A stretch of DNA of 64,000 nt, taken from NCBI RefSeq assembly GCF_026802175.1, contig NZ_CP113797.1, positions 3,883,026 to 3,947,025 on the forward strand, in the 5' to 3' direction. Positions 1 through 64,000 of this stretch are shown piece by piece. This stretch comes from Thermocoleostomius sinensis A174 (lineage in GTDB: Bacteria > Cyanobacteriota > Cyanobacteriia > Elainellales > Elainellaceae). Positions within the stretch are counted from its first letter, which is position 1, and every line of letters starts with the position of its first letter. Below the pieces are notes generated by a model, which worked only from the letters and a program-made list of their open reading frames with translations, had not been told where the DNA came from and did not search any database. The translations under genes were made by a program, and so were the position numbers.

Positions 1-356
1 GGAGTCCAAATGGCTTGACTGGTGGGGCTAAGCGTAAAGTCATGCTGGAATCGGCTAACCTCTATGCCAGGGAGTAGGTACGCTTCTTGCTCTTGAATTA
101 GAATTTGACAGTTGAGAGTTTGCTGTATCTCCTTAACATTGGCGATCGCGGTGCGATGGGTCAAAAATAACCAACGGACGCCGTGCTGCTGCAAAAACGA
201 TCGATTGGGTTCGTCCCAGACTGGACAATCAATCAGGATATTTCCTAAGTTTTCTAAAATAAAGTAAGACGTGCCTCCCATTGTGTCGCGATTTGGGGGA
301 AAGGCAAATATTGTATTAAAAACGGGACGGGGGTTTTTGGGCGGAGTTTGCTGCAT
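1..356 (-). CDS. MBL-fold metallo-hydrolase-like protein (5' part, cut by window edge)
   Basis: Reading leftwards from an ATG at 356, an open frame of 118 residues runs off the window, so the C-terminus is missing. The segment 'GGTSYFILENLGNILIDCP' is the opening beta-strand pair of the metallo-beta-lactamase fold. Where the family normally carries the HxHxDH zinc motif, this protein has 'LTHRTAIANV', so only one of the expected histidines is present. Residues 1-25 ('MQQTPPKNPRPVFN..') precede the fold, which is why I prefer 356 over the internal ATG at 281. It is divergent from the site-2 protease gene, with about 200 bp between them. The substrate is unknown and the protein may not bind metal normally. 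Confidence 0.75.
   Translation of the reverse strand, partial: MQQTPPKNPRPVFNTIFAFPPNRDTMGGTSYFILENLGNILIDCPVWDEPNRSFLQQHGVRWLFLTHRTAIANVKEIQQTLNCQILIQEQEAYLLPGIEVSRFQHDFTLSPTSQAIWT
142..149. repeat. HIP1 octamer GCGATCGC (example of many)
   Basis: The perfect palindrome GCGATCGC lies here and also at 1731-1738, 8618-8625, 12449-12456 and many other places, inside and outside genes. HIP1 over-representation is an established hallmark of many cyanobacterial genomes. It is listed once as evidence of taxonomy, not as a functional site. Confidence 0.95.
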
Positions 357-560
357 TCGCGTGTATGAAGGCTTTCAGCGGACTGATTGAAGAGGGTATC
401 CTGGAGATCTACCCACTGTAGGTATGAGTGTGGTTTTTTATTAAGGGTTGTTTCTGGAAGGGCGGTTTGTCGAAGGATTGTTGATTGCTTCGCTGGCCGA
501 CTATGATTGACCGATTTGATGACGCTGGCCTGCTTAAAAAATTCTGTTGAGATTCACAGC

Positions 561-2072
561 ATGATTTGGTTCATTCTTCTGCTACTAGGAATCCTAACGT
601 ACTTCTCCTACTTCATCGTAGAACGAAGCGTGGCGCATATTACCAAGACTCCAGTTTGGGTGCTTTGGCTGGTTATGATGTTTCCTGCCTTTGTCTGGGC
701 AGGATGGATCGTTATCAATGGAGAGGCCCGCACGCCGATCGGACTGATTCTTGGCGCTATTCTGCTTAGTTCAACACTGTATTGGTTCCTAGTGCAGTGG
801 GGACGTGTACCACAGCCCAATTCAACCCAGTCTCAACCGAAGGACACGGAACAGAAACAAGACACTTTAAAAGCTTTAACTGCTGTGACTGAACGACAAC
901 CAAGCCCACGCCCAATTAACAAGGAAGAAGAAGCCAATCTGCAAAACTGTTTTCCTTGGTCGGTTTACTATCTACAAAATATTGAACACCGTCCCCAAGC
1001 ATTAATTTGCCGAGGTCAATTGCGAACATCGCCGGAGGTGGCGTACAACACGGTGCGAGACAACATTGAGTCGTATTTTCACGATCGCTTTCTGGTGGTG
1101 TTTCAGGAAGGATTGAATGGCAAACCATTTTTTGTGCTGGTTCCTAATCCTAGAGCCAAAACAAAAACAGCCGCCAACGATCGCTCCGTTCGCCCCGGCT
1201 TAGCGCTGGGATTGCTATTTGCCACGCTGGTAACGACCACGTTGGCAGGCGCTATGTTGCTCAATAGCAGTGATACTTCTCAATTGCCTAGCGATCTGCC
1301 GTCTTTGTTGGCGGGCTGGCCCTACGCCTTGGCGCTGATGACCGTGCTAGGCATCCATGAGCTTGGCCATTACTTAGCGGCTCGCTATTATCGGGTTCGT
1401 GCCACGTTGCCCTATTTCATTCCGGTGCCGCCAGCGGCCATCTTTCCATTCGGTACATTTGGCGCTTTTATTCAACTGCGATCGCCGATTCCTAACCGTA
1501 CAGCGTTGTTTGATGTCGGTATTGCTGGCCCCCTATCGGGCTTCATTGCCACAATTCCGGTGTTATGGTGGGGATTGGCCAACTCCGAGATTGTCGATCT
1601 CAGTGAGCAGTCGAGCATTCTCAACTTTGATTCCTTTCAACCAACGGCATCTCTGTTAATTGCCCTACTTAGTAAGATTGCCTTGGGCAGTGCTTTGACC
1701 AGTAACCATGCGCTCAATTTGCATCCAGTGGCGATCGCAGGCTGTTTGGGGCTAATTATTACAGCATTGAATTTAATGCCTGTGGGCCAATTAGATGGTG
1801 GGCACATTGTTCATGCCATGTTTGGGCAGCGAACAGGAGCCATGATTGGGCAAATTACTCGCCTATTAGTGCTGGCGCTGGCGCTGATTGTGCAGCGAGA
1901 GTTATTTCTGTGGGCAATTTTGCTGTTTTTTATGCCTGTGGTTGATGAACCTGCCCTTAACGATGTCAGCGAATTAGATAATGGTCGTGATTTTCTGGGT
2001 CTCTTGGCGCTAGGACTGTTGCTGATTATTATTTTGCCGCTTCCACAACTGTTGTCCCGGCTATTGTTTTAA
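561..2072 (+). CDS. Site-2 protease family (M50) membrane metalloprotease
   Basis: A predicted 503-residue intramembrane zinc protease of the M50/S2P class, which cleaves substrates inside the membrane in regulated proteolysis. Counting from the ATG at 561, hydrophobic segments occupy residues 1-25, 32-50 and 57-75. A soluble acidic/Gln-rich region follows, then the catalytic block with HELGH at residues 266-270 inside a membrane segment. The second S2P motif, N-x-x-P-x-x-x-L-D-G-G-H, lies at residues 404-415; D412 would be the third zinc ligand. All catalytic residues are present. The frame stays open to a TTG at 507, but ATG 561 begins right at the first membrane helix and is preferred. The substrate is unknown; no anti-sigma gene is adjacent. 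Confidence 0.88.
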   Translation: MIWFILLLLGILTYFSYFIVERSVAHITKTPVWVLWLVMMFPAFVWAGWIVINGEARTPIGLILGAILLSSTLYWFLVQWGRVPQPNSTQSQPKDTEQKQDTLKALTAVTERQPSPRPINKEEEANLQNCFPWSVYYLQNIEHRPQALICRGQLRTSPEVAYNTVRDNIESYFHDRFLVVFQEGLNGKPFFVLVPNPRAKTKTAANDRSVRPGLALGLLFATLVTTTLAGAMLLNSSDTSQLPSDLPSLLAGWPYALALMTVLGIHELGHYLAARYYRVRATLPYFIPVPPAAIFPFGTFGAFIQLRSPIPNRTALFDVGIAGPLSGFIATIPVLWWGLANSEIVDLSEQSSILNFDSFQPTASLLIALLSKIALGSALTSNHALNLHPVAIAGCLGLIITALNLMPVGQLDGGHIVHAMFGQRTGAMIGQITRLLVLALALIVQRELFLWAILLFFMPVVDEPALNDVSELDNGRDFLGLLALGLLLIIILPLPQLLSRLLF

Positions 2073-2209
2073 GGGATAGACTCGATTGAGTTGGTTGAGT
2101 TTTAGAACCTGTACGATCGTCACCAGCGCAAGGCTCTACAGCTAATCATCAAGTTTTGCTACATGACTCTTGATTCCCAAAATCCTGTCCTAGCATCATG
2201 GCAATCAGT

Positions 2210-2231
2210 TTAGAGACTTGTTAGAGACTTG
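2210..2231. repeat. Tandem duplication of 11 bp before a start codon
   Basis: TTAGAGACTTG occurs twice without a gap (2210-2220 and 2221-2231) and is followed by TTAGCG and the ATG at 2238. It lies exactly where the ribosome binding site of the downstream coiled-coil gene should be. It is one of several short perfect duplications in the window. Confidence 0.9.
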
Positions 2232-2237
2232 TTAGCG

Positions 2238-2849
2238 ATGACTCAAGACGTTCGGCCATGGCTCAATGAAATTCAAGGCTTGCAGGAGAAATTAGCGGCA
2301 GCACATCAAGAACGCGACGAAGCGTACGCCAGTGCGGCGAATTGGCGACGTTTGTATGAATGTGAAGCGAATCAGCGGCGCGCTGACACAACCCTAGCAC
2401 AGCAAACAATCGACGCACTCAAAATGCAACTTCAACAGATGCAAACCCTTCCGCCCGAAACCGAGACGGATAATGCAATGCTCCTGAAACAGTTGCAACA
2501 GGAGCTTGAACAATTACAGCATCCAGAAGAGCTAAAAGCTGCTCTGTTAAAGGCGCTGTTGGAATGCGATCGCATGGCGCGGCGGTTGCAAGCAGAACAA
2601 ATGGCCCACGCCAAAACACGAAAAACCCTAACAGCCGCCCTCGGCGATACGGTACAAATGCTGAGTAAAGAGCGATCGGGGCGCCAATCCCAGCTATCCT
2701 CTAGGAACCTGTCATCCAGGGCTGCTTCAAAATCAGCAACTGAGACAAGTGAGGGAATGACCACCGTTGCCATTTCATCAGTGTCCTCCGTAACCACAAC
2801 GGCTGAAACTACTAAAATCCCATTGCTTGAGCTACCGCCGCTCGAGTAG
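2238..2849 (+). CDS. Coiled-coil hypothetical protein
   Basis: A 203-residue protein of unknown function. Residues 1-150 are highly charged and rich in Gln, Leu, Glu and Ala in a heptad-like pattern, predicting a long coiled coil. The C-terminal 50 residues are Ser/Thr-rich and probably disordered. There is no signal peptide and no membrane segment. The frame can extend to a TTG at 2229, but ATG 2238 is the more natural start. Its 3' end overlaps the 3' end of the convergent threonine synthase gene by 38 bp. I recognise no family. Confidence 0.7.
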
Positions 2850-3927
2850 GTTCAATGCCGGTTTTGAACTGGTTATTGCCATGTTTGATGGCAGTATCTG
2901 GGTCTTTTAGCCCATTGCCAGTCAACACACAGACGATCTTAGCGTGGGCCGGCACTTGGTCTTTAACTTTCAATAAACCTGCTACCGAAGCCGCGCTGGC
3001 TGGTTCACAGAAAATACCTTCTTGAGATGCCAACAGTCGATAAGCCTCTAAAATTTCCTCATCGGTGACAGCATTAAATTGTCCTTGGCTAGCGTCTTTG
3101 ACAGCCATAGCCTTTTGCCAACTAGCGGGATTGCCAATACGAATAGCTGTGGCCAAGGTTTCGGGATGGTCGATCGGCACTCCTGTCACCAACGGAGAAG
3201 CTCCAGCCGCCTGAAACCCCATCATTCGGGGTAATTGACGGCAACGTCCTTCCTGGTGATACTGGCAGAAGCCCATCCAATAGGCCGTGATATTTCCAGC
3301 ATTTCCAACAGGAATACAGAGCCAATCGGGGGCATCACCCATTATATCGACGATCTCAAAGGCGGCGGTTTTCTGTCCTTCTAAGCGATAGGGATTGACC
3401 GAATTCACTAGCGTCACTGGGTAATGCTCTGCCATTTCGCGCACAATGCTGAGGGCACAATCGAAATTTCCCTGAATGGCCAATACTTCTGCACCATACA
3501 GTAGGGCTTGTGCTAGTTTACCCAACGCCACATAGCCATCGGGAATTAACACATAAGCCCGCATTCCCGCCCGCCGAGCATAGGCGGCGGCAGCAGCCGA
3601 AGTATTCCCCGTGCTAGCGCAAATTACTACCTCGGCCCCGTCTTCTTTCGCCTTCGAGACCGCCATTGTCATACCTCGATCCTTGAAACTGCCCGTGGGG
3701 TTAAGTCCGTCGTATTTCACCCACACCTGCACTTGTTTGCCAATCTGCGCAGCAAGAGCAGGGGCTGGAATCAGCGGCGTGTTGCCTTCTAATAACGTGA
3801 CAACCGGGGTCCGATCGCTGACGGGCAAATACGATCGATACGTTTCAATCAAACCTTGCCAGCCGTTCTGGGGTGGAATTGCTGCTATCGGAGAATTAAT
3901 CGATGTAGTCGATGAAATCGGAATCAC
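2812..3927 (-). CDS. thrC: Threonine synthase
   Basis: Converts O-phosphohomoserine to threonine, the last step of threonine biosynthesis, using pyridoxal phosphate in the cytoplasm. The 371-residue protein carries the PLP-lysine motif '[11 protein letters not shown]', with the Schiff-base lysine at about K82. It also has the glycine-rich phosphate loop '[13 protein letters not shown]' and a C-terminal '[11 protein letters not shown]', all typical of the short bacterial threonine synthases. Translation begins at a GTG (3925-3927); the first 20 residues are Ser/Pro-rich and variable. The gene is transcribed alone and its 3' end overlaps the convergent coiled-coil gene by 38 bp. No neighbouring hom or thrB is seen. 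Confidence 0.95.
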
Positions 3928-4015
3928 AATGATGCTCTAGAAATAATGAAAATATTCAGCAGTAGCCTTTGAGATCCAAATTAAAATCATTCGGCTTTCT
4001 CAGTGTATCCTGAGG

Positions 4016-4948
4016 CTACTCTTCTAAAACCAACAGGGCCGATTTCACCGGACGCTCTATACGAGTTCCGCTTTCAGCAACTTTGCCGTAATGAATTTGT
4101 CCAGCATAGAACAGCGACGACGAACTGCCACCGTCTAGGTTTAGCGCTTTGACCGCACCCAAGGTCGCCATGAATTCGGCTAGGGCGGGCAGCGACAGTC
4201 CAGAACCGATCGGTGTATCTGGTGTCTGTGCCGCCATCACGAGAACCACATCACCTGTGGAGGTGATACCGACAGCGGTTCTAGCATTGGGTTGAGCACT
4301 GCCCAAAGCATCCCGCACGAGTTCCCCATCCGCATAGTCAGCAAACGCTTCTTCCACAAGTCGCAAGGTTGGCAACAACTGTGGTCCTCCTCCGAGAGCA
4401 CTGACCAATTGACAGGAACTTGGAATAACCGCGTCGTGGGGCGCGATATCATACTGCACCGCTTGACCACACTGATATTGTCGAAATTCCGATCGCCGAA
4501 AGATTCGATCGAGATAGGGAGTCAGATCAGGGTTGCCAACAAGTCGTTCATTCAGACGCGGATCAGCAACTACCTCGCCCTGTAACACGACATAAGAAGT
4601 CGTTTGTTGATTCACTGGGTCAAAAAAACCGCCGTTAACCGCTGCGATCGCCCCAGTTGACTCGACAAACTCCGCGAGAGAAGCCGTTGTGTCAGCCACG
4701 GCTGGGTACAAAATCAACGGCGCATCTGCCGCCACTTGCAGTACATGCACCAAGCTTTGCTCGATTGTATACTGGCGATAGGCTAGCCCAGTCGAGAATG
4801 TGACTGACTCTGCCTTTGATGAAACTGCTTGCAAAGGCACTACTGCTGGTGTCAACTGCTGAGTCGGGGGCGTTCTGATGCTACAGGCATAGCATAGCCA
4901 CAACGCTAACCCAAACAGCCACAGGGATCGACGACGAGACTTCACCAC
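4016..4948 (-). CDS. Phosphodiester glycosidase (NAGPA-like) domain protein, exported
   Basis: A 310-residue protein with a positively charged N-terminus and a hydrophobic stretch ending 'LCYAC' near residue 22. This could be a weak lipobox or an ordinary signal peptide. The rest matches the phosphodiester glycosidase (DUF2233/NAGPA) fold. Visible landmarks are 'AAVNGGFFDP', 'RTAVGI' and 'ALNLDGGSSSSL', the three conserved blocks of the family. Members are related to the enzyme that uncovers mannose-6-phosphate, and bacterial ones are thought to act on cell-envelope sugars; the substrate here is unknown. It lies just downstream of a small membrane-protein gene on the same strand (8 bp gap), so the two are probably co-transcribed. 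Confidence 0.85.
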   Translation of the reverse strand: MVKSRRRSLWLFGLALWLCYACSIRTPPTQQLTPAVVPLQAVSSKAESVTFSTGLAYRQYTIEQSLVHVLQVAADAPLILYPAVADTTASLAEFVESTGAIAAVNGGFFDPVNQQTTSYVVLQGEVVADPRLNERLVGNPDLTPYLDRIFRRSEFRQYQCGQAVQYDIAPHDAVIPSSCQLVSALGGGPQLLPTLRLVEEAFADYADGELVRDALGSAQPNARTAVGITSTGDVVLVMAAQTPDTPIGSGLSLPALAEFMATLGAVKALNLDGGSSSSLFYAGQIHYGKVAESGTRIERPVKSALLVLEE

Positions 4949-4956
4949 TTGTCTGC

Positions 4957-5334
4957 CTAACCGAACGAATCCAAATCCAGTGCTTTAGAACCCCCTTGCT
5001 CTAGTTGCACCAGAATTTTACCCAATTGCGACCAAACGAGTAGCCCAGTTCCAATTGTGAGAGGAAGTGCGATCGCATACGCCAAATTGGTAGGAAAGCC
5101 AAAGATTTGTACACCCGACGCCAAGAACACACAGACACCGATACAAATTCCTAGATAGGGCAACCGCAATGCCGCTCCTTGCAGTGTGGCCAGCGTGCGG
5201 GTCGATCGCTCATTCGACCATTTTTGAACGCCCTGTTTCAGCGTGGCATCAAAGGCAACCCCCGACGTAATTCCTACCAACAATCCAGCAATCAATAGCA
5301 CATAGGGTGGCTCTGGAAAATAATAATAAGGCAC
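4957..5334 (-). CDS. Conserved cyanobacterial membrane protein
   Basis: About 125 residues from a GTG start at 5332-5334, with three hydrophobic segments. The N-terminal 'PYYYFPEPPYVLLIAGLL' is followed by 'GVAFDATLKQGVQKWSNER', a pattern I associate with an uncharacterised cyanobacterial membrane family. The frame stays open to 5490, but that upstream stretch is low-complexity Phe/Ser/Leu sequence translated from a purine-rich intergenic region and is unlikely to be coding. The gap to the next gene on the same strand is 8 bp, suggesting an operon with the glycosidase-like gene. Function unknown. Confidence 0.7.
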   Translation of the reverse strand: MPYYYFPEPPYVLLIAGLLVGITSGVAFDATLKQGVQKWSNERSTRTLATLQGAALRLPYLGICIGVCVFLASGVQIFGFPTNLAYAIALPLTIGTGLLVWSQLGKILVQLEQGGSKALDLDSFG

Positions 5335-5533
5335 TCGCAGGCTCCTTGATGGATAAGGGACGGATAAAGGGTGAGAGTAAAAAACAATGAAAGAAAGAAT
5401 AAAGCAATAAAAGAAAGGGCAGCGGATCAAAAGCGATGGTGGGTCGATGAGTGAGTAAGCGAAAAAAGTTTCTAGCCTTTCGCCTGACATTCTTTCGCTT
5501 TTTCTTCAACCTCCAATCTTCAACCTCTAGCGA

Positions 5534-7282
5534 CTACTCCTCGCGGAATGGCATAAATGCTGATACTGGGGGGATCAGAGTAGAGGTCTGCTCATTCGAG
5601 AAACCCGCCAACGCTCCTATAGCCACACTGAACAGACGACCCGGTCTAATGTCGTCTTTGATCAGGTTCCACAAACGCCGGACCTCTTCGGTATGAAGCC
5701 GATCGTCCTCAACCAAAGCCAGAATTAGCTGACGCCGCAGGTATTGCCCTTCTTCTGATAACAGGTATTGTAAGCCGAGTTGGGCTGTTGGCAAAATATC
5801 GAAGTTTGTATCGGTACGAGCGATCGCAATCAGGTTCTCTAACCGCTCCCACTGAAACTTACCATCTTTAAACAGCACTTCCAACAATCGCCGCCGCAAC
5901 TCTGCCGACTCACTGGTTAACAATCGCCGCGCGATATAGGGATAAGCAATGTCAATAATCTTAAATTCAGGGTTGAGGCTCAGCGCCAGTCCTTCCTGAG
6001 TAATTAGCGAACGAATAATCAGCGCAAATTTAGCAGGCAGACGGAACGGGTATTCATACATCAATTCAGCGAACTGATCGGTGATCGTTTTGAAATTGAA
6101 GTCCTTAACGCTTTCTCCCATCGCATTGCCCAGCACTGACTCTAATGCTGGAACGATCGGCGTAATGTCAGTATCGGGGGTCAAAAAGCCAAGCTTGACA
6201 AAGTCGTGAGCCAGTGCCTCATATTCTTTGTTAATGAGATGAACTACTGAATCTACAAGAGTTTCCTTAGTCTCCTGGCTGAGTTGATCCATCATGCCAA
6301 AATCGATGAACGCCATCTGCCCATTCGGTGTGGCAAACAGATTGCCCGGATGCGGATCGGCATGGAAAAAACCAAACTCTAGAAGCTGCCGTAGTCCAGA
6401 GGTAACGCCAATTTCAATTAAACGATCGGTATCTAGATTAGATTCTCGAACTTTGGTTGTGTCTGTCAGCTTAAAGCCATCAATCCATTCCAAAGTCAGC
6501 ACCCGTCGGCTGCTGTAGCGCCAGTAGATGTCTGGAACCTTGACAGTCGCATCGGCTTGAAAATTTGCGGCAAACTTTTCAGCGTTGCGCCCTTCGTTGA
6601 TGTAGTCAATCTCCTCAAATAATTTGGTGCCAAACTCATCAACAATCAGTGTCAAATCGTGCCCTAAGTTCAGCGGTAGCCACGGTCCCAACCATCTAGC
6701 CGCCCACCGCATCAGGTATAGATCCAGCGTCAGGGTTGGCAGTAAATTAGGGCGTTGCACCTTCACTGCTACTGCTTCTCCAGTATGCAGCTTAGCGCGG
6801 TACACTTGCCCCAAGCTTGCAGCCGCAATTGGTTCAGCAGAAATTTGACGATATACTTCCTCAATACTGCGATCGAGTTCTCGTTCAATAATGCTAAAAG
6901 CTAAAGGCGATGGAAACGGGGGCAACTGATCTTGTAACTTGGTCAATTCATCTAGGAAATCTTTTCTAACCAAGTCGGGGCGGGTAGAGAGTGCCTGACC
7001 GACCTTAATAAAGGTTGGACCCAGCCGGGTTAGAATCTGCCGCAGTTGAATCGCCCGCGTTGACCGATTCCTTTCAACCTGGTTGAACCACTCATCTTTC
7101 TTTAAGCCAACCAAAAATCCTGTAAATTGCCAAATGATATTGAGGGTACGCCACAGCGCTCTCCAAGGATGGCGACGATAGTAGCGATCGATGGTTTCCC
7201 AATCGTAGCGTCGCATCTGACCAAACTGATCTTGACTCACGTCGTTATCTGCCTCTCTAACCGGGATTAAATCGTCATGCAT
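5534..7282 (-). CDS. ABC1/UbiB (AarF) family atypical kinase
   Basis: A 582-residue member of the UbiB/ADCK protein-kinase-like family, linked in bacteria and plastids to quinone and prenyl-lipid metabolism. From ATG 7282 it shows the family-specific motif 'FIKVGQALSTRPD' (about residues 91-103) and the Ala-rich nucleotide loop 'AAASLGQVYRA' (about 153-163). It also has the ATP-anchoring lysine in 'AVAVKVQRP' (about K174), the catalytic-loop equivalent 'HADPHPGNL' and the metal-binding 'IDFGMM'. All motifs are intact. Hydrophobic stretches near the C-terminus are weak. An in-frame TTG at 7291 is a less likely start. Cyanobacteria usually have several paralogues; which one this is cannot be told. 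Confidence 0.9.
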   Translation of the reverse strand: MHDDLIPVREADNDVSQDQFGQMRRYDWETIDRYYRRHPWRALWRTLNIIWQFTGFLVGLKKDEWFNQVERNRSTRAIQLRQILTRLGPTFIKVGQALSTRPDLVRKDFLDELTKLQDQLPPFPSPLAFSIIERELDRSIEEVYRQISAEPIAAASLGQVYRAKLHTGEAVAVKVQRPNLLPTLTLDLYLMRWAARWLGPWLPLNLGHDLTLIVDEFGTKLFEEIDYINEGRNAEKFAANFQADATVKVPDIYWRYSSRRVLTLEWIDGFKLTDTTKVRESNLDTDRLIEIGVTSGLRQLLEFGFFHADPHPGNLFATPNGQMAFIDFGMMDQLSQETKETLVDSVVHLINKEYEALAHDFVKLGFLTPDTDITPIVPALESVLGNAMGESVKDFNFKTITDQFAELMYEYPFRLPAKFALIIRSLITQEGLALSLNPEFKIIDIAYPYIARRLLTSESAELRRRLLEVLFKDGKFQWERLENLIAIARTDTNFDILPTAQLGLQYLLSEEGQYLRRQLILALVEDDRLHTEEVRRLWNLIKDDIRPGRLFSVAIGALAGFSNEQTSTLIPPVSAFMPFREE

Positions 7283-7635
7283 AGCGTGCAATACCGAGCT
7301 TACCCCTCGTTATTTTGCTCCAGGGTGGGCATGTTACCGCTCAGACTTTATACCAAGCAAGTACAGCTTTCTGGAGACAAAGTCCGGGCAAGTCTATACC
7401 GGCTTCAGATTTGACCCCGCTAAATTGCCCGTTTTTCAGAAGGTTAACTCTAGTATAAGAAAATACAAGTTTTTACTGCTCAAACCATAGATAGAGTTAA
7501 CTTTTACATCAATTCTGTTTGAAATCTTGATGTATTGTTTGTCATGATCCCATAAAACTATAGACTTTAACTAAGTTTCAATACCAGGAAATCTTCAACC
7601 CCTTTTATGAATAAATATTAAAATAATTGAAGCTT
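7283..7635. other. Gene-free stretch upstream of the UbiB-family gene
   Basis: No credible ORF. The sequence is AT-rich between 7440 and 7635. It holds a perfect 8-bp inverted repeat, TACATCAA (7505-7512) and TTGATGTA (7527-7534), spaced by 14 bases, which could be an operator for the leftward UbiB-family gene or a weak transcript end for the DUF1643 gene's far side. No clear terminator or riboswitch was seen. Confidence 0.6.
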
Positions 7636-8205
7636 TCATGAGCAAAATGACGTTTTATTGCAAAAATCTGGGATGCTCAGCGGAAATGGCGATAGTTGAG
7701 TGTTTCGTCGCAGATAAAGCGGATGTCGAGGTTGTCCGTTCTGCGTCACGCCCAGACAGTAGAGTGGTGGAACAACACAGTGGTTGGCACGGTGATGAGT
7801 CAACAGTTGCAGCACTGATCGATCGCGTTGATATAGGCTACCGCCCTTTCCCCACGCCAGGATGACTCGATCGGCTCGAGAAATAGCTCCTATCAAATGC
7901 CGATCGCACTCTACCCCCACTGGATCAGTCACCTGTTGAAGTTGACGGGGATGGGTTGCCATTCGCGCAAATAAGTTGACAACTTCTAAAGATCCATAAC
8001 CCCAGCTTTGGGCAAAGCTAATACAGCGGCGAATCGTAGGGTCATTGGTATGAGCGTCGGCAGTGCTTGGGTTCAGCATCACAAAGGCGAGGCGAGGAGC
8101 CGCAAGTTCCCAGGTTCGCCACAGCAAGTAGCGATACCGATGATCTTGATCAAAGATTGCTCCCCCCTGAATGTCTTGATTCTGTATAACCTGGCTTTTC
8201 AGCAT
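7636..8205 (-). CDS. DUF1643 domain-containing protein
   Basis: A 189-residue soluble protein. The block 'VMLNPSTADAHTNDPTIRRC' followed by 'ISFAQSWGYGSLEVVNLFA' is the signature of DUF1643, a widespread family of unknown function. A later segment 'VILAWGKGG' is also typical. The C-terminal 25 residues are unrelated to the family core and rich in Ser/Cys/Phe. It is divergent from vipp1, with about 265 bp between the two starts. No partner gene suggests its role. Confidence 0.85.
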   Translation of the reverse strand: MLKSQVIQNQDIQGGAIFDQDHRYRYLLWRTWELAAPRLAFVMLNPSTADAHTNDPTIRRCISFAQSWGYGSLEVVNLFARMATHPRQLQQVTDPVGVECDRHLIGAISRADRVILAWGKGGSLYQRDRSVLQLLTHHRANHCVVPPLYCLGVTQNGQPRHPLYLRRNTQLSPFPLSIPDFCNKTSFCS

Positions 8206-8470
8206 CGATTGTCGGCATCTAGGAGAAAGACCAATTTTGTACCTGCTTATGTACTATGCCAACTTATGACCAACTCTGAACCGATCTCATGAACCGATTC
8301 GATCGGGGCTGTTGGCAATTGCATTCATTCGTAGAATACAAGTAATTGGTAGATACAAAAACCGGGTTGTCTCTATCCTGCGTGCCCATTAGGTAGACTA
8401 GTAGAAACGCTTTAGAACGCCCAAAAATCTTGAGCTTCCCCTCGTACACCCCAAGAAGGAAAAGAGAGTC

Positions 8471-9235
8471 ATGGGACTATTTGACCGTGTGAGCCGAGTT
8501 GTTCGGTCTAACCTGAATGCTGCTGTCAGTTCTGCCGAAGATCCTGAAAAAATCTTGGATCAGGCCATCATTGACATGCAGGAAGATTTGGTACAGTTGC
8601 GTCAAGCCGTTGCTACTGCGATCGCTAGCCAAAAGCGGGTACAACAGCAGTACATGCAGGCTCAATCTGAAGCTGATAACTGGCAACGTCGTGCCCAACT
8701 AGCCCTGCAAAAAGGCGACGAGAACTTAGCTCGGGAAGCCCTAAACCGCAAGAAAGTCCAAGCGGAAACAGCAACTGCGCTTAAGACTCAGTTTGATCAA
8801 CAATCCGCTACTGTCGATACGTTGAAGCGGAATTTGATTGCCTTAGAAGGCAAAATTTCAGAGGCGAAAACCAAAAAAGACATGCTCAAGGCTAGAGCGC
8901 AAGCGGCCAAAGCCAACGAGCAACTGCAACGCACCGTGGGCAACTTGGGCACCAGTACTGCCATGTCCGCCTTTGAGCGTATGGAAGAAAAGGTGATGCA
9001 AATGGAAGCTCGATCGCAAGCTGCTGCTGAGTTAGCTGGGGCTGATTTGGAAAGTCAGTTTGCTCAATTGGAGGCAGGGGGCGATGTTGATGCCGAATTG
9101 GCTGCTATGAAGGCGCAACTGTTGGGTGGATCGGCTGCCGATCAAGCTCAACTCCCGTCTGAAACTGCTGCTCCTAAGGATGCTTCAGTCGATGCAGAAC
9201 TCGAAGCCCTCAAGCGACAACTCGATCAGCTATAG
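8471..9235 (+). CDS. vipp1: VIPP1/PspA/IM30 family membrane-remodelling protein
   Basis: An ESCRT-III-like protein needed for thylakoid biogenesis and membrane protection; it forms large rings and rods on membranes. The 254 residues begin 'MGLFDRVSRVVRSNLNAAVS', the amphipathic membrane-binding helix. Long charged coiled-coil helices follow to about residue 215. A linker then leads to a C-terminal helix 'DAELEALKRQLDQL'. That extra C-terminal helix distinguishes VIPP1 of cyanobacteria and chloroplasts from bacterial PspA. The start ATG has 'AAGGAAAAG' upstream. It appears to be monocistronic: a hairpin follows 60 bp after the stop. No pspBC or pspF genes are nearby, as usual in cyanobacteria. 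Confidence 0.95.
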   Translation: MGLFDRVSRVVRSNLNAAVSSAEDPEKILDQAIIDMQEDLVQLRQAVATAIASQKRVQQQYMQAQSEADNWQRRAQLALQKGDENLAREALNRKKVQAETATALKTQFDQQSATVDTLKRNLIALEGKISEAKTKKDMLKARAQAAKANEQLQRTVGNLGTSTAMSAFERMEEKVMQMEARSQAAAELAGADLESQFAQLEAGGDVDAELAAMKAQLLGGSAADQAQLPSETAAPKDASVDAELEALKRQLDQL

Positions 9236-9295
9236 GCGGCTAACGTAGATGGGTTGACCTCAAACTCCTCAATCAACGAACGGCGCTTAAAGCAG

Positions 9296-9315
9296 GGGTG
9301 AGCATTGACTCACCC
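9296..9315 (+). terminator. Hairpin after vipp1, shared with 63655-63677
   Basis: GGGTGAG (9296-9302) pairs perfectly with CTCACCC (9309-9315) across a six-base loop. There is no U-run, so termination is inferred from position only. A near-copy lies after the DUF3181 gene at 63655-63677, marking it as a dispersed hairpin repeat. Confidence 0.5.
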
Positions 9316-9327
9316 TATGGCACGGAC

Positions 9328-9371
9328 AACGTTAAGCAAACGTTAAGCAAACGTTAAGCAAACGTTAAGCA
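9328..9371. repeat. Four perfect tandem copies of an 11-bp unit
   Basis: AACGTTAAGCA is repeated four times without a gap or mismatch (9328-9338, 9339-9349, 9350-9360, 9361-9371). The period equals about one DNA helical turn, so each unit faces the same side of the helix. It lies 160 bp before the thioredoxin start and just after the vipp1 hairpin. It could be a binding array for a regulator or a replication-slippage product. Confidence 0.95.
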
Positions 9372-9531
9372 ATAGTAAAGTGGGGATCGATTATCCGCAA
9401 CAGCAACGATATTCTTGATGTTGTCGATCGATCGCATCAGTCACTAATCTAGAGAAGGACAGTCTGTATAGATTTACAGTCTTTGTTTACTTAAGATTCA
9501 GAGTAGCAAGTTACCCCTGTGTTATCTGTGT

Positions 9532-9873
9532 ATGATCAGCAGTACTCCTACAACCGTCACCGATCGAGATTTTGCAACAGAAGTCCTGAGTGCTAATCAG
9601 CCTGTGTTAGTCTACTTTTGGGCAAGTTGGTGTGGCCCTTGCCGCCTGATGTCGCCCATTCTCGATAAATTAGCGGCTGAGTATGGTGATCACTTAAAGA
9701 TTGTGAAGATGGAAGTCGATCCCAATCCTGAATCTGTGGCTGTCTATCAAGTGGAAGGCGTACCTGCATTTCGCCTGTTTAAGGCAGGGGAGGTTGTGGA
9801 ATCCTCGGAAGGAGCCATTAGTCAGCAAAAGTTGCAAAGTTTGATTGCTCCCCATCTTGCTGCCCCAAATTAA
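9532..9873 (+). CDS. trxA: Thioredoxin
   Basis: A 113-residue cytoplasmic disulfide reductase. The active site 'WCGPC' is at residues 33-37 within 'FWASWCGPCRLM', and the cis-proline segment 'VEGVPAFRLF' follows. Length and motif order are those of a canonical thioredoxin. Cyanobacteria have several types; the N-terminal 'MISSTPTTVTDRDFATEVL' suggests a minor, non-m-type member, so the symbol is generic. ATG 9532 is the only reasonable start. The 295-bp upstream gap carries the four-copy 11-bp array, making this a good candidate for unusual regulation. Confidence 0.92.
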   Translation: MISSTPTTVTDRDFATEVLSANQPVLVYFWASWCGPCRLMSPILDKLAAEYGDHLKIVKMEVDPNPESVAVYQVEGVPAFRLFKAGEVVESSEGAISQQKLQSLIAPHLAAPN

Positions 9874-9894
9874 CGAAAAAATGCTGTATGGAAT

Positions 9895-10074
9895 TTACTC
9901 CACCGCCTGCGGCTCCTCTTTCCCCAATTTAGGCAGCACAACACGACAGGCTAAAGCAGCCGTCTGGCCAGGCTTTTGGTATTCTTGCCACAGCGGTTGT
10001 TGCGCGATTGGAAGTTGTCGGAGCGCATCGAAAAACTCCAAAGCAATAACGTGACTATCGGTATCCAGGACCAT
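9895..10074 (-). CDS. Small hypothetical protein (59 aa)
   Basis: An ATG-initiated frame of 59 codons ends in TAA between two convergent-facing longer genes. The product starts 'MVLDTDSHVIALEFFDALRQ' and ends 'LPKLGKEEPQAVE'. Its composition is that of a normal soluble protein and not of noise. No good ribosome binding site is visible, and an in-frame TAG about 27 bases upstream rules out a longer form. It could be a real small gene or the remnant of a longer one. I do not recognise a family. Confidence 0.4.
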   Translation of the reverse strand: MVLDTDSHVIALEFFDALRQLPIAQQPLWQEYQKPGQTAALACRVVLPKLGKEEPQAVE

Positions 10075-10211
10075 CAGGAGAAATCGAATAACGCTTTCCT
10101 AATTTTGCTACCTTTCCTCCCCTTGATGAGAGATAAAGTTGAGCTTAGGCGATCGGGTGGAGTCTGCGAATTCTTCAAGGCAGACATGCCCAAGGTTTCT
10201 AGATCCTTAAT

Positions 10212-11144
10212 CTAGCGCTTCAAAATTTCATCATCTACAGAGAAATCGACCTCTACTTTGTCACGGCCGGTTGACAAGTAATCATTTTCAAATGAATCAC
10301 GTAACCCAGAAATGAGATCAAATTCCGGCTGCCAGTACAGATCTTTTTGCGCTTTGTGAATATCGGTAAAAAAGTGTTGTACACGCAGCGGAAAGGCTTT
10401 GCGCTTGCCAAAATCAAACGCTTTGGGATCATAGTGAACTAGTTTCAGCGTATCGGGGTCTTTGCCTGCGGCCACAGCACAGGCCCGTGCCAATCCATCA
10501 AACGTCACCGATCGATCGCCCGATAGGTTGTAGATTTGCCCCACTGCCCGACGATTTCCTAACACGGCAGCCATCGCGGCGGCCAAATCCTGCACATGTC
10601 CAAACTGCGTCAAGTGCAACCCATTACCCGGAATTGGAATTGGACGATCGCGAACAATGCGATCGAAAAACCATGCTTCCAGATCGTTGTAATTTTGTGG
10701 CCCGTAGATATAAACCGGACGCACCGATGTAAAGGGAACGCCTTGTTCCTGTAAATACTGTTCGGTCTCAAACTTGCCCTTGTGGCGACTATTTGGATCA
10801 ACCGGATCACCTTCTACATGCGGCATTTGATCTGATTTGAGATACACGCCTGCTGAACTGACATAAACAAAGTGCTGAATTTTGTCTTGGAACAATTCAA
10901 CCAGTGGTTGAGTGTCGCTGAGTTCACGGCCGTTGTTGTCAAAAATTGCATCAAACGACTGAGCGGCTAATTTTGCTTTTAGGTCATCTGCGTCAGTGCG
11001 ATCGCCCTGAATTTGCTCAATGCCTTCGATCGGTGCAGGCCTGTTACCCCGATTAAACAGTACCACTTCATGATCTTGATGATAAAGCAGGCGCGTTAGA
11101 TACACACCAATAAACCGCGTGCCGCCCATCATCAAAATTCGCAT
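10212..11144 (-). CDS. NAD-dependent epimerase/dehydratase, CSP41-like
   Basis: A 310-residue extended short-chain dehydrogenase fold. The Rossmann dinucleotide motif is 'MRILMMGGTRFIG' at the N-terminus. In place of the catalytic Tyr-x-x-x-Lys there is 'NSRHKGKFETEQYL', so the tyrosine is missing. Together with the overall pattern 'VYIYGPQNYND' and 'GHVQDLA', this points to the CSP41 family. In chloroplasts CSP41 proteins bind RNA and ribosomes and act in RNA stability instead of sugar epimerisation; the role in cyanobacteria is less clear. The gene is transcribed leftwards, with a divergent membrane protein gene 140 bp away. Confidence 0.8.
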   Translation of the reverse strand: MRILMMGGTRFIGVYLTRLLYHQDHEVVLFNRGNRPAPIEGIEQIQGDRTDADDLKAKLAAQSFDAIFDNNGRELSDTQPLVELFQDKIQHFVYVSSAGVYLKSDQMPHVEGDPVDPNSRHKGKFETEQYLQEQGVPFTSVRPVYIYGPQNYNDLEAWFFDRIVRDRPIPIPGNGLHLTQFGHVQDLAAAMAAVLGNRRAVGQIYNLSGDRSVTFDGLARACAVAAGKDPDTLKLVHYDPKAFDFGKRKAFPLRVQHFFTDIHKAQKDLYWQPEFDLISGLRDSFENDYLSTGRDKVEVDFSVDDEILKR

Positions 11145-11284
11145 AACTGCCTACTCCAACACATTGCCTGTTTTCATCCTACGGCGTAATGTCGATTTTC
11201 TAATGATTGCTGCAAATCTTTCATGAAATCTGGAACCGAGGATTGTACTCAGAAATCAGGCATCTTAAAGAAGGAACCTAATCC

Positions 11285-12082
11285 ATGCATCGAGGATTGC
11301 AATTTATTTCTGGAATGGCGATCGGGGGGTTGTTTATCATCCTCTGCGCTGGAGTCGTGGCGTTGCTTTCGATGGCCCCCGTTTTAGTGCAAGGGGGAAT
11401 TGCTAGCGTGTATCTGGGAGAACCCGGGCAAGGTGTGCGAATATCTGGACATCACTTGACTTGTGCTCAAGCGCCAACCATTGATCGCTGTACGATTCAA
11501 CTTGAGGGGACTCCCTTAACGCTGCAAGTCAGCTATGGTGACGCCGAACGCCGAATTTTTCACGAAACCGCCCGCTGTGAAGCCACCTATGGCGATCGTC
11601 CGCTTGGCTGCGATCTGCATTACTACTATGGCACCGGAAAATTACCCATACTGACCATCCGAGAATCCTTGGGGCTGAGTCCGTCAACCTTGCAACGCCT
11701 GTATCAAGATAATTTTCTGATTCAATTCGGCGGCGATAACTTGCTGAAGCAGAGTACTGTCATTGTAGTCACTTGCGGCGTATTGGCCGCCCTCAGTCTC
11801 TCGATTTCCTCGTATCCTGCCAATCCATGGGTTGCCATTATGATGAACGGTATGGCAGGGTTGTTAGGAGCGCTGATGATTCGTAACCCACTTCATACTC
11901 TGTGGGGTGAATGGTCACTGCTGGTAATCACAGGAGGAGCGATGGCGGTGGGAACAATTGCATGGTTTTGTAGCCGCCGAGTTTCTAGAATTTTATATGG
12001 CTTCAGTGGCGGACTAGTTATTACGGGATTTTTATGGGGGTTCTCGTTGCTGCTGCTGATCCTATTGGGCTATGCAGCTTAA
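11285..12082 (+). CDS. Hypothetical multi-pass membrane protein
   Basis: 265 residues. One N-terminal hydrophobic helix (about 8-40) is followed by a soluble loop of roughly 120 residues with four cysteines in the patterns 'LTCAQAPTIDRCTIQL' and 'RCEATYGDRPLGCDL', which could form two disulfides on the outer face. Four more hydrophobic helices fill residues 160-265. 'AAGAAGGAACC' precedes the ATG at 11285, so the start is good. It sits 117 bp before carA on the same strand, but there is no functional link I can see. Family not recognised. Confidence 0.75.
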   Translation: MHRGLQFISGMAIGGLFIILCAGVVALLSMAPVLVQGGIASVYLGEPGQGVRISGHHLTCAQAPTIDRCTIQLEGTPLTLQVSYGDAERRIFHETARCEATYGDRPLGCDLHYYYGTGKLPILTIRESLGLSPSTLQRLYQDNFLIQFGGDNLLKQSTVIVVTCGVLAALSLSISSYPANPWVAIMMNGMAGLLGALMIRNPLHTLWGEWSLLVITGGAMAVGTIAWFCSRRVSRILYGFSGGLVITGFLWGFSLLLLILLGYAA

Positions 12083-12199
12083 GTGAGCATACTACAATGA
12101 GCAAGGCAATCAGCAAGGCAAATCGTTTTGCATGAGACGATCGAGCCTTGCCATCCCAGCGTAGTATTAGAACGCTCATTTATTCGGGAAAGGGGGTCT

Positions 12200-13372
12200 A
12201 TGCTGTTTTCGAGTTCAAATCCGGCTCTCCTCGTCCTAGCCGACGGCACCGTCTTTAAGGGGTGGTCGTTTGGGGCAACTGGAACGACGATCGGCGAAGT
12301 GGTCTTTAATACCGGTATGACGGGGTATCAGGAAGTGTCAACTGATCCCAGCTATCTGGGGCAGATTGTCACTTTTACCTATCCAGAACTAGGGAATACA
12401 GGCGTCAATTTAGAAGACGAAGAATCAGAGCGTCCTCAAATTGCCGGAGCGATCGCTCGCAACGTTTGCTTCAAGCCGAGTAACTGGCGATCGACACAAT
12501 CGTTTCCGGACTATCTCAAGCAGCATGGCATTCCAGGCATTTATGGCATTGACACGCGCACACTGACGCGCAAGCTGCGATCGAGTGGAGCCATGAACGG
12601 GGCAATTTCTACCGAAATTCTTGATCCAGCCGATCTATTGATGAAGGTGCAAGAGGCCCCTAGCATGGCTGGTCTTAACTTGGTCAAGCAGGTTTCTACT
12701 AAAAAAGTCTATGAGTGGTCTGATCCAACTAGTCCAATTTGGGAATTTCGTCCCACTCTCGATGTGTCTACTTCTGAACAGCCGCTTACGGTAGTGGCGA
12801 TCGATTTTGGCATTAAACGCAACATTTTGCGCCGCTTGGCTAGCTACGGTTGCCGCATTATTGTTGTGCCTGTCAATACATCGCCTGAAGAAATTCTGAA
12901 GTACAACCCCGACGGTATTTTTCTATCTAATGGGCCAGGCGATCCTGCGACCGTGACAGAAGGCATTGAAACGGTACGTGCCCTCATGTCTAGCCAGAAG
13001 CCGATGTTTGGTATCTGCATGGGGCATCAAATTTTGGGCTTATCGTTGGGTGCAGAAACCTTTAAGCTGAAGTTCGGGCATCGCGGCTTAAATCACCCGT
13101 GTGGCTTGAGTCAGCAAGTAGAAATTACTAGCCAAAACCACGGCTTTGCTATTGATGCCAATTCCCTATCCGCGTCTGAGGTAGAAATCACTCACCTGAA
13201 CTTGAACGATCGTACAGTGGCAGGCTTACGCCACAAGAGGTTGCCTGTTTTCTCAGTGCAATATCATCCAGAAGCGAGTCCTGGACCCCACGATGCTGAC
13301 TACCTGTTCAATCAGTTTGTTCAGTCCATGCGAGACTATCGCCAGCGACAGCAGCCCAGTCTATCGCTTTAA
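12200..13372 (+). CDS. carA: Carbamoyl-phosphate synthase small subunit
   Basis: The glutamine-hydrolysing subunit of carbamoyl-phosphate synthase, which feeds ammonia to CarB for arginine and pyrimidine synthesis. From ATG 12200 (RBS AGGGGG) the protein has 390 residues, the usual length. The N-terminal CPSase small-chain domain contains '[15 protein letters not shown]'. The class I glutamine amidotransferase domain has the nucleophile C273 in '[11 protein letters not shown]' and the catalytic H356 and E358 in 'VQYHPEA'. The frame is open to 12128, but the extra 24 residues are not part of the family. carB is not adjacent, as in many cyanobacteria. A terminator follows at 13446. Confidence 0.97.
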
Positions 13373-13445
13373 GCGTCAAGCAAATCTCCATCTAACGTTT
13401 ACTAACTGCCCCCTGTGCTTAGGCAGGGTATGGGCACAACTGAGT

Positions 13446-13474
13446 AGGGACACCATTGTCGTGTCTCTTTTTTT
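13446..13474 (+). terminator. Rho-independent terminator after carA
   Basis: AGGGACAC and GTGTCTCT form an eight-pair stem with one G-T pair around a seven-base loop, followed at once by seven further T residues. It lies 74 bp after the carA stop. Confidence 0.8.
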
Positions 13475-13627
13475 GAGCCAGCGAGGTTAAAGTTTGACTG
13501 GCTCTGCGCGATCGATTCTGGGCATCCTACAGCTACCTAGCTTGGCGATCGGTGTGCTCGATGCTTTGCTAAGAGTCCAATTCCGTCCTCATCGCTCATT
13601 ACTCCTCCCTTCTACAGGACTGTACCC

Positions 13628-14563
13628 ATGCTTTGGAAGCAACGAACTTGGTTTCAGCTAGCCCTTCAACTACGCGGCTCGGTTGTTCCAGCGGTTTTGC
13701 CTCGTACTCTACTTTACGGACTCTTCGCCACCCTGCTGGTGCTGCTGAATCAAAATGGACGATCGTTCAATTTGTCATCGTCTGCCAGCATTCTGCTCAA
13801 CCTTGTACTGGGCTTGCTGCTTGTTTTCCGCACCAATACAGCCTATGAGCGGTTCTGGGAAGGGCGGCGGTTATGGGGAATGATGATCAACACTTCCCGT
13901 AATTTGGCTCGGCATATCTGGGTTAATGTACTTGAAAAAGATCCGCAAGACCGAATGGAGAAGAAATCCGCGCTGGACCTCATCGTGGCGTTTGCTGTGG
14001 CAACCAAAAACCAGTTGCGACAAGAACCAGTGAATGAGGAACTATTGCCCTTGTTATCTAGCTCTCGCTATCAGTCGCTAAAATTGATGAATAATCCAGC
14101 TTTGGAGATTGCGCTTTGGCTTCAAGATTATCTACAGCAGCAATATCATCAGCAATGTCTAGATAGCTATCAATTAGCTAGTATGAATAAGCTAATTAAT
14201 GATCTGGTGGATTGTTTAGGCGGCTGTGAACGGATTCTGAAAACTCCCATCCCAATGGCCTATGCAATTCATCTGAAGCAATTGTTATTAGTGTATTGCC
14301 TAATTTTGCCGTTTCAATTTGTTCAGGATGTCGGTTGGTTAACTGTTCCGATCGTTGTTATTATAAGCTTCACCTTGTTTGGAATTGAGGAAATCGGCAT
14401 TGAAATTGAGAATCCATTTGGAAAAGATCCCAATGATTTACAACTAGATGCTTTTTGCGAAACCATGAAGCGTAATACCGACGATTTAGCCACACTCGAA
14501 CCAGTCAGCGCCCGCAAAGCTATTTGGAATGCTCCTTCAACAAATCTTCCTTGGGACCATTAA
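13628..14563 (+). CDS. Bestrophin family (UPF0187) anion channel
   Basis: A 311-residue membrane protein of the bestrophin-like family. Landmarks include 'VFRTNTAYERFWEGRRLWG', the conserved segment after the second helix, 'RILKTPIPMAYAIHLKQLL' and 'EEIGIEIENPFGKDPNDLQL' at the cytoplasmic C-terminal side. Four membrane helices are predictable (about 28-45, 52-70, 220-240, 243-262). Bacterial homologues form pentameric ion channels; in photosynthetic organisms bestrophin-like proteins tune thylakoid ion or bicarbonate flux. Whether this one is in thylakoids or plasma membrane cannot be read from sequence. It is a stand-alone gene; the nearest photosynthesis-related gene is not adjacent. Confidence 0.92.
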   Translation: MLWKQRTWFQLALQLRGSVVPAVLPRTLLYGLFATLLVLLNQNGRSFNLSSSASILLNLVLGLLLVFRTNTAYERFWEGRRLWGMMINTSRNLARHIWVNVLEKDPQDRMEKKSALDLIVAFAVATKNQLRQEPVNEELLPLLSSSRYQSLKLMNNPALEIALWLQDYLQQQYHQQCLDSYQLASMNKLINDLVDCLGGCERILKTPIPMAYAIHLKQLLLVYCLILPFQFVQDVGWLTVPIVVIISFTLFGIEEIGIEIENPFGKDPNDLQLDAFCETMKRNTDDLATLEPVSARKAIWNAPSTNLPWDH

Positions 14564-15019
14564 ACAATTAAAAAACTATTAATTAACAAATTGCAAGATA
14601 ATTAGTTTCAGAGTAGTAATAACTGTAGCAATAACTGATTTTGCTACAGAGTTTAAGCGACAACTAATTCAGCACACGCCCGTTACATGCACTTTACTAT
14701 CAAGGAATTTTATGTTAATCATGTTCTGAATTAAGTAAGGCTGCATTGCCACTATAGAGTTACATGCAAAACAGCGTGACCTTTGTTTCAGTAAAGCAAC
14801 CAGCAAAAAAACTAATAAGAACTTGCATTTTATTAAGCCCTATTCAAATTAATTTGAGAATGTTTTGCATTAATTTAGCCGTAAAGATGAAATTCGGTAA
14901 TTCTAAACATTGACTCTTGAGTTGAACCTCGATACATTAATAAAAGAACGAAAACGTTTGTGTTAGAAATGCGCTAGAAAAATTGAGAACGCGCCACAGA
15001 TTTTGACAAGGAGGTCAAG
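14564..15019. other. AT-rich gene-free stretch before dps
   Basis: 456 bp without a credible ORF. It contains two copies of GTTACATGCA listed separately and a strong Shine-Dalgarno (AAGGAGG) just before the dps start. A long AT-rich stretch (14564-14640) follows the bestrophin stop. This length suggests a regulated dps promoter region. Confidence 0.6.
14682..14768. promoter_or_regulatory. Direct pair of GTTACATGCA upstream of dps
   Basis: GTTACATGCA occurs at 14682-14691 and again at 14759-14768, same orientation, start-to-start distance 77 bp, about seven helical turns. GTTACA resembles one half of the HLR1 element bound by RpaB, but neither copy has a full second half at the standard spacing. 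A role in dps control is inferred from position only. Confidence 0.4.
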
Positions 15020-15577
15020 ATGTCTACCACCGAAACGCTGATCCAACCCTTTGATCAAATGCGTGAAAATCCAGTTCTTCTGGAACTGAATGTGACAAAA
15101 GCCATCTGCGAAGGGTTAAACATTGCGTTAGCTAGTTTTCAAGCTTTGTATTTGCAATATCAAAAGCATCATTTTGTTGTTGAAGGCTCAGAATTCTATC
15201 AACTGCATCAATTCTTTGAAGATGGCTATGACGAGGTACAAGGACACGTTCATGACATTGGCGAACGCTTGAATGGATTGGGCGGTGTACCGGCAGCTGG
15301 CTTCATGAAGTTGGCAGAGCTTTGCTGCTTTACCCCTGAGGAAGACGGGATCTTCAACTGTCGGCAAATGGTGGAAAACGATCTGCGGGCTGAACAAGCA
15401 ATTATTCAGGTAATTCGCCGTCAGGCTGGTCAAGCTGAAAGTTTGGGCGATCGAGCAACGCGCTATCTCTATGAGAAGATTCTGCTAGAAACCGAAGATC
15501 GAGCGTTCCACCTCGATCATTTCTTAGCTCACGATAGTCTCACCTTGGCGTTTGTGGCTGCTCGCAACGGCAACTAA
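15020..15577 (+). CDS. dps: Dps family ferritin-like DNA-protection protein
   Basis: A 185-residue miniferritin that oxidises Fe(II) with peroxide and stores iron in a 12-subunit shell. The inter-subunit ferroxidase ligands are visible in '[20 protein letters not shown]' and the downstream '[14 protein letters not shown]'. The C-terminal helix '[18 protein letters not shown]' fits the cyanobacterial DpsA type. There is no Lys-rich N-terminal tail, so DNA binding may be weak. The start is certain because AAGGAGG lies 7 bases before the ATG. The long upstream region with a repeated GTTACATGCA suggests stress or light regulation. Confidence 0.93.
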
Positions 15578-15940
15578 TTAAACGATCAACTTCTAACTTC
15601 TAACTATCCACTTCCAACAGAGAGGATGGTTGAGCCGTTTCAATGCTGGCTCAAATGCCCTTACTCTCATCCTTTCCCGGAGAGGCAACCGGACATTCGC
15701 CGCCCTGCTCCTGTAAGAGTAGAGGTTTGGGGATGAGGACGTAAACTTTGCGACGTTTCAGCTATCCTCTGATGTCATGAAGCAGCAGGGTAAGTTCTGG
15801 CTTACTCTGTTTGTCTTATCTGCGCCCGCGAACGCCGCCTAGCAGTGTTTCTACTCTTCTTGACCTGATGCAACCAGCAGATTGGCACAATTCTATATAA
15901 ACTGTTAGGAAGACCTTAAAGTTTGTTCCTGTCGGTTTAG
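15578..15940. other. Gene-free stretch after dps with dispersed-repeat sequence
   Basis: No ORF of note. It holds a hairpin (listed at 15630) and, at about 15665-15740, a diverged C/T- then G-rich block ('GGTTTGGGGATGAGG') belonging to a dispersed intergenic repeat family also seen near 22910, 23100, 44150, 49130, 54380 and 59570. Confidence 0.55.
15630..15654 (+). terminator. Hairpin after dps
   Basis: TTGAGCC (15630-15636) pairs with GGCTCAA (15648-15654), seven perfect pairs with an 11-base loop, 52 bp after the dps stop. No U-run follows, so it may be only a 3'-end stabiliser. Confidence 0.4.
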
Positions 15941-16759
15941 GTGTTGCCTTTGAAGTCTTCTGCCTATCTTTTGATTACACATGGCAGTCGTGATCCTCGA
16001 CCTCAAATAGCCATCGAGCATCTAGCCAATTTAATCGCTCGGCGGCTGTTGGAGTATGCGTGGTCATCGGTGGCGGTTGCCCCTACCGCCGAGAAGAACA
16101 TCTATGGTCAGTCTCGATCGCCTAAATCTATTCCTCTGGTAGGAACAGCAACCCTCGAACTAGCCCCGACGCCACTTCATCATCAGATTCAACAGTTTGC
16201 GGAACAGGCTTTGTCCCAAGGCTATCACCATCTCCAAATTTTGCCCTTGTTTTTGTTGCCAGGGGTGCATGTGATGGACGATATTCCAACGGAAGTGGCG
16301 ATCGCTCGACAAGCCCTATCAGCAGATTTGACATTAGAGATTCGCCCCTATGTAGGTAGCCATCCGCAGTTAGCCCAATTGCTAGTTAATCCGATTGAAC
16401 CACTGGAAACATCCGCAACAGCCGGCAAAATTGTATTAGCCCACGGGAGTCGTCGATCGAACGGCAATCAACCAGTCGAGGACATAGCCATCCAGCTAGG
16501 TGCAATGCCTGCCTACTGGTCTGTTTCGCCTAGCCTTGAAGATCAAGTCAGTGATTTTATTCAAAAGGGCTACCAGCAAATCACAATTTGGCCCTATTTT
16601 TTGTTTGAAGGTAGCCTCACCGATGCCATTGAACAAGAGGTGCACCGCTTAGCGCATCAGTTTCCTTATGCCCAGTTGCATCTTGGCCGGGCAATCGGCC
16701 CCACACCTCAACTAGCAGAATTAGTGATTCAGTTATTGCGCGATCGATTGAGTGGGTGA
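15941..16759 (+). CDS. Sirohydrochlorin chelatase family protein (CbiX-like)
   Basis: A 272-residue tandem CbiX-type chelatase, expected to insert Fe or Co into sirohydrochlorin for siroheme or cobalamin. The first half begins 'AYLLITHGSRDPRPQ', with the metal-binding histidine near residue 14. 'ILPLFLLPGVHVMDDIP' supplies the second conserved histidine. The second half begins 'KIVLAHGSRRSNG' and contains 'IWPYFLFEGSLTDAI'. Here GVH is replaced by EGS, so only the first half has both ligands. Start is GTG 15941 or TTG 15944. The next gene on the strand is cobA, of the same pathway, although 380 bp apart. Confidence 0.88.
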   Translation: MLPLKSSAYLLITHGSRDPRPQIAIEHLANLIARRLLEYAWSSVAVAPTAEKNIYGQSRSPKSIPLVGTATLELAPTPLHHQIQQFAEQALSQGYHHLQILPLFLLPGVHVMDDIPTEVAIARQALSADLTLEIRPYVGSHPQLAQLLVNPIEPLETSATAGKIVLAHGSRRSNGNQPVEDIAIQLGAMPAYWSVSPSLEDQVSDFIQKGYQQITIWPYFLFEGSLTDAIEQEVHRLAHQFPYAQLHLGRAIGPTPQLAELVIQLLRDRLSG

Positions 16760-17141
16760 TAGGGTGCAAAGACGTGGCTGAATTCAGACATGATTGCCAG
16801 CCTTGATTCAGATAGTCAGGGGATTTCGCGAAACGCTCCTACAAAATCTATCCAATCAGCAACGCCCATGCAAAAAATACATCGAGCCGTATAGAGAATC
16901 GCATGGCAGCGCAGACTGAGAGGTTAATTTGCCATACTTGATACCGTTTGCCAATTTTTGCCGACCCATACTGAGAATAGGTCTAAGTGCTAGGGTTGAT
17001 GCAGCTAAATACTCAGTCTCCTAACCATCACTCTTCTACGATAAACCTCGCGAATTAGCGTTGTATAATAAAATACTCCGCTGAGGCGCGCTGTGTGAAG
17101 TAATCCTGGTTCAAGCAACATTGTTCCAAGCAATCGTCCTT
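16760..17141. other. Gene-free stretch between the chelatase and cobA, with a perfect -10 box
   Basis: No ORF. TATAAT at 17064-17069, 73 bp before the preferred cobA start, is a perfect bacterial -10 hexamer; no convincing -35 hexamer is seen at 16-18 bp. I looked for a cobalamin riboswitch and found no recognisable core. cobA therefore probably has its own promoter despite the pathway link to the gene upstream. Confidence 0.5.
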
Positions 17142-17933
17142 ATGGTTCAAGGCTCTACGTCTATGCAACAAATTGGTAAGGTTTATTTAGTGGGAGCGGG
17201 CCCTGGTGATCCAGGATTATTTACGTTAAAGGGAAAAACGCTGCTAGAGTGTGCGGATGTGGTTGTGTATGATGCACTGGTTAGTCCTCCCATCCTGGCG
17301 ATGATCAATGCCCACGCTGAGCGAATTGATGCGGGTAAACGGCGCGGACGGCATTCAATGGTACAGGAAGATATTACCCACTTACTAATTGAAAAAGCGC
17401 AAACAAATGCGATCGTGGTGCGGTTGAAGGGGGGCGATCCGTTTGTGTTTGGTCGTGGGGGTGAAGAAATGGAGGAGTTGCTTCAGGCGGGGATATCGGT
17501 GGAGGTTGTGCCGGGCATCACCTCAGGCGTGGCGGCTCCAGCGTATGCCGGAATTCCTCTTACTCATCGAAGCTATAGTTCATCTGTCACATTTGTTACC
17601 GGGCACGAGTCGGTCGGGAAATATCGTCCGACTGTCAATTGGCACGCAATCGCTCAGGGGTCTGAAACGATTGTGATCTATATGGGAATCCACAACATGC
17701 CCTATATTGTGGCGCAATTGCTGCAAGCGGGGCTGACTAGCGCAACTCCGATCGCACTAGTACGGTGGGGCACTCGTCCTGATCAAGCAGAATTGATTGG
17801 CAGTTTGGGTACAATTGTGCAGCAAATTGAAGAAAGCGGCTTTGAAGCACCTGCAATTGCCGTGATTGGCTCGGTTGTTAAGTTGCATGAAACGCTGTCG
17901 GTCTGCCGACCCGTTATAGTGGGAATGAGATAG
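17142..17933 (+). CDS. cobA: Uroporphyrinogen-III C-methyltransferase
   Basis: Methylates uroporphyrinogen III at C2 and C7 with S-adenosylmethionine to give precorrin-2, the branch point to siroheme and cobalamin. Motifs are the N-terminal 'VYLVGAGPGDPGLFTLKG', 'VVVRLKGGDPFVFGRGGEE', 'VVPGITSGVAAPAYAGIPLT' and 'IYMGIHNMPYI', in the right order. From ATG 17142 it has 263 residues; ATG 17163 and TTG 17121 are in-frame alternatives. It is the single-domain CobA type, not a CysG fusion. The downstream pseudouridine synthase gene is separated by only 26 bp of duplicated sequence. Confidence 0.95.
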   Translation: MVQGSTSMQQIGKVYLVGAGPGDPGLFTLKGKTLLECADVVVYDALVSPPILAMINAHAERIDAGKRRGRHSMVQEDITHLLIEKAQTNAIVVRLKGGDPFVFGRGGEEMEELLQAGISVEVVPGITSGVAAPAYAGIPLTHRSYSSSVTFVTGHESVGKYRPTVNWHAIAQGSETIVIYMGIHNMPYIVAQLLQAGLTSATPIALVRWGTRPDQAELIGSLGTIVQQIEESGFEAPAIAVIGSVVKLHETLSVCRPVIVGMR

Positions 17934-17936
17934 CAC

Positions 17937-17986
17937 TAGAAACATTTAGAAACATTCTTTTGAATTCGCCAGTTTTGAATTCGCCA
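17937..17986. repeat. Two back-to-back microduplications at the cobA/pseudouridine synthase junction
   Basis: TAGAAACATT occurs at 17937-17946 and 17947-17956 (period 10). Directly after it TTTTGAATTCGCCA occurs at 17958-17971 and 17973-17986 (period 15). The second duplication includes the putative TTG start codon, so two identical in-frame TTG codons (17960, 17975) exist. Confidence 0.92.
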
Positions 17987-18910
17987 ATTACTGTCCACGT
18001 TCAATCTGCGGCCGATCGCCTCGATCGCTACCTGTCTGAGCACTTGCCAGACTTGTCTCGATCGCGTATTCAAAAATTGATTGAACAGGGGCAGGTTTGG
18101 ATCAATGGGCAGCCTTGTCCATCCAAAAAAGTGGCTGTGCGAGTGGGCGATCGGGTAGACATTACCATTCCCGCTGTTGCACCGCTGGAGCTACAGGCCG
18201 AAGCAATGGCGCTCGATATTCTCTATGAAGACGAGCACCTGATTATTTTGAACAAACCGATCGGGCTAGTGGTGCATCCGGCTCCTGGTCATGCAGAGGG
18301 AACGTTGGTGAATGCGTTGCTAGCTCATTGTGGTGATCAATTAGCGGGAATTGGCGGCGTGCAGCGACCAGGAATTGTGCATCGCCTAGACAAAGACACC
18401 AGTGGAGCGATTGCCATTGCCAAAACCGATCGCGCCCATCAGCATCTGCAAGCTCAATTCAAAGCTAAGACGGCTCGGCGTGAGTATCTGGCGGTTGTTT
18501 ATGGTGCGCCTTCTAGGGCCACTGGAACGATTGACGCGGCCATTGGTCGGCATCCAATCGATCGCAAGAAGATGGCTGTCATACCGGAAGATAAAGGAGG
18601 CAGGCGAGCCATCACCCACTGGCAAATTCGCGAACGCCTAGGCAACTTCACCTTGATGCTGTTTCAATTAGAGACCGGACGTACCCACCAAATTCGCGTG
18701 CATAGTGCTTATATTGGTCATCCAGTGGTGAGTGACCCAGTCTATGGGTCAGGGCGATCGATCGGTGTTAACTTGACTGGACAAGCCCTGCACGCCTGGA
18801 AACTACGGCTGCAACATCCTGTTTCTGAACAATGGCTCGAAGTCACTGCACCTCTGCCACCAGAATTCCTGACATTGCTAGACATCTTGCGACGGCGAGC
18901 CGGAATTTAG
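17960..18910 (+). CDS. RluA family pseudouridine synthase (RluD-like)
   Basis: Converts uridines in rRNA (in E. coli RluD, helix 69 of 23S rRNA) to pseudouridine. The 316 residues comprise an N-terminal S4 RNA-binding domain (about 16-75, 'RLDRYLSEHLPDLSRSRIQK') and the RluA catalytic domain. The latter has 'HRLDKDTSG' at 141-149, with D144 the catalytic aspartate, and 'LETGRTHQIRVH' near the end. No ATG is available; TTG 17960 is chosen, and an identical-context TTG at 17975 lies five codons further in. The gene follows cobA at a 26-bp distance and is probably co-transcribed. Confidence 0.9.
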   Translation: MNSPVLNSPITVHVQSAADRLDRYLSEHLPDLSRSRIQKLIEQGQVWINGQPCPSKKVAVRVGDRVDITIPAVAPLELQAEAMALDILYEDEHLIILNKPIGLVVHPAPGHAEGTLVNALLAHCGDQLAGIGGVQRPGIVHRLDKDTSGAIAIAKTDRAHQHLQAQFKAKTARREYLAVVYGAPSRATGTIDAAIGRHPIDRKKMAVIPEDKGGRRAITHWQIRERLGNFTLMLFQLETGRTHQIRVHSAYIGHPVVSDPVYGSGRSIGVNLTGQALHAWKLRLQHPVSEQWLEVTAPLPPEFLTLLDILRRRAGI

Positions 18911-19001
18911 GAGTGGTGGAGTCAGGGGTAGGGGTTAGAGAATCGATCGAACAGAAAAATGCCACCTCCTAGCAGCCCTACCTACTTCAAGGGCAAGAGG
19001 T

Positions 19002-19043
19002 AAGCTAGCCCCAGCAACCAATTCGAGACGTTGGAGCTAGCTT
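19002..19043. terminator. Inverted repeat between convergent genes
   Basis: AAGCTAGC (19002-19009) and GCTAGCTT (19036-19043) are perfect complements 26 bases apart, between the stop of the pseudouridine synthase gene and the stop of the GMC oxidoreductase gene. Position suggests a bidirectional transcript end. Confidence 0.4.
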
Positions 19044-19066
19044 CAATCAGGTCATGATTTAGGCGA

Positions 19067-20743
19067 TTAATGAATTTCAACGGTTTGTTGCTCCAGTACC
19101 TGGGTTAAATGTCCGGCCAATCGCAGCGACAGAGCCACGATCGTTAGGGTAGGATTGGCGTAACTGCCCGTTGGAAATACAGAGCTTCCAGTCATAAATA
19201 AATTCGAGATGCCATGCACGCGCCCATTGACATCGACCACCCCTTGCTTTGGATCGGGGTGCATCCGAGTTGTACCAAGGTGGTGGGCCAACCCTGCCGG
19301 ATAACAAACGTCTGGTTGCCCATTGGCATTTCGCTTGATTTGATAGGTTCCTAGTCCAGCCCGCGACAGTTCCTCGGCAAGAATTTCCTGCGATCGGGCA
19401 ATGCTTTGGTTGTTAAAGTCTCCCCACTTCCAATGCACTTCTGCCTTGGGAACACCGAAGCTATCACGCTGCGAACTTAGCGTCACGCGATTGGCTGGAT
19501 CGGGAGCTTGCTCTGTCAAAAAGAAAACTTGAAACGCCTTGAATCGTCGCTGATTATTGGATAGCTCTGACCAGCCGCCCCGCCCAAACCCATGCGCTAG
19601 GGATTGATGCTTGGTAGCCGCTAGATAACTGGCCAGGACAACATAATCAAGCCCGGCAAGAATTTTAAACACTTCTGATGGAAGGTGAGAAGGCAAAGTT
19701 TTGTCAAGCAGGGATTCTGCCAGTCCCTTGAAGGCAACAATCGCGTCAAACTGTCGCTGGCTTGGTCGGGGAAATAAAACGGCCGCAAAATTCAAGAGAT
19801 GCTCTTGTTGCATTGTTTGCTTCGATAATCCCAACCTGCCCAGAATAGGAGCATTATTCACTCGACGCAGGTCATACAATGCCATGCGATCGTACAAGCC
19901 AGGCTCAGACGGAGTAAACATGCCGCCATCCACTAGCGCATGATCCATGAAATATCGCCCTACTAAATCATGGTGGTTGCCCAAGCCAGTTGGCTGTTGC
20001 TGATTCGACGCTAGTAGGAGCCGGGCGTTTTCTATACCGCCTGTGGCCAAAACAAATACTTTCGCTTCTACCCAAAATTGCCGATCGGGAGTACTTGCGA
20101 CCCGAAGCCGCTTAACGGTTTGTGCCAACTCGTCAGCTTCAATATCTAATACCGTTGCATTGACGCAAATTTTGATGTTCTCTGCCTGTTTAAGTTCTTC
20201 GCGATAGTGCTGATAGAACACATGGCGGGGGCCAAACTGAAACACATTTGTAACCAGTCGATCGGTTTTGAGCGGTAACGGGGCCGCGTCGTCAGTTTGC
20301 CAAAAATCCGCGCTATAGGCATAAGGTCCCGCTTGACACACTACTTGCGCTCGCTCATAGAACGGATCGAGATCGGCTTTTGTCAACGGCCAACCGCTAT
20401 AGGGAAGCCAATCGCGTTGCTCAAAGTCAATCTCATCCAGCGGCACATAGCGAACGCCAATTTCTCCATTGCCAATCTTAATCGACCAAATATTAGAATT
20501 ACCGCCAAACTGTCGATGGCGCGTTAAGTGAGGCGCTAGATAAGGATCACCCGTCGTTTCTGCTTGGCTCAGTGCTTGAACTTGAGGATTGAGTTCAACT
20601 CCACCACTTTCTAATAAACAAACTTGCTGGCGTTGACCCAGAAACTCACGGGCAAGGGTAATTCCGGCTGGCCCTGATCCCACGATACAAATGTCTACAG
20701 AGATAACTTGTTCACTCGAAAGCTCATGGGCATCAATTAACAT
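19067..20743 (-). CDS. GMC family FAD-dependent oxidoreductase
   Basis: A 558-residue flavoprotein of the glucose-methanol-choline type. The FAD-binding Rossmann motif is 'CIVGSGPAGITLAREFL' at about residues 19-35, followed by 'FGGNSNIWSI', 'FVLATGGIENARLLLAS' and the C-terminal 'SSVFPTGSYANPTLTIVALS'. The C-terminal 'HHLGTTRMHPDPKQGVVD' carries the usual active-site His region. There is no signal peptide. Cyanobacterial members are mostly uncharacterised; substrates could be alcohols, sugars or sterol-like compounds. It is alone on its strand, with the sigC terminator upstream. Confidence 0.88.
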   Translation of the reverse strand: MLIDAHELSSEQVISVDICIVGSGPAGITLAREFLGQRQQVCLLESGGVELNPQVQALSQAETTGDPYLAPHLTRHRQFGGNSNIWSIKIGNGEIGVRYVPLDEIDFEQRDWLPYSGWPLTKADLDPFYERAQVVCQAGPYAYSADFWQTDDAAPLPLKTDRLVTNVFQFGPRHVFYQHYREELKQAENIKICVNATVLDIEADELAQTVKRLRVASTPDRQFWVEAKVFVLATGGIENARLLLASNQQQPTGLGNHHDLVGRYFMDHALVDGGMFTPSEPGLYDRMALYDLRRVNNAPILGRLGLSKQTMQQEHLLNFAAVLFPRPSQRQFDAIVAFKGLAESLLDKTLPSHLPSEVFKILAGLDYVVLASYLAATKHQSLAHGFGRGGWSELSNNQRRFKAFQVFFLTEQAPDPANRVTLSSQRDSFGVPKAEVHWKWGDFNNQSIARSQEILAEELSRAGLGTYQIKRNANGQPDVCYPAGLAHHLGTTRMHPDPKQGVVDVNGRVHGISNLFMTGSSVFPTGSYANPTLTIVALSLRLAGHLTQVLEQQTVEIH

Positions 20744-20959
20744 AGATTTCTGCTCTATACCTGATTAATTAACCTGCTCAACCTGTTCCAATTGGATGGA
20801 AGTTAAGATGCGTAAACCCCACATCAACTAAATCAATTCCTAGTTCATAGCAAGTTCAACGACTTCTCGAAAATGGGAAGAACCTTTGGTTTATCGAATC
20901 TTTATTTGCCAAATTCTTAAAGTTTGTCCTTAAATTTGATTGCATTTATTTTTTTAATC

Positions 20960-20984
20960 AAAAAAGGCAGGCGGTTTACCTGCC
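20960..20984 (-). terminator. Rho-independent terminator of sigC
   Basis: Read on the minus strand, GGCAGG and CCTGCC form a six-pair stem with a seven-base loop, followed by TTTTTT. It lies 42-66 bases past the sigC stop. Confidence 0.85.
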
Positions 20985-21025
20985 CAGAGCATGACCCAAG
21001 GTAACTAAAGCGTTGTCAACGAATT

Positions 21026-22279
21026 TTAAGTGAGCGCTTCTAGATAATCTCGCACTCGATTCCGGCGCTTCGGTTGTCGCAATTTTTGCAGAGCTTTGGC
21101 TTCAATTTGACGAACTCGTTCACGGGATAAATCTAAGGCACGACCAATTTCGGCTAGAGAATAGGGCTGACCATCACCTAGCCCAAACCGCATTAGAATT
21201 ACGTCTCGTTCGCGGCTAGTTAAATCGGTAAGCAACTGCTGTAAATCTCGATGGAGGGCTTCTCGCATGAGTCGCTCTTCCGGAGATGCGCTGTCTTCTG
21301 CTACCAGTTCACCCAGTTCTGTATCTCGCTCTTTACCAACTTTGGTTTCCAGCGAAACGGCACGCGGCACGCGCAGCAACACTTCTCGTACTTGTGGCGC
21401 CGACATGTCGAGTTCTGCGGCAATATCTTCGATCGTCGCCGTGCGTCCCTTTTCTTGAGAGATTTTGCGCTGTGCTTTCTTGATTTTGTTTAGCTTTTCA
21501 GTGATGTGAACTGGCAGGCGAATGGTGCGACTTTGAGTTGCAATTGCCCGCGTGATGCCTTGGCGGATCCACCAGTAAGCGTAAGTACTAAACCGATAGC
21601 CTTTAGTGGGGTCAAATTTTTCAACAGCGCGTTCTAGCCCCAACGTTCCTTCTTGGATCAAATCCAGCAGTTCTAGTCCACGGTTTTGATACTTTTTGGC
21701 GACCGAGACTACCAAACGCAAATTCGCTTTGATCATGTGATCTTTGGCGCGAGTGCCTTCGGTTTTGATTTGATCTAGTTCTTCCAGTGATAGCTCAGCT
21801 AGTTCAGCCCAACGGCGTTTGCCACTAGCAAGGATGGGTTTCAACGACTCTACAGCAACACCCGCCTCGGTTGCCCAGCGTTCCAAGGAGGGACGATGCC
21901 CCAAACTAGAGGCTAAGCGATCGTGTGTATCAATCAACTGAACATATTGCTGAATGGTTGCATCTCCTTTTTCCGCTGCCTCATTGCGCAGATCGACCAG
22001 CCGCATATAGCGCTGCACCCGTTGCGCCTCTGACACTTCCTCATCACGACCCAGCAGGCGGACTCGACCAATTTCCTGGAGATATAAGCGCACTAAATCA
22101 GTGCTACGCCGCCCCATTCCTCTAGTAAGACCAGTGGCAGAGCTTGCGTATTCTGCTTCGAGGGTTGCCAAATCACTCTCTAGTTGAACATTCAGTTCAA
22201 CATCGCTGCCTAGGGGAAACTCGACAACGTTTGGAGATTCATCATAATCGGCATCTGTGTAAAAGGGTTTTGCAGACAT
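21026..22279 (-). CDS. sigC: Group 2 RNA polymerase sigma factor, SigC type
   Basis: A 417-residue sigma-70 protein. Region 1.2 is 'TDLVRLYLQEIGRVRLLGRD', region 2 includes 'AKKYQNRGLELLDLIQEGT' and 'RFSTYAYWWIRQGITRAIAT', and region 4 ends 'SLAEIGRALDLSRERVRQIE'. The N-terminus 'MSAKPFYTDADYDESPNVVE' and the insert between regions 1.2 and 2.1 ('ASSLGHRPSLERWATEAGVA') are characteristic of cyanobacterial SigC, which acts in stationary phase, heat and nitrogen or carbon stress. ATG 22279 matches the SigC N-terminus; an upstream in-frame TTG at 22345 is less likely. A long upstream region with TGTGA-like dyads suggests regulated transcription. Confidence 0.9.
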   Translation of the reverse strand: MSAKPFYTDADYDESPNVVEFPLGSDVELNVQLESDLATLEAEYASSATGLTRGMGRRSTDLVRLYLQEIGRVRLLGRDEEVSEAQRVQRYMRLVDLRNEAAEKGDATIQQYVQLIDTHDRLASSLGHRPSLERWATEAGVAVESLKPILASGKRRWAELAELSLEELDQIKTEGTRAKDHMIKANLRLVVSVAKKYQNRGLELLDLIQEGTLGLERAVEKFDPTKGYRFSTYAYWWIRQGITRAIATQSRTIRLPVHITEKLNKIKKAQRKISQEKGRTATIEDIAAELDMSAPQVREVLLRVPRAVSLETKVGKERDTELGELVAEDSASPEERLMREALHRDLQQLLTDLTSRERDVILMRFGLGDGQPYSLAEIGRALDLSRERVRQIEAKALQKLRQPKRRNRVRDYLEALT

Positions 22280-22432
22280 AGTGCTCGTTTCAATTGCTCC
22301 AGGTAACAATGGGGCTGTTCTACTGCTTACTGCTATTGTTCCCAAGTTTCGGGATCAAATCATCATGACTTAGCAGAGAGACAAAAGGTTGCATTCCTTA
22401 AGTCAACGTAGCAGTGATAGGTCTAAGTAGCT

Positions 22433-22445
22433 GTGATCAGATCAC
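22433..22445. promoter_or_regulatory. CRP-like dyad upstream of sigC
   Basis: GTGATC-A-GATCAC is a perfect palindrome. With flanks it reads TGTGATCAGATCAC, close to the CRP consensus TGTGA-N6-TCACA but with a five-base spacer. It lies about 155 bp before the sigC start. Binding by a cyanobacterial CRP-type regulator is inference. Confidence 0.35.
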
Positions 22446-22592
22446 TCGACCATATACTTTCGATTGATTTGTTTGTAGCTGTTTCTTGCTTGTACCTTGA
22501 TGTCTGGTTAAGTTGGCGTGAACGATTTTTTGCTTGTTGCCTTTGGTGAATCTTCTATAGATAGTTTGTAAATGAACAGAATCAGCAGCTTG

Positions 22593-22606
22593 ATCACAGT
22601 TGTGAT
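22593..22606. promoter_or_regulatory. Everted TGTGA dyad upstream of sigC
   Basis: ATCACA-GT-TGTGAT is a perfect inverted repeat, about 315 bp before the sigC start and 160 bp from the CRP-like dyad. The half-sites are in the outward orientation relative to the CRP consensus. Confidence 0.3.
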
Positions 22607-22907
22607 GCTCGTTATTAATGACGTTGATCTGCGGTTTTTGAGTCCATTTGCTCCGGTTTACATCTACTTGATTCAGGTGACAACACGACAAACTACATTC
22701 CTTTTACCTCTAATTCCAGACGTTTTTCTTGAAAGATTAATAGTTTTTCTATCAAGTAAGAGTGAAGATCTAGGGGCGATCGAAAATTATCGGTTCGCAA
22801 TTATTTCCCTCACGAATAAGTTGTGATCCTGCCCACTCTGGGAACTTGAAAATCTTTGACATTTCAAGATTGCTAAAAGGGTATTTGAAGCGTCGCAACT
22901 TTTACGC

Positions 22908-23141
22908 CCTCATCCTCCAACCCCTGCTCCTACAATAGAAGGGGAGCGAGTGGTTGAAAGAATAATGCTTAACTTGGTTCTTGTTGAGGGGCTGATTGAC
23001 GGAGAAAAGGTTTCCGCCCGCACCCTACATCCCGCTCCCAGAGACAGAGAGGGACATTGAAACCCACTCAGAAATTCACTTAATCGTTGTGACTTCCCTT
23101 CCACCACCTGAGGAGAAGGGGGTGAGGGATGAGGGGACAAC
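22908..23141. repeat. Dispersed intergenic C-rich/G-rich repeat
   Basis: Two blocks, starting 'CCTCATCCTCCAACCCCTG' and ending 'GAGAAGGGGGTGAGGGATGA', have the CCCTCACCCC...AGAAGGGGGTGAGGG pattern of a dispersed repeat known from many cyanobacterial intergenic regions. Diverged relatives lie at about 15665, 44150, 49128, 54380 and 59570. Confidence 0.6.
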
Positions 23142-23147
23142 GAGTGG

Positions 23148-23675
23148 TCAGCTAGGTTGAGGGGGAGTTTGAGGTTGAGACGGAATCAGGTAAATAGCTC
23201 CTGAAATCACAGTCAAAACCACTGCAATCCAGAAGGCCCCAATTGCAACCTGTTCCCAACTAGACGGCAACGGCGCAATTAACAGGGCAATAGCGGCAAT
23301 TTGGCTCACGGTTTTCAGTTTGCCCCAAATGTTTGCCCCCGAAATTTTGGTTTGATTGACCCGCCACCCGGCGATCGTTAACTCTCGTGCCAAGATCACA
23401 AACACGCCCCACGCCGGGATTTGTCCTAGTTCAATTAGACAGAGCAATGGTGCAAACACCAGCAGTTTGTCAACCAGTGGATCGAGAAATTTTCCCAGAT
23501 CGGTGATTTGGTTTAATCGTCGGGCTAAGTATCCATCCAACCAATCCGTTCCCGCTGCCACTACAAACACCACAACGGCAATCCAGCGCATTCGATCGGT
23601 GGGCTGAGAGAGTAAATAGAGCAGGAAGGGTACGCCCAGTAAGCGAGAAACGGTGATCCAGGTAGGGAGGTTCAT
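23148..23675 (-). CDS. pgsA: CDP-diacylglycerol--glycerol-3-phosphate 3-phosphatidyltransferase
   Basis: Makes phosphatidylglycerol phosphate, the committed step to phosphatidylglycerol, an essential thylakoid lipid. The 175-residue membrane protein has the CDP-alcohol phosphotransferase signature D-G-x2-A-R-x8-G-x3-D-x3-D in 'DWLDGYLARR' followed by 'ITDLGKFLDPLVDK'. N-terminal 'MNLPTWITVSRLLGVPFLL' is the classic PgsA opening. Four to five membrane helices are predicted. It is followed 30 bp upstream on the same strand by the SGNH-like gene, so they may form one transcript. Confidence 0.95.
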   Translation of the reverse strand: MNLPTWITVSRLLGVPFLLYLLSQPTDRMRWIAVVVFVVAAGTDWLDGYLARRLNQITDLGKFLDPLVDKLLVFAPLLCLIELGQIPAWGVFVILARELTIAGWRVNQTKISGANIWGKLKTVSQIAAIALLIAPLPSSWEQVAIGAFWIAVVLTVISGAIYLIPSQPQTPPQPS

Positions 23676-23705
23676 GGGGGTTAGGAACTGGGGTTGGGGG
23701 TAGCA

Positions 23706-25079
23706 TCACGATCCAAAGGGTCTCGGCTCGATCGCCAATTCTCGCACGATTGCTTCAAAAAATTTGCTGGCCAGCACTTGATTCGCCTCGTCTGTCAGGC
23801 TGGTAGGGCTTTGAAACGCTTGTCCCTCATAGGTTTCGTAGAGTTTATAGAGATCCAGTAATTGAGCATTAGCAGACGATTGGGCTACCTGCTCAGCGGC
23901 TTCGGACAGTTTGGTATAACCCACTTGCATGCGTTGGGCGTAGGAGTCTCCTAATTTGGTCAGAATGGCGGCTTCTTCGGGCGGCATGGCATTGGCAGCG
24001 CGCCCGGTGATTTCGGGCTGTAATCCTATAAACAAGCGTTTGCGCGTGGCGGAACTCCATCGCACCATTTGCAGCAGATGATTTCGGTAACGAGCAATGC
24101 GCCGATCGAGTTCAGCATCATCGGCGGCCAAGGCTTGATCAAGCGGTTGAGGGTTGCCTGCATTCACCAAATTGAGTGCAATGGCTAGTTCTTCTTCTGG
24201 CGATTGAGATTGCAACACATAGCGATCGACCGCCCGCACCACATAGAGCCGATCGAACCAATCCTGTACTGACTGCGTGAATTGAGCCGTTGGGCTTTCC
24301 CGTTCGCCTTGAATCAGAGCATCTAGCCCTGGAATATCAGCTCCTACTTGCGAACTCGGCAACATTAGATCTTGATAGCTGTTCAAAAGCACTACCATAT
24401 CGGGATTGTAGGCCACAACCTGCTGCATCAGCATAGCCAATTCATTCCCAGAGGCATAGCCTGGTACAGCGGCATTGATAACGCGATACTGCTGTTCTGG
24501 AATCCGTGGTGGCAAAGCTAGCACCTCTGCCACCTGATCGGCCCGATAGGGCAATGTGGCGGGTTGAAAGCGTGTAGGATTGGTTTTCTGGTTCGTAACG
24601 CGATCGTTCAATAGCTTTTCCAGATGGCTCGCAAGCGTCATCTGATTGTCAGAATTGAGTTGCCCAAAGGCGGTTGAGCCTCCCAAGACAAAAATTCGCA
24701 CTTCTCCTGCGGCTTTCTCAGGCGTTACGGGTTGATCATCGCGGAAGCCTTGAGCGTTAATCGTCCAGAATTCGCTGGTTTGATCGGGCAATAACTGATA
24801 TCCCATCAAGGGATTTCGCACAGCCATCAGATGACCTTGATTGGGTAACGCTTCATAGGGTTGACCATCTGGACTCAGAAACCCCAAGCGATAAGCTTCG
24901 ATTAGCTCTGATTTGCCAGCCGAGTTAGCGGTGAGTTGCTCGCTTGTACCTGTAGCATAAGCAATTCCGCGTACCAATAATTCCAACGCGATTGGTACTC
25001 CAACCAAAAGCAAAACTATTGGAAACCAGGAGCGGCGACGTGATTTCCGCTTCCAACTACTGCGTCGGCGCGTAAACAT
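23706..25079 (-). CDS. SGNH/GDSL hydrolase-like membrane-anchored protein with altered catalytic blocks
   Basis: From ATG 25079 (GGGGA nine bases upstream) about 457 residues. An extremely basic N-terminus ('MFTRRRSSWKRKSRRRSWFP') precedes one membrane helix, so the bulk is probably outside the cytoplasm. Block I of the SGNH fold is present as 'IFVLGGSTAFGQ', with the nucleophile serine. Block III reads 'LLNSYQDLMLPS', where the family has G-x-N-D. Block V reads 'FQSPTSLTDEANQVLA', where D-x-x-H is expected before the L-T-D-E-A-N helix, so the catalytic Asp and His are not evident. It may be inactive or use other residues. A pgsA gene follows on the same strand. Confidence 0.78.
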   Translation of the reverse strand: MFTRRRSSWKRKSRRRSWFPIVLLLVGVPIALELLVRGIAYATGTSEQLTANSAGKSELIEAYRLGFLSPDGQPYEALPNQGHLMAVRNPLMGYQLLPDQTSEFWTINAQGFRDDQPVTPEKAAGEVRIFVLGGSTAFGQLNSDNQMTLASHLEKLLNDRVTNQKTNPTRFQPATLPYRADQVAEVLALPPRIPEQQYRVINAAVPGYASGNELAMLMQQVVAYNPDMVVLLNSYQDLMLPSSQVGADIPGLDALIQGERESPTAQFTQSVQDWFDRLYVVRAVDRYVLQSQSPEEELAIALNLVNAGNPQPLDQALAADDAELDRRIARYRNHLLQMVRWSSATRKRLFIGLQPEITGRAANAMPPEEAAILTKLGDSYAQRMQVGYTKLSEAAEQVAQSSANAQLLDLYKLYETYEGQAFQSPTSLTDEANQVLASKFFEAIVRELAIEPRPFGS

Positions 25080-25204
25080 GACCATCAATCCCCATAACTG
25101 CAACTAACTGCAAAAAATCTCGAAATCATTGCCTGTAATGCCTAAGGTTTGAATGAATAGCCAGTCATCTTCCTCACAATGAAATCTTTGCCCAACGTGA
25201 AGGG

Positions 25205-25232
25205 CATCATTTTTCAAACATCATTTTTCAAA
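25205..25232. repeat. Tandem duplication of 14 bp
   Basis: CATCATTTTTCAAA occurs twice with no gap (25205-25218, 25219-25232), just past the stop of the pyroglutamyl peptidase-like gene on the minus strand. Same class of microduplication as at 2210, 9328 and 17937. Confidence 0.92.
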
Positions 25233-25240
25233 CAAACCGT

Positions 25241-25768
25241 TCATTCAATGGTTAGCACCCGTTCAAGAATCACTAAAAAATCTGCAACAATTTCTGCCTT
25301 GTTAGTCGGAGTGAGGATGGGAACATGCACAAAAAGACATTGTACGGCGGGATGGTGACTTTGCAGATGATTTAGTATCGCATAGTATAGACCATTACAA
25401 ACAAACCGGCCGGCATCTTGGCTAATCTCGGTTTTTCTCAGATTTTTAACTAATTTTTCTAACGACAAAGAAGTAGAAATGATGCGATCGCCGACCACGG
25501 CTCTCGATTCTAGATGAAGCTGATGCCGGGATTCTGCCATCCCACAGCAAATCACTACCTGTGGTTGCAGTTGTTGAACTTTGTCTAGAATCAATGCCTT
25601 TGCAACTGGGACATTAACAGGCAACTGTCTCAAAACATGAATAGCAGAGAATTGTTTGACTTTCAACACTTCTGACAGTAAGTCATCGGAGGCATTCGAG
25701 CGTTGATGAGGTCTCCAAGGGGCAAAAGATGTCACCAAACTGGTTGAGGCAGTCTTTACTGAAGTCAT
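25241..25768 (-). CDS. Pyroglutamyl-peptidase I-like (C15) protein
   Basis: A 175-residue protein resembling pyrrolidone carboxyl peptidase, which removes N-terminal pyroglutamate. N-terminal 'SFAPWRPHQRSNASDDLL' aligns with the family's opening GF-x-P-F segment. 'VVICCGMAESRHQLHLESRA' contains the expected glutamate. 'SQDAGRFVCNGLYYAIL' carries the catalytic cysteine, and 'CLFVHVPIL' the catalytic histidine. The triad thus seems intact, but overall similarity is loose and it is shorter than typical enzymes (about 200-215 aa). It is divergent from the DUF2252 gene with 195 bp between starts. Confidence 0.75.
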   Translation of the reverse strand: MTSVKTASTSLVTSFAPWRPHQRSNASDDLLSEVLKVKQFSAIHVLRQLPVNVPVAKALILDKVQQLQPQVVICCGMAESRHQLHLESRAVVGDRIISTSLSLEKLVKNLRKTEISQDAGRFVCNGLYYAILNHLQSHHPAVQCLFVHVPILTPTNKAEIVADFLVILERVLTIE

Positions 25769-25963
25769 TCAAAAATAACGTCAAATCTTATACGCTTCAT
25801 TCACACTATATCTGAATTAATATTATTGATTTCTGCCATTTTGACTCGATTGAAGCATCAAAACTCATCTCTGAATCTGCACCGCAAACGTTGGCATAAA
25901 TCGCTACATCTTTCTGATTCAACTCCTTAAAATCCACTGTGTCTTTGGCGGTTCTTTGCGGTA

Positions 25964-27214
25964 ATGTCTACATACTCAACTATGAAACGATCGATTCTCG
26001 ATAAAGTCTTTCAATTTAATTGGGGACGCGATCCGGAGCGCTTGCTGTTGAAATATCGCAAAATGCAATTAAGTAGTTTTGCCTTTTTTCGGGCTACCTG
26101 CCATTTGTTCTATGAAGATTGGGTTGTTAATACACCACCTATTGAGTCGCCACTGGCTTGGATCTGTGGAGATTTACACCTAGAAAACTTTGGCAGTTTC
26201 AAAGGAGATGATCGGCGAGTATATTTTGGTATGAATGATTTTGATGAAGCGGTGCTCGCTCCCTGTGTCTGGGAATTGGGCCGCTTTCTCACCAGTGTCT
26301 TGGTAGCCGCACATCAACTCGCCATTGAGCCAGCCGCTGCCAAACACCTGACACAGGTTTATCTGACGGCCTATACTGAGGCGCTGAAGCAAGAAAAATC
26401 CAGAACTATTCGCTTGGAAACCGCAGAAGGACTAATTAAGCATCTACTTAGAGAACTGGAAGAACGCAAACGTAAACAATTTCTCGATCGCTACACCAAG
26501 CTGAAGAAAGGAAGGCGGCAACTTACCATTAACCCCAAAAAAATGGTGACGGTTTCAGCCGATCGCCAAGCTCAGATTGAAGCTTTTATGGACACATGGG
26601 CCCAAACTCAGAAGAATGCGCCGTTTTTTCGGGTGATTGATGTGGCAGGGCGCTTGGCGGGCACGGCTAGTCTTGGGATGATGCGCTATCTGCTACTTGT
26701 AGAAGGAAAAGGTGCTCCCGATCGCCATTATCTGCTGGATCTCAAACAAGCCCATCCCTCTTGCCTGCACCCCTTAGTTCCTGTTCCTCAGCCCCAATGG
26801 ACCAGTGAAGCCCAGCGCATTGAGACAATTCAAGCCCGAATGCAAGCTGTTCCTCCGGCTCTGCTGCACGGTGTGATTCTAGACCACATTCCCTTTGTAT
26901 TGCGTGAACTGCAACCAACTCAAGATAAACTGAGCCTCAATCGCTGGAACGGTAAGCTGAAACGATTAGAAGTGGTGTTGAAAACCATGGGGCAGATCAC
27001 CGCCTGGACCCAGCTTCGCAGTACTGGCAGAGATGGTTCTGCCACAGCCGATGAATTGATTGAATTTGCTAAACACTCTGATTGGCACAAATTACTGCTC
27101 GACTATGCTGAAGATTATGCTATCCAGGTAGAGGCAGATTATCAGAAATTTCAAGTCGAATTTGCGGAATTCATAACAAATGAATCGTTGAAAAACTGCC
27201 ATACAAATAAATGA
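25964..27214 (+). CDS. DUF2252 family protein (kinase-like fold)
   Basis: A 416-residue cytoplasmic protein. The signatures 'AWICGDLHLENFG' and 'YFGMNDFDEAVLAPCVWELG' are the conserved blocks of DUF2252, which resemble the H-G-D-x-H-x-x-N and D-F-D metal-binding motifs of aminoglycoside-phosphotransferase-like kinases. A phosphotransferase activity is therefore plausible but unproven. The charged segment 'EERKRKQFLDRYTKLKKGRR' is basic. ATG 25964 is the first start after an intergenic region. No substrate clue comes from the neighbours. Confidence 0.85.
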   Translation: MSTYSTMKRSILDKVFQFNWGRDPERLLLKYRKMQLSSFAFFRATCHLFYEDWVVNTPPIESPLAWICGDLHLENFGSFKGDDRRVYFGMNDFDEAVLAPCVWELGRFLTSVLVAAHQLAIEPAAAKHLTQVYLTAYTEALKQEKSRTIRLETAEGLIKHLLRELEERKRKQFLDRYTKLKKGRRQLTINPKKMVTVSADRQAQIEAFMDTWAQTQKNAPFFRVIDVAGRLAGTASLGMMRYLLLVEGKGAPDRHYLLDLKQAHPSCLHPLVPVPQPQWTSEAQRIETIQARMQAVPPALLHGVILDHIPFVLRELQPTQDKLSLNRWNGKLKRLEVVLKTMGQITAWTQLRSTGRDGSATADELIEFAKHSDWHKLLLDYAEDYAIQVEADYQKFQVEFAEFITNESLKNCHTNK

Positions 27215-27381
27215 TTTTAAAATAAAAAAAAGATGTTTTCTGCGCTGCTGTCATGAGGGAAGAGATCGGCTATGATCACGGTCGAAGCGACGTTCGGCAG
27301 CAGAGTGAAAAGGTATCCTATTATTCAATTCCTTGACTTTTCTCCGAACCGCCCCCTGTTTCATATGGTTTGGAGAGGATC

Positions 27382-27654
27382 GTGACTATTTACATTGGCA
27401 ACCTGTCTTTTCAGGCTACTGAAGACGATCTGCGGGAGGTTTTCGCGGAATACGGCAAAGTCAGCCGGGTCAGCTTACCGACAGACCGAGAAACTGGCAG
27501 GAAGCGCGGTTTTGCGTTTGTGGAGATGGAGACTGAAGCTCAGGAAGATCAAGCAATTGCTGAGCTTGACGGTGCTGAGTGGCTCGGTCGAGAAATCCGG
27601 GTTAACAAAGCAAAGCCCCGCGAAGCAAGTAATCGGCGTAATGGTAGCTTCTAA
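27382..27654 (+). CDS. RRM-domain RNA-binding protein (cyanobacterial Rbp type)
   Basis: A 90-residue single RNA-recognition motif protein. RNP2 is 'IYIGNL' (residues 3-8) and RNP1 is 'KRGFAFVEM'. A short basic tail 'KAKPREASNRRNGSF' replaces the glycine-rich tail found in cold-induced Rbps, so it is closer to the tail-less class. Start is GTG 27382 with GGAGAGG just upstream, giving the standard N-terminus 'MTIYIGNLSF'. These proteins bind mRNA and some localise photosystem transcripts near thylakoids. The 165-bp leader could matter for cold control but no cold-box is identifiable. Confidence 0.92.
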   Translation: MTIYIGNLSFQATEDDLREVFAEYGKVSRVSLPTDRETGRKRGFAFVEMETEAQEDQAIAELDGAEWLGREIRVNKAKPREASNRRNGSF

Positions 27655-27826
27655 GCAAATGGGATTTTAGAACTGAACCGGATTGGGTAGACGATCGGAC
27701 CGCGATCGAGGCCCAGGTTGGGCAAAGGGCGCTTCTTGCCGCACGGGTGATTTAGGGGTGGGAACGTCGTCCCCAATTCTGAAGCAAACTTCTAAAATCT
27801 AAAGATGTACGCACTCGGAGCCGCAG

Positions 27827-29344
27827 ATGACTGGGTCACGCCTGCTGACGGTTGTAGTCGGTCTTATCCTATTTTTGGGATTGGTGGTGTGGCTGATCGA
27901 TTCGCTCTATCGGCTCTACATCAGTGTATCCTTCACTTCGCCACTACTAGGAAATCTCCTGCTGGTGGTGTTGCTTGTGTTGCTAGCAGCCCTATTAATA
28001 GGCATTGTCTATTATGCCCTGCTATTTCTCAAACCTCGATCGCGCCGCCCTCCTCCACAGGTTTCAGCCCAACGACCGGATGCGGCTAGGGAATCGCTTG
28101 AGGCTGTGCGGCAGCAGGTCACTCAAATTCAAGATGAGGTGGCTCGTCAAGTTCTGCTAGAACGATCACAGCAGTTAGAAGCTAGCTTTTCACGGCGCGC
28201 TTTTCGTGTGATTGTGTTTGGCATTGGCTCTGCCGGAAAAACATCTATCGTCAATGCTATCTTGGGGCGAATGGTTGGGGCTATAGGCGCACCGATGGGA
28301 ACCACCACCATTGGGCAAACCTACCAATTTCGCTTTAAAGGACTCGATCGCGACATCGAAATCACGGATACACCGGGAATTCTGGAAGCAGGGATCGTGG
28401 GCACCGATCGTGAGCAACAGGCTCGACAACTGGCTGCTGAAGCCGATTTGCTGCTGTTTGTCCTCGATAATGATCTGCGCAAGTCAGAATTTGAAGCCTT
28501 GCGATCGCTCAGCGAGATTGGCAAACGCTTGATTGTCGTCTTCAACAAAACAGATTTGTATCCAGAGTCCGACCTTGATGCTATTCTGCAACGACTATCC
28601 AATCGATTACAGAACTTGGTATCCCCCGAAGACATTGTGGCAATTGCCGCTAATCCTTCGCCTATACCGCTAGAGACGGGCGAATGGGTGCACCCCGATG
28701 CCGATATTGTGCCGCTGCTGCGACGGCTAGTAACGGTGTTGCGAGCAGAAGGCGAGGATTTAATCGCCGATAATTTGTTGCTTCAAGCCCAGCGCTTGGG
28801 GGAAGAAGCCCGTCAACTAATCGACGCCGAACGACTGCGGCAAGCTGAAAAAGTCGTCGATCGGTTTCAGTGGATTGGAGCTGGTGTGGTGTCGGCGATG
28901 CCGTTACCGGGCATTGATCTCCTAGCAGCGGCGGCTGTGAATGCGCAAATGGTAGTGGAGTTGGGACGGGTGTACGGCTGCGAACTAAATTTAGAACGAG
29001 GCAAAGATTTGGCTCTGTCTTTGGCAAAAACTCTCGTCAGTTTAGGCATTGTACGAGGTGCCACCGAATTGTTTTCGATCGCCCTGCAAACAAACGTTGC
29101 CACTTTTCTAATAGGACGAGCCATTCAAGGCGTGACCGCCGCCTACCTGATTCGCATTGCGGGCAAAAGCTTCATTGAATATTTTCGACGGGATCAAGAC
29201 TGGGGCGATGGCGGCATGACGCAGGTGGTGCAAGAACAATTTCGCTTAAATCAGCGCGATGAATTCATCAAAGGCTTTGTGCAGCAGGCGATCGATCGAG
29301 TCGTACAACCTTTATCGGAACGCATACAAGACACTAACCCCTGA
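27827..29344 (+). CDS. Membrane-anchored GTPase with DUF697 domain
   Basis: 505 residues. Two N-terminal membrane helices (about 5-27 and 40-68) lead into a cytoplasmic GTPase of the Era/TrmE type. G1 is 'GIGSAGKTS' (132-140), G3 is 'DTPG' (181-184) and G4 is 'NKTD' (240-243). After about residue 330 comes a DUF697 domain with hydrophobic stretches including 'VVSAMPLPGIDLLAAAAVNA'. The family is common in cyanobacteria and of unknown role. psb29 follows 80 bp downstream on the same strand, and the two may be co-expressed, which would hint at a thylakoid or membrane function. Confidence 0.88.
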   Translation: MTGSRLLTVVVGLILFLGLVVWLIDSLYRLYISVSFTSPLLGNLLLVVLLVLLAALLIGIVYYALLFLKPRSRRPPPQVSAQRPDAARESLEAVRQQVTQIQDEVARQVLLERSQQLEASFSRRAFRVIVFGIGSAGKTSIVNAILGRMVGAIGAPMGTTTIGQTYQFRFKGLDRDIEITDTPGILEAGIVGTDREQQARQLAAEADLLLFVLDNDLRKSEFEALRSLSEIGKRLIVVFNKTDLYPESDLDAILQRLSNRLQNLVSPEDIVAIAANPSPIPLETGEWVHPDADIVPLLRRLVTVLRAEGEDLIADNLLLQAQRLGEEARQLIDAERLRQAEKVVDRFQWIGAGVVSAMPLPGIDLLAAAAVNAQMVVELGRVYGCELNLERGKDLALSLAKTLVSLGIVRGATELFSIALQTNVATFLIGRAIQGVTAAYLIRIAGKSFIEYFRRDQDWGDGGMTQVVQEQFRLNQRDEFIKGFVQQAIDRVVQPLSERIQDTNP

Positions 29345-29424
29345 TCCTGTGATCCTGCATCCATTTCCCCACTCCCCTCCACCTTGTGGGATAATAGGGA
29401 TCACAGTATTTTTAGATTTTTCCA

Positions 29425-30144
29425 GTGAGTAACGTCCGCACTGTTTCAGATACCAAGCGCGCCTTCTATACCATTCATACCCGCCCCATCAATTCTATTT
29501 ACCGACGGGTGGTCGATGAATTGATGGTAGAGATGCACCTGCTGACCGTTAATGCGGACTTTCGCTACGACCCGATTTACGGGCTAGGCGTTGTAACAGC
29601 ATTCGATCGATTCATGCAGGGCTATCGCCCCGAACAGGACAAGCCCTCAATTTTTGTAGCGCTCTGTAAGGCGCTTGAGCAAAATCCTGAGCAGTATCAA
29701 CAGGATGCGGAGGCCCTTCGCAATGAGGCGGTCTCGCTTTCATTAGAGGATTTTTTGGCGCGGGTCAAACAGCTAGACACTGAAGCAGCAAGCGGTTTGT
29801 TCGGGCAGTTCCGATCGATTGCCGAGAATTCTAGCTTTAAGTACAGTCGTTTGTTTGCCATCGGTCTCTATACTTTGTTGGAAACAATGGCTCCCGATGT
29901 GGTAAAGGAAGAGGCAAAACGTAACGAAGCCCTACAAACCGTGGCAGAGAGTCTTCATATTTCGGCTGATAAGCTACAGAAAGACTTGGAACTGTATCGC
30001 GGTAACTTGGAAAAAATGGCACAGGCGCAACAAGTGATGGCCGACATTCTTCAAGCCGATCGCAAGAAAAAAGAAGAACGGGCACGGGCTAAAGATGCAA
30101 TGACAACTCCGTCAACGCAGGAGCCGTCTGAACCTGCTTCGTAA
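29425..30144 (+). CDS. thf1: Photosystem II biogenesis protein Psb29/Thf1
   Basis: A 239-residue protein of the Psb29/THF1 family, which binds and stabilises FtsH protease complexes in the thylakoid membrane and is needed for photosystem II repair. The opening 'TVSDTKRAFYTIHTRPINSI' and 'RYDPIYGLGVVTAFDRFMQG' are family hallmarks. A C-terminal coiled coil ('KMAQAQQVMADILQADRKKK') ends in a disordered tail. The start is GTG 29425. Convergent with the LapA/GGDEF-like gene; a large inverted repeat lies between them. Confidence 0.95.
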   Translation: MSNVRTVSDTKRAFYTIHTRPINSIYRRVVDELMVEMHLLTVNADFRYDPIYGLGVVTAFDRFMQGYRPEQDKPSIFVALCKALEQNPEQYQQDAEALRNEAVSLSLEDFLARVKQLDTEAASGLFGQFRSIAENSSFKYSRLFAIGLYTLLETMAPDVVKEEAKRNEALQTVAESLHISADKLQKDLELYRGNLEKMAQAQQVMADILQADRKKKEERARAKDAMTTPSTQEPSEPAS

Positions 30145-30164
30145 ATAGGCAGTCTGAGTAGGCG

Positions 30165-30237
30165 TGGCGGTAGTCTTCAGCAGCGTTTTGTTAGGCTCTG
30201 AGCCTCTCAAATTCTCTCTGCCATTAGACTACCGCCA
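30165..30237. terminator. Perfect 12-bp inverted repeat enclosing a second hairpin
   Basis: TGGCGGTAGTCT (30165-30176) and AGACTACCGCCA (30226-30237) are exact complements. Between them AGGCTC-T-GAGCCT (30193-30205) can fold by itself. It lies between two convergent gene ends. It could be a bidirectional terminator or a small structured RNA; no U-run is seen in either direction. Confidence 0.5.
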
Positions 30238-30255
30238 TTGCTGTCCGTCAACCCT

Positions 30256-31080
30256 TTACAGCCGCATATCCGATAGATGAAAGCGGTTCTGTCCTCGCCG
30301 TTTAGACTCCTCTAGAGCCGCTTCTGCCTGTTGCAATAAGATTCGACCTTCTACAGTAGAAGCTTGGGCGATCGCCCCTCCAATGTTGACCACAATCGGG
30401 ACAGTTGCCCCGTTGTCTAGTTCAACTGGATGGTCTGCCAGCGTTCGACGTATGGCTTCACCCAGTTCAGACAGCGCCTTGGAAGGCAGACCTGCTGCCG
30501 TCAACACAAAGTGACCGTATCCATTGTGATACAGCCAACTGTCGCTTGGGCTAGTACGGTGTAATTGCCGGGCGATCGCTCTCAGAACGTCTTCCTCACG
30601 TGCAGCATTACTATTCAACAAATCGCCAGGATGAGTATCAATTAACAAGACACTCACCAATCGATCGGGTTTGGGCGTTGTCGCATTCGCGGTGCGCTGT
30701 AAGAGGTGACGAATGCCGTTCAGGGCAAATTCTTCTTTCAGCAATCCAGTTCTTGGTTCGGTCACGGCCAACGCTGCCAGTAACTCGCGGTGTTTTCGCT
30801 GAACCGACTCTATTTCCTGATCTTTCTCCTGAAATTTCCAGCCCATCTCTTCAAGCTCACGACGGCGATGGGAGAGCTTAATATTGCGCTTAATTAAAGA
30901 AGGAACAGAAATTAATAAACCAGCGATTACCCCAGCCGCTAGGGTAATTAACAGCACAAGCGCCAGTGGTTCTTGAGCACTCCAAGTAAAGAAACTAATG
31001 GCAACAGGGGCCGTATTTTGTAGAGCAAACAACACGGCGAGAAGCGCGATCGCCAACGCTAAAATCACAAGGAACGGCAT
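30256..31080 (-). CDS. LapA-domain membrane protein with degenerate GGDEF domain
   Basis: 274 residues. Two N-terminal membrane helices (about 3-22 and 38-62) with 'ALQNTAPVAISFFTWSAQEP' match the LapA/DUF1049 domain. A coiled-coil linker (about 70-100) leads to a domain with the layout of a diguanylate cyclase: 'EPRTGLLKEEFALNGI', then 'SVLLIDTHPGDLLN', 'WLYHNGYGHFVLTAAG' and 'EAALEESKRRGQNRFHL'. The GG(D/E)EF signature is replaced by GYGHF, so cyclase activity is very unlikely. It may be a c-di-GMP or other nucleotide sensor, or only structural. Convergent with psb29; 117 bp before ccmK3 on the opposite strand. Confidence 0.78.
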   Translation of the reverse strand: MPFLVILALAIALLAVLFALQNTAPVAISFFTWSAQEPLALVLLITLAAGVIAGLLISVPSLIKRNIKLSHRRRELEEMGWKFQEKDQEIESVQRKHRELLAALAVTEPRTGLLKEEFALNGIRHLLQRTANATTPKPDRLVSVLLIDTHPGDLLNSNAAREEDVLRAIARQLHRTSPSDSWLYHNGYGHFVLTAAGLPSKALSELGEAIRRTLADHPVELDNGATVPIVVNIGGAIAQASTVEGRILLQQAEAALEESKRRGQNRFHLSDMRL

Positions 31081-31197
31081 AGCGGTATACAGGTGAAATC
31101 TTAATGGCTTTGTTGGCGATCATACTATTCTCGAATCCTTTGCGCCTGTAGCGATAGAATTGCTTATGTACAAATCATGCTAAAGGGAGAAAGGATC

Positions 31198-31512
31198 ATG
31201 CCAGAGGCAGTCGGCGTGATTGAAACGCTGGGATTTCCAGCCGTGCTAGCGGCCGCAGATGCCATGGTAAAGGCAGGACGGGTGACGATTGTATACTACG
31301 ATATTGCTGAAAGTGGTGAACAAGTGGTGGCTATTCGCGGCCCTATCTCCGAGGTGAGACCTGCCATGGATGCAGGAATTGAAGCGGCCGGAACGGCCCC
31401 TCCCAACGGCAAATTAGTCACCTACTATATCGTTCCTAACCCTCCCGAAAACGTGGAATCGGTGTTGCCTATTCACTACACCGAGAAAGTAGAAGAGTTT
31501 CGATGGCGATGA
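31198..31512 (+). CDS. ccmK3: Carboxysome shell protein CcmK3 (BMC domain)
   Basis: A 104-residue single-domain bacterial microcompartment protein. The opening 'MPEAVGVIETLGFPAVLAAA' is standard. The pore-loop region 'YYDIAESGEQVVAIRGPI' departs from the K-I-G-S-G pore of CcmK1/K2 and matches the CcmK3 pattern. 'YYIVPNPPENVESVLPI' at the end also fits CcmK3. ATG 31198 has GGGAGAAAGG upstream; the frame extends to 31177 but not plausibly. CcmK3 is known not to assemble alone and to form mixed hexamers with CcmK4, whose gene follows 224 bp downstream. This is the satellite locus apart from the main ccm operon. Confidence 0.92.
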   Translation: MPEAVGVIETLGFPAVLAAADAMVKAGRVTIVYYDIAESGEQVVAIRGPISEVRPAMDAGIEAAGTAPPNGKLVTYYIVPNPPENVESVLPIHYTEKVEEFRWR

Positions 31513-31736
31513 TGCCAGTTGGCATAAAAGGTGGGATAACTTATGTCAACCCTAGACACTCAAGGAACTCTAAATCTGGTAAAGATGCAAGTGAAATTAT
31601 TTGTTTTTCTTAATTCTAGATTTTGAATTTGTAATTCTTCTACGTCAATGCAACCAATGGTTTGAATAGAACTTGGGCAATGGCTCACGTAGAATATTAG
31701 AATGGCGTTCACCACATACAAAGCGAGGAGATAGCG

Positions 31737-32090
31737 ATGCCTGTTGCGGTTGGAGCACTGGAGACAAAGGGATTTCCTGGGATATTGGCTGCCGCTGATG
31801 CCATGGTTAAAGCGGGTCGCGTGACATTGGTGGGGTATCAGCGCTGCGGAAGTGCTCGTTACTGCGTCATGATTCGGGGTGATGTGTCAGAAGTGAAAAC
31901 CGCGATGGCGGCTGGCGTTGAAGCAGCCGAAAGCTGCTATGGTGGAACGCTGGAGTCCTGGGTAATTATTCCCCGCCCCCATGAAAATGTAGAAGCCGTG
32001 TTGCCGATCGCCTTCAGCGAGAGTGTACAGCGCTTCCGAGACTCAGTGGAAATTCCCCTCATTCCTGGTCAGGGCGGCACAAATCGATAG
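31737..32090 (+). CDS. ccmK4: Carboxysome shell protein CcmK4 (BMC domain)
   Basis: A 117-residue BMC-domain shell hexamer subunit of the beta-carboxysome. 'ALETKGFPGILAAADAMVKA' and 'MIRGDVSEVKTAMAAG' are typical, and 'VIIPRPHENVEAVLPI' identifies it as CcmK4-like. The pore segment reads 'GYQRCGSARYCV', with a cysteine right before the conserved Gly-Ser. The C-terminal extension 'EIPLIPGQGGTNR' is somewhat long. GAGGAG lies upstream of the ATG. Minor shell proteins K3/K4 are thought to tune permeability to HCO3- and other metabolites under changing conditions. Confidence 0.93.
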   Translation: MPVAVGALETKGFPGILAAADAMVKAGRVTLVGYQRCGSARYCVMIRGDVSEVKTAMAAGVEAAESCYGGTLESWVIIPRPHENVEAVLPIAFSESVQRFRDSVEIPLIPGQGGTNR

Positions 32091-32121
32091 GTTTACGGCA
32101 CTTTAGCTTGCATGTAGCCAT

Positions 32122-33924
32122 TCATGAAACGGGCGATCGAAAGGCATCTATTTCAACAACATTCCGGCGCGGCTGGTGGGTTTGCGGCACAGGTTCAAAC
32201 CTTGGTTGCCATTTTTTAGCGATTGGCACTCGCCAACCTGTGCCAAAGGCGCGATCGGTGACCTTTAAGCCAGGTGGTGCTTGTTTCCGCTTAAATTCTG
32301 CCATTGAAACTAACCGAATCACCTTCTCGACAACGCCCCGATCGTGTCCTGATGCCACAATGTCCGCAGGTGCTCTATGCTCTAAGATGAGTTGTTCTAA
32401 GATGTCGTCCAACACCTCATAGGATGGCAATGAGTCTTGATCGACCTGTCCTGGCTTTAACTCGGCACTGGGGGCTTTTATCAGAATGTTTGGTGGAATA
32501 ATTTCAGCCGATGAGGAACGGGGGATGAAGGAGACCGGCAAGCCGCTGATGTTGACTTCTTTCAGGCTGGCATTCAACCAATGGCAAATCGAGTACACGC
32601 GCGTTTTGGGAACATCGGCGATCGCCGCCAGTCCACCATTCATGTCCCCATACAAGGTACAGTAGCCCACTGCCATTTCTGACTTATTACCCGTCGAAAT
32701 CAACAAGTGCCCAAATTTGTTGGAAATTGCCATGAGTAAACTGCCGCGAATTCGCGACTGAATGTTTTCTTCGGCAACCCCAAAGTCTGTACCGGCAAAT
32801 AGAGGAGACAAGGTTTGATCATAGGCTTGCATCAATGAACCAATCGGCAAAAGCTCTGTTTTGATGCCCACATTATGAGCCAACGCTTGTGCGTCTTTGA
32901 TTGAGTGAGCGGAACTGTAGGGTGACGGCATCAACACTCCTAACACATTCTCAGCCCCAACGGCTGTTGCGGCAATGGCGGCTACCAACGCCGAATCGAT
33001 GCCTCCGCTCAGACCCAGCACCACCTTTGAAAATCCGCACTTGCGCACATAATCCTGCACTCCCAGCACTAGCGCTGCCCACATTTCTGCATCCTCACTG
33101 TCTGGTTGTGGGGCGATCGCTGCTTCATTCACCACCAAATCTTGCATGGCTGAATCAAACTCTGCCATAACTAAATCTGGTGCAAACGCTAGCCCTCGAC
33201 AAACCTTATGACCGTGGCGATTAAAGCCAATGCTGTTGCCATCAAAAATCAAATCATCATTGCCGCCAATCTGATTTACATACAAAATCGGCTGTTGATA
33301 GGTCTGGGTAGCACGTTGCAGCATGGACTCTCGCAATTGCTGCTTACCCACACTGTAGGGAGAAGCCGATAAATTTACGATCAAATCTACTCCGGCTGCT
33401 ACTAGTTCCGCGATCGGATCAATGGCGTAGTTACGCTTGCCCCAAAAGTTTTCATCGTTCCACAAATCTTCGCAAATCGTCACACCAATGCGAATACCGT
33501 TCAGAACGATCACATTGGAATCTAGTCCCGGTTCAAAGTAGCGATCTTCATCAAAAACATCGTAGGTTGGCAACAAGCGCTTGTGAAACACCTGCTGCAC
33601 CTGTCCGGCTAACAGCAGCGCCGTGCTGTTAAATAAGGGTTTGCCGCCCTGAGCCGCACTGGGATTTGGAACTACCGTTCCAACCAATACCGCCAAGTCA
33701 GACGGTAAATTTTGCGCCAGTTGCTCTAACGTGTCGGCCATTGCTTGAACAAATGCAGGCTGCATCAGTAGATCACGCGGAGGATAGCCACAGAGAGAAA
33801 GCTCGGGTGTCAGGAGCAGATCAGCACCTTGCAAAATGGCTTGTTGTGCTGCTTCCAAAATTTGTCGGGCATTACCCGCTAAGTCACCGATTGTCGGGTT
33901 GAGTTGAGCGATGGCAATTTTCAT
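32122..33924 (-). CDS. nadE: Glutamine-dependent NAD+ synthetase
   Basis: Amidates nicotinic acid adenine dinucleotide to NAD+ using glutamine. The 600 residues hold an N-terminal nitrilase-type glutaminase domain with the triad E41 ('LLLTPELSLCGYPPRDLL'), K115 ('VFHKRLLPTYDVFDE') and C151 ('GVTICEDLWN'). The C-terminal synthetase domain has the ATP-pyrophosphatase loop 'VVLGLSGGIDSALVAAI' and 'LLISTGNKSEMAVGYCTLYG'. This fused, glutamine-dependent form is usual in cyanobacteria. Convergent with ccmK4 (31 bp between stops). Stand-alone gene. Confidence 0.96.
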   Translation of the reverse strand: MKIAIAQLNPTIGDLAGNARQILEAAQQAILQGADLLLTPELSLCGYPPRDLLMQPAFVQAMADTLEQLAQNLPSDLAVLVGTVVPNPSAAQGGKPLFNSTALLLAGQVQQVFHKRLLPTYDVFDEDRYFEPGLDSNVIVLNGIRIGVTICEDLWNDENFWGKRNYAIDPIAELVAAGVDLIVNLSASPYSVGKQQLRESMLQRATQTYQQPILYVNQIGGNDDLIFDGNSIGFNRHGHKVCRGLAFAPDLVMAEFDSAMQDLVVNEAAIAPQPDSEDAEMWAALVLGVQDYVRKCGFSKVVLGLSGGIDSALVAAIAATAVGAENVLGVLMPSPYSSAHSIKDAQALAHNVGIKTELLPIGSLMQAYDQTLSPLFAGTDFGVAEENIQSRIRGSLLMAISNKFGHLLISTGNKSEMAVGYCTLYGDMNGGLAAIADVPKTRVYSICHWLNASLKEVNISGLPVSFIPRSSSAEIIPPNILIKAPSAELKPGQVDQDSLPSYEVLDDILEQLILEHRAPADIVASGHDRGVVEKVIRLVSMAEFKRKQAPPGLKVTDRAFGTGWRVPIAKKWQPRFEPVPQTHQPRRNVVEIDAFRSPVS

Positions 33925-34318
33925 AGGAGTTGGGGATTAGAGGTGGGATTCTGCCGCCTGTTGAAAGGAATTTGTTTAAGTGCTTGAGATATTTGAGTGA
34001 TGATAGTCAATTTTTTCATGGGAAGCCGTATAGAAAGGCTCGAACTACTTCCATTAAAGCGTTGCAGAACAAAAGCCCTTCTCAATTTTCTGTGTGGTGG
34101 TTAGGCAGGGAAAAGTCACTGCAATGCTGGATCAATCTTGCTGCAACATATGACCGCAACACAGATTGACCCCGAAAGTTCATTGAACCCTGCCTTGTAG
34201 GGATGTAGAGTTAGTTCTGACTCCGGTTCCTGTTGAGAAGTCTGGGGTTAGGGGATGAGAGCAGTTCCGGATGTAAGATCAAGATTGCCAGGCTAATAAC
34301 AATCGAAGATAGCTAGCG
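33925..34318. other. Gene-free stretch upstream of nadE
   Basis: 394 bp with no credible ORF, tRNA or clear hairpin. 'GGAGTTGGGGATTAGAGGTGGG' type G-rich sequence lies next to the nadE start (33927-33949), similar to short G-rich runs next to other minus-strand starts at 23676 and 54107. Nothing else recognised. Confidence 0.5.
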
Positions 34319-34777
34319 CTAAACCTTCTTGGGATGATGATAGCGAACTTTAACGACTTCGCTAGGCTGTAACTGGGTGGTATAGGTGGGCAACACTAAC
34401 CAATCCTCTAGAACGCTAATTTGATAACGGAGATTGGCTTCGCTATGTTGCAGGTCTTGTCGCCAAGTTTGTGGCTGAGTGATCTGAATTAACCAACGGC
34501 AGATAATCAAACTCATCCACATCAAACCCAGCAAAATGCTAAGCACCCGACAACCGAATCCTGCCATCGAACTCACTTGCAACGGGTGGGTTACGAGAGG
34601 CTGGGCAGAGGTAGCAGTCAGAAATAGCAGCAGCGCGATCGCGATCGCAATTCCCGGATGTCGTAGGGAAGTTATGAGGAAAAACAGGCAAATTCGCAAC
34701 CCCGCCAAACGGATACTGTCTTTAAGTCGTTGAGTAAAAGGAATTTGATAGAAGTAGAAAGGGAGAGGAGGTTTCAT
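34319..34777 (-). CDS. Hypothetical membrane protein
   Basis: 152 residues with two clear hydrophobic helices (about 24-57 and 70-96) and a soluble C-terminal half of about 55 residues ending 'EVVKVRYHHPKKV'. There is no recognisable domain. The start ATG (34775-34777) has GGGAGAGGAGG directly upstream, a strong ribosome binding site, which supports translation. It lies downstream of the DUF502 gene on the same strand, about 180 bp apart. Confidence 0.6.
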   Translation of the reverse strand: MKPPLPFYFYQIPFTQRLKDSIRLAGLRICLFFLITSLRHPGIAIAIALLLFLTATSAQPLVTHPLQVSSMAGFGCRVLSILLGLMWMSLIICRWLIQITQPQTWRQDLQHSEANLRYQISVLEDWLVLPTYTTQLQPSEVVKVRYHHPKKV

Positions 34778-34958
34778 CCGCGTTCTAGAGAAGCTGACAT
34801 CCCGATCGGGGATTGACCATGCTACCTGACCAATTCCCTAAATCGATTTTTTCATCTTATCTGCCCAATGGCAGAGAAAGTATTACAGCTTTTGAACAAG
34901 TCTTCGCTCAACCGTTGCATCAAAACAGCCTCTCTCGCTTGAGTTCTACCCGCCGTTG

Positions 34959-35669
34959 CTACTTAGGCAATGAAGTTTCAAGAATTGATTCTAACCGTCG
35001 TCCATCAAACCCAACGCTAGAGGTTAGCACTGTTCCCCCTGGGCTGACAATGCCGCCAGAAATCAGAATTTTGAAAGCATCTTCGATCGACAACGAGAGA
35101 TTGATTACTTCGCTTTCGGGAATCACCGCATACCAGCCCGTAGTGGGGTTTGGTGTGGTGGGAATAAACACACTCAATAAAGGCACTCCCATTTGAGCTT
35201 GGATGTAAGGGCTGACCGTTCCCGTCACAAAGCCGATCGTCCAGATATTTTTGCGGGGATATTCCACCAACACCACTCGCCGGAACTTGTCACTTGAATC
35301 TCGCAACACGGTTTCAAGCAATTGCTTGAGCGTTTTATACACCGAACCTGCCAGGGGAATGGCTTGTAGAATTTGCTCTCCTACATCCAAAAGCCAGCGC
35401 CCAACAATGTTGCGTGCCATCAGTCCAATTAGCAAGATGCTCAGCAATGGAACCGCAAACCCAATCAACAAGTTGAGCAAATCTCCAACAATAGGTGGAT
35501 GCAGATCATTGAATGGATTGAGTTGTTTAGGAATGCGAGTTAAAAAATTAATTACCCATGTGGCGATCGTAATAGTCAGCCAGATGGTAGTTGCTAGCGG
35601 AATCACTACTAACAACCCTGCAATCAGATCATTTTTGAGATTTTGTTTGAGGCGATGCAGTGCAGACAA
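34959..35669 (-). CDS. DUF502 family membrane protein
   Basis: A 236-residue protein with two N-terminal membrane helices (about 15-40 and 62-85) and a conserved soluble domain. 'GLLVVIPLATTIWLT', 'PLAGSVYKTLKQLLETVL', 'VVLVEYPRKNIWTIGFVTG' and 'FIPTTPNPTTGWYAVIPES' are the family's conserved blocks. Plant homologues (LCV/COV proteins) affect vascular patterning and membrane trafficking; the bacterial role is unknown. The start is probably TTG 35669 with AAGGGAGAAG eight bases before. Confidence 0.88.
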   Translation of the reverse strand: MSALHRLKQNLKNDLIAGLLVVIPLATTIWLTITIATWVINFLTRIPKQLNPFNDLHPPIVGDLLNLLIGFAVPLLSILLIGLMARNIVGRWLLDVGEQILQAIPLAGSVYKTLKQLLETVLRDSSDKFRRVVLVEYPRKNIWTIGFVTGTVSPYIQAQMGVPLLSVFIPTTPNPTTGWYAVIPESEVINLSLSIEDAFKILISGGIVSPGGTVLTSSVGFDGRRLESILETSLPK

Positions 35670-35956
35670 TGGCTTCTCCCTTCATGTTTAATAGTGACCC
35701 GATACCCAATCATCCTGGGGAGGACATCCTCTATGTATATAGTTGTAATTCGTGTTAAGAATTGTTTCAAGTTTTTCAGATAATCTCGCAACTATTTTGT
35801 TCGGCTTTTTAGAGTGTTTGGGGTATGAGAGTGTCTTGCGCCTAGTTGCCTCGATCGTCGCGCTTAGCAGACTAGGGAGGACTAGGACAGCAAATGGGGG
35901 ATAGACCCAATTTGCCTACCCCCCCTATGTAATTGAATGCTGTAATGACTGTATTG

Positions 35957-36274
35957 TTATCCCTGATCCGCATTAGATTCAGGATGCCGGTTGCGGATGC
36001 GTTCTGCCTCGGGGCAGTCATCCGAAACCAGCGGTTCTACATCGCCACGGGGGACAGTTGCTAATCTTTGCATTACAGACCCAATGCTCTCAAGACGAAT
36101 CATTTCTTCCCAAGAACAAATTTCGTCATCTTCCTCGGTCTCGTATCGAACAGTCACCAAATCTCCTTCAATATCAAGGATGCGTGCCCGTTCAATCCAC
36201 CGTTGTTGATCCCGCAAAAAGATCCAAACCTCGCGACCATCACAACAGAGTTGATAGATCTTGCGGTGTAGCAT
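35957..36274 (-). CDS. Conserved cyanobacterial protein (DUF6679-like)
   Basis: 105 residues, soluble and acidic. 'KIYQLCCDGREVWIFLRDQQ' followed by 'RARILDIEGDLVTVRYETEE' and 'DDEICSWEEMIRLESIGSV' is a pattern I know from a small family restricted to cyanobacteria; I believe it is DUF6679, but that label is from memory. The fold resembles a small beta-barrel (KOW/SH3-like) in its alternating hydrophobic strands. Function unknown. The last 35 residues are variable and charged. Confidence 0.8.
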   Translation of the reverse strand: MLHRKIYQLCCDGREVWIFLRDQQRWIERARILDIEGDLVTVRYETEEDDEICSWEEMIRLESIGSVMQRLATVPRGDVEPLVSDDCPEAERIRNRHPESNADQG

Positions 36275-36951
36275 GTATCGCTTCTCCTGAGCAAAACTTC
36301 TGCAAATCCTATGGAAACGTGAACGCTAGCTCAAAGCCCCTCATCTAATAGCCTAATAACAGCTAGTACTAGTAATAGTCTAGGGCTTATTGATCGAGAT
36401 ACCCGACCCCCAAGGCCAGAAAATCTTCCGGAACGAGGTCTAGGCAGAAACCAGCGTTAAAAGCTATGACGTAGTTTACAAAATGCCGTCTGTTCATAGG
36501 CTCAAATCTGTAAAACATATCGGTCTGCACTAACCATCCTGAGACGAACCTGGCGTGTTGCAAGAGAGCCTGAAGCGCCGTTTAAACTGGAAGATAACGC
36601 TCAAATTCATGATGTCAAAGCAAACAAGGTTCTTTTCTAAAAGGCTTTTTGGAAAGAAAACCAACAGGATGTTGCAGACTAAATTAACGCAATTAAAACC
36701 TGAGGTAAACCAGTTTGTGAAGAGGGTTGTCGGTCTAAAAGCTCAATCTTTAAAAAAGAATCAACAGCAGTCCACAATACTATATTCACAATACTCAACA
36801 AAACTCACAACAACGTACGTCAATCTCAAACTGCTACAGTGTCAAGCTGCTACAGTGGTAGAGCTAACCAGGCAGGGGGCTGACGCCAACCTGCATAGAA
36901 CTATTCTTATTCTAACGAGCTTCGGTTGAAATTGGGGATAATATAGTACAA
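36275..36951. other. Gene-poor stretch before the creatininase-family gene
   Basis: About 680 bp. Contains only the doubtful ORF at 36609-36929 and a direct repeat, CTGCTACAGTG at 36831-36841 and 36847-36857 (period 16). No clear promoter or terminator. Confidence 0.5.
36609..36929 (+). CDS. Doubtful basic small protein
   Basis: An ATG-initiated frame of 106 codons. The product starts 'MMSKQTRFFSKRLFGKKTNR' and is strongly basic, with many Lys, Gln and Thr. It has no recognisable motif, no membrane segment and no good ribosome binding site, and its 3' half contains a nucleotide direct repeat. It fills an otherwise empty gap, so it is recorded, but it may be chance. Confidence 0.2.
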   Translation: MMSKQTRFFSKRLFGKKTNRMLQTKLTQLKPEVNQFVKRVVGLKAQSLKKNQQQSTILYSQYSTKLTTTYVNLKLLQCQAATVVELTRQGADANLHRTILILTSFG

Positions 36952-37701
36952 ATGTTGTTGCATCTGTGTACGTGGCTAGAAGTTGAAACATATTTGACCC
37001 AGTCTCAGGGCATTATTTTGCCGATCGGTTCGACCGAACAACACGGGCCAACGGGCTTAATTGGGACAGATGCCATTTGTGCAGAGGTGATCGCTAAAGG
37101 AGTTGGCGAAACTACTCGTGCGCTGGTGGCTCCCACCATCAATGTTGGCATGGCACTGCATCACACGGCATTTCCGGGTAGTATGAGTTTACGCCCCAGT
37201 ACTTTGATTCTGCTGATTCAAGATTACGTCACCTATCTAGCCCAAGCGGGCTTCACTAAATTCTTTTTCATCAATGGCCACGGCGGCAATATGGCCACCC
37301 TGAAAGCAGCGTTTGTCGAAACCTATGCCGCTTTGGCGCATCTGAATGTGCCGAATGCCGATCGGATTCAGTGTAAGCTGGCGAATTGGTTCATGTGCGG
37401 ATCAGTATATCAGTTAGCCAAAGATCTGTATGGCAACCAAGAGGGGTCGCACGCCACTCCCAGCGAAGTGGCTTTGACGCAATATGTTTATCCTGAATTC
37501 ATCAAGCACGTTCCCCTTGAGCCGCCCGTAGCCCCAGCAGGGCGACCAATTTATGGGGCGATCGACTTTCGACGAGCTTACCCCGATGGACGGATGGGGT
37601 CGAATCCAGCGTTGGCAACGCCAGAGCACGGCAAACAGTTGTATGAAGCAGCAGTAAAGGAACTGAGTACAGCCTATTTAGAGTTTTTAAATAAAGATTA
37701 G
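36952..37701 (+). CDS. Creatininase family amidohydrolase
   Basis: A 249-residue zinc- or manganese-dependent amidohydrolase. The metal site is seen in 'LPIGSTEQHGPTGLIGTDAI' (E29, H31, D40), 'FFFINGHGGNMATLKAAF' and 'EGSHATPSEVALT'. Creatininase-family members act on creatinine, formamide intermediates of riboflavin/F420 synthesis (FAPy hydrolases) or mycofactocin. No pathway genes adjoin it, so the substrate cannot be assigned. The ATG at 36952 has no strong Shine-Dalgarno sequence, but the product starts at the expected family position. Confidence 0.88.
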   Translation: MLLHLCTWLEVETYLTQSQGIILPIGSTEQHGPTGLIGTDAICAEVIAKGVGETTRALVAPTINVGMALHHTAFPGSMSLRPSTLILLIQDYVTYLAQAGFTKFFFINGHGGNMATLKAAFVETYAALAHLNVPNADRIQCKLANWFMCGSVYQLAKDLYGNQEGSHATPSEVALTQYVYPEFIKHVPLEPPVAPAGRPIYGAIDFRRAYPDGRMGSNPALATPEHGKQLYEAAVKELSTAYLEFLNKD

Positions 37702-37933
37702 GTTCACAGTTAAAACTTGCCTGAGCTATTTTCACACACCCGGAAAGGCTGGGTAACTTCCTAGCCTCATCCATGTTTGAACTGAAACTATCTAGCGAGT
37801 TACGCGATAGCGAGTGTTAATACTCATGAAAATCCCTGGTTTCGGCGACAGCAGCAGGGGACTCTAAGTCGTTGCTTCTCTGTGGCTATGCGCAATTGAT
37901 GAATCGCTTCTCGATAGAGGTGAGAATAATCCA

Positions 37934-40297
37934 TTAGCTGAGGGCTTTGATGTAGGCATGATGCAGCCGGTTCGTGTAATTTTGCAGACTGAAGGTTTCC
38001 GCCCGTTGTTGACCCGCGACAATTAAGCGCTCGCGCAAGGGTCGATCGCTCAACAGGAGTTCGAGCTTCTGTTTAATATCTTTCACGTCGTAGGGATCGA
38101 CATAGAGGGCAGCATCGCCACAAATTTCAGGTAAGCAGGAAACGTTGGAGGTAATCACCGGACAGCCAAAGTTCATCGCTTCGACAGGTGGCAAGCCGAA
38201 TCCTTCATACAGCGACGGAAACACCAGGCTATAGGCCCCCCGATACAAATAGCGCAGTCCTTCAGTGCTGATGTATTCCAGCAGTTTGACTTTCTTGACT
38301 GAAGTTTTACTGTCAAACAGATATGCTAATTTGCCCAGTTCTTCTTCCCACAGCCAGCCTTTCTTGCCGACAATCACCAGTTGCAAATCGGTATCCAAAG
38401 TAGCATAGGCATCTAACAAACGCCCTACATTTTTCTTTGGTTCGATTGCCCCCACAAACAGTAAATACTGCTGTGGCTTTAATCCAAACCGCTGCAAACC
38501 ATCAGCCAAGTCTTCCTCAGAAATTCCATCTAGTGGACTGAGGGCGATCGGTTGATAGGTAACAATAATACGATTAGGGTCAGTATCAAAATACTTCAGT
38601 AGATCTTGCTTAGAGTTTTCTGAAACCGTAATAATTACCTGCGAGTCCTTCAGGGCATCGCGAATCTTGAAGTAGAACACTTCTTTGTCATCCAGCGTGG
38701 CATAGGGCAATCTCAAGGGAATCAGATCGTGAACGGTGGTGATTTTGGCGGCTCCGCGTACCCGTATTGGTAGAGGATAGGTGGCGTGCCAGACATCAAT
38801 CTTTTCGGGAATAGTGATGTTTGTCGTCAAGCGAAATTTCTTATAGAGACCGTTGGCCAAGTCATAGCACTGGGGCAGGCTGAAAGACGTGGCATAGCGC
38901 AAAAAGTCTTCGCTGTACTGTCCCCGTTTCACGACAAAGCCAGTAAAGGGTTTGCGACGTTTGGCGCGATAAAAAGGTGAGATGGATTTAATCAGCCACT
39001 TCGATAAATTAATCCAGTTTTGTTGACTAGATTGATTGTCAAAGAAAATTACTTCATCGAGGATTGCGTTTTTCTTGGAACCTCCTCGACTCAGCAACAC
39101 ATCCACATTAGCTCCTAACCTATCCAAAGCCTGCATCAAACTCAATCCATAGGTTTTGATGCCCGTACCTTTAGTTAGTTGCAGGTTGTAGCCGTCTACT
39201 AGCACGTTGACGCCTTTGAGGCTGCGATCGGGTTCTACCTCCACACTAATGCCACTTTGATTCCCCCAGGTTGATCCCTGCGCTTGGGGGCGAAAGGTGG
39301 TGACAAGTCCCGGTATACAAACTACATACCCGCCCTGCTTGACGATCGAATTGGGCGACCAAGCGGTAATCCACCAATCTTCGTCGGCTCCTTGACCAGG
39401 TTTGCCTTTGTCGGCTTTGGGGGCACCGAGGTAAGGGGTGGGAATTGGCAATACGGCTCGCCAGTAATCGCGATGGGCGTGTAGGTGCTGACCGGGCATC
39501 GATCGCTTCAGCAGCACAGTGTAGCCTGCTATCTCGGTGGTGTTAACGATCGGGTGTTCTGGTCCTTCTTGACCAGCCAGCAAAGGACGATCGATCGGGT
39601 GTTGCAGTTTGGCCAATACATCAAGAATATCGGGGCGAATGTCTACGTCGTCCTGAAAGTAGGAGATCCAGGTAATGGCCGAATCGGCCAACCAATATTC
39701 CACCCCCACGTTGATCGCATTAGGCAAGCCTCGATTTTCGGGAATGCGAATCAGTGTGGCGCTGTAGAGGTTGGCAAGTTGCTGATTTTGGCTGGCGTTG
39801 GTAGCCGTGGAACCATCATCCACCACCACGATCGGGACATTGAGTTTATAGAACTGGGGCAGCGATCGCTTTAAGCAATCTGGGCGATTGTGGGTTGTGA
39901 CGACGATCGCATAATTGCGCCGTGTGAGATGGTGTGGCAAGGCTGGGCGATTTTTTAGAGCTTGAAGTAGCGACTCTACATGAACAGCCGGGGGGGAAGA
40001 AATCTCTGGAATGGCGGTTTTAGCGTAGACAACAAACACAGGATTCGCCAACACGGGCTGAAACTCCGCCACCACTTGATGAGCCAACTGTGCGTCAACC
40101 TCTGCCACCATGCCCTTATGAAACACCACAAACTCGAAGTGATTGGCCGGAAATAAATAGGACACGTTGTAGTGATAGGTTCCGGGGAAAAACTCAAGAA
40201 AATCGTTGGGCGCGAGGATGGCTGCTTGGGGCTGGGCATGTTGCGCCAGAAACGACTGAACCTCTGTCCAATAAGAGTCTTCGCGAGGAAATGGCAT
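37934..40297 (-). CDS. Two-domain glycosyltransferase (GT2 + GT4 fusion)
   Basis: 787 residues. Residues 1-120 form an N-terminal region of unknown type. Residues about 125-350 are a family 2 glycosyltransferase ('[19 protein letters not shown]', '[10 protein letters not shown]', 'YFQDDVDI' as the D-x-D-like site). Residues about 365-787 are a family 4 (GT-B) transferase, with '[19 protein letters not shown]', '[20 protein letters not shown]' and '[20 protein letters not shown]' carrying the E-x7-E donor site. It should add two different sugars, probably to a surface polysaccharide or glycan. The next gene upstream on the strand is another glycosyltransferase, 76 bp away, so the two probably work together. 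Confidence 0.88.
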
Positions 40298-40373
40298 GGG
40301 AGATTAACATGGAAGATCAATAAATGTCAGAACTTGACCCTAACGTTGTATCACGGATTGTGCCAATCGCCGC

Positions 40374-42314
40374 TTATTCCTCATCGGTTGGTAAGCCGAT
40401 CGCCCGCTTCACGCGAAACCACGCCGATCGCAGTTGCCAAAATTTACTGGTTTGCATTGCTTCAATTTTGGACTGAGCCGTTTGCAGTCGATCGCGAGTG
40501 TATTGCAATTCCGCCTGATTCGTCTGATGCGCTTGACGCAAGCGCTTTAGCTCTTTCTGCTGCTTTTCTAATTTCGATTTCAGGGCTTCATAATGAGGAG
40601 ATTGGGGGGAAGCTCCCTCATGAATGCTTTGTAAGCTCTTGCCCGGCGCAAATTCTTGATACCAAAAAATGAACTTGAAGCGTGACAGTTCGCTTGACCA
40701 ATCATGGAATTGTTGAATCAAAATCTCGGATGCGATCGGAGTGATAGAACTTTCGCAGGTCAGTTCGTAGCTAAACAAAAACGGCGTTCGCTGTGCCAGG
40801 TGAAATAGTAAACACAGAGTTGCATATTCCTGTAATTCCGGGTCTTGCAGCAACGTTTTATCCAACACCGATCGCCGCGCCACAAAACTGTGGGGCAGGA
40901 TTGTCTGCTGAAATTGCAACCATCGATCGAGGTGAAACGGTTGAAATAGAACGATTGGGTTAGCATTGACATCTGCTGGTGATGCATGCAAGATACTACC
41001 ACTATAGGCTACGCCTGCTACTGGATGCTGCTCTAGCAAAGCAACCAACGTTTGCACATGGTTCGGATAAATCACGCTAGATTCATCTAGTAAAGCGAAG
41101 TACTCTGCTTCGATCGCGTTCAAGCCTTGCCATAAAACCGTACTAGAAAGTGCATCCGGCGGCACATCCAGGACTTTTAGCGGCAAAGAATTCTCAGTAA
41201 GTAACGGCTTGCTAAGCTCAAGCGTGTTCGGTTTAACGATTGTGACCGACAGATTCGGATAAGTTTGTTGGCTCAGGTGTGCCAGCATTGGAGGGAGGGC
41301 CTCTGGTCGGTTCACTGGCAGAATCACTTCAACGGCTGGCGGTGTAGTGAAGGAGATTCGCTCGATCGCGCCATGCTTAAACCCTTTGTCCACCACAAGC
41401 GATTGATGATGCGGCAAAATTCCTTGCAGCAAGATTTCTAATGTGTAATGCGTTGCAAAAACCTCATGGGCGGCGGCAGCCATCTCGATTGCTGTTTGCG
41501 GATGAGCCTGAATCCACTGCATGTGTGCTGTAATCTGTTGCAATTGTGCTGGGATTGGCAGATCTGGATTGATATACAACACTGTGTCGCCAAAGGCCGA
41601 TCGAATGAAGCAATGATCGCTACAGATAGCCACGGCTCCTGCTGCCACAATTTCAAAAATCCGCATCGACGGTAAAGCCGCATCCCGATGTTCCGATCGA
41701 TGTAAACACAATCCCACCCCCGCTTGATTCAACGTTTTCAGCACACTCGCGCCATCAAACGGCAGCGGTCCTTTGTAAGTCGATTGCAGATGCGTCCAAC
41801 CGTCTGGATTGCCGTACACCTCCATAAAGTCCTGGCGATCGAGTCCTGCAAACAGTTCTTGAAATCGCGTTCCGTCCCAATTTGACCCCAGATACATCAA
41901 CCGAGGTTGTTCGAGCTTGGGTGGTTGAAACGGCGTGTGCGGGCAACTGGTGTAGAAGGGAGCCGTGAAATAACGCTTGGGGGTGGTGTAAAGCAGTTGA
42001 TGCAGCCATCGTTCCAGCACCGATGAAGACGTAAGATAGCTGTCATAGGTCAACACATGCTGCACAAACGGTTCTGTGCCTTCAAAAAACGACGGTGGAT
42101 TCCACATACAGCCATAGGTGGGGTGCTCGGTGAGCTTGGGGCTATTATTGTGCAACGCGATCACAAAATCGGGATGAAACGATCGAATGTCACTGGCAGT
42201 ATGCACTTCTGCTGCTTGCCAGCCGATGTGACTGGCTGCCAAAGCGATGCGACGCGAGAGTTCAGTTTCGGCAACAAACTGCCCTGCAAACGGGTTTTGA
42301 ATAGCAACCTTCAT
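40374..42314 (-). CDS. Two-part glycosyltransferase with C-terminal coiled coil
   Basis: 646 residues. The N-terminal 310 residues resemble a CgeB/GT-B-like glycosyltransferase, with 'RLMYLGSNWDGTRFQELF', 'GVGLCLHRSEHRDAALPSMR' and 'IFEIVAAGAVAICSD'. Residues about 330-540 look like a GT2 domain ('VEVILPVNRPEALPPMLAHL', 'YFALLDESSVIYPNHV'), with a weak D-x-D ('LLDESS'). Residues about 570-630 are a coiled coil ('SKLEKQQKELKRLRQAHQTN') ending 'FWQLRSAWFRVKRAIGL', a tail common in cyanobacterial sugar transferases. Together with the downstream 787-residue enzyme this makes a two-gene glycan cluster. No flippase or polymerase gene is nearby. Confidence 0.8.
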   Translation of the reverse strand: MKVAIQNPFAGQFVAETELSRRIALAASHIGWQAAEVHTASDIRSFHPDFVIALHNNSPKLTEHPTYGCMWNPPSFFEGTEPFVQHVLTYDSYLTSSSVLERWLHQLLYTTPKRYFTAPFYTSCPHTPFQPPKLEQPRLMYLGSNWDGTRFQELFAGLDRQDFMEVYGNPDGWTHLQSTYKGPLPFDGASVLKTLNQAGVGLCLHRSEHRDAALPSMRIFEIVAAGAVAICSDHCFIRSAFGDTVLYINPDLPIPAQLQQITAHMQWIQAHPQTAIEMAAAAHEVFATHYTLEILLQGILPHHQSLVVDKGFKHGAIERISFTTPPAVEVILPVNRPEALPPMLAHLSQQTYPNLSVTIVKPNTLELSKPLLTENSLPLKVLDVPPDALSSTVLWQGLNAIEAEYFALLDESSVIYPNHVQTLVALLEQHPVAGVAYSGSILHASPADVNANPIVLFQPFHLDRWLQFQQTILPHSFVARRSVLDKTLLQDPELQEYATLCLLFHLAQRTPFLFSYELTCESSITPIASEILIQQFHDWSSELSRFKFIFWYQEFAPGKSLQSIHEGASPQSPHYEALKSKLEKQQKELKRLRQAHQTNQAELQYTRDRLQTAQSKIEAMQTSKFWQLRSAWFRVKRAIGLPTDEE

Positions 42315-42469
42315 GCAACTGATAAAAACGCACCAAGTGATAACAGGTTTAATTTATCCTTTATTAGTTCGATTGTTAGTTCGATGTTGAACTCAATTCA
42401 TCCAATCTGCTGAGGCTACAGCCAAGCTTTTAGTCTGGATTGCTCATTCTTGATTCTTTCCCTATCTCT

Positions 42470-42802
42470 ATGCCAACTTACTCTGTGCGCCTGCTCAATC
42501 CCAATCTCAACCTCGATCGCACGATCGCCGTTCCTGATGATCAATACATTCTGGATATAGCTGAAGATGAAGGTATTCGCCTACCGTCGGGCTGCAAGTT
42601 GGGCGAATGTTCGGCTTGTATTGCTAAATTGCTGGACGGTGAAATCGATCAAAGTGAACAGAACTTTCTTGGCGCTGAAGAAATAGCCCAAGGCTACACG
42701 GTCACGTGCGTGGCCTATGCTCGATCGAACTGCACGCTGTTGACGCATCAAGAACAAGTGCTGTATCGATCGTCGTTGTATTACACACCGAAGGATAGCT
42801 GA
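42470..42802 (+). CDS. Plant-type [2Fe-2S] ferredoxin
   Basis: A 110-residue electron carrier. The cluster ligands are C42, C47 and C50 in 'GCKLGECSACIAKL' and C80 in 'YTVTCVAYARSNC'. The spacing C-x4-C-x2-C is the plant-type pattern. The N-terminus 'MPTYSVRLLNPNLNLDRTIA' and a C-terminal extension distinguish it from the major photosynthetic PetF (97 aa); it resembles the minor ferredoxins such as Synechocystis Slr0148. The frame is open back to 42440, but ATG 42470 gives the family N-terminus. Convergent with the Cys-rich membrane protein gene. Confidence 0.92.
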   Translation: MPTYSVRLLNPNLNLDRTIAVPDDQYILDIAEDEGIRLPSGCKLGECSACIAKLLDGEIDQSEQNFLGAEEIAQGYTVTCVAYARSNCTLLTHQEQVLYRSSLYYTPKDS

Positions 42803-42826
42803 GAACCGATCGTTCCTACAACCATT

Positions 42827-43417
42827 TCATCGATCCTCAAAATAACAAACAGGTTGGTTTCCACCTGGGCGGGAATAAGCCGATCGACCGCCACAGCGCC
42901 GCCCTGCTCTGTCTGTATCATAGGGACAATCACAACTGCCACTAACGGCTTCACGGATTGGACCAGTTGACACCGGGGTTGAAGAAGGAGACGGAATGAC
43001 AACTGGTGCGGGCGCAGGAGCGGGGATTGGAGAAGGACTCGGTTCGGCAGAAGGGGTAGGTGAGGGAGAGACGATTGGGGAAGGACTCGGTTCGGCAGAA
43101 GGACGATTGGGGGGGGGTGACTCGGATGCAACTGGGGAGGAGATAACTGGCGGTGGCACAATCGCAGCAGGCGGTGCTTCTGGTTCGGTCGTACTGCCGA
43201 TTAGAAAGAAGCCAATCGCAAAAATGCCAACCTTCCACCATATCCAGTGCCGAAGCCCTTGACTCTGAACAAAGCGATTGATGGGCGGAAGGCAAATCAG
43301 TAACCAGAGGAGCAGAACGAGTGTCCCTACTGGAGAATCAGACAGCAGAGAACCAAGGAACGCCATCCCAAAAAAGGTGGCAAAGCTCCATCCCAAAAAT
43401 GATTTTATTCGTTGCAT
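42827..43417 (-). CDS. Membrane protein with Pro-rich linker and C-terminal Cys-rich domain
   Basis: 196 residues from ATG 43417. Two or three hydrophobic segments (about 5-75) are followed by a roughly 70-residue linker of Pro, Ser, Glu and Ala with internal repeats ('SAEPSPSPI' occurs twice). The last 40 residues form a compact domain, 'SGSCDCPYDTDRAGRRCGGR' followed by 'SAYSRPGGNQPVC', with four cysteines. This Cys domain recurs in other cyanobacterial proteins, sometimes attached to nucleases, as far as I recall. The neighbouring gene on the same strand encodes another anchored protein with a Cys-containing calcium-binding domain, so the two may act together in the periplasm. Confidence 0.72.
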   Translation of the reverse strand: MQRIKSFLGWSFATFFGMAFLGSLLSDSPVGTLVLLLWLLICLPPINRFVQSQGLRHWIWWKVGIFAIGFFLIGSTTEPEAPPAAIVPPPVISSPVASESPPPNRPSAEPSPSPIVSPSPTPSAEPSPSPIPAPAPAPVVIPSPSSTPVSTGPIREAVSGSCDCPYDTDRAGRRCGGRSAYSRPGGNQPVCYFEDR

Positions 43418-43564
43418 TGCATACCTGTTGGATTCAAAGTTACATACCAATTTGAATAGCTTGCCTGAGACGAGCTACATAAGAAGGGTGATAGGTTGAG
43501 AAAACAGATGGAACTCAAGAAGCGATTGAGTAATGAACGGAACTCATTAACTTATTCGTTCGGC

Positions 43565-43942
43565 TTACTTAAGGGATTCGCAGGCTATGCCATCCTCATC
43601 CTTGTCAAGATAGGTATGCCCTTCTGCGAAAAGCCGTTGTGCTGTTTCGCGATCGCCAATCTCACTACAGGTGTAGCGCTGGGCAGTTAAATCAGAGGGA
43701 AGGCGATCGGATGCAGGTTGCTCAATTTCAGGTTCATTCAAGATGGAGGGCGACTTGTCCTGTAGGAAAGTTCCTATCCCCACAGAACCTCCACCCAAAA
43801 CCAGAGCAAAAAAGATTGGAGCGAGCCTGCTTAGGCTAATACCGTTTAGCGACCACTGAAATTGTCCGTTTAGGTCAAGACGAGGATCATTCTGAGGATC
43901 TGCTTGATTTGATCCATTTGGAGAGTCTTTATTAGCAGCCAT
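43565..43942 (-). CDS. Membrane-anchored excalibur-domain protein
   Basis: 125 residues with one membrane helix (about 38-60) and a short linker. The C-terminal excalibur domain is 'CSEIGDRETAQRLFAEG', then 'HTYLDKDEDGIACESL', with the D-x-D-x-D-G-x-x-C-E calcium-binding motif and two cysteines. Excalibur domains occur in extracellular nucleases and surface proteins, and are extracytoplasmic. It lies 148 bp upstream of the Cys-rich anchored protein gene on the same strand. Confidence 0.85.
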   Translation of the reverse strand: MAANKDSPNGSNQADPQNDPRLDLNGQFQWSLNGISLSRLAPIFFALVLGGGSVGIGTFLQDKSPSILNEPEIEQPASDRLPSDLTAQRYTCSEIGDRETAQRLFAEGHTYLDKDEDGIACESLK

Positions 43943-44336
43943 TGGTCATATCAGGGAATTTACGGAGATAACTACCCATAAGCCTGAGTACATTTCGCAA
44001 ACTCATGTTGGATTTACTTGACTGACAAATTACGGAAAAGCAACGATGAACTCTGCAACTATTTCAATCATTTTGCGTCACTTCAGTTGCACAACGCACA
44101 AGAAGTTGCCAAAACTGATGCGGATTTTTGATGTTATTAAGTCTGGCTCTCTTCTCCCTATTGAGAGGGGTTGGGGATGCGGACAATTCATATCTGAGTT
44201 CAGCAACGCCCTACCCCGTTGTAGGGCATAAACGTGGTTATCTATAAAGATTTGGGAAAACTAGGGCTATCCTGATGGGGTTTTGTCTGAGCTTTCATTA
44301 GGAGCTAGTCCTCAAGGGAACAACGTTTTGCTCACT
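43943..44336. other. Gene-free stretch between divergent excalibur and histidine kinase genes
   Basis: About 390 bp, the promoter region for both. It carries dispersed-repeat sequence ('GAGAGGGGTTGGGGATGCGG' near 44163) and a perfect hairpin GCCCTAC (44208-44214) / GTAGGGC (44221-44227). A short ORF at 44046-44231 covers the repeat and is not credible. Confidence 0.5.
44208..44227. repeat. Perfect hairpin GCCCTAC...GTAGGGC
   Basis: Seven perfect pairs with a six-base loop (CCCGTT) in the leader of the histidine kinase gene, 110 bp before the preferred ATG. It belongs to dispersed-repeat sequence, so a regulatory function is uncertain. Confidence 0.5.
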
Positions 44337-46016
44337 ATGAAAATTTCCCACAAGTTGCTCGGCAGCTTCATTGGTGTTTCCCTACTAACCGGAGTAGTTG
44401 GCGCGGTAGCGGTTATTCAAAGTCAAAAAATTGCGGAAACCTTAGCGATCGCCGAAGCCAAACATGTGGCGGAAGTCATAGCAATTTCGATTACCCACCA
44501 TCTCTCGCCTCATCGGGGTGATGTTGCTCAACCCTCCCTGTTTGAATCCGACTCAGACGAACTACAACGCTACACCGATCTCTTGCATGACCTGCAACAG
44601 CGTGACATTGTGGTCGTCGATCGCCAAAAGCTGATCTTGGCAGACGCTATCCCTAGGAATGTGGGAACAGTTTTTAACCATGATCAGGGCAATGAAATTC
44701 AGCAGACAATGCAGGATGGCAATCCCAGAACTTTTCTGGAAAAAAGTGACGATTATCCTCAGGGTATAAAACTGATTGTCATTCCACTAAGAACCTTGCG
44801 AAATACGATCGAGGGTGCCGTCATTTTAGAGTGGTCATCTCTATATAACGAAGCGATCGCCCAAGCCAAACCTACCTTAGTTGTGATTGGGCTTACCAGT
44901 CTAGGAGGAATTACTTTCGCATTGTTCATTGGGTTGCAAATTGCAAACAGCATTGCCAAGCCCCTACAAGCCGCCACTACCATTGCTCAGCAAGTGACGC
45001 AAACCTCTAACTTTGCTTTGCAAGCTCCCGTCACAACAACCGATGAAATCGGCACCTTGGCAATGGCACTCAATAGCTTGATTCAACAGGTCAAAATGCT
45101 GCTGAATGAAAAAGAGCAGCACTCTAGAGAACTTCAGCAAACCTTAACCCAACTTCAAATGGCGCAACTCCAATTGGTTCAAACTGAAAAGATGTCAAGT
45201 TTGGGGCAGTTAGTTGCTGGCGTAGCTCATGAAATCAACAACCCGATTAACTTTATTCATGGTAACGTCACTCACATTGATCACTATACTCACGACCTGT
45301 TGAAAGTTGTGCAAGCCTATCAAACGTATTACCCTAATCCCCCTCAGACGCTCCAGGAACTATTAGATGATGTAGAACTTGACTTTTTATTTGAAGACTT
45401 AGAAAATCTCCTTCAGTTGATGAGGCTAGGTACAGATCGAATTCGTCAGATTGTTTTGTCTCTGCGTAACTTTTCTCGATTGGATGAATCTGAGTTTAAA
45501 TCTGTTGACTTACATGAGGGCATTGACAACACACTACTGATTTTGCAACATCGTCTGAAGGCAAAGCCAGAGTCTCTAGCAATTGAGGTCATTAAAGAGT
45601 ATGGTCAATTGCCCTTAGTAGAGTGTTACCCTGGACAGCTAAATCAGGTGTTTATGAACTTGATTGTTAATGCGATCGATGCCTTACAAGATTCTGTTCG
45701 GCATCAATCAAATACCAAACAGCTAGCGCAACCGGGCATGATTTGGATCTCGACTCAAGTAAAGGCTGAGGATCGAGTACAGATTACGATCTCAGACAAC
45801 GGTTTAGGAATACCAGAAACAGTCCGATCACACATTTTTACTCCTTTCTTCACAACTAAACCGAACGGTAAAGGCACGGGCTTAGGGTTGTCGATCAGTT
45901 ACCAAATTGTGACTGAAAAGCACAAAGGTACTATCTGGTGTGATTCTGCGCCAGGAGAAGGCACCAAATTCGTGATTGAAATCCCAATTCGCCAACCTAG
46001 ATCAACATCCACTTGA
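44337..46016 (+). CDS. Sensor histidine kinase with HAMP domain
   Basis: From ATG 44337, 559 residues. A membrane helix (about 7-28), an extracytoplasmic sensor of about 150 residues, a second helix (about 180-202), a HAMP linker with 'TTDEIGTLAMALNSLI' and a coiled coil lead to the kinase core. The H-box is 'QLVAGVAHEINNPINF', with phosphoacceptor near H298. The ATPase has 'NQVFMNLIVNAIDAL' (N-box), 'ISDNGLGIP' (G1), 'IFTPFFTTK' (F-box) and 'GTGLGLSI' (G2). It is a complete, active-looking kinase. No response regulator gene is adjacent, so the partner is unknown. An upstream in-frame TTG at 44283 is less likely. Confidence 0.9.
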   Translation: MKISHKLLGSFIGVSLLTGVVGAVAVIQSQKIAETLAIAEAKHVAEVIAISITHHLSPHRGDVAQPSLFESDSDELQRYTDLLHDLQQRDIVVVDRQKLILADAIPRNVGTVFNHDQGNEIQQTMQDGNPRTFLEKSDDYPQGIKLIVIPLRTLRNTIEGAVILEWSSLYNEAIAQAKPTLVVIGLTSLGGITFALFIGLQIANSIAKPLQAATTIAQQVTQTSNFALQAPVTTTDEIGTLAMALNSLIQQVKMLLNEKEQHSRELQQTLTQLQMAQLQLVQTEKMSSLGQLVAGVAHEINNPINFIHGNVTHIDHYTHDLLKVVQAYQTYYPNPPQTLQELLDDVELDFLFEDLENLLQLMRLGTDRIRQIVLSLRNFSRLDESEFKSVDLHEGIDNTLLILQHRLKAKPESLAIEVIKEYGQLPLVECYPGQLNQVFMNLIVNAIDALQDSVRHQSNTKQLAQPGMIWISTQVKAEDRVQITISDNGLGIPETVRSHIFTPFFTTKPNGKGTGLGLSISYQIVTEKHKGTIWCDSAPGEGTKFVIEIPIRQPRSTST

Positions 46017-46766
46017 GGAGGGTACACCAGTGGCTACAGCGATTGATGATTTTCATAGATAAACTGCTCGCTGATTCTGGTGTAATGTACCGTAACGATC
46101 GCGACGATTCAATTGACTAATCTGAACTAATCTGAGAAACGTGAAAAGAATATTAAGAAGAATTTAAGAAACCTTGAGAAAGCCTAAAGAGTATCTTACA
46201 CACTCACTAAAACCCATGAATAGGTTTTAGGCTTAAATTCAAGCTATTGCGGGACTTTGCTATGCCAAACAGCCGCTGCATTCCTGTGTTTCTCGATCGC
46301 TATAGTAAATAATCAAGCAGAGGCTCTAGAACATGTTGTGAGTTCGTTGATTATTCAGTCAATAGGCTGGATCTTCTTGAGCTAGCTAGCGTGATCTAGA
46401 TTGTTGGCAGAACTGTCAAACTTGAGTCACTAACCTTAGAACCCAATTGGAGCAAAATTCGCTACCCAATACGGGATCTGAAAAACTCTTACAGGTTGGC
46501 TTTTGCAGGTAATAGCTTGATTCAGTCGGTAAACCAACCAAAAATGTCAAAATCTGCTGACTTTTGCAACATTTATTAATATAATTGGGGTGGTGTTAGC
46601 GTGAAAATAGAAAATATTCAGTATACTTCACTACAAAGACAGGGTCTCGATTAATTTTTTGAGACATTTTAATTCTGTTACCGATCCGGCGAAGGACTGA
46701 ACTTTTCTAGGGCGACACACCTACTATTCTTCTCATCACTACAATGGCTAAAGCAGAGGGTGAATT
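46017..46766. other. Long gene-free stretch after the histidine kinase
   Basis: 750 bp without a credible ORF. It contains a perfect hairpin at 46207-46230 and an AT-rich stretch (46555-46660) likely to be the DUF4327 promoter area. No tRNA or known small RNA was recognised; its length leaves room for an unannotated small RNA. Confidence 0.5.
46207..46230 (+). terminator. Hairpin CTAAAACC...GGTTTTAG
   Basis: Eight perfect pairs with an eight-base loop, 190 bp after the kinase stop. There is no U-run, so its role in termination is a guess. Confidence 0.35.
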
Positions 46767-46988
46767 ATGATTCAATCCGTTCAGTATTCTATGGGTATCA
46801 TCCAAGATGAAGCCCGACAGCTAGTGCAGAAAGGAGTGGTTGGTCGTAATCAACCCATTTATGTTCTCTGCCAGTATATTCCGGCTCGAGAATGGGCGTG
46901 TGTAGAATGTGTATTAGAGAACAATGATTTCCTTCTGCGCGATCGCATTGGTGACTTACTTGGTCGCGAAGACTGGGAGAATGATTAA
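46767..46988 (+). CDS. DUF4327 family small protein
   Basis: 73 residues, soluble and acidic. 'IIQDEARQLVQKGVVGRNQP' followed by 'IYVLCQYIPAREWACVECVL' and 'ENNDFLLRDRIGDLLGREDW' is the DUF4327 pattern, a small family found in cyanobacteria. Function unknown. ATG 46767 is the only start. Two hairpins follow just downstream. Confidence 0.88.
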   Translation: MIQSVQYSMGIIQDEARQLVQKGVVGRNQPIYVLCQYIPAREWACVECVLENNDFLLRDRIGDLLGREDWEND

Positions 46989-47022
46989 GCCTCGCGCTCG
47001 TTGTATCTAAACATACTAAGCA

Positions 47023-47069
47023 TCTGAACATTCCAATGTTCAGATCAAAAAAGCTCCAACGGGGAGCTT
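47023..47069 (+). terminator. Two successive hairpins after the DUF4327 gene
   Basis: TCTGAACATT (47023-47032) and AATGTTCAGA (47035-47044) form ten perfect pairs around CC, so DNA cruciform or RNA folding needs a larger loop in practice. AAGCTCC (47051-47057) and GGAGCTT (47063-47069) form a second, seven-pair hairpin separated from the first by an A-run. Read leftwards the A-run is a T-run, so the right-hand hairpin could also end leftward transcripts. Confidence 0.55.
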
Positions 47070-47152
47070 ATAGTCACGACGCGCCAGCTTTTACGATGTT
47101 TAGTGGATAACAAAACAAGATTCAGACAATTTTTGTTGATGGTATTAAAAGG

Positions 47153-47554
47153 CTATGAGTTAGGCTCTCGTAGCCTTTCTAATTCGGCTCGAATACTAGC
47201 TAGTTGGGCTGTCAAATCTTGCAGGTCTTGCTGAATGGCCGATGCAGGGGTGGATGAGAGGGCAGCAGGAGTAGAGGTTGAATCCGAGGCAACGGTTGGT
47301 GCTGGAGGTGTTTGAGTTTGGTTTGCGGTGGTTTGTTGGTTCAGTAACCCATCTACAAAATTACGAGCTTCTTGCTCGGTGGTAGCTCCTTTCACTTCCC
47401 ATGCTTCGGCTAGCTGATTGAACTCAGTTTTGAGTCGGGCTAAACTTTCTTCACGTCGCTGTGAATCTTGTAGCGTTTCTAGCAAATCTGCGGTGGCTCC
47501 AAGGGTGACGCGAAAACTTTTTTGCGCTAATTGAATGAGATTGTCCGAATTCAT
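47153..47554 (-). CDS. Conserved hypothetical, phasin-like helical protein
   Basis: 133 residues. Residues 1-70 are helical and charged ('DNLIQLAQKSFRVTLGATAD', 'LLETLQDSQRREESLARLK'). A Thr/Pro/Ser-rich linker (about 72-105) and a short C-terminal coiled coil ('DLTAQLASIRAELERLRE') follow. The layout is similar to phasin-like proteins that coat polyhydroxyalkanoate granules, but I cannot confirm this. It lies 71 bp downstream of another small gene on the same strand. Confidence 0.65.
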   Translation of the reverse strand: MNSDNLIQLAQKSFRVTLGATADLLETLQDSQRREESLARLKTEFNQLAEAWEVKGATTEQEARNFVDGLLNQQTTANQTQTPPAPTVASDSTSTPAALSSTPASAIQQDLQDLTAQLASIRAELERLREPNS

Positions 47555-47625
47555 GACAAATTGCCAATATTAATGAATTTTTTGAGAGCACGACTATTTT
47601 AATGGATTTGATGAGCCGCTTCACC

Positions 47626-47979
47626 TCAACCATATTGCTCTAGATATTGTTGAATATCTTCATGAATGCGTGTTAACTCTGCTTCAGTGCTGAGACGAAT
47701 GCGATCGTCCCGTAGGGTAATCAGCACTTTTGCGGCAAACGGCGAGGGCCAAATATTAGGATTACAAAAAATTTCTAGAAACACGTCGCCTGTGTAGCGA
47801 TATTCCATTGCTCGTTGGGGTATGGGCTTGCTGCCGCCGCTGCTGCTTTGGGTGGAGGCAACTTTCAGTGTTTCCATCAATGCAGCGATCGCGGTTTGAA
47901 GATCGCGGGCGGCTTCGGGTGTGAAGCTAAAGACAACGGAACCCTCGGAAAGATTAAGTCTAAGTGGTGAAACTGACAT
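47626..47979 (-). CDS. Conserved cyanobacterial hypothetical protein
   Basis: About 117 residues, soluble, no signal peptide. 'VVFSFTPEAARDLQTAIAAL', 'MEYRYTGDVFLEIFCNPNIW' and 'VLITLRDDRIRLSTEAELTR' alternate strand- and helix-like segments. I recognise the pattern as cyanobacterial but know no function. Two ATG codons are adjacent (47982 and 47979). Likely in one transcript with the phasin-like gene. Confidence 0.65.
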   Translation of the reverse strand: MSVSPLRLNLSEGSVVFSFTPEAARDLQTAIAALMETLKVASTQSSSGGSKPIPQRAMEYRYTGDVFLEIFCNPNIWPSPFAAKVLITLRDDRIRLSTEAELTRIHEDIQQYLEQYG

Positions 47980-48155
47980 CATGATTCATGGTTGAGGTGT
48001 TAAAAGCATCGATTGACGATGCTCGTTAATACTCAATAGTAGCGAGGAAGGGGCAGAAGGGAAGAGGGAACAGGAACGACAACGTCCATCAAAGAAATCT
48101 AGGACAATGATGAATAAAAGGATTTGCCTGAGTGCTTATAGAGGGGAGGAAGGGG

Positions 48156-49106
48156 ATGCATCCGTTGAAGAAAAGGAAACCAGTGAAGCAACGGTTTGAG
48201 TCCAGTCGCGATCGACAACGGGCGGTGCGCAATGTATTGTTGCTGACGCTGGTGCTGAATTTGTTTGTGATGGTTCTCAAGGCGGTGCTAGGGGTATGGA
48301 CCGGATCGTTGAGTCTGCTGGCCGATGCTATTCACAGTGTCACCGACAGCGCTAATAATGTGTTGGGCTTGGTTACGAATCGGTTAGCATCACCACATCC
48401 CGATCGCGATCATCCCTATGGTCATCAGAAATATGAGGCCATTGGCGCACTGGGCATTGCTGCGTTTCTGGGCATTGCCTGTTTTCAAATTCTGCAAGGG
48501 GCGATCGAACGAATCCTGCACGGCGGCAGTGAGGTAGAAATTTCTGCGACTGAATTGTGGCTCTTGCTGATTGTGTTGGGGGTCAATATTTTTGTGGCGT
48601 TTTATGAACGGTATGTGGGGCAAAAGGTCGGTAGCCCGATTCTGATTGCTGATGCTAGGCACACCATGAGCGATATTTGGGTAACGGTGAGTGTGCTAGG
48701 AGGGCTAATTGGGATCTGGATTTGGCAGGTGCAGTGGCTCGACGTGGTGCTAGCGTTTCCGGTAGCGTTGTTGGTGATTCGTAGCGGTTGGTCGGTGCTT
48801 CGGGAAAATTTGCCGTGGCTGGTAGATGAAATGGCGATCGCCCCAGAATCGATCTATGACATTGTGATGAGTGTACCGGGGGTGGTCAATTGTCACAGTA
48901 TTGCTTCGAGGGGGTTGTTAGGACGACAGGTCTTTATTGAGATGCATTTGATTGTCGATGCCAGCGATGTGGAAACTGCCCATACGATTACAGAAGCGGT
49001 GGAAGCCCGATTAGTCGAGAAATATGCTCCGGTTCGCATCAGTATTCATGTAGAGCCGCCAGCTTACGAGTCTGATCAAATTAGCTATGAATCTGGCATT
49101 GGCTGA
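48156..49106 (+). CDS. Cation diffusion facilitator (CDF) family transporter
   Basis: A 316-residue cation/proton antiporter that exports Zn2+, Fe2+, Co2+ or Mn2+. Six membrane helices are predictable. Metal-site residues are in 'SLLADAIHSVTDSANNVLG' (helix 2) and 'PILIADARHTMSDIWVT' (helix 5); the D/H versus D/D pattern suggests Zn or Mn but is not decisive. The C-terminal cytoplasmic domain contains 'VVNCHSIASRGLLGRQVFIE' and 'HTITEAVEARLVEKY'. ATG 48156 with GAGGAAGGGG upstream is chosen over GTG 48132. Confidence 0.92.
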   Translation: MHPLKKRKPVKQRFESSRDRQRAVRNVLLLTLVLNLFVMVLKAVLGVWTGSLSLLADAIHSVTDSANNVLGLVTNRLASPHPDRDHPYGHQKYEAIGALGIAAFLGIACFQILQGAIERILHGGSEVEISATELWLLLIVLGVNIFVAFYERYVGQKVGSPILIADARHTMSDIWVTVSVLGGLIGIWIWQVQWLDVVLAFPVALLVIRSGWSVLRENLPWLVDEMAIAPESIYDIVMSVPGVVNCHSIASRGLLGRQVFIEMHLIVDASDVETAHTITEAVEARLVEKYAPVRISIHVEPPAYESDQISYESGIG

Positions 49107-49127
49107 ATCGAGCTATGAATCTGACCG

Positions 49128-49210
49128 TCCCCCTCACCCTCGCCCGCTCCTCATCAGCGAGGCAGCGATTCGGCTCTCTGCTCCCAGAGGAAGCAGGGGT
49201 GGGGATGAAG
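49128..49210. repeat. Dispersed intergenic repeat copy
   Basis: Starts 'CCCCTCACCCTCGCCCGCTC' and ends with 'GGGGTGGGGATGAAGG'. It matches the C-rich then G-rich pattern of the dispersed repeat at 22908-23141. It lies between convergent CDF transporter and matrixin-like genes. Confidence 0.55.
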
Positions 49211-49255
49211 GCAACTCCAACGGGAATGCAGCAGCCATGAATCTTAATTGTGAGT

Positions 49256-50212
49256 CTAATTGTGTATCGGAGCGATCGTCGTAGGGATGTCTCGTGAATC
49301 CCCGGATACTTGTACCAATTCCCAACCGATGCGAGTGGGTTGTTGGTAAATGCGCTTGAGGGTATTGATATCGCGGGCAGAGATGGGCGGTGAGGTACGC
49401 ACTTGCGAAAAGTAGAGAGCATCTGTTTCCAGAGGACTATGCCCCCAAATGCCTAAGGCATGACCAATTTCATGTCGGGCTGTGGCTTTTATGTACTCGA
49501 TCGTTTGATTAGGGGTAATTTGAATAGTGAAACGCTGGGCCAGTTTGGCAGGGCCATGCAGGGGACGATCGACAAAGAGGTGATACCGAGTTTCGGCCGA
49601 TCGAACTCGAGGTAATGGTAAGGAAGTGAGGTCAGATCGATTCGATCCAGATTCCAGTTGCAGAGGAGGCACCGCTCGCCAAATGACAATATCGGCGGTT
49701 TCGGCTGTAACCACTTCTTGCAACGGCAAGTAAGTATGCCACTCTTGCACGGCTTGCTGTACTGCGTCTACCCAAGCTTGCGATCGAGCCGCGTCTGCTG
49801 GATTTTCTGTCGCTAGGGCAGGTTCCACAAACACCGTTATAGGGAACTGTGACCACACCAAATAGCCGATTGGAGTAGGTTGAATGTCCGCAAAGTAATC
49901 GCCTTGCTGATAGTGGTCATGCCACTGGGCCAATGCTGCTGGCAATGGGTGCGATCGGGGTTCTGGAAGCTGTTCTTCAACCGTAATGGCGCGATCGATC
50001 ATAGTGCGATCGATGTCAGGAGCTTGGGTTCGTCCCCATGATATTTGCCCAATCACAACCATTAACGTACAACCGATGGCAGCCACTGTCCACCTCGTCA
50101 ATCCTGTTCTATGAAACCGCCACCACGCTGCAAATAGCGCTCTAAATAGACGATTCAGGGTACAGACAGGCTGAGAAGACTGCCCAATCCTCAACCACAG
50201 TGATCGAACCAT
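49256..50212 (-). CDS. Matrixin-like zinc metalloprotease, membrane-anchored or secreted
   Basis: About 318 residues from ATG 50212. One membrane helix or signal anchor (about 43-60) follows a basic N-terminus. The zinc-binding site 'TARHEIGHALGIWGHS' fits the metzincin motif H-E-x-x-H-x-x-G-x-x-H. No obvious Met-turn methionine follows; the region is 'DALYFSQVRTSPPISARDIN'. The same strand continues from secG, whose stop is only 7 bp from this start, so secretion machinery and this exported enzyme may be one operon. Substrate unknown. Confidence 0.85.
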   Translation of the reverse strand: MVRSLWLRIGQSSQPVCTLNRLFRALFAAWWRFHRTGLTRWTVAAIGCTLMVVIGQISWGRTQAPDIDRTMIDRAITVEEQLPEPRSHPLPAALAQWHDHYQQGDYFADIQPTPIGYLVWSQFPITVFVEPALATENPADAARSQAWVDAVQQAVQEWHTYLPLQEVVTAETADIVIWRAVPPLQLESGSNRSDLTSLPLPRVRSAETRYHLFVDRPLHGPAKLAQRFTIQITPNQTIEYIKATARHEIGHALGIWGHSPLETDALYFSQVRTSPPISARDINTLKRIYQQPTRIGWELVQVSGDSRDIPTTIAPIHN

Positions 50213-50219
50213 GCCTTGA

Positions 50220-50459
50220 TCACTGTGGAGTTGTGAGCCAACCAGCACTGAGGACGACCGTTAGCCCTAAAAACACAGCCACCAGCGTCCAAGTGACGCG
50301 ATTCAACGTGATCTCAGCGCTTTTGGTGCTGGTAAACAGTTGTGCCTGCCCTCCCAAGCCACCGAGTCCGTCTCCTTTGGGGCTATGCAGCAGCACCAGC
50401 ACAATTAATCCAATGCCAGAGATCGCCCAGATAATTTCGACAATATTGGTCAAAGTCAT
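50220..50459 (-). CDS. secG: Preprotein translocase subunit SecG
   Basis: A 79-residue membrane subunit of the SecYEG channel, which assists SecA-driven protein export across plasma and thylakoid membranes. Two hydrophobic helices (about 3-24 and 50-75) flank the conserved 'LLHSPKGDGLGGLGGQAQLF' loop. Length and topology are standard. It lies 174 bp downstream of gpmI and 7 bp upstream of the protease gene on the same strand. Confidence 0.95.
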   Translation of the reverse strand: MTLTNIVEIIWAISGIGLIVLVLLHSPKGDGLGGLGGQAQLFTSTKSAEITLNRVTWTLVAVFLGLTVVLSAGWLTTPQ

Positions 50460-50633
50460 AGAGATAACGGTGAAATTAATTTAGGTAGCCAATACTACTC
50501 TCCATTCTACCGATCTTAGGATTGGAGAGATGAAGGATAAAGTTCTATCTTGATTCGCTACAGAATTGAGGAAACCCAACTAATCCAATCGTTCTTTGCC
50601 TGATAGAGCGTGACTTTTAAGCATTGCCGTTCG

Positions 50634-52232
50634 CTATAGCGACACCCGTACCGGGGTACGGTTTGATCGCACATCCAATTCGGCTGGTAAAATCATGGAT
50701 TTTCCAGTCATTTCCGTGGGTTGCGGAATGCCCAAAATTTCCAGGATGGTGGGGGCAATGTCTGCCAATGTTCCGTCCGATCGCAGTAACACATCGGTTC
50801 CGTGACCAGGAATTTTGCGCTGTTCTCCTTCAACCAAAATGAACGGCACAGGGTTAGTCGTGTGGGCTGTCCAGGGGTTGCCGTCTTGATCGCACATGTA
50901 TTCAGCATTGCCATGATCGGCGATGATGATGGCTGTGCCACCCATTTTGCTAATAGATTCTAGCAAACGCCCCAGGCACCGATCGACGGTTTCAATGGCT
51001 GTTACGGTCGCCTCAATGTTGCCCGTGTGTCCTACCATATCGGGGTTAGCATAGTTGATAACAACAAAGGCATATATCCCTTGCTCAATGGCAGCAATTG
51101 CTCCATCAGTTACTTGCTCAGCCGACATGGCTGGGGCCCGATCGTAGGTGGCTACCATTGGGCTATTTACCAGCCCTCGCTCTTCACCCTCGAATGGATC
51201 TTCAATGCCGCCGTTGAAGAAGTAGGTGACATGGGCATATTTTTCGGTTTCTGCCGTGCGAAATTGCCGTAACCCCTGTCGCGCAATCACTTCACCCAAG
51301 ATATTGTTAAGGTTCTGCGGCTCAAACGCCACAGCTACGGGGAAGTCGGGGTCATATTGGGTGAAGGTGGCAAAGCTGAGCGGCTGAATTTGTTTGCGTT
51401 CAAACGCGGTAAAGTTGGGATCGACAAACGCTTGAGTTAGTTGCCGGGCGCGATCGGGACGGAAGTTAAAGAAAATCACGCCATCTCCGGGTTCTACGGC
51501 TCCAGGTGCTATCCGAGTGGGAAGGACGAACTCATCCGTGACGCCAGCATCGTAGGACGCTTGCAGAACATCCAGCACCGATCGCCCGTCTCCATCTCCG
51601 TCGGTGGTCATGACATCATAGGCGGTTTGTACTCGATCCCAACGGCGATCGCGATCCATACTGTAATAGCGCCCGCTGAGTGTCACGATACGACCTATGC
51701 CAAACTTATCAAAATAGCCTTGAATCGTTTGCAGTTCTCGCAGCCCATCGGTAGGTTTCGTATCCCGACCATCGGTGATGGCATGAAGGCAAACATCGGC
51801 GATTTCTTGTTCTTTAGCCAATTTCAGCAAGCCGGATATATGCACCAAATGCGAATGTACACCGCCTTCTGAACATAGCCCCACCAAATGCAGCTTACCG
51901 TGGCGTTGGCGTACCTCCTGACAAATTTGTACCAAAGCCGCATTGTTCAAAATCGTGCCATCTTCAACCGCATCCGTAATGCGTACCAATTCTTGGGGAA
52001 CAATTCGTCCTGCTCCAATGTTGAGATGTCCGACTTCCGAGTTACCCATTTGACCTTCGGGCAGCCCCACGCTTTTCCCCGACGTGCGAATCAACGTGTG
52101 CGGATACACTTGCCAAAGGCTATCCATGACCGGAGTGTTAGCGGCGGCAATGGCATTCCCATCCACCTCCTCGCGATAGCCCCAACCATCTAGAATCACC
52201 AGCACGACTGGAGAGATCGGCTTTTGTGCCAT
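50634..52232 (-). CDS. gpmI: 2,3-bisphosphoglycerate-independent phosphoglycerate mutase
   Basis: Interconverts 3- and 2-phosphoglycerate in glycolysis and carbon export from the Calvin cycle, using two Mn2+ ions. The 532 residues start 'VVLVILDGWGYREEVDGNAI' with the first metal ligand Asp. 'MGNSEVGHLNIGAGRIVPQE' carries the phosphorylated serine. 'TDGRDTKP', 'VVINYANPDMVGHTG' and 'IIIADHGNAEYM' supply the remaining metal and substrate residues. Length is typical. The gpmI-secG order is common in cyanobacteria. Confidence 0.97.
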   Translation of the reverse strand: MAQKPISPVVLVILDGWGYREEVDGNAIAAANTPVMDSLWQVYPHTLIRTSGKSVGLPEGQMGNSEVGHLNIGAGRIVPQELVRITDAVEDGTILNNAALVQICQEVRQRHGKLHLVGLCSEGGVHSHLVHISGLLKLAKEQEIADVCLHAITDGRDTKPTDGLRELQTIQGYFDKFGIGRIVTLSGRYYSMDRDRRWDRVQTAYDVMTTDGDGDGRSVLDVLQASYDAGVTDEFVLPTRIAPGAVEPGDGVIFFNFRPDRARQLTQAFVDPNFTAFERKQIQPLSFATFTQYDPDFPVAVAFEPQNLNNILGEVIARQGLRQFRTAETEKYAHVTYFFNGGIEDPFEGEERGLVNSPMVATYDRAPAMSAEQVTDGAIAAIEQGIYAFVVINYANPDMVGHTGNIEATVTAIETVDRCLGRLLESISKMGGTAIIIADHGNAEYMCDQDGNPWTAHTTNPVPFILVEGEQRKIPGHGTDVLLRSDGTLADIAPTILEILGIPQPTEMTGKSMILPAELDVRSNRTPVRVSL

Positions 52233-52371
52233 GTAAATAGCCCTTCAATCTTTTAATTTCTCAGCAATAATACCATTCCCAGTTTCGATCGGGTTGCCAT
52301 GAATCGAGAAGGTGTCAATCCTTGATTTGCCAACTCTTCATGTGCCCGATTGCACCTAGAATCCAGTTCGA

Positions 52372-54096
52372 CTATAGCTTAGCTTTCTTAGATTGTTGCT
52401 TTTGTTTTTGCTTCTCTTTTTGTTTTTCTCGCTTGGCTGCGGCTTTGGCAGCTTTTTCCGCTTCAATAGCAGCCAGCCTAGCCCGTTCCTTTTCTTCTTC
52501 AATCTTCTCTAGATAGTAGTGATAATCACCTCGATACAACCGTAGTTCCCCATCGCGAATTTCTACAATTTTGTTGGCAACTTGAGAGATGAAGTAGCGA
52601 TCGTGCGACACAATCAACACCGTACCGTCATAGTTTTGCAGTGCTTCTTCCAACATCTCCTTGGCAGGAATATCGAGATGGTTGGTTGGCTCATCCAGCA
52701 TGAGTAAATTGGCAGGTTGCAATAGCATTTTTGCCAGCGCTAGTCGGGCCTTTTCGCCACCACTCAGGGATTCCACCTTCTTGAAGACAGTATCCTCGCT
52801 GAACAAAAACCGTCCAAGTAGAGTCCGGACTTCTTCGTTTTTCCAGTCTGGAACTTCATCATGGATAGTATCCATTACCGTTTTGCTGAGATCTAACGCC
52901 TCGGCTTGATTTTGCTCAAAATAGCTGGGGATCACATGATGCTCGCCCATCTTGACGATTCCTTCGGTGGGCTGTTCCATCCCCATAATTAAGTGCAGCA
53001 GAGTAGACTTACCGCAGCCATTTGGCCCCAACAGTGCAATGCGATCGCCCCGTTCTACCAGCAGGTCTGCCCCCAAAAACAGAATATTGTTGTCATAGAC
53101 ATGGGTAAGATTTTTGATAATTACCACTTCACGACCGCTGCGGGGAGCCGGAGGAAACCGAAACTTCAGCGATCGCAAATCTCCAATTGGGGCTTCAATG
53201 CGTTCAATTTTCTCTAGCTGCTTTTCCCGACTTTTAGCTTGGGTGCTGCGGGTGGCGCTCGCTCGAAACCGTTCGACAAACGCTTGCTGTTTTTCCAGTT
53301 CTTTCTGCTGATGTTCAAAGGCGCTCAGTTGCGCCTCGCGAGCCATAGTTTTTTGCTCCAAGTAAGTGCTGTAGTTGCCAAGGTATGTCGTGGAAACGCC
53401 ACGTTCAGTTTCTACAATTTGCGTACACAGACGATCGAGAAATTCGCGATCGTGCGACACAATCACCATTGGCGTGGTCAGTCCCTTGAGGTAGGTTTCC
53501 AACCATTCGATTGTTTCTAGATCTAGGTGGTTCGTCGGCTCGTCCAGTAATAACAAATCTGGCTCTTGCAATAGAATTTTGCCCAAGCTCATGCGCATTT
53601 GCCAGCCGCCACTGAAGGAACTCACCAACCGATCTCCGTCTTCTGGCTTAAAGCCAATCTCTGGCAAAATTTTCTCAATCCGGGCATCTAGTTCATAGCC
53701 ATTCAACGCTTCAAACTGCCGCTGAAGCCGATCGAGCCTGTGAATTAACGTCTCTAATTCTTCGGGATCAGCCGTTTGCATGGCGTGCTGCACCTGTGTC
53801 ATCTCCTCGTGAATTTGGTTGGCTGCTGCAAAAGCGCGCCAAAATTCATCGCGGACTGGCCGATCGGGATCGACTTCAAATTCTTGTGTTAAGTAGGCAA
53901 TACGGAGACTGGCCGGTTTGATGATTTCTCCAGCCGTCGGTTCAACTTCACCTGCAATAATTTTCAACTGCGTTGATTTTCCTGCCCCATTTACGCCCAC
54001 TAAGCCGATGCGATCGCCCGGTTTCACTTCCCAGTTGACATCTTTAAGAACTTCTCCGGTCGGGTAAATTTTACTGATGTGTTCAAGTCGAAGCAT
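52372..54096 (-). CDS. ABC-F family ATP-binding protein (Uup/EttA-like)
   Basis: 574 residues with two ABC ATPase domains and no membrane region, so it acts on ribosomes and not as a transporter. Walker A motifs are '[20 protein letters not shown]' and '[18 protein letters not shown]'. Signature motifs are '[14 protein letters not shown]' and '[15 protein letters not shown]', each followed by '[12 protein letters not shown]'. The charged linker between them ('[20 protein letters not shown]') is the P-site tRNA-interacting linker region. The C-terminus is a Lys/Gln/Ala-rich coiled tail ('[20 protein letters not shown]'). A G-rich tract lies just upstream of the start. Confidence 0.92.
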
Positions 54097-54502
54097 GGCA
54101 GAAATAGGGGATTAGGGATTGGGATTTGAGGGTTAGGAACTGGGGTTAAGGGTTAGGGCTTTGAAGAAGAACTTCTAAATGTCTTTAACAACTGTAACAA
54201 ACAACAACGGTAGCAAAAGAGTGGGTGGGTCAAAGGATGGTGGTTCTATCAAAATCTTCCAGAAATGAGATGTGGAACGATCGCTTGTCGCTTCATAGTG
54301 GAGTTATGGTCTCTTAGGGGATGGCGAAAAAACGCCGATCTCGATGCTGATACCCATTCTCTATCCGGTTGCACCGGATGCCGACCCCCCAACCTCCCTT
54401 GGTAAGGAAAGGAGCCGCAGGCGGTAGGGTAACTGTGATGCAACATGACAAAGCATGGGTATGACTCGATAGTGTTAGATGGCTGTATTCAGGAATATGA
54501 AC
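54097..54502. other. Gene-free stretch upstream of the ABC-F gene
   Basis: About 400 bp. It contains the G-rich tract listed at 54107, a dispersed-repeat block (about 54375-54432) and no credible ORF. This is the 5' region of two divergent genes. Confidence 0.5.
54107..54158 (+). other. G-rich tract with quadruplex-forming pattern
   Basis: On the plus strand there are seven runs of three or more G (54107-54110, 54115-54117, 54121-54123, 54130-54132, 54142-54145, 54150-54152, 54156-54158) separated mostly by 3-7 bases. The first four runs alone satisfy the usual four-run quadruplex rule. It lies directly upstream of the leftward ABC-F gene. 18 bp of it (GGGTTAGGAACTGGGGTT) recurs next to the pgsA start near 23680. 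Confidence 0.65.
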
Positions 54503-54769
54503 ATGTCAGATCCAAACATCTCTAATCATCCACCCGATGAATCGTTGGGAGTCGAACAGTTGCCTCAATCGGAACTAGAGACTGTACCCGGCAGTAGAGC
54601 AAACCGAGGGGAGGAAGTGGATAACCCCAAAACTGATAGAAAAAGCTCTGCTGAAGCGGCCGATCGCGCCAGTAATACCCAACCGGAGTCGTTCGATCCC
54701 GATCAATCCGATCGCTCCACTCAACGATTCATCACAACAGAGGATGCACCCGATGAATTAGCTCTTTGA
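54503..54769 (+). CDS. Small acidic disordered hypothetical protein
   Basis: 88 residues from ATG 54503 (AGGA eight bases before); ATG 54497 and 54479 are in-frame alternatives. The sequence is rich in Asp, Glu, Ser, Pro and Gln with no hydrophobic core ('DPNISNHPPDESLGVEQLPQ' to 'TEDAPDELAL'), so it should be disordered. Convergent with the glutaminase gene, with 9 bp between stops. No family recognised. Confidence 0.45.
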   Translation: MSDPNISNHPPDESLGVEQLPQSELETVPGSRANRGEEVDNPKTDRKSSAEAADRASNTQPESFDPDQSDRSTQRFITTEDAPDELAL

Positions 54770-54778
54770 GGCTGGCTT

Positions 54779-55783
54779 TCAAGGAGGATTGCTTTGAGCT
54801 AGCTTCTCTAAAAAAGTGCGACAGCCCATTGATGAGTCGAATAGGTGCAATTCAAAGCGCTCTGATAGTTCCTCGCAAACTTTAACCCCACGGACACTGT
54901 TCGCCCGATGATCGAGCAGTGGGGAGAAAACGGCAATACCAATCTGGTTGGGGACAACCACGATAATGCCGCCAGAGACACCACTTTTAGCAGGTAGCCC
55001 AACGCGATAACTCCACTCGCCTGCAAAGTTATACATACCGCAGGTGTACATGACGCTGAGCATGTCGCGAATGTAACCCGCTGCCACGGCTCGATCGCCC
55101 GTAACCGGATTCACACCTCGATTGGCCAGCGTTGCAGCCATCACCGCCAAGTCGCGGCAACTGACCATCACAGAGCATTGCTGAAAATATAAATCCAGTG
55201 CTTCCTCGAGGTTGGTGTCAATCATGCCAAAGTTACGCATCAGGTAGGCCATAGCTCGGTTGCGATCGCCCGTGGTGCGCTCACTCATGAACGTAGAAGC
55301 ATCAACAAAGATATCGTGTCCGATGTAGCCGCGAAACATTTCCAGCAGCCGATTGAGCCGTTCGGTGGGGCCGTTGCCTTTAATTAAGCTTGTAGTAGCA
55401 ATGGCGCCAGCATTCACCATTGGGTTGTAAGGACGTTTTGATTGTTCATCCAAAACGATCGCATTGAAAGCATCGCCCGTCGGTTCCACGCCAACGCGCG
55501 TTAAAAAGTAATCGCGTCCGTGGTCTTCTAAAGCTAGCCCTTGCACAAAAACTTTAGAAATTGATTGAATTGTAAAGAGGTGATCGGCATCTCCAACGCT
55601 GAACACTTGTCCGTCCACCGTAGCAATAGCAATGCCAAACCAGTCTGGATTCGCTTTGGCTAGTTCGGGAATATAGTTAGCAACGTTGCCATCACGTAGG
55701 GCTTGATATTTGCGATGCAAAGATTCGAGATAAGACTGAAAGTTTTGTCCGGTTACAGAGTTTGAGAGACGATCGCTAGGCAT
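54779..55783 (-). CDS. glsA: Glutaminase A
   Basis: Hydrolyses glutamine to glutamate and ammonia. The 334 residues have the serine-dependent active site S-x-x-K in '[17 protein letters not shown]' (S74, K77). '[18 protein letters not shown]' and '[19 protein letters not shown]' are further conserved blocks. The ATG at 55783 lies two bases after the mgtC stop, so translation is probably coupled. In other bacteria glutaminase supports acid resistance by ammonia release; pairing with mgtC suggests a shared stress response here, but this is inference. Confidence 0.95.
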
Positions 55784-55785
55784 AT

Positions 55786-56487
55786 TCAACCGTATTCTTC
55801 TTCAATAATTCGCCAACTTACGGCACTGACGCCAGGCTCCAAACTCAGACGGCTGACGATCGTTTCTAAAAACGCATCATCCCGTTGTTGCGTCACTAAA
55901 TCGGCTTCCACTTCTACCTTATTAGGCGTATCAGTAATGTCTTCGCTGTATAATGCCCGCAACTTCATCTTACTGGAAGTCACTGCTTGCAGGAGCAACG
56001 CTCGAATGTGGGCTTCATGATTATCGCGACAAACAACGCTACAGCGGTAACACAGTTCAACGTCTGTGCCTTTGAGGGGTTGCTGATTGATGTGATAACC
56101 AATGGGACGTAGCAGAATGTTGGCCACGAGTACCGCTAGTGCACCGATGAATGCCTGTGAAAACCACCCTCCACCTGTCAAACAGCCGATCGCCGCGGCA
56201 CACCAAATTGTTGCAGCTGTGTTCAAGCCTCGGACGTTTGCCCCCTCGCGCAGAATGACTCCACCAGCCAGAAACCCAATTCCAGAAACGACCTGGGCCG
56301 CAATTCGGGTAGGACTGGCCTCATCAGGAGTCATGACCGATAACATGACAAAAAGAGCCGCTCCAGTAGATACCAAAGCGCTGGTTCGCAATCCTGCCAT
56401 TCGTTGTCTCCATTGACGCTCTAACCCGACAACCGAGCCAAGCAAGAGCGCCATTGCTAATCGAATCGCAAAATCAACCCAGGTCAT
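55786..56487 (-). CDS. mgtC: MgtC/SapB family membrane protein
   Basis: A 233-residue protein. Four or five membrane helices in residues 1-130 include '[20 protein letters not shown]', '[17 protein letters not shown]' and '[20 protein letters not shown]', the family signatures. A C-terminal cytoplasmic ACT-like domain follows (about 145-233). MgtC proteins support growth in low Mg2+ and inhibit the F1Fo ATP synthase in Salmonella. It sits between mgtA-like and glsA genes on one strand. Confidence 0.92.
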
Positions 56488-56762
56488 TGCTCACCTCACC
56501 GGAATTTCAACACAACTAGTACCACCCAGATCCAGCTTGAGGGGTCGAAGGTATTCGACATGTCGTTTAGAACACAACTCAATACGCACTTTTGCCATTA
56601 CCTTCTCCGTACTCCTTTGCTAATGCCAGCAAGCAAAGCAAAACTCATCGGCATTTCAAGAAGAACCTATCAGCAACCTAACTCAGGTGGAAATACCATG
56701 CAACAAGCTGACCAAATAGAAGTAGAGGAAAAGTCTCGTAAAATCCTTGAAACCCTAAGTTC

Positions 56763-59498
56763 CTATAACCAGGTTTTGAACCGTCGTAGATACCAAACTT
56801 TGACCACTTGAGTAAGCAAACAATAACTAATCAGAATGACTATCAGCCAAGGGAAGTACAAGGCAGGTAATGGTACCAATCCCAGCTTGGCTCCAAGGTG
56901 GGTAAAAGGCAGTAGGAGCGCGATCGCCATCACCAGTCCCGTCGTTAGCAATACGGGCAGCGTTGCTCGACTTTGAATAAACGGAATTTTTTCAGTACGC
57001 AACAGATGAATGATCAGCACTTGGGAGAGCGACCCTTGAACAAACCAGCCGGATTGAAACAGAGAGGCGTTCGCTTCTGTAGTTGCTCCTAAGCCGAACC
57101 ACAACAGAGCAAACGTGAGATAGTCAAACACCGAACTTACAGGCCCTAGGCAGAAGATAAAGCGGCGCAGATCGGAAACTGACCAAGTGCGGGGTGTGGC
57201 TAAGTAGGTTGAGTCTACCCGATCGAAGGGAATAGTAATCTGAGAGAGATCATAAAGCAGATTTTGGATCAGCAGTTGCAACGGTAGCATGGGTAGAAAC
57301 GGAAGCAATGCACTGGCTCCTACCACGCTGAACACGTTACCAAAATTGGAACTGGCGGCCATCTTCAAATATTTGATCAGGTTGCCGAAGGTACGACGAC
57401 CTTCTACAATCCCTTGCTCTAGTACCATCAAGCTTTTTTCTAGCAGAATGATATCGGCAGATTCTTTAGCGACATCGGTAGCGGTATCCACTGAGATACT
57501 GACATCGGCATCGCGTAGGGCTAACACATCGTTAATTCCATCTCCTAAGTAACCAACAGTATGCCCCTTTTGTTTGAGCAGGCGAATCACACGAGCTTTC
57601 TGCGCAGGTGACATGCGAGCAAAAACGGTTGTTTCTTCTATGACGTTTGCTAATTCAGATTCCGTCAGTTGTTCAACGATCGATCCTAGACAAATCTGAT
57701 TCACTGTTAATCCCACATCCTGGCAAATTCGGCGCGTGATGGTTTCGTCATCTCCGGTAATTACCTTGATGGTTAAATTGTGCTGTTGCAGTGCGGCAAT
57801 CGCGGCTTTTGCACTTGCTTTTGGCGGATCGAGAAACGTGAGATAGCCCACTAACGTCAGATCAAATTCATCCTCGATGCCATAGTGTGCTTTTGGGGTG
57901 CTGAATTGGCGATAAGCAACAGCGAGCACCCGTAATCCGTCAGTATGCAACGACTTTGCGACTTGCCTGACTGATTCATAGTCAGCCTGGGTCAACGGTA
58001 AGATCTGTCCTTGACATTGCATCGTTGTGCAAAGTGTGACCACTTCCTCAATTGCCCCTTTGCAAATCAGTAATGGTTGTCCCGTGTGTTTAATGACAAC
58101 CGACGATCGCCGCCGCACAAAATCGAAAGGCACTTCTCCCATGCGGTCAGCCGCCTCTAGAGTTAGTAGCTGGTTAGACGGAGGATGCTCCAGAATTGCT
58201 TCATCTAACGCATTCCGAATGCCAGTTTGGTAATAACTGTTGAGATAGCCATAAGTAAGTGGTTCCTCCGTTGGGGTTCCATCAATGCCCAGAGGGTTGA
58301 CGAGAGCAACCCGATTTTCGGTGAGGGTGCCCGTTTTGTCAGTGCAGAGAATGTCCACTGCACCTAAATTCTGCATCGCATCTAGCCGTTTAACTAGCAC
58401 TTTCTGCTGTGCCAGCTTAGTTGCTCCCTGAATTAATGTCGCACTTACCACCAGGGGCAGCATTTCAGGTACTAGACCCACAGAAACGGCAATGGCAAAC
58501 ACGAAGGCTTCATTCCAGTCTTGCTGAGTGATGCCATTCAAGAAAAACACGATCGGCACCAAGACACACATGATGCCTACCAAGAGCCAGGTAATTTGAT
58601 TAATCCCGGTTTCAAAACTCGTCAATGCTCGTTTGCCTGCAACCGCTTGTGCCAAAGAGCCGAGATAGGTTTGTGCACCTGTTGCCACTACCACTGCCCG
58701 AGCCTGACCACTCATAACCGTTGTACCCATAAAGCAAACCGTGGGAGTGTGGAAGGGATCATTGTCGGAGGAGTGAACGTGTTGAATGGCCAGCCTTTCG
58801 GATTGGTTGCCCAGCGTATCGTGCTTTTGGATTGGGGTTGATTCTCCGGTCAGAATGGCTTGACTGACAAACAAATCGTTTGCCTGAAGAAGCCGCACGT
58901 CGGCAGGCACCATCATTCCTGCGGATAGATGCACAATATCACCAGGAACTAACCTACGAATGGACACCTGCTGCTGGCGTTCTCGTAGCATGAGGTCATC
59001 GTAGCGGCTGATGGTGGCACTGGCCCCTGCAACAGCCCAAAGTTTCGTCGCTGCTTGGGTCGATCGATATTCTTGAATAAATCGTAGTATTCCGCTGAGA
59101 AACACCATGCCTAATAGCACGATCGTTTCTCTGGGTTCTCGAGTTAATCCAGTCGCAATGGCCAGCCCCAACAGCAAATACACAAAAGGATTATTGAAGG
59201 ACTTGAGCAATTGTTTATACCAAGGCAGTGGCCCTTCATGAACTACATCATTCCACCCATATTTCTTCAGCCGTCGGCGTGACTCCGAGGCGGTCAGTCC
59301 ATAGCGATAGGTGTCAAGTTTGGTGAGTAGAAGTCCTAATTCAGTCTGAGCTTCCTCTACCACTTGCAACGAAAAGCGAATTGGGGGCACTGCCGGAGTC
59401 GCGCGATTAAAACGAGAAAACTGAAACGGCATAACGGCTCTAATGACAAAACGCCAGACCGACATCACGCCTTCTAATTTACCGTTGAACTGGCTCAT
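56763..59498 (-). CDS. mgtA: Magnesium-translocating P-type ATPase (P3B)
   Basis: A primary Mg2+ importer. From ATG 59498, 911 residues. 'AILTGESTPI' (about 214-223) is the actuator motif, 'DILCTDKTGTLTENR' carries the phosphorylated aspartate (about D387) and 'GYLGDGINDVLALRDADVSI' is the hinge. About ten membrane helices are predictable, the last six after residue 690, including 'LLIQNLLYDLSQITIPFD', a Mg2+-ATPase signature. The N-terminus before residue 20 is uncertain; the frame is open to 59594. MgtC and glutaminase genes follow downstream. No Mg2+ riboswitch was recognised. Confidence 0.93.
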   Translation of the reverse strand: MSQFNGKLEGVMSVWRFVIRAVMPFQFSRFNRATPAVPPIRFSLQVVEEAQTELGLLLTKLDTYRYGLTASESRRRLKKYGWNDVVHEGPLPWYKQLLKSFNNPFVYLLLGLAIATGLTREPRETIVLLGMVFLSGILRFIQEYRSTQAATKLWAVAGASATISRYDDLMLRERQQQVSIRRLVPGDIVHLSAGMMVPADVRLLQANDLFVSQAILTGESTPIQKHDTLGNQSERLAIQHVHSSDNDPFHTPTVCFMGTTVMSGQARAVVVATGAQTYLGSLAQAVAGKRALTSFETGINQITWLLVGIMCVLVPIVFFLNGITQQDWNEAFVFAIAVSVGLVPEMLPLVVSATLIQGATKLAQQKVLVKRLDAMQNLGAVDILCTDKTGTLTENRVALVNPLGIDGTPTEEPLTYGYLNSYYQTGIRNALDEAILEHPPSNQLLTLEAADRMGEVPFDFVRRRSSVVIKHTGQPLLICKGAIEEVVTLCTTMQCQGQILPLTQADYESVRQVAKSLHTDGLRVLAVAYRQFSTPKAHYGIEDEFDLTLVGYLTFLDPPKASAKAAIAALQQHNLTIKVITGDDETITRRICQDVGLTVNQICLGSIVEQLTESELANVIEETTVFARMSPAQKARVIRLLKQKGHTVGYLGDGINDVLALRDADVSISVDTATDVAKESADIILLEKSLMVLEQGIVEGRRTFGNLIKYLKMAASSNFGNVFSVVGASALLPFLPMLPLQLLIQNLLYDLSQITIPFDRVDSTYLATPRTWSVSDLRRFIFCLGPVSSVFDYLTFALLWFGLGATTEANASLFQSGWFVQGSLSQVLIIHLLRTEKIPFIQSRATLPVLLTTGLVMAIALLLPFTHLGAKLGLVPLPALYFPWLIVILISYCLLTQVVKVWYLRRFKTWL

Positions 59499-59648
59499 GA
59501 ATAGGTTAGCGTCCTGACACCCCTCCTTGGGGAAGCGATTCATTCGCCAGATCTGGTTCAAACTGCCCTCACTCCTTGTATTCCTCCCTTCCAAAATGGG
59601 AGAGGGGAAAGGGTTTGAAGCTTCTCCTCTTGACTGTTAACAACGCCC

Positions 59649-62522
59649 TTAAGCTAGCAACTGGCGTAGTACGTAGGGCAAAATACCGCCATGCAGATAA
59701 TAATCCACCTCGATCGGCGTATCAATTCGCAAAATGACAGGCACCGTTTGTGCCGAGCCATCTGCCCGATGAATCACCAACGACACATCTTGACGCGGTG
59801 TGATGCCAGCTTCTAGTCCAATTAAATCGAAGGTTTCGCTGCCGTCGAGTTGTAAGGATTGAATCGAGTCGCCGGACTGGAACTGACAGGGCAGCACCCC
59901 CATCCCTACCAAGTTCGATCGATGGATACGCTCGAAACTCTGAGCAATCACCGCCTTGACACCCAGCAATTTTGCTCCTTTAGCGGCCCAATCGCGACTG
60001 CTGCCCGTGCCATATTCCTGTCCTGCCAAAATCACCAACGGTGTGCTGGTTGCTTGGTAACGCATGGCGGCATCATAGATGGTCATCATTTCGCCGCTGG
60101 GCTGATGCACCGTGACACCGCCCTCTGTACCGGGAACCATTAGGTTTTTGATTCGCACGTTGGCGAAGGTTCCCCGCATCATTACCTCATGATTGCCGCG
60201 CCGCGACCCATAGGAATTGAAGTCGATCGGTTTAACCCCCTTGTCTTGCAAATATAGTCCGGCTGGGGAATCGGGCTTGATCGCACCCGCCGGACTGATG
60301 TGATCGGTGGTTACAGAGTCACCAAACAACGCTAGCGATCGTGCCCCTTTAATATCTTCAGCGGTTCCAGCGGCCATATTGAATGAGTCAAAGTAGGGCG
60401 GTTCTTGAATGTAGGTAGAGTCAGCCTCCCACGCACAGACTTTTCCTGTGCGGCTGGGCACTTCCGACCACAGGGGATTTTGCCGAGCAAAATCCCGATA
60501 GAGCCGTTGGTAGGTGGCAGCATCATACGCCGCTTGCAACAAGGACTTGATCTCTTCTGAGCTAGGCCAAATATCGCTTAGATACACCGGATTGCCACGG
60601 CGATCGGTTCCCAGTGGTTCCTGTGACAGGTCAATATCGATTCGCCCTGCCAAGGCAAAAGCGATCACCAACGGCGGACTCATGAGAAAATTGGCTTTCA
60701 CACTTTGATGAACCCGCGCTTCAAAGTTGCGATTGCCGCTTAGGACACTGGCAACGACCAGATCATGGGAGGTAATCGCGGCTTCTAAATGAGGTTCCAG
60801 CGGGCCACTATTGCCGATGCAGGTAGTGCAACCATAGCCCACTGTTTGAAATCCTAATTGATCTAAATAGGCTTGTAGTCCCGTTTTCGTTAAGTATTCT
60901 GTCACCACCCGCGAACCAGGAGCCAACGATGTTTTTACTCCGGGCGCAACTGTCAGACCATGCTCCACCGCTTTTTTAGCCAACAGTCCAGCTGCCAACA
61001 TGACACTGGGATTTGAGGTGTTAGTACACGAGGTAATTGCTGCAATGACAATACTGCCGTGGTGCAGTTCAATCGGTTGCTTTGGAGTCTCCACAGATGA
61101 CGCCTCGAGGCGATCGGGCGTTGGGCGATTTTGAATCATTTCCATTTCGGTCAAGGTGGCCGTATTGTGTTGGCTTTGCAAAGCATCTCCAACTGGAATC
61201 GTATCTGGATCTTGCTTGCCCCCCCCTGCCATTTCTAAACCAGATTGAAGAGCGCTCATCTGTACCGTGACAGTCTGCTGTAAAGCCTCGCTCGACTGAC
61301 CATAGCCATTCTGGCTGGTTGGTGTTTGCAGCAATGCTTGAAACGTCGATTTCACCGCCGATAAAGCAATCCGATCTTGAGGGCGTTTGGGTCCTGCCAC
61401 ACTGGGTTCGATCGTCGTTAAATCAAGCTCTAGCTGTTCGCTGTAGGCAATGTCGCCCGGTTGGGGAATGCCGAATAATCCTTGGGCTTGGAAGTAGGCG
61501 CGGAATGCATTCACCTGTTCTGCCGATCGGCCGGTTGCCAGCAAATAGCGACAGGTTTCTTCATCGACTGGGAAAAAGCCCATCGTTGCGCCATATTCTG
61601 GAGCCATGTTGCTGATGGTAGCGCGATCGGTCACGGTTAAATTAGCCGCCCCTTCGCCATAAAACTCGACAAACTTACCGACCACTTTGGCTTGCCGCAG
61701 CAGTTCCGTAATTCGCAATACCAGATCCGTCGCAGTTACACCGGGTTGCAGCATCCCAGACAAATGTACCCCCACCACATCCGGCGTTAAAAAGTAAATG
61801 GGCTGTCCCAACATACCCGCTTCGGCTTCAATGCCACCCACGCCCCAGCCCACAATACCCAAGCCATTAATCATCGTGGTGTGCGAATCTGTGCCAACTA
61901 GTGTATCTGGGTAATACACGCCGTCTTTGACTAAGATCCCCCTTGCCAAGTACTCCAAATTTACCTGGTGCACAATGCCAATCCCAGGCGGCACAACTGA
62001 AAACCCATTAAAAGCCTGCATTCCCCATTTCAAGAACTGATAGCGGGCTTGGTTGCGCGCAAATTCCATTTGCATATTTAGTCGCAGGGCTGCATCTAGC
62101 TGGCTAAAATCCACCTGCACCGAGTGATCGACCACTAAATCGACGGGCACCAATGGTTCTACAATGCTTGGATCGTGACCCATGCGATCGGCCGCCGATC
62201 GCATGGCAGCCAAATCCACCAACACCGGCACCCCTGTAAAATCTTGTAGCAGAATTCGCGCCACCACAAACGGAATTTCAGCCGTGCGCTCTGCCTGCGG
62301 CTGCCAGTTGGCTAGGGTGCGAATGTCGTCTTCTGTAATGCGCTGGTCATCATAGTTGCGCAACACGGACTCTAATACCAGCCGAATGCTGACAGGCAAC
62401 TGGGCGATCGGGCCGATTCCGGCTTCCTCAAGCTTAGGCAACGAGTAGAACCAAGCCGGCTGATTTCCCATTGGAGTAAAGCGTTGCAGCGTATCAAACA
62501 ACTGATGAGGTGAGTCCATCAT
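59649..62522 (-). CDS. acnA: Aconitate hydratase, AcnA (IRP1-like) type
   Basis: Isomerises citrate and isocitrate with a [4Fe-4S] cluster. The 957 residues follow the AcnA order: '[20 protein letters not shown]', '[20 protein letters not shown]', '[18 protein letters not shown]'. The cluster cysteines are in '[19 protein letters not shown]' and '[20 protein letters not shown]'. '[15 protein letters not shown]' and '[18 protein letters not shown]' mark the swivel domain. It is about 65 residues longer than E. coli AcnA; the extra length is a Gln/Ser/Thr/Pro-rich insertion around residues 390-470 before '[15 protein letters not shown]'. It precedes mgtA on the same strand by 150 bp. Confidence 0.95.
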
Positions 62523-62646
62523 CTTTGTTCTCCTCGGAAGTTCGTTATCAGATCAGTTAATAGCGTTGCACTGATGCTAAAAGTCTAGTTGTCTTGCGTC
62601 CTGCAAAATGTTCTAGGATAGCGATAGTTCATTCGTTAGATAAATC

Positions 62647-62844
62647 ATGGCTAGTCGCGCCGAGCAAGAAGAATATTTGGCATCGATCGCCCAAGCAGTT
62701 GACGTGGGTGATTTTGATTATTTACCGCCCGACCAAATTCGGGTGCTGAATGATCTAATTGCCGCCGCTTGGAACGCTCTAAAACAAGGCGAAGATGTTG
62801 CTCCTCACATTGATAAAATTGAACAGGTTCGGGAACGGCGGTAG
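62647..62844 (+). CDS. Small conserved cyanobacterial protein
   Basis: 65 residues, acidic and helical ('AEQEEYLASIAQAVDVGDFD' and 'AAWNALKQGEDVAPHIDKIE'). No membrane segment. Divergent from acnA with 124 bp between starts. The pattern is familiar from cyanobacterial genomes but has no known function. Confidence 0.7.
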   Translation: MASRAEQEEYLASIAQAVDVGDFDYLPPDQIRVLNDLIAAAWNALKQGEDVAPHIDKIEQVRERR

Positions 62845-62878
62845 TTCATCGGTAGAATGGCGGTGCTTGGCAGATCGC

Positions 62879-62900
62879 TGCCTCTCTTGCCCAAGAGGCA
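62879..62900 (+). terminator. Hairpin TGCCTCT...AGAGGCA
   Basis: Seven perfect pairs with an eight-base loop (an alternative pairing with CTTGCC/GGCAAG exists). It lies 35 bp after the stop of the 65-residue gene. No U-run. Confidence 0.4.
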
Positions 62901-62998
62901 AGACTTGGTGCGGTAAGCTAAAAGAGATACGTTGCTTTTCTTAGCGGTTTCATTAATTTATCTATCATTTATCCATTGTCATCTATTAGTGTCATCCT

Positions 62999-63259
62999 AT
63001 GCCTCCTCGTTGGCCCCGACAACCCACTCGCTCTGATCCGGCCTACCGCAAATTAGACGATCGCATGAACTTTGCGATGCATGTTGCCATCTTCGCGGCA
63101 ACTAACTCTGGGATTTGGTTTGTGCGCACGTTGCGATCGGCATCTTGGAGTTGGTCGGTTTGGTTGACCGGACTGTGGGTATTGGCACTGGTGGCTCATG
63201 CTGTTTTTATCTTTGCGTTAGCTAACTATTCTGATTCAACGTCTGCTTCAGGCGAATGA
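62999..63259 (+). CDS. 2TM domain-containing small membrane protein
   Basis: 86 residues. A basic, Pro-rich N-terminus is followed by 'AYRKLDDRMNFAMHVAIFAA', the start of a 2TM domain, and a second helix 'VWLTGLWVLALVAHAVFIF'. Both helices and the intervening Trp-rich loop ('SASWSWSVW') match the 2TM family, of unknown function. ATG 62999 is chosen because it is the first in the frame. Confidence 0.78.
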   Translation: MPPRWPRQPTRSDPAYRKLDDRMNFAMHVAIFAATNSGIWFVRTLRSASWSWSVWLTGLWVLALVAHAVFIFALANYSDSTSASGE

Positions 63260-63318
63260 CTTTAATGACTTTAGAAGCCAGATAATCTCCCATCGAAATC
63301 ATAGAGGGTCTGTATCCT

Positions 63319-63624
63319 ATGGCATATTCCAGCACTGAAACGATTGAAAAATTAGCGGCGGCGATCGGTGAAAATGTCTACATTGATATTGCCAAATGGC
63401 ATCTTTATTTGCGCGATGCTCACCTCCACACTCCCCTAGCCGAACAACTCTATCCCATGATCACCGCCGGGAGTTTACAAGAAAACCAAGTGCTTGAGGT
63501 ATTAAAGCAAATTTCCGTCAAATTAGGCGGCGGCAAGCTGGAGGTTCCTTTATCAGATTTATTGCCAATGCAGGCACAAGTCCATTTAATGGATGTGCTT
63601 GAAGAGTTTCAGCGCGATTTATAG
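63319..63624 (+). CDS. DUF3181 family protein
   Basis: 101 residues, soluble. 'TIEKLAAAIGENVYIDIAKW', 'HLYLRDAHLHTPLAEQLYP' and 'VLKQISVKLGGGKLEVPLSD' are the conserved stretches of DUF3181, found in cyanobacteria and plastid-bearing algae. Function unknown. It is the third small gene in a row on this strand, but gaps of 60-150 bp leave the operon question open. A hairpin repeat follows. Confidence 0.85.
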   Translation: MAYSSTETIEKLAAAIGENVYIDIAKWHLYLRDAHLHTPLAEQLYPMITAGSLQENQVLEVLKQISVKLGGGKLEVPLSDLLPMQAQVHLMDVLEEFQRDL

Positions 63625-63654
63625 CACTCTTTGAAGGCAACGAAACTCAGTTAG

Positions 63655-63677
63655 TAGGGTGGGCAATGCTCACCCTA
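63655..63677 (+). terminator. Hairpin after the DUF3181 gene, copy of the vipp1 hairpin
   Basis: TAGGGTGGGC (63655-63664) pairs with GCTCACCCTA (63668-63677): ten pairs including one G-T, three-base loop AAT, followed by TTTGTTT. It shares the GGGTG(A/G)GCA...CTCACCC core with the hairpin at 9296-9315. It is the better terminator of the two. Confidence 0.65.
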
Positions 63678-63912
63678 TTTGTTTCATGTTTGTTTCATCA
63701 CACTCCTTGATCGTTAGTTTTTAGGTTCATTCACAGTATCTCTATACAGTTTCATAACTTTTGTAAAAAATATCTGAAACCATTCCAACTAGTAGTTCGT
63801 TCTTGATATATTTCTTTACCTAAAACTGTTTCTGACTATACATTTAGAGCGATGTTTTCGGTGCAGTACCTCCCTAAAGTTAGGGATATTGGTTGATTTT
63901 TCAGATGTTGTT

Positions 63913-64000
63913 ATGTCACCGGGTGTATTAATTCTGATTGCGGTAATCGGCATCGCACTGTTACTGTTTTTAGTCATTAAACTGCGAATGCAAGCATTCC
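63913..64000 (+). CDS. Probable GntP-family permease (first 29 codons only)
   Basis: An ATG-initiated frame runs off the right edge. The visible product, 'MSPGVLILIAVIGIALLLFL' then 'VIKLRMQAF', is a membrane helix followed by the short basic loop seen at the N-terminus of gluconate (GntP) permeases. Too little is visible to be sure; another membrane protein is possible. Confidence 0.45.
   Translation, partial: MSPGVLILIAVIGIALLLFLVIKLRMQAF

Follow-up and report, generated by a model that had tools for sequence, protein, structure and literature searches.

The cyanobacterial Pho box is the closest described counterpart of the tandem array analysed here. These SphR/PhoB sites, known from Synechocystis sphX, pstS2 and phoA, are described as at least three tandem 8-bp repeats separated by 3-bp linkers, with the consensus CTTAACCT (PMC1906773), or, in an alternative definition, as two to four YTTAAYYW units (PMC13226834). 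In Synechocystis, PhoB is reported to have bound less well or not at all once any one of three TTAA cores was mutated (PMC11126600). PurtA, a negatively regulated Pho promoter of Synechocystis, is described as carrying such boxes at a gene outside phosphate uptake, and in this respect it is like the array (PMC13226834). In Escherichia coli, many PhoB sites located outside promoters are reported to be transcriptionally inert (PMC10294691).

A different class of sequence provides a second point of reference. The short tandemly repeated repetitive (STRR) heptamers of cyanobacteria consist of a short unit repeated perfectly in tandem.

The array described here has features of both. With the Pho box as described at sphX, pstS2 and phoA (PMC1906773, PMC13226834, PMC11126600), it shares 8-bp units with a TTAA core, 3-bp linkers and the presence of at least three tandem units, and its unit, CTTAACGT, is the same as that in the pstS box of its own genome. 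It differs from the Pho box in the perfect identity of its copies, linkers included, in facing away from the downstream gene, in the G at unit position 7, in a target that is not a phosphate gene and in its lack of conservation. Like the STRR heptamers, it is a perfect tandem array of a short unit, and heptamers of such kind are found in the same genome, but the period is 11 rather than 7.

A perfect 11-bp array between vipp1 and thioredoxin

A tandem-repeat scan of the window (the whole 64-kb stretch of DNA that was analysed) identified 4.1 copies of AACGTTAAGCA, with 100% identity, at positions 9328–9372; with a score of 90, it outranks every other tandem repeat in the window, the runner-up scoring 60. 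Read on the minus strand, the array is CTTAACGT-TTG repeated four times, with the 8-bp units at 9329–9336, 9340–9347, 9351–9358 and 9362–9369, and a degenerate fifth unit, CTTTACTA (9373–9380, minus strand), precedes the four perfect ones in register on that strand. The array starts 92 bp 3' of the stop, at 9235, of a vipp1/PspA-family gene (8471–9235, plus strand; TIGR02977, 159.9 bits, under the cut-off of 242.95), for which we retain the name vipp1 that the initial annotation had assigned by resemblance. It ends about 160 bp 5' of the ATG, at 9532, of a thioredoxin gene, trx, that encodes 113 amino acids (9532–9873, plus strand; TIGR01068, 99.6 bits with a cut-off of 96.8; PF00085). The initial annotation had pointed to a perfect array with a period of one helical turn between these two genes, had deemed a regulatory placement plausible and had named slippage and selection as the two readings; all of this holds. 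Its further statement, that no operator of this form has been described in cyanobacteria, is wrong, because the minus strand displays the published layout of the SphR/PhoB Pho box, with units of 8 + 3 bp at an 11-bp period, four of them perfect and carrying a TTAA core and one degenerate.

The resemblance was scored over three units, using a Pho-box matrix built from 24 of the 30 sites (rows) in Table 1 of Su et al. The array scores 24.6 on the minus strand, which is the best value in the window, and 15.2 on the plus strand; among 798,840 sampled genome positions, the maximum is 17.2 and none attains 17.3. When random 11-mers of the window were turned into arrays, an equally good fit to the Pho unit was obtained in 178 cases out of 20,000 (~0.9%). 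Unit position 7 is usually C or T; the G that the array has there is infrequent among published boxes (5 of 72 units) and is seen in 5 of the 33 units of family pstS sites scoring at least 17, and it is also present in the pstS and phoX boxes of the same genome. The second-best independent site of the window, CTTAAATTCTTCTTAATATTCTTTTCACGT at 46139–46168 on the minus strand, has a matrix score of 20.2 without an evident target, which warns of false positives of the matrix: it is directed towards the 3' end of a gene resembling those of sensor kinases, and no ORF of at least 80 amino acids is listed from 46016 to 47000. None of the literature matches listed dealt with a Pho box that is reversed or repeated perfectly.

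Pho sites elsewhere in the genome and the candidate regulator

The pattern CTTAACNTNNNCTTAACNT was drawn up from the array together with the Pho consensus, at a stage when none of the Pho genes of this genome had yet been looked at. Across the 5.8-Mb genome, the array alone matches it without mismatches, and three further loci match with 1 mismatch, one of which is the promoter of pstS (TIGR00975, 339.6 bits), where the box lies in sense, ~90 bp 5' of the start, and holds an exact CTTAACGT; the remaining two loci have no evident phosphate gene downstream. The narrower pattern CTTAACGTNNNYTTAAM (CTTAACGT-N3-YTTAAM), which was written after pstS had been seen, is found at 0 mismatches in the 5.8-Mb genome only at the array and the pstS promoter. 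The initial annotation had recommended a genome-wide search for pairs spaced 11 bp apart, and this search recovered the exact unit pair elsewhere only at pstS, a recurrence that names a candidate binder.

The best matrix sites within a 28-kb Pho cluster score 21.3 and 19.5 at two divergent pstS-family genes (TIGR02136, over cut-off), 17.5 at pstS and 17.3 at phoX (PF05787, 340.6 bits), each in sense to its own gene, and the array, at 24.6, exceeds the whole range of 17.3–21.3 spanned by these pstS and phoX sites. At two further PstS-family genes, one in an arsenic-type cluster and the other a PstS relative at 5215903, the matrix finds no comparable site (6.6 and 4.3). Degenerate Pho patterns in the genome were not enriched over reversed controls (43 versus 94 and 11 versus 22), and the same was true of degenerate three-box patterns (14 versus 19, and 9 versus 12 in relatives); because of this last result, single pattern matches are not counted as evidence. 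Four tandem Pho-like units are present elsewhere in the genome (G000:C1:219861-219901; loci L143/L144), in sense before a glycosyltransferase-like gene.

Genes resembling those for SphR and SphS are present in the genome. Altogether, 23 matches cover the PhoB model almost from end to end, and the cut-off of 296.2 is reached by none of them. The regulator at G000:C1:1804696-1805400 is the second-best match (232.2–232.8 bits; the best, at 2836009, scores 233.9), and it was chosen because the adjacent PAS/HisKA kinase on its 3' side matches the PnpS and PhoR models, albeit below cut-off. We take this regulator–kinase pair as the candidate SphR–SphS, other binders being possible.

Orientation, transcription signals and conservation

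At the 3' end of vipp1 there is a hairpin (9295–9316, plus strand; stem 9295–9302/9309–9316; fold z −2.96) that lacks a T run and is likely to be a terminator of that kind; hairpins were seen by eye at a comparable place in several relatives, and a terminator scan of 9200–9560 that required a T run found none. Alignment of near relatives and a motif survey together suggest a trx promoter, TTGTCG-N18-TAATCT (9421–9450, plus strand), with TTGTCG at 9421–9426 and TAATCT at 9445–9450. By eye, TTG..-N19-TAA(G/T)CT is also recognizable in loci L032, L040, L042 and L049, and among 80 loci, the best of 324, TAA[GT]CT occurs no farther than 170 nt ahead of trx in 22, compared with 318 of 4,000 random windows, some of these 22 matches falling within the end of vipp1 and the other 58 loci being devoid of the motif. 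A strict sigma-70 scan of 9200–9560 detected no promoter, the putative trx promoter included. On the minus strand, a weak TAGGGT (TAN3T; 9312–9317), located 11 bp downstream of the last unit of the array on that strand, is a possible −10 element of a leftward transcript antisense to vipp1.

With respect to these signals, the array precedes the putative −35 element by ~40 bp and lies at about −77 to −129 from the inferred trx start, whereas the boxes of PurtA are described as close to the −10 element (PMC13226834); at this distance, steric repression of the trx promoter is unlikely. Furthermore, the array points at vipp1 and away from trx, unlike the four sites of the Pho cluster and ten pstS sites of relatives scoring at least 17, all of which are in sense toward their own gene.

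Conservation was assessed in 35 other genomes of the family, none of them of the same genus, and in the best 80 of 324 thioredoxin loci, 59 of which have vipp1 within 900 bp upstream. The array is present in 0 of these 59 vipp1–trx spacers and in 0 of 13 spacers of family genomes (29 loci, 13 with both genes in order), two sets that overlap, as several of the genomes are the same; on account of this absence, a conserved trx operator was rejected. The best matrix score in a spacer of a relative is 17.4, at two Myxacorys loci (L048 and L052), likewise on the minus strand; this site, which sits in a block conserved between the two species that is perhaps their trx promoter, was rejected as support. 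Upstream of pstS in the family (this genome included), a site of at least 17 is found in 11 of 29 cases, always in sense, and the other 18 fall below 17. In the fetched loci, the exact unit pair was found only in copies of the array locus itself (10 of 245). Exact CTTAACGT-N3-CTTAACGT occurs in 2 of 388 genomes of the class, counting this one, and the one further site, to be set against 7 reversed-control sites, is in genome G123 (L155 1501-1519), where it precedes, in sense, a gene interpreted as an SLH-domain porin; a class-wide CTTAACGT operator was rejected on these numbers. Other Pho-like sites were noted as well: triple sites with 0–1 mismatch lie 300–530 bp before a purC-like gene in L228, L230 and L231, which represent three genera, with a small conserved gene diverging from the site in L230 and L231, and L233 has a triple site (1501–1530) in sense before a Na/Pi cotransporter-like gene.

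The proposal of the initial annotation that the array is a trx operator is not supported, given its reversed direction, its distance from the putative promoter and its absence from the relatives' spacers examined. Because both orientation and conservation fail, we do not class it as a working Pho promoter for trx. In these respects it is similar to the inert PhoB sites of E. coli, which are described as good sites off the proper promoter geometry, tolerated and poorly conserved, although those sites are mostly intragenic, whereas the array is intergenic and perfect (PMC10294691).

Origin of the array and its possible output

Base rates of tandem repetition were obtained from 20 stretches of 20 kb across the same genome (400 kb, or 464 kb with the window). 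Perfect tandem duplications with periods of 6–30 number 45 per 464 kb compared with 0.8 in a Markov null, the commonest periods being 7 (14 cases), 12 (7) and 14 (6), with 4 cases of period 11. Slippage or duplication thus operates in this genome, but a four-copy 11-mer is unusual. The 4 period-11 duplications of at least two copies, two of which are inside the window, compare with 0.0 in five runs of the Markov null, and the array is the sole four-copy case at this period in 464 kb. No perfect period-11 array of at least three copies was found in the 400-kb sample, in which the five perfect arrays of at least three copies with periods of 7–25 are four heptamers and one 16-mer; heptamer arrays in this genome reach 4.86 copies. 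The four perfect copies of the array are not due to chance. Another perfect 11-bp tandem repeat, TTAGAGACTTG × 2.4, is located in the window at 2210–2235, and in two family members (L118 and L122) the vipp1–trx spacer contains 11-bp tandem repeats unrelated to the array (ACAGGTCTCAT-like, three copies; TTTAGTTGATT, two copies).

On the strength of the sequence, the evidence favours an array derived from a Pho box over a neutral look-alike. The former reading, by which a Pho-box unit was multiplied in tandem through recent slippage or unequal duplication, is the best explanation we can offer, with the chances for and against it about evenly balanced. The main rival, somewhat less probable but to be taken seriously, is neutral slippage, that is, an 11-bp tandem duplication to which no protein binds and which looks like a Pho box by chance. 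The array is indeed a perfect short tandem repeat in a genome rich in such arrays, as would be the case for a neutral STRR-like element, and the excess of perfect duplications, the heptamer arrays, the unrelated 11-bp repeats in the L118 and L122 spacers, the absence of the array from the relatives examined and an orientation that is wrong for trx are all compatible with neutrality. So are the TTG linkers, which are repeated as perfectly as the units although they are not needed for Pho binding; under either reading, these linkers argue for recent growth by slippage. Neutrality accounts less readily for a fit to the Pho unit that random arrays achieve only ~0.9% of the time, for an exact unit pair that recurs only at pstS and for a four-copy period of 11 that is unique in 464 kb.

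Two further explanations carry little weight. The array could be the operator of another response regulator of the OmpR/PhoB family that binds tandem direct repeats, and the genome has 23 near-full-length PhoB-model matches. Other OmpR-family regulators also bind direct repeats. Still, the sequence agrees specifically with the Pho matrix and with the pstS box, and the HLR1 layout of RpaB, with its 10-bp period and TTACA core, does not fit the array, so that we consider such an operator improbable. An element acting at the RNA level, in the 3' UTR of vipp1 or the 5' UTR of trx, is conceivable inasmuch as the array lies between co-directional genes and could be transcribed, but it is by far the least probable of the explanations considered: the array lies between the vipp1 hairpin and the putative trx promoter, its RNA folds no better than shuffled sequences (z −0.99), and a search of 8300–9900 for Rfam families up to E = 1 gave no match save one below the gathering score inside vipp1. 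An RNA structure or riboswitch at the array was accordingly rejected.

For the Pho-box-derived array, the sequence of events would have been as follows. An SphR (PhoB-type) half-site, CTTAACGT, would have been multiplied to give four perfect 11-bp repeats and a diverged fifth, and upon phosphate starvation phosphorylated SphR would bind head to tail, one monomer per 11 bp, along one face of the helix. We infer the binding, the phosphate control and the slippage origin alike. The array is probably capable of binding phosphorylated SphR, and, as the TTAA core is intact in all four perfect units, the binding would probably be tight. Since the array faces vipp1 and sits ~77–129 bp upstream of the inferred trx start, the output is uncertain and possibly nil: the bound array could be inert, could modulate trx weakly from upstream or could start leftward transcription that runs antisense through the last part of vipp1. 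A more ambitious version, in which the slippage-grown array places a locus unrelated to phosphate, namely vipp1 and thioredoxin with their roles in the upkeep of the thylakoid membrane and of redox balance, under phosphate-starvation control, by way of either a vipp1-antisense RNA or a reversed upstream site of trx and with copy number as a dial, appears unlikely to us.

Should no protein bind the array, it is a reminder that operator look-alikes can arise by slippage. If it is bound, simple tandem slippage would have amplified a regulator's half-site into a strong site in a new location, which would be a direct route for a regulon to gain members. PhoB control of a redox gene, sodB, has already been described in Synechocystis (PMC11126600), and binding at this locus would connect a membrane gene and a redox gene, vipp1 and thioredoxin, with phosphate starvation.
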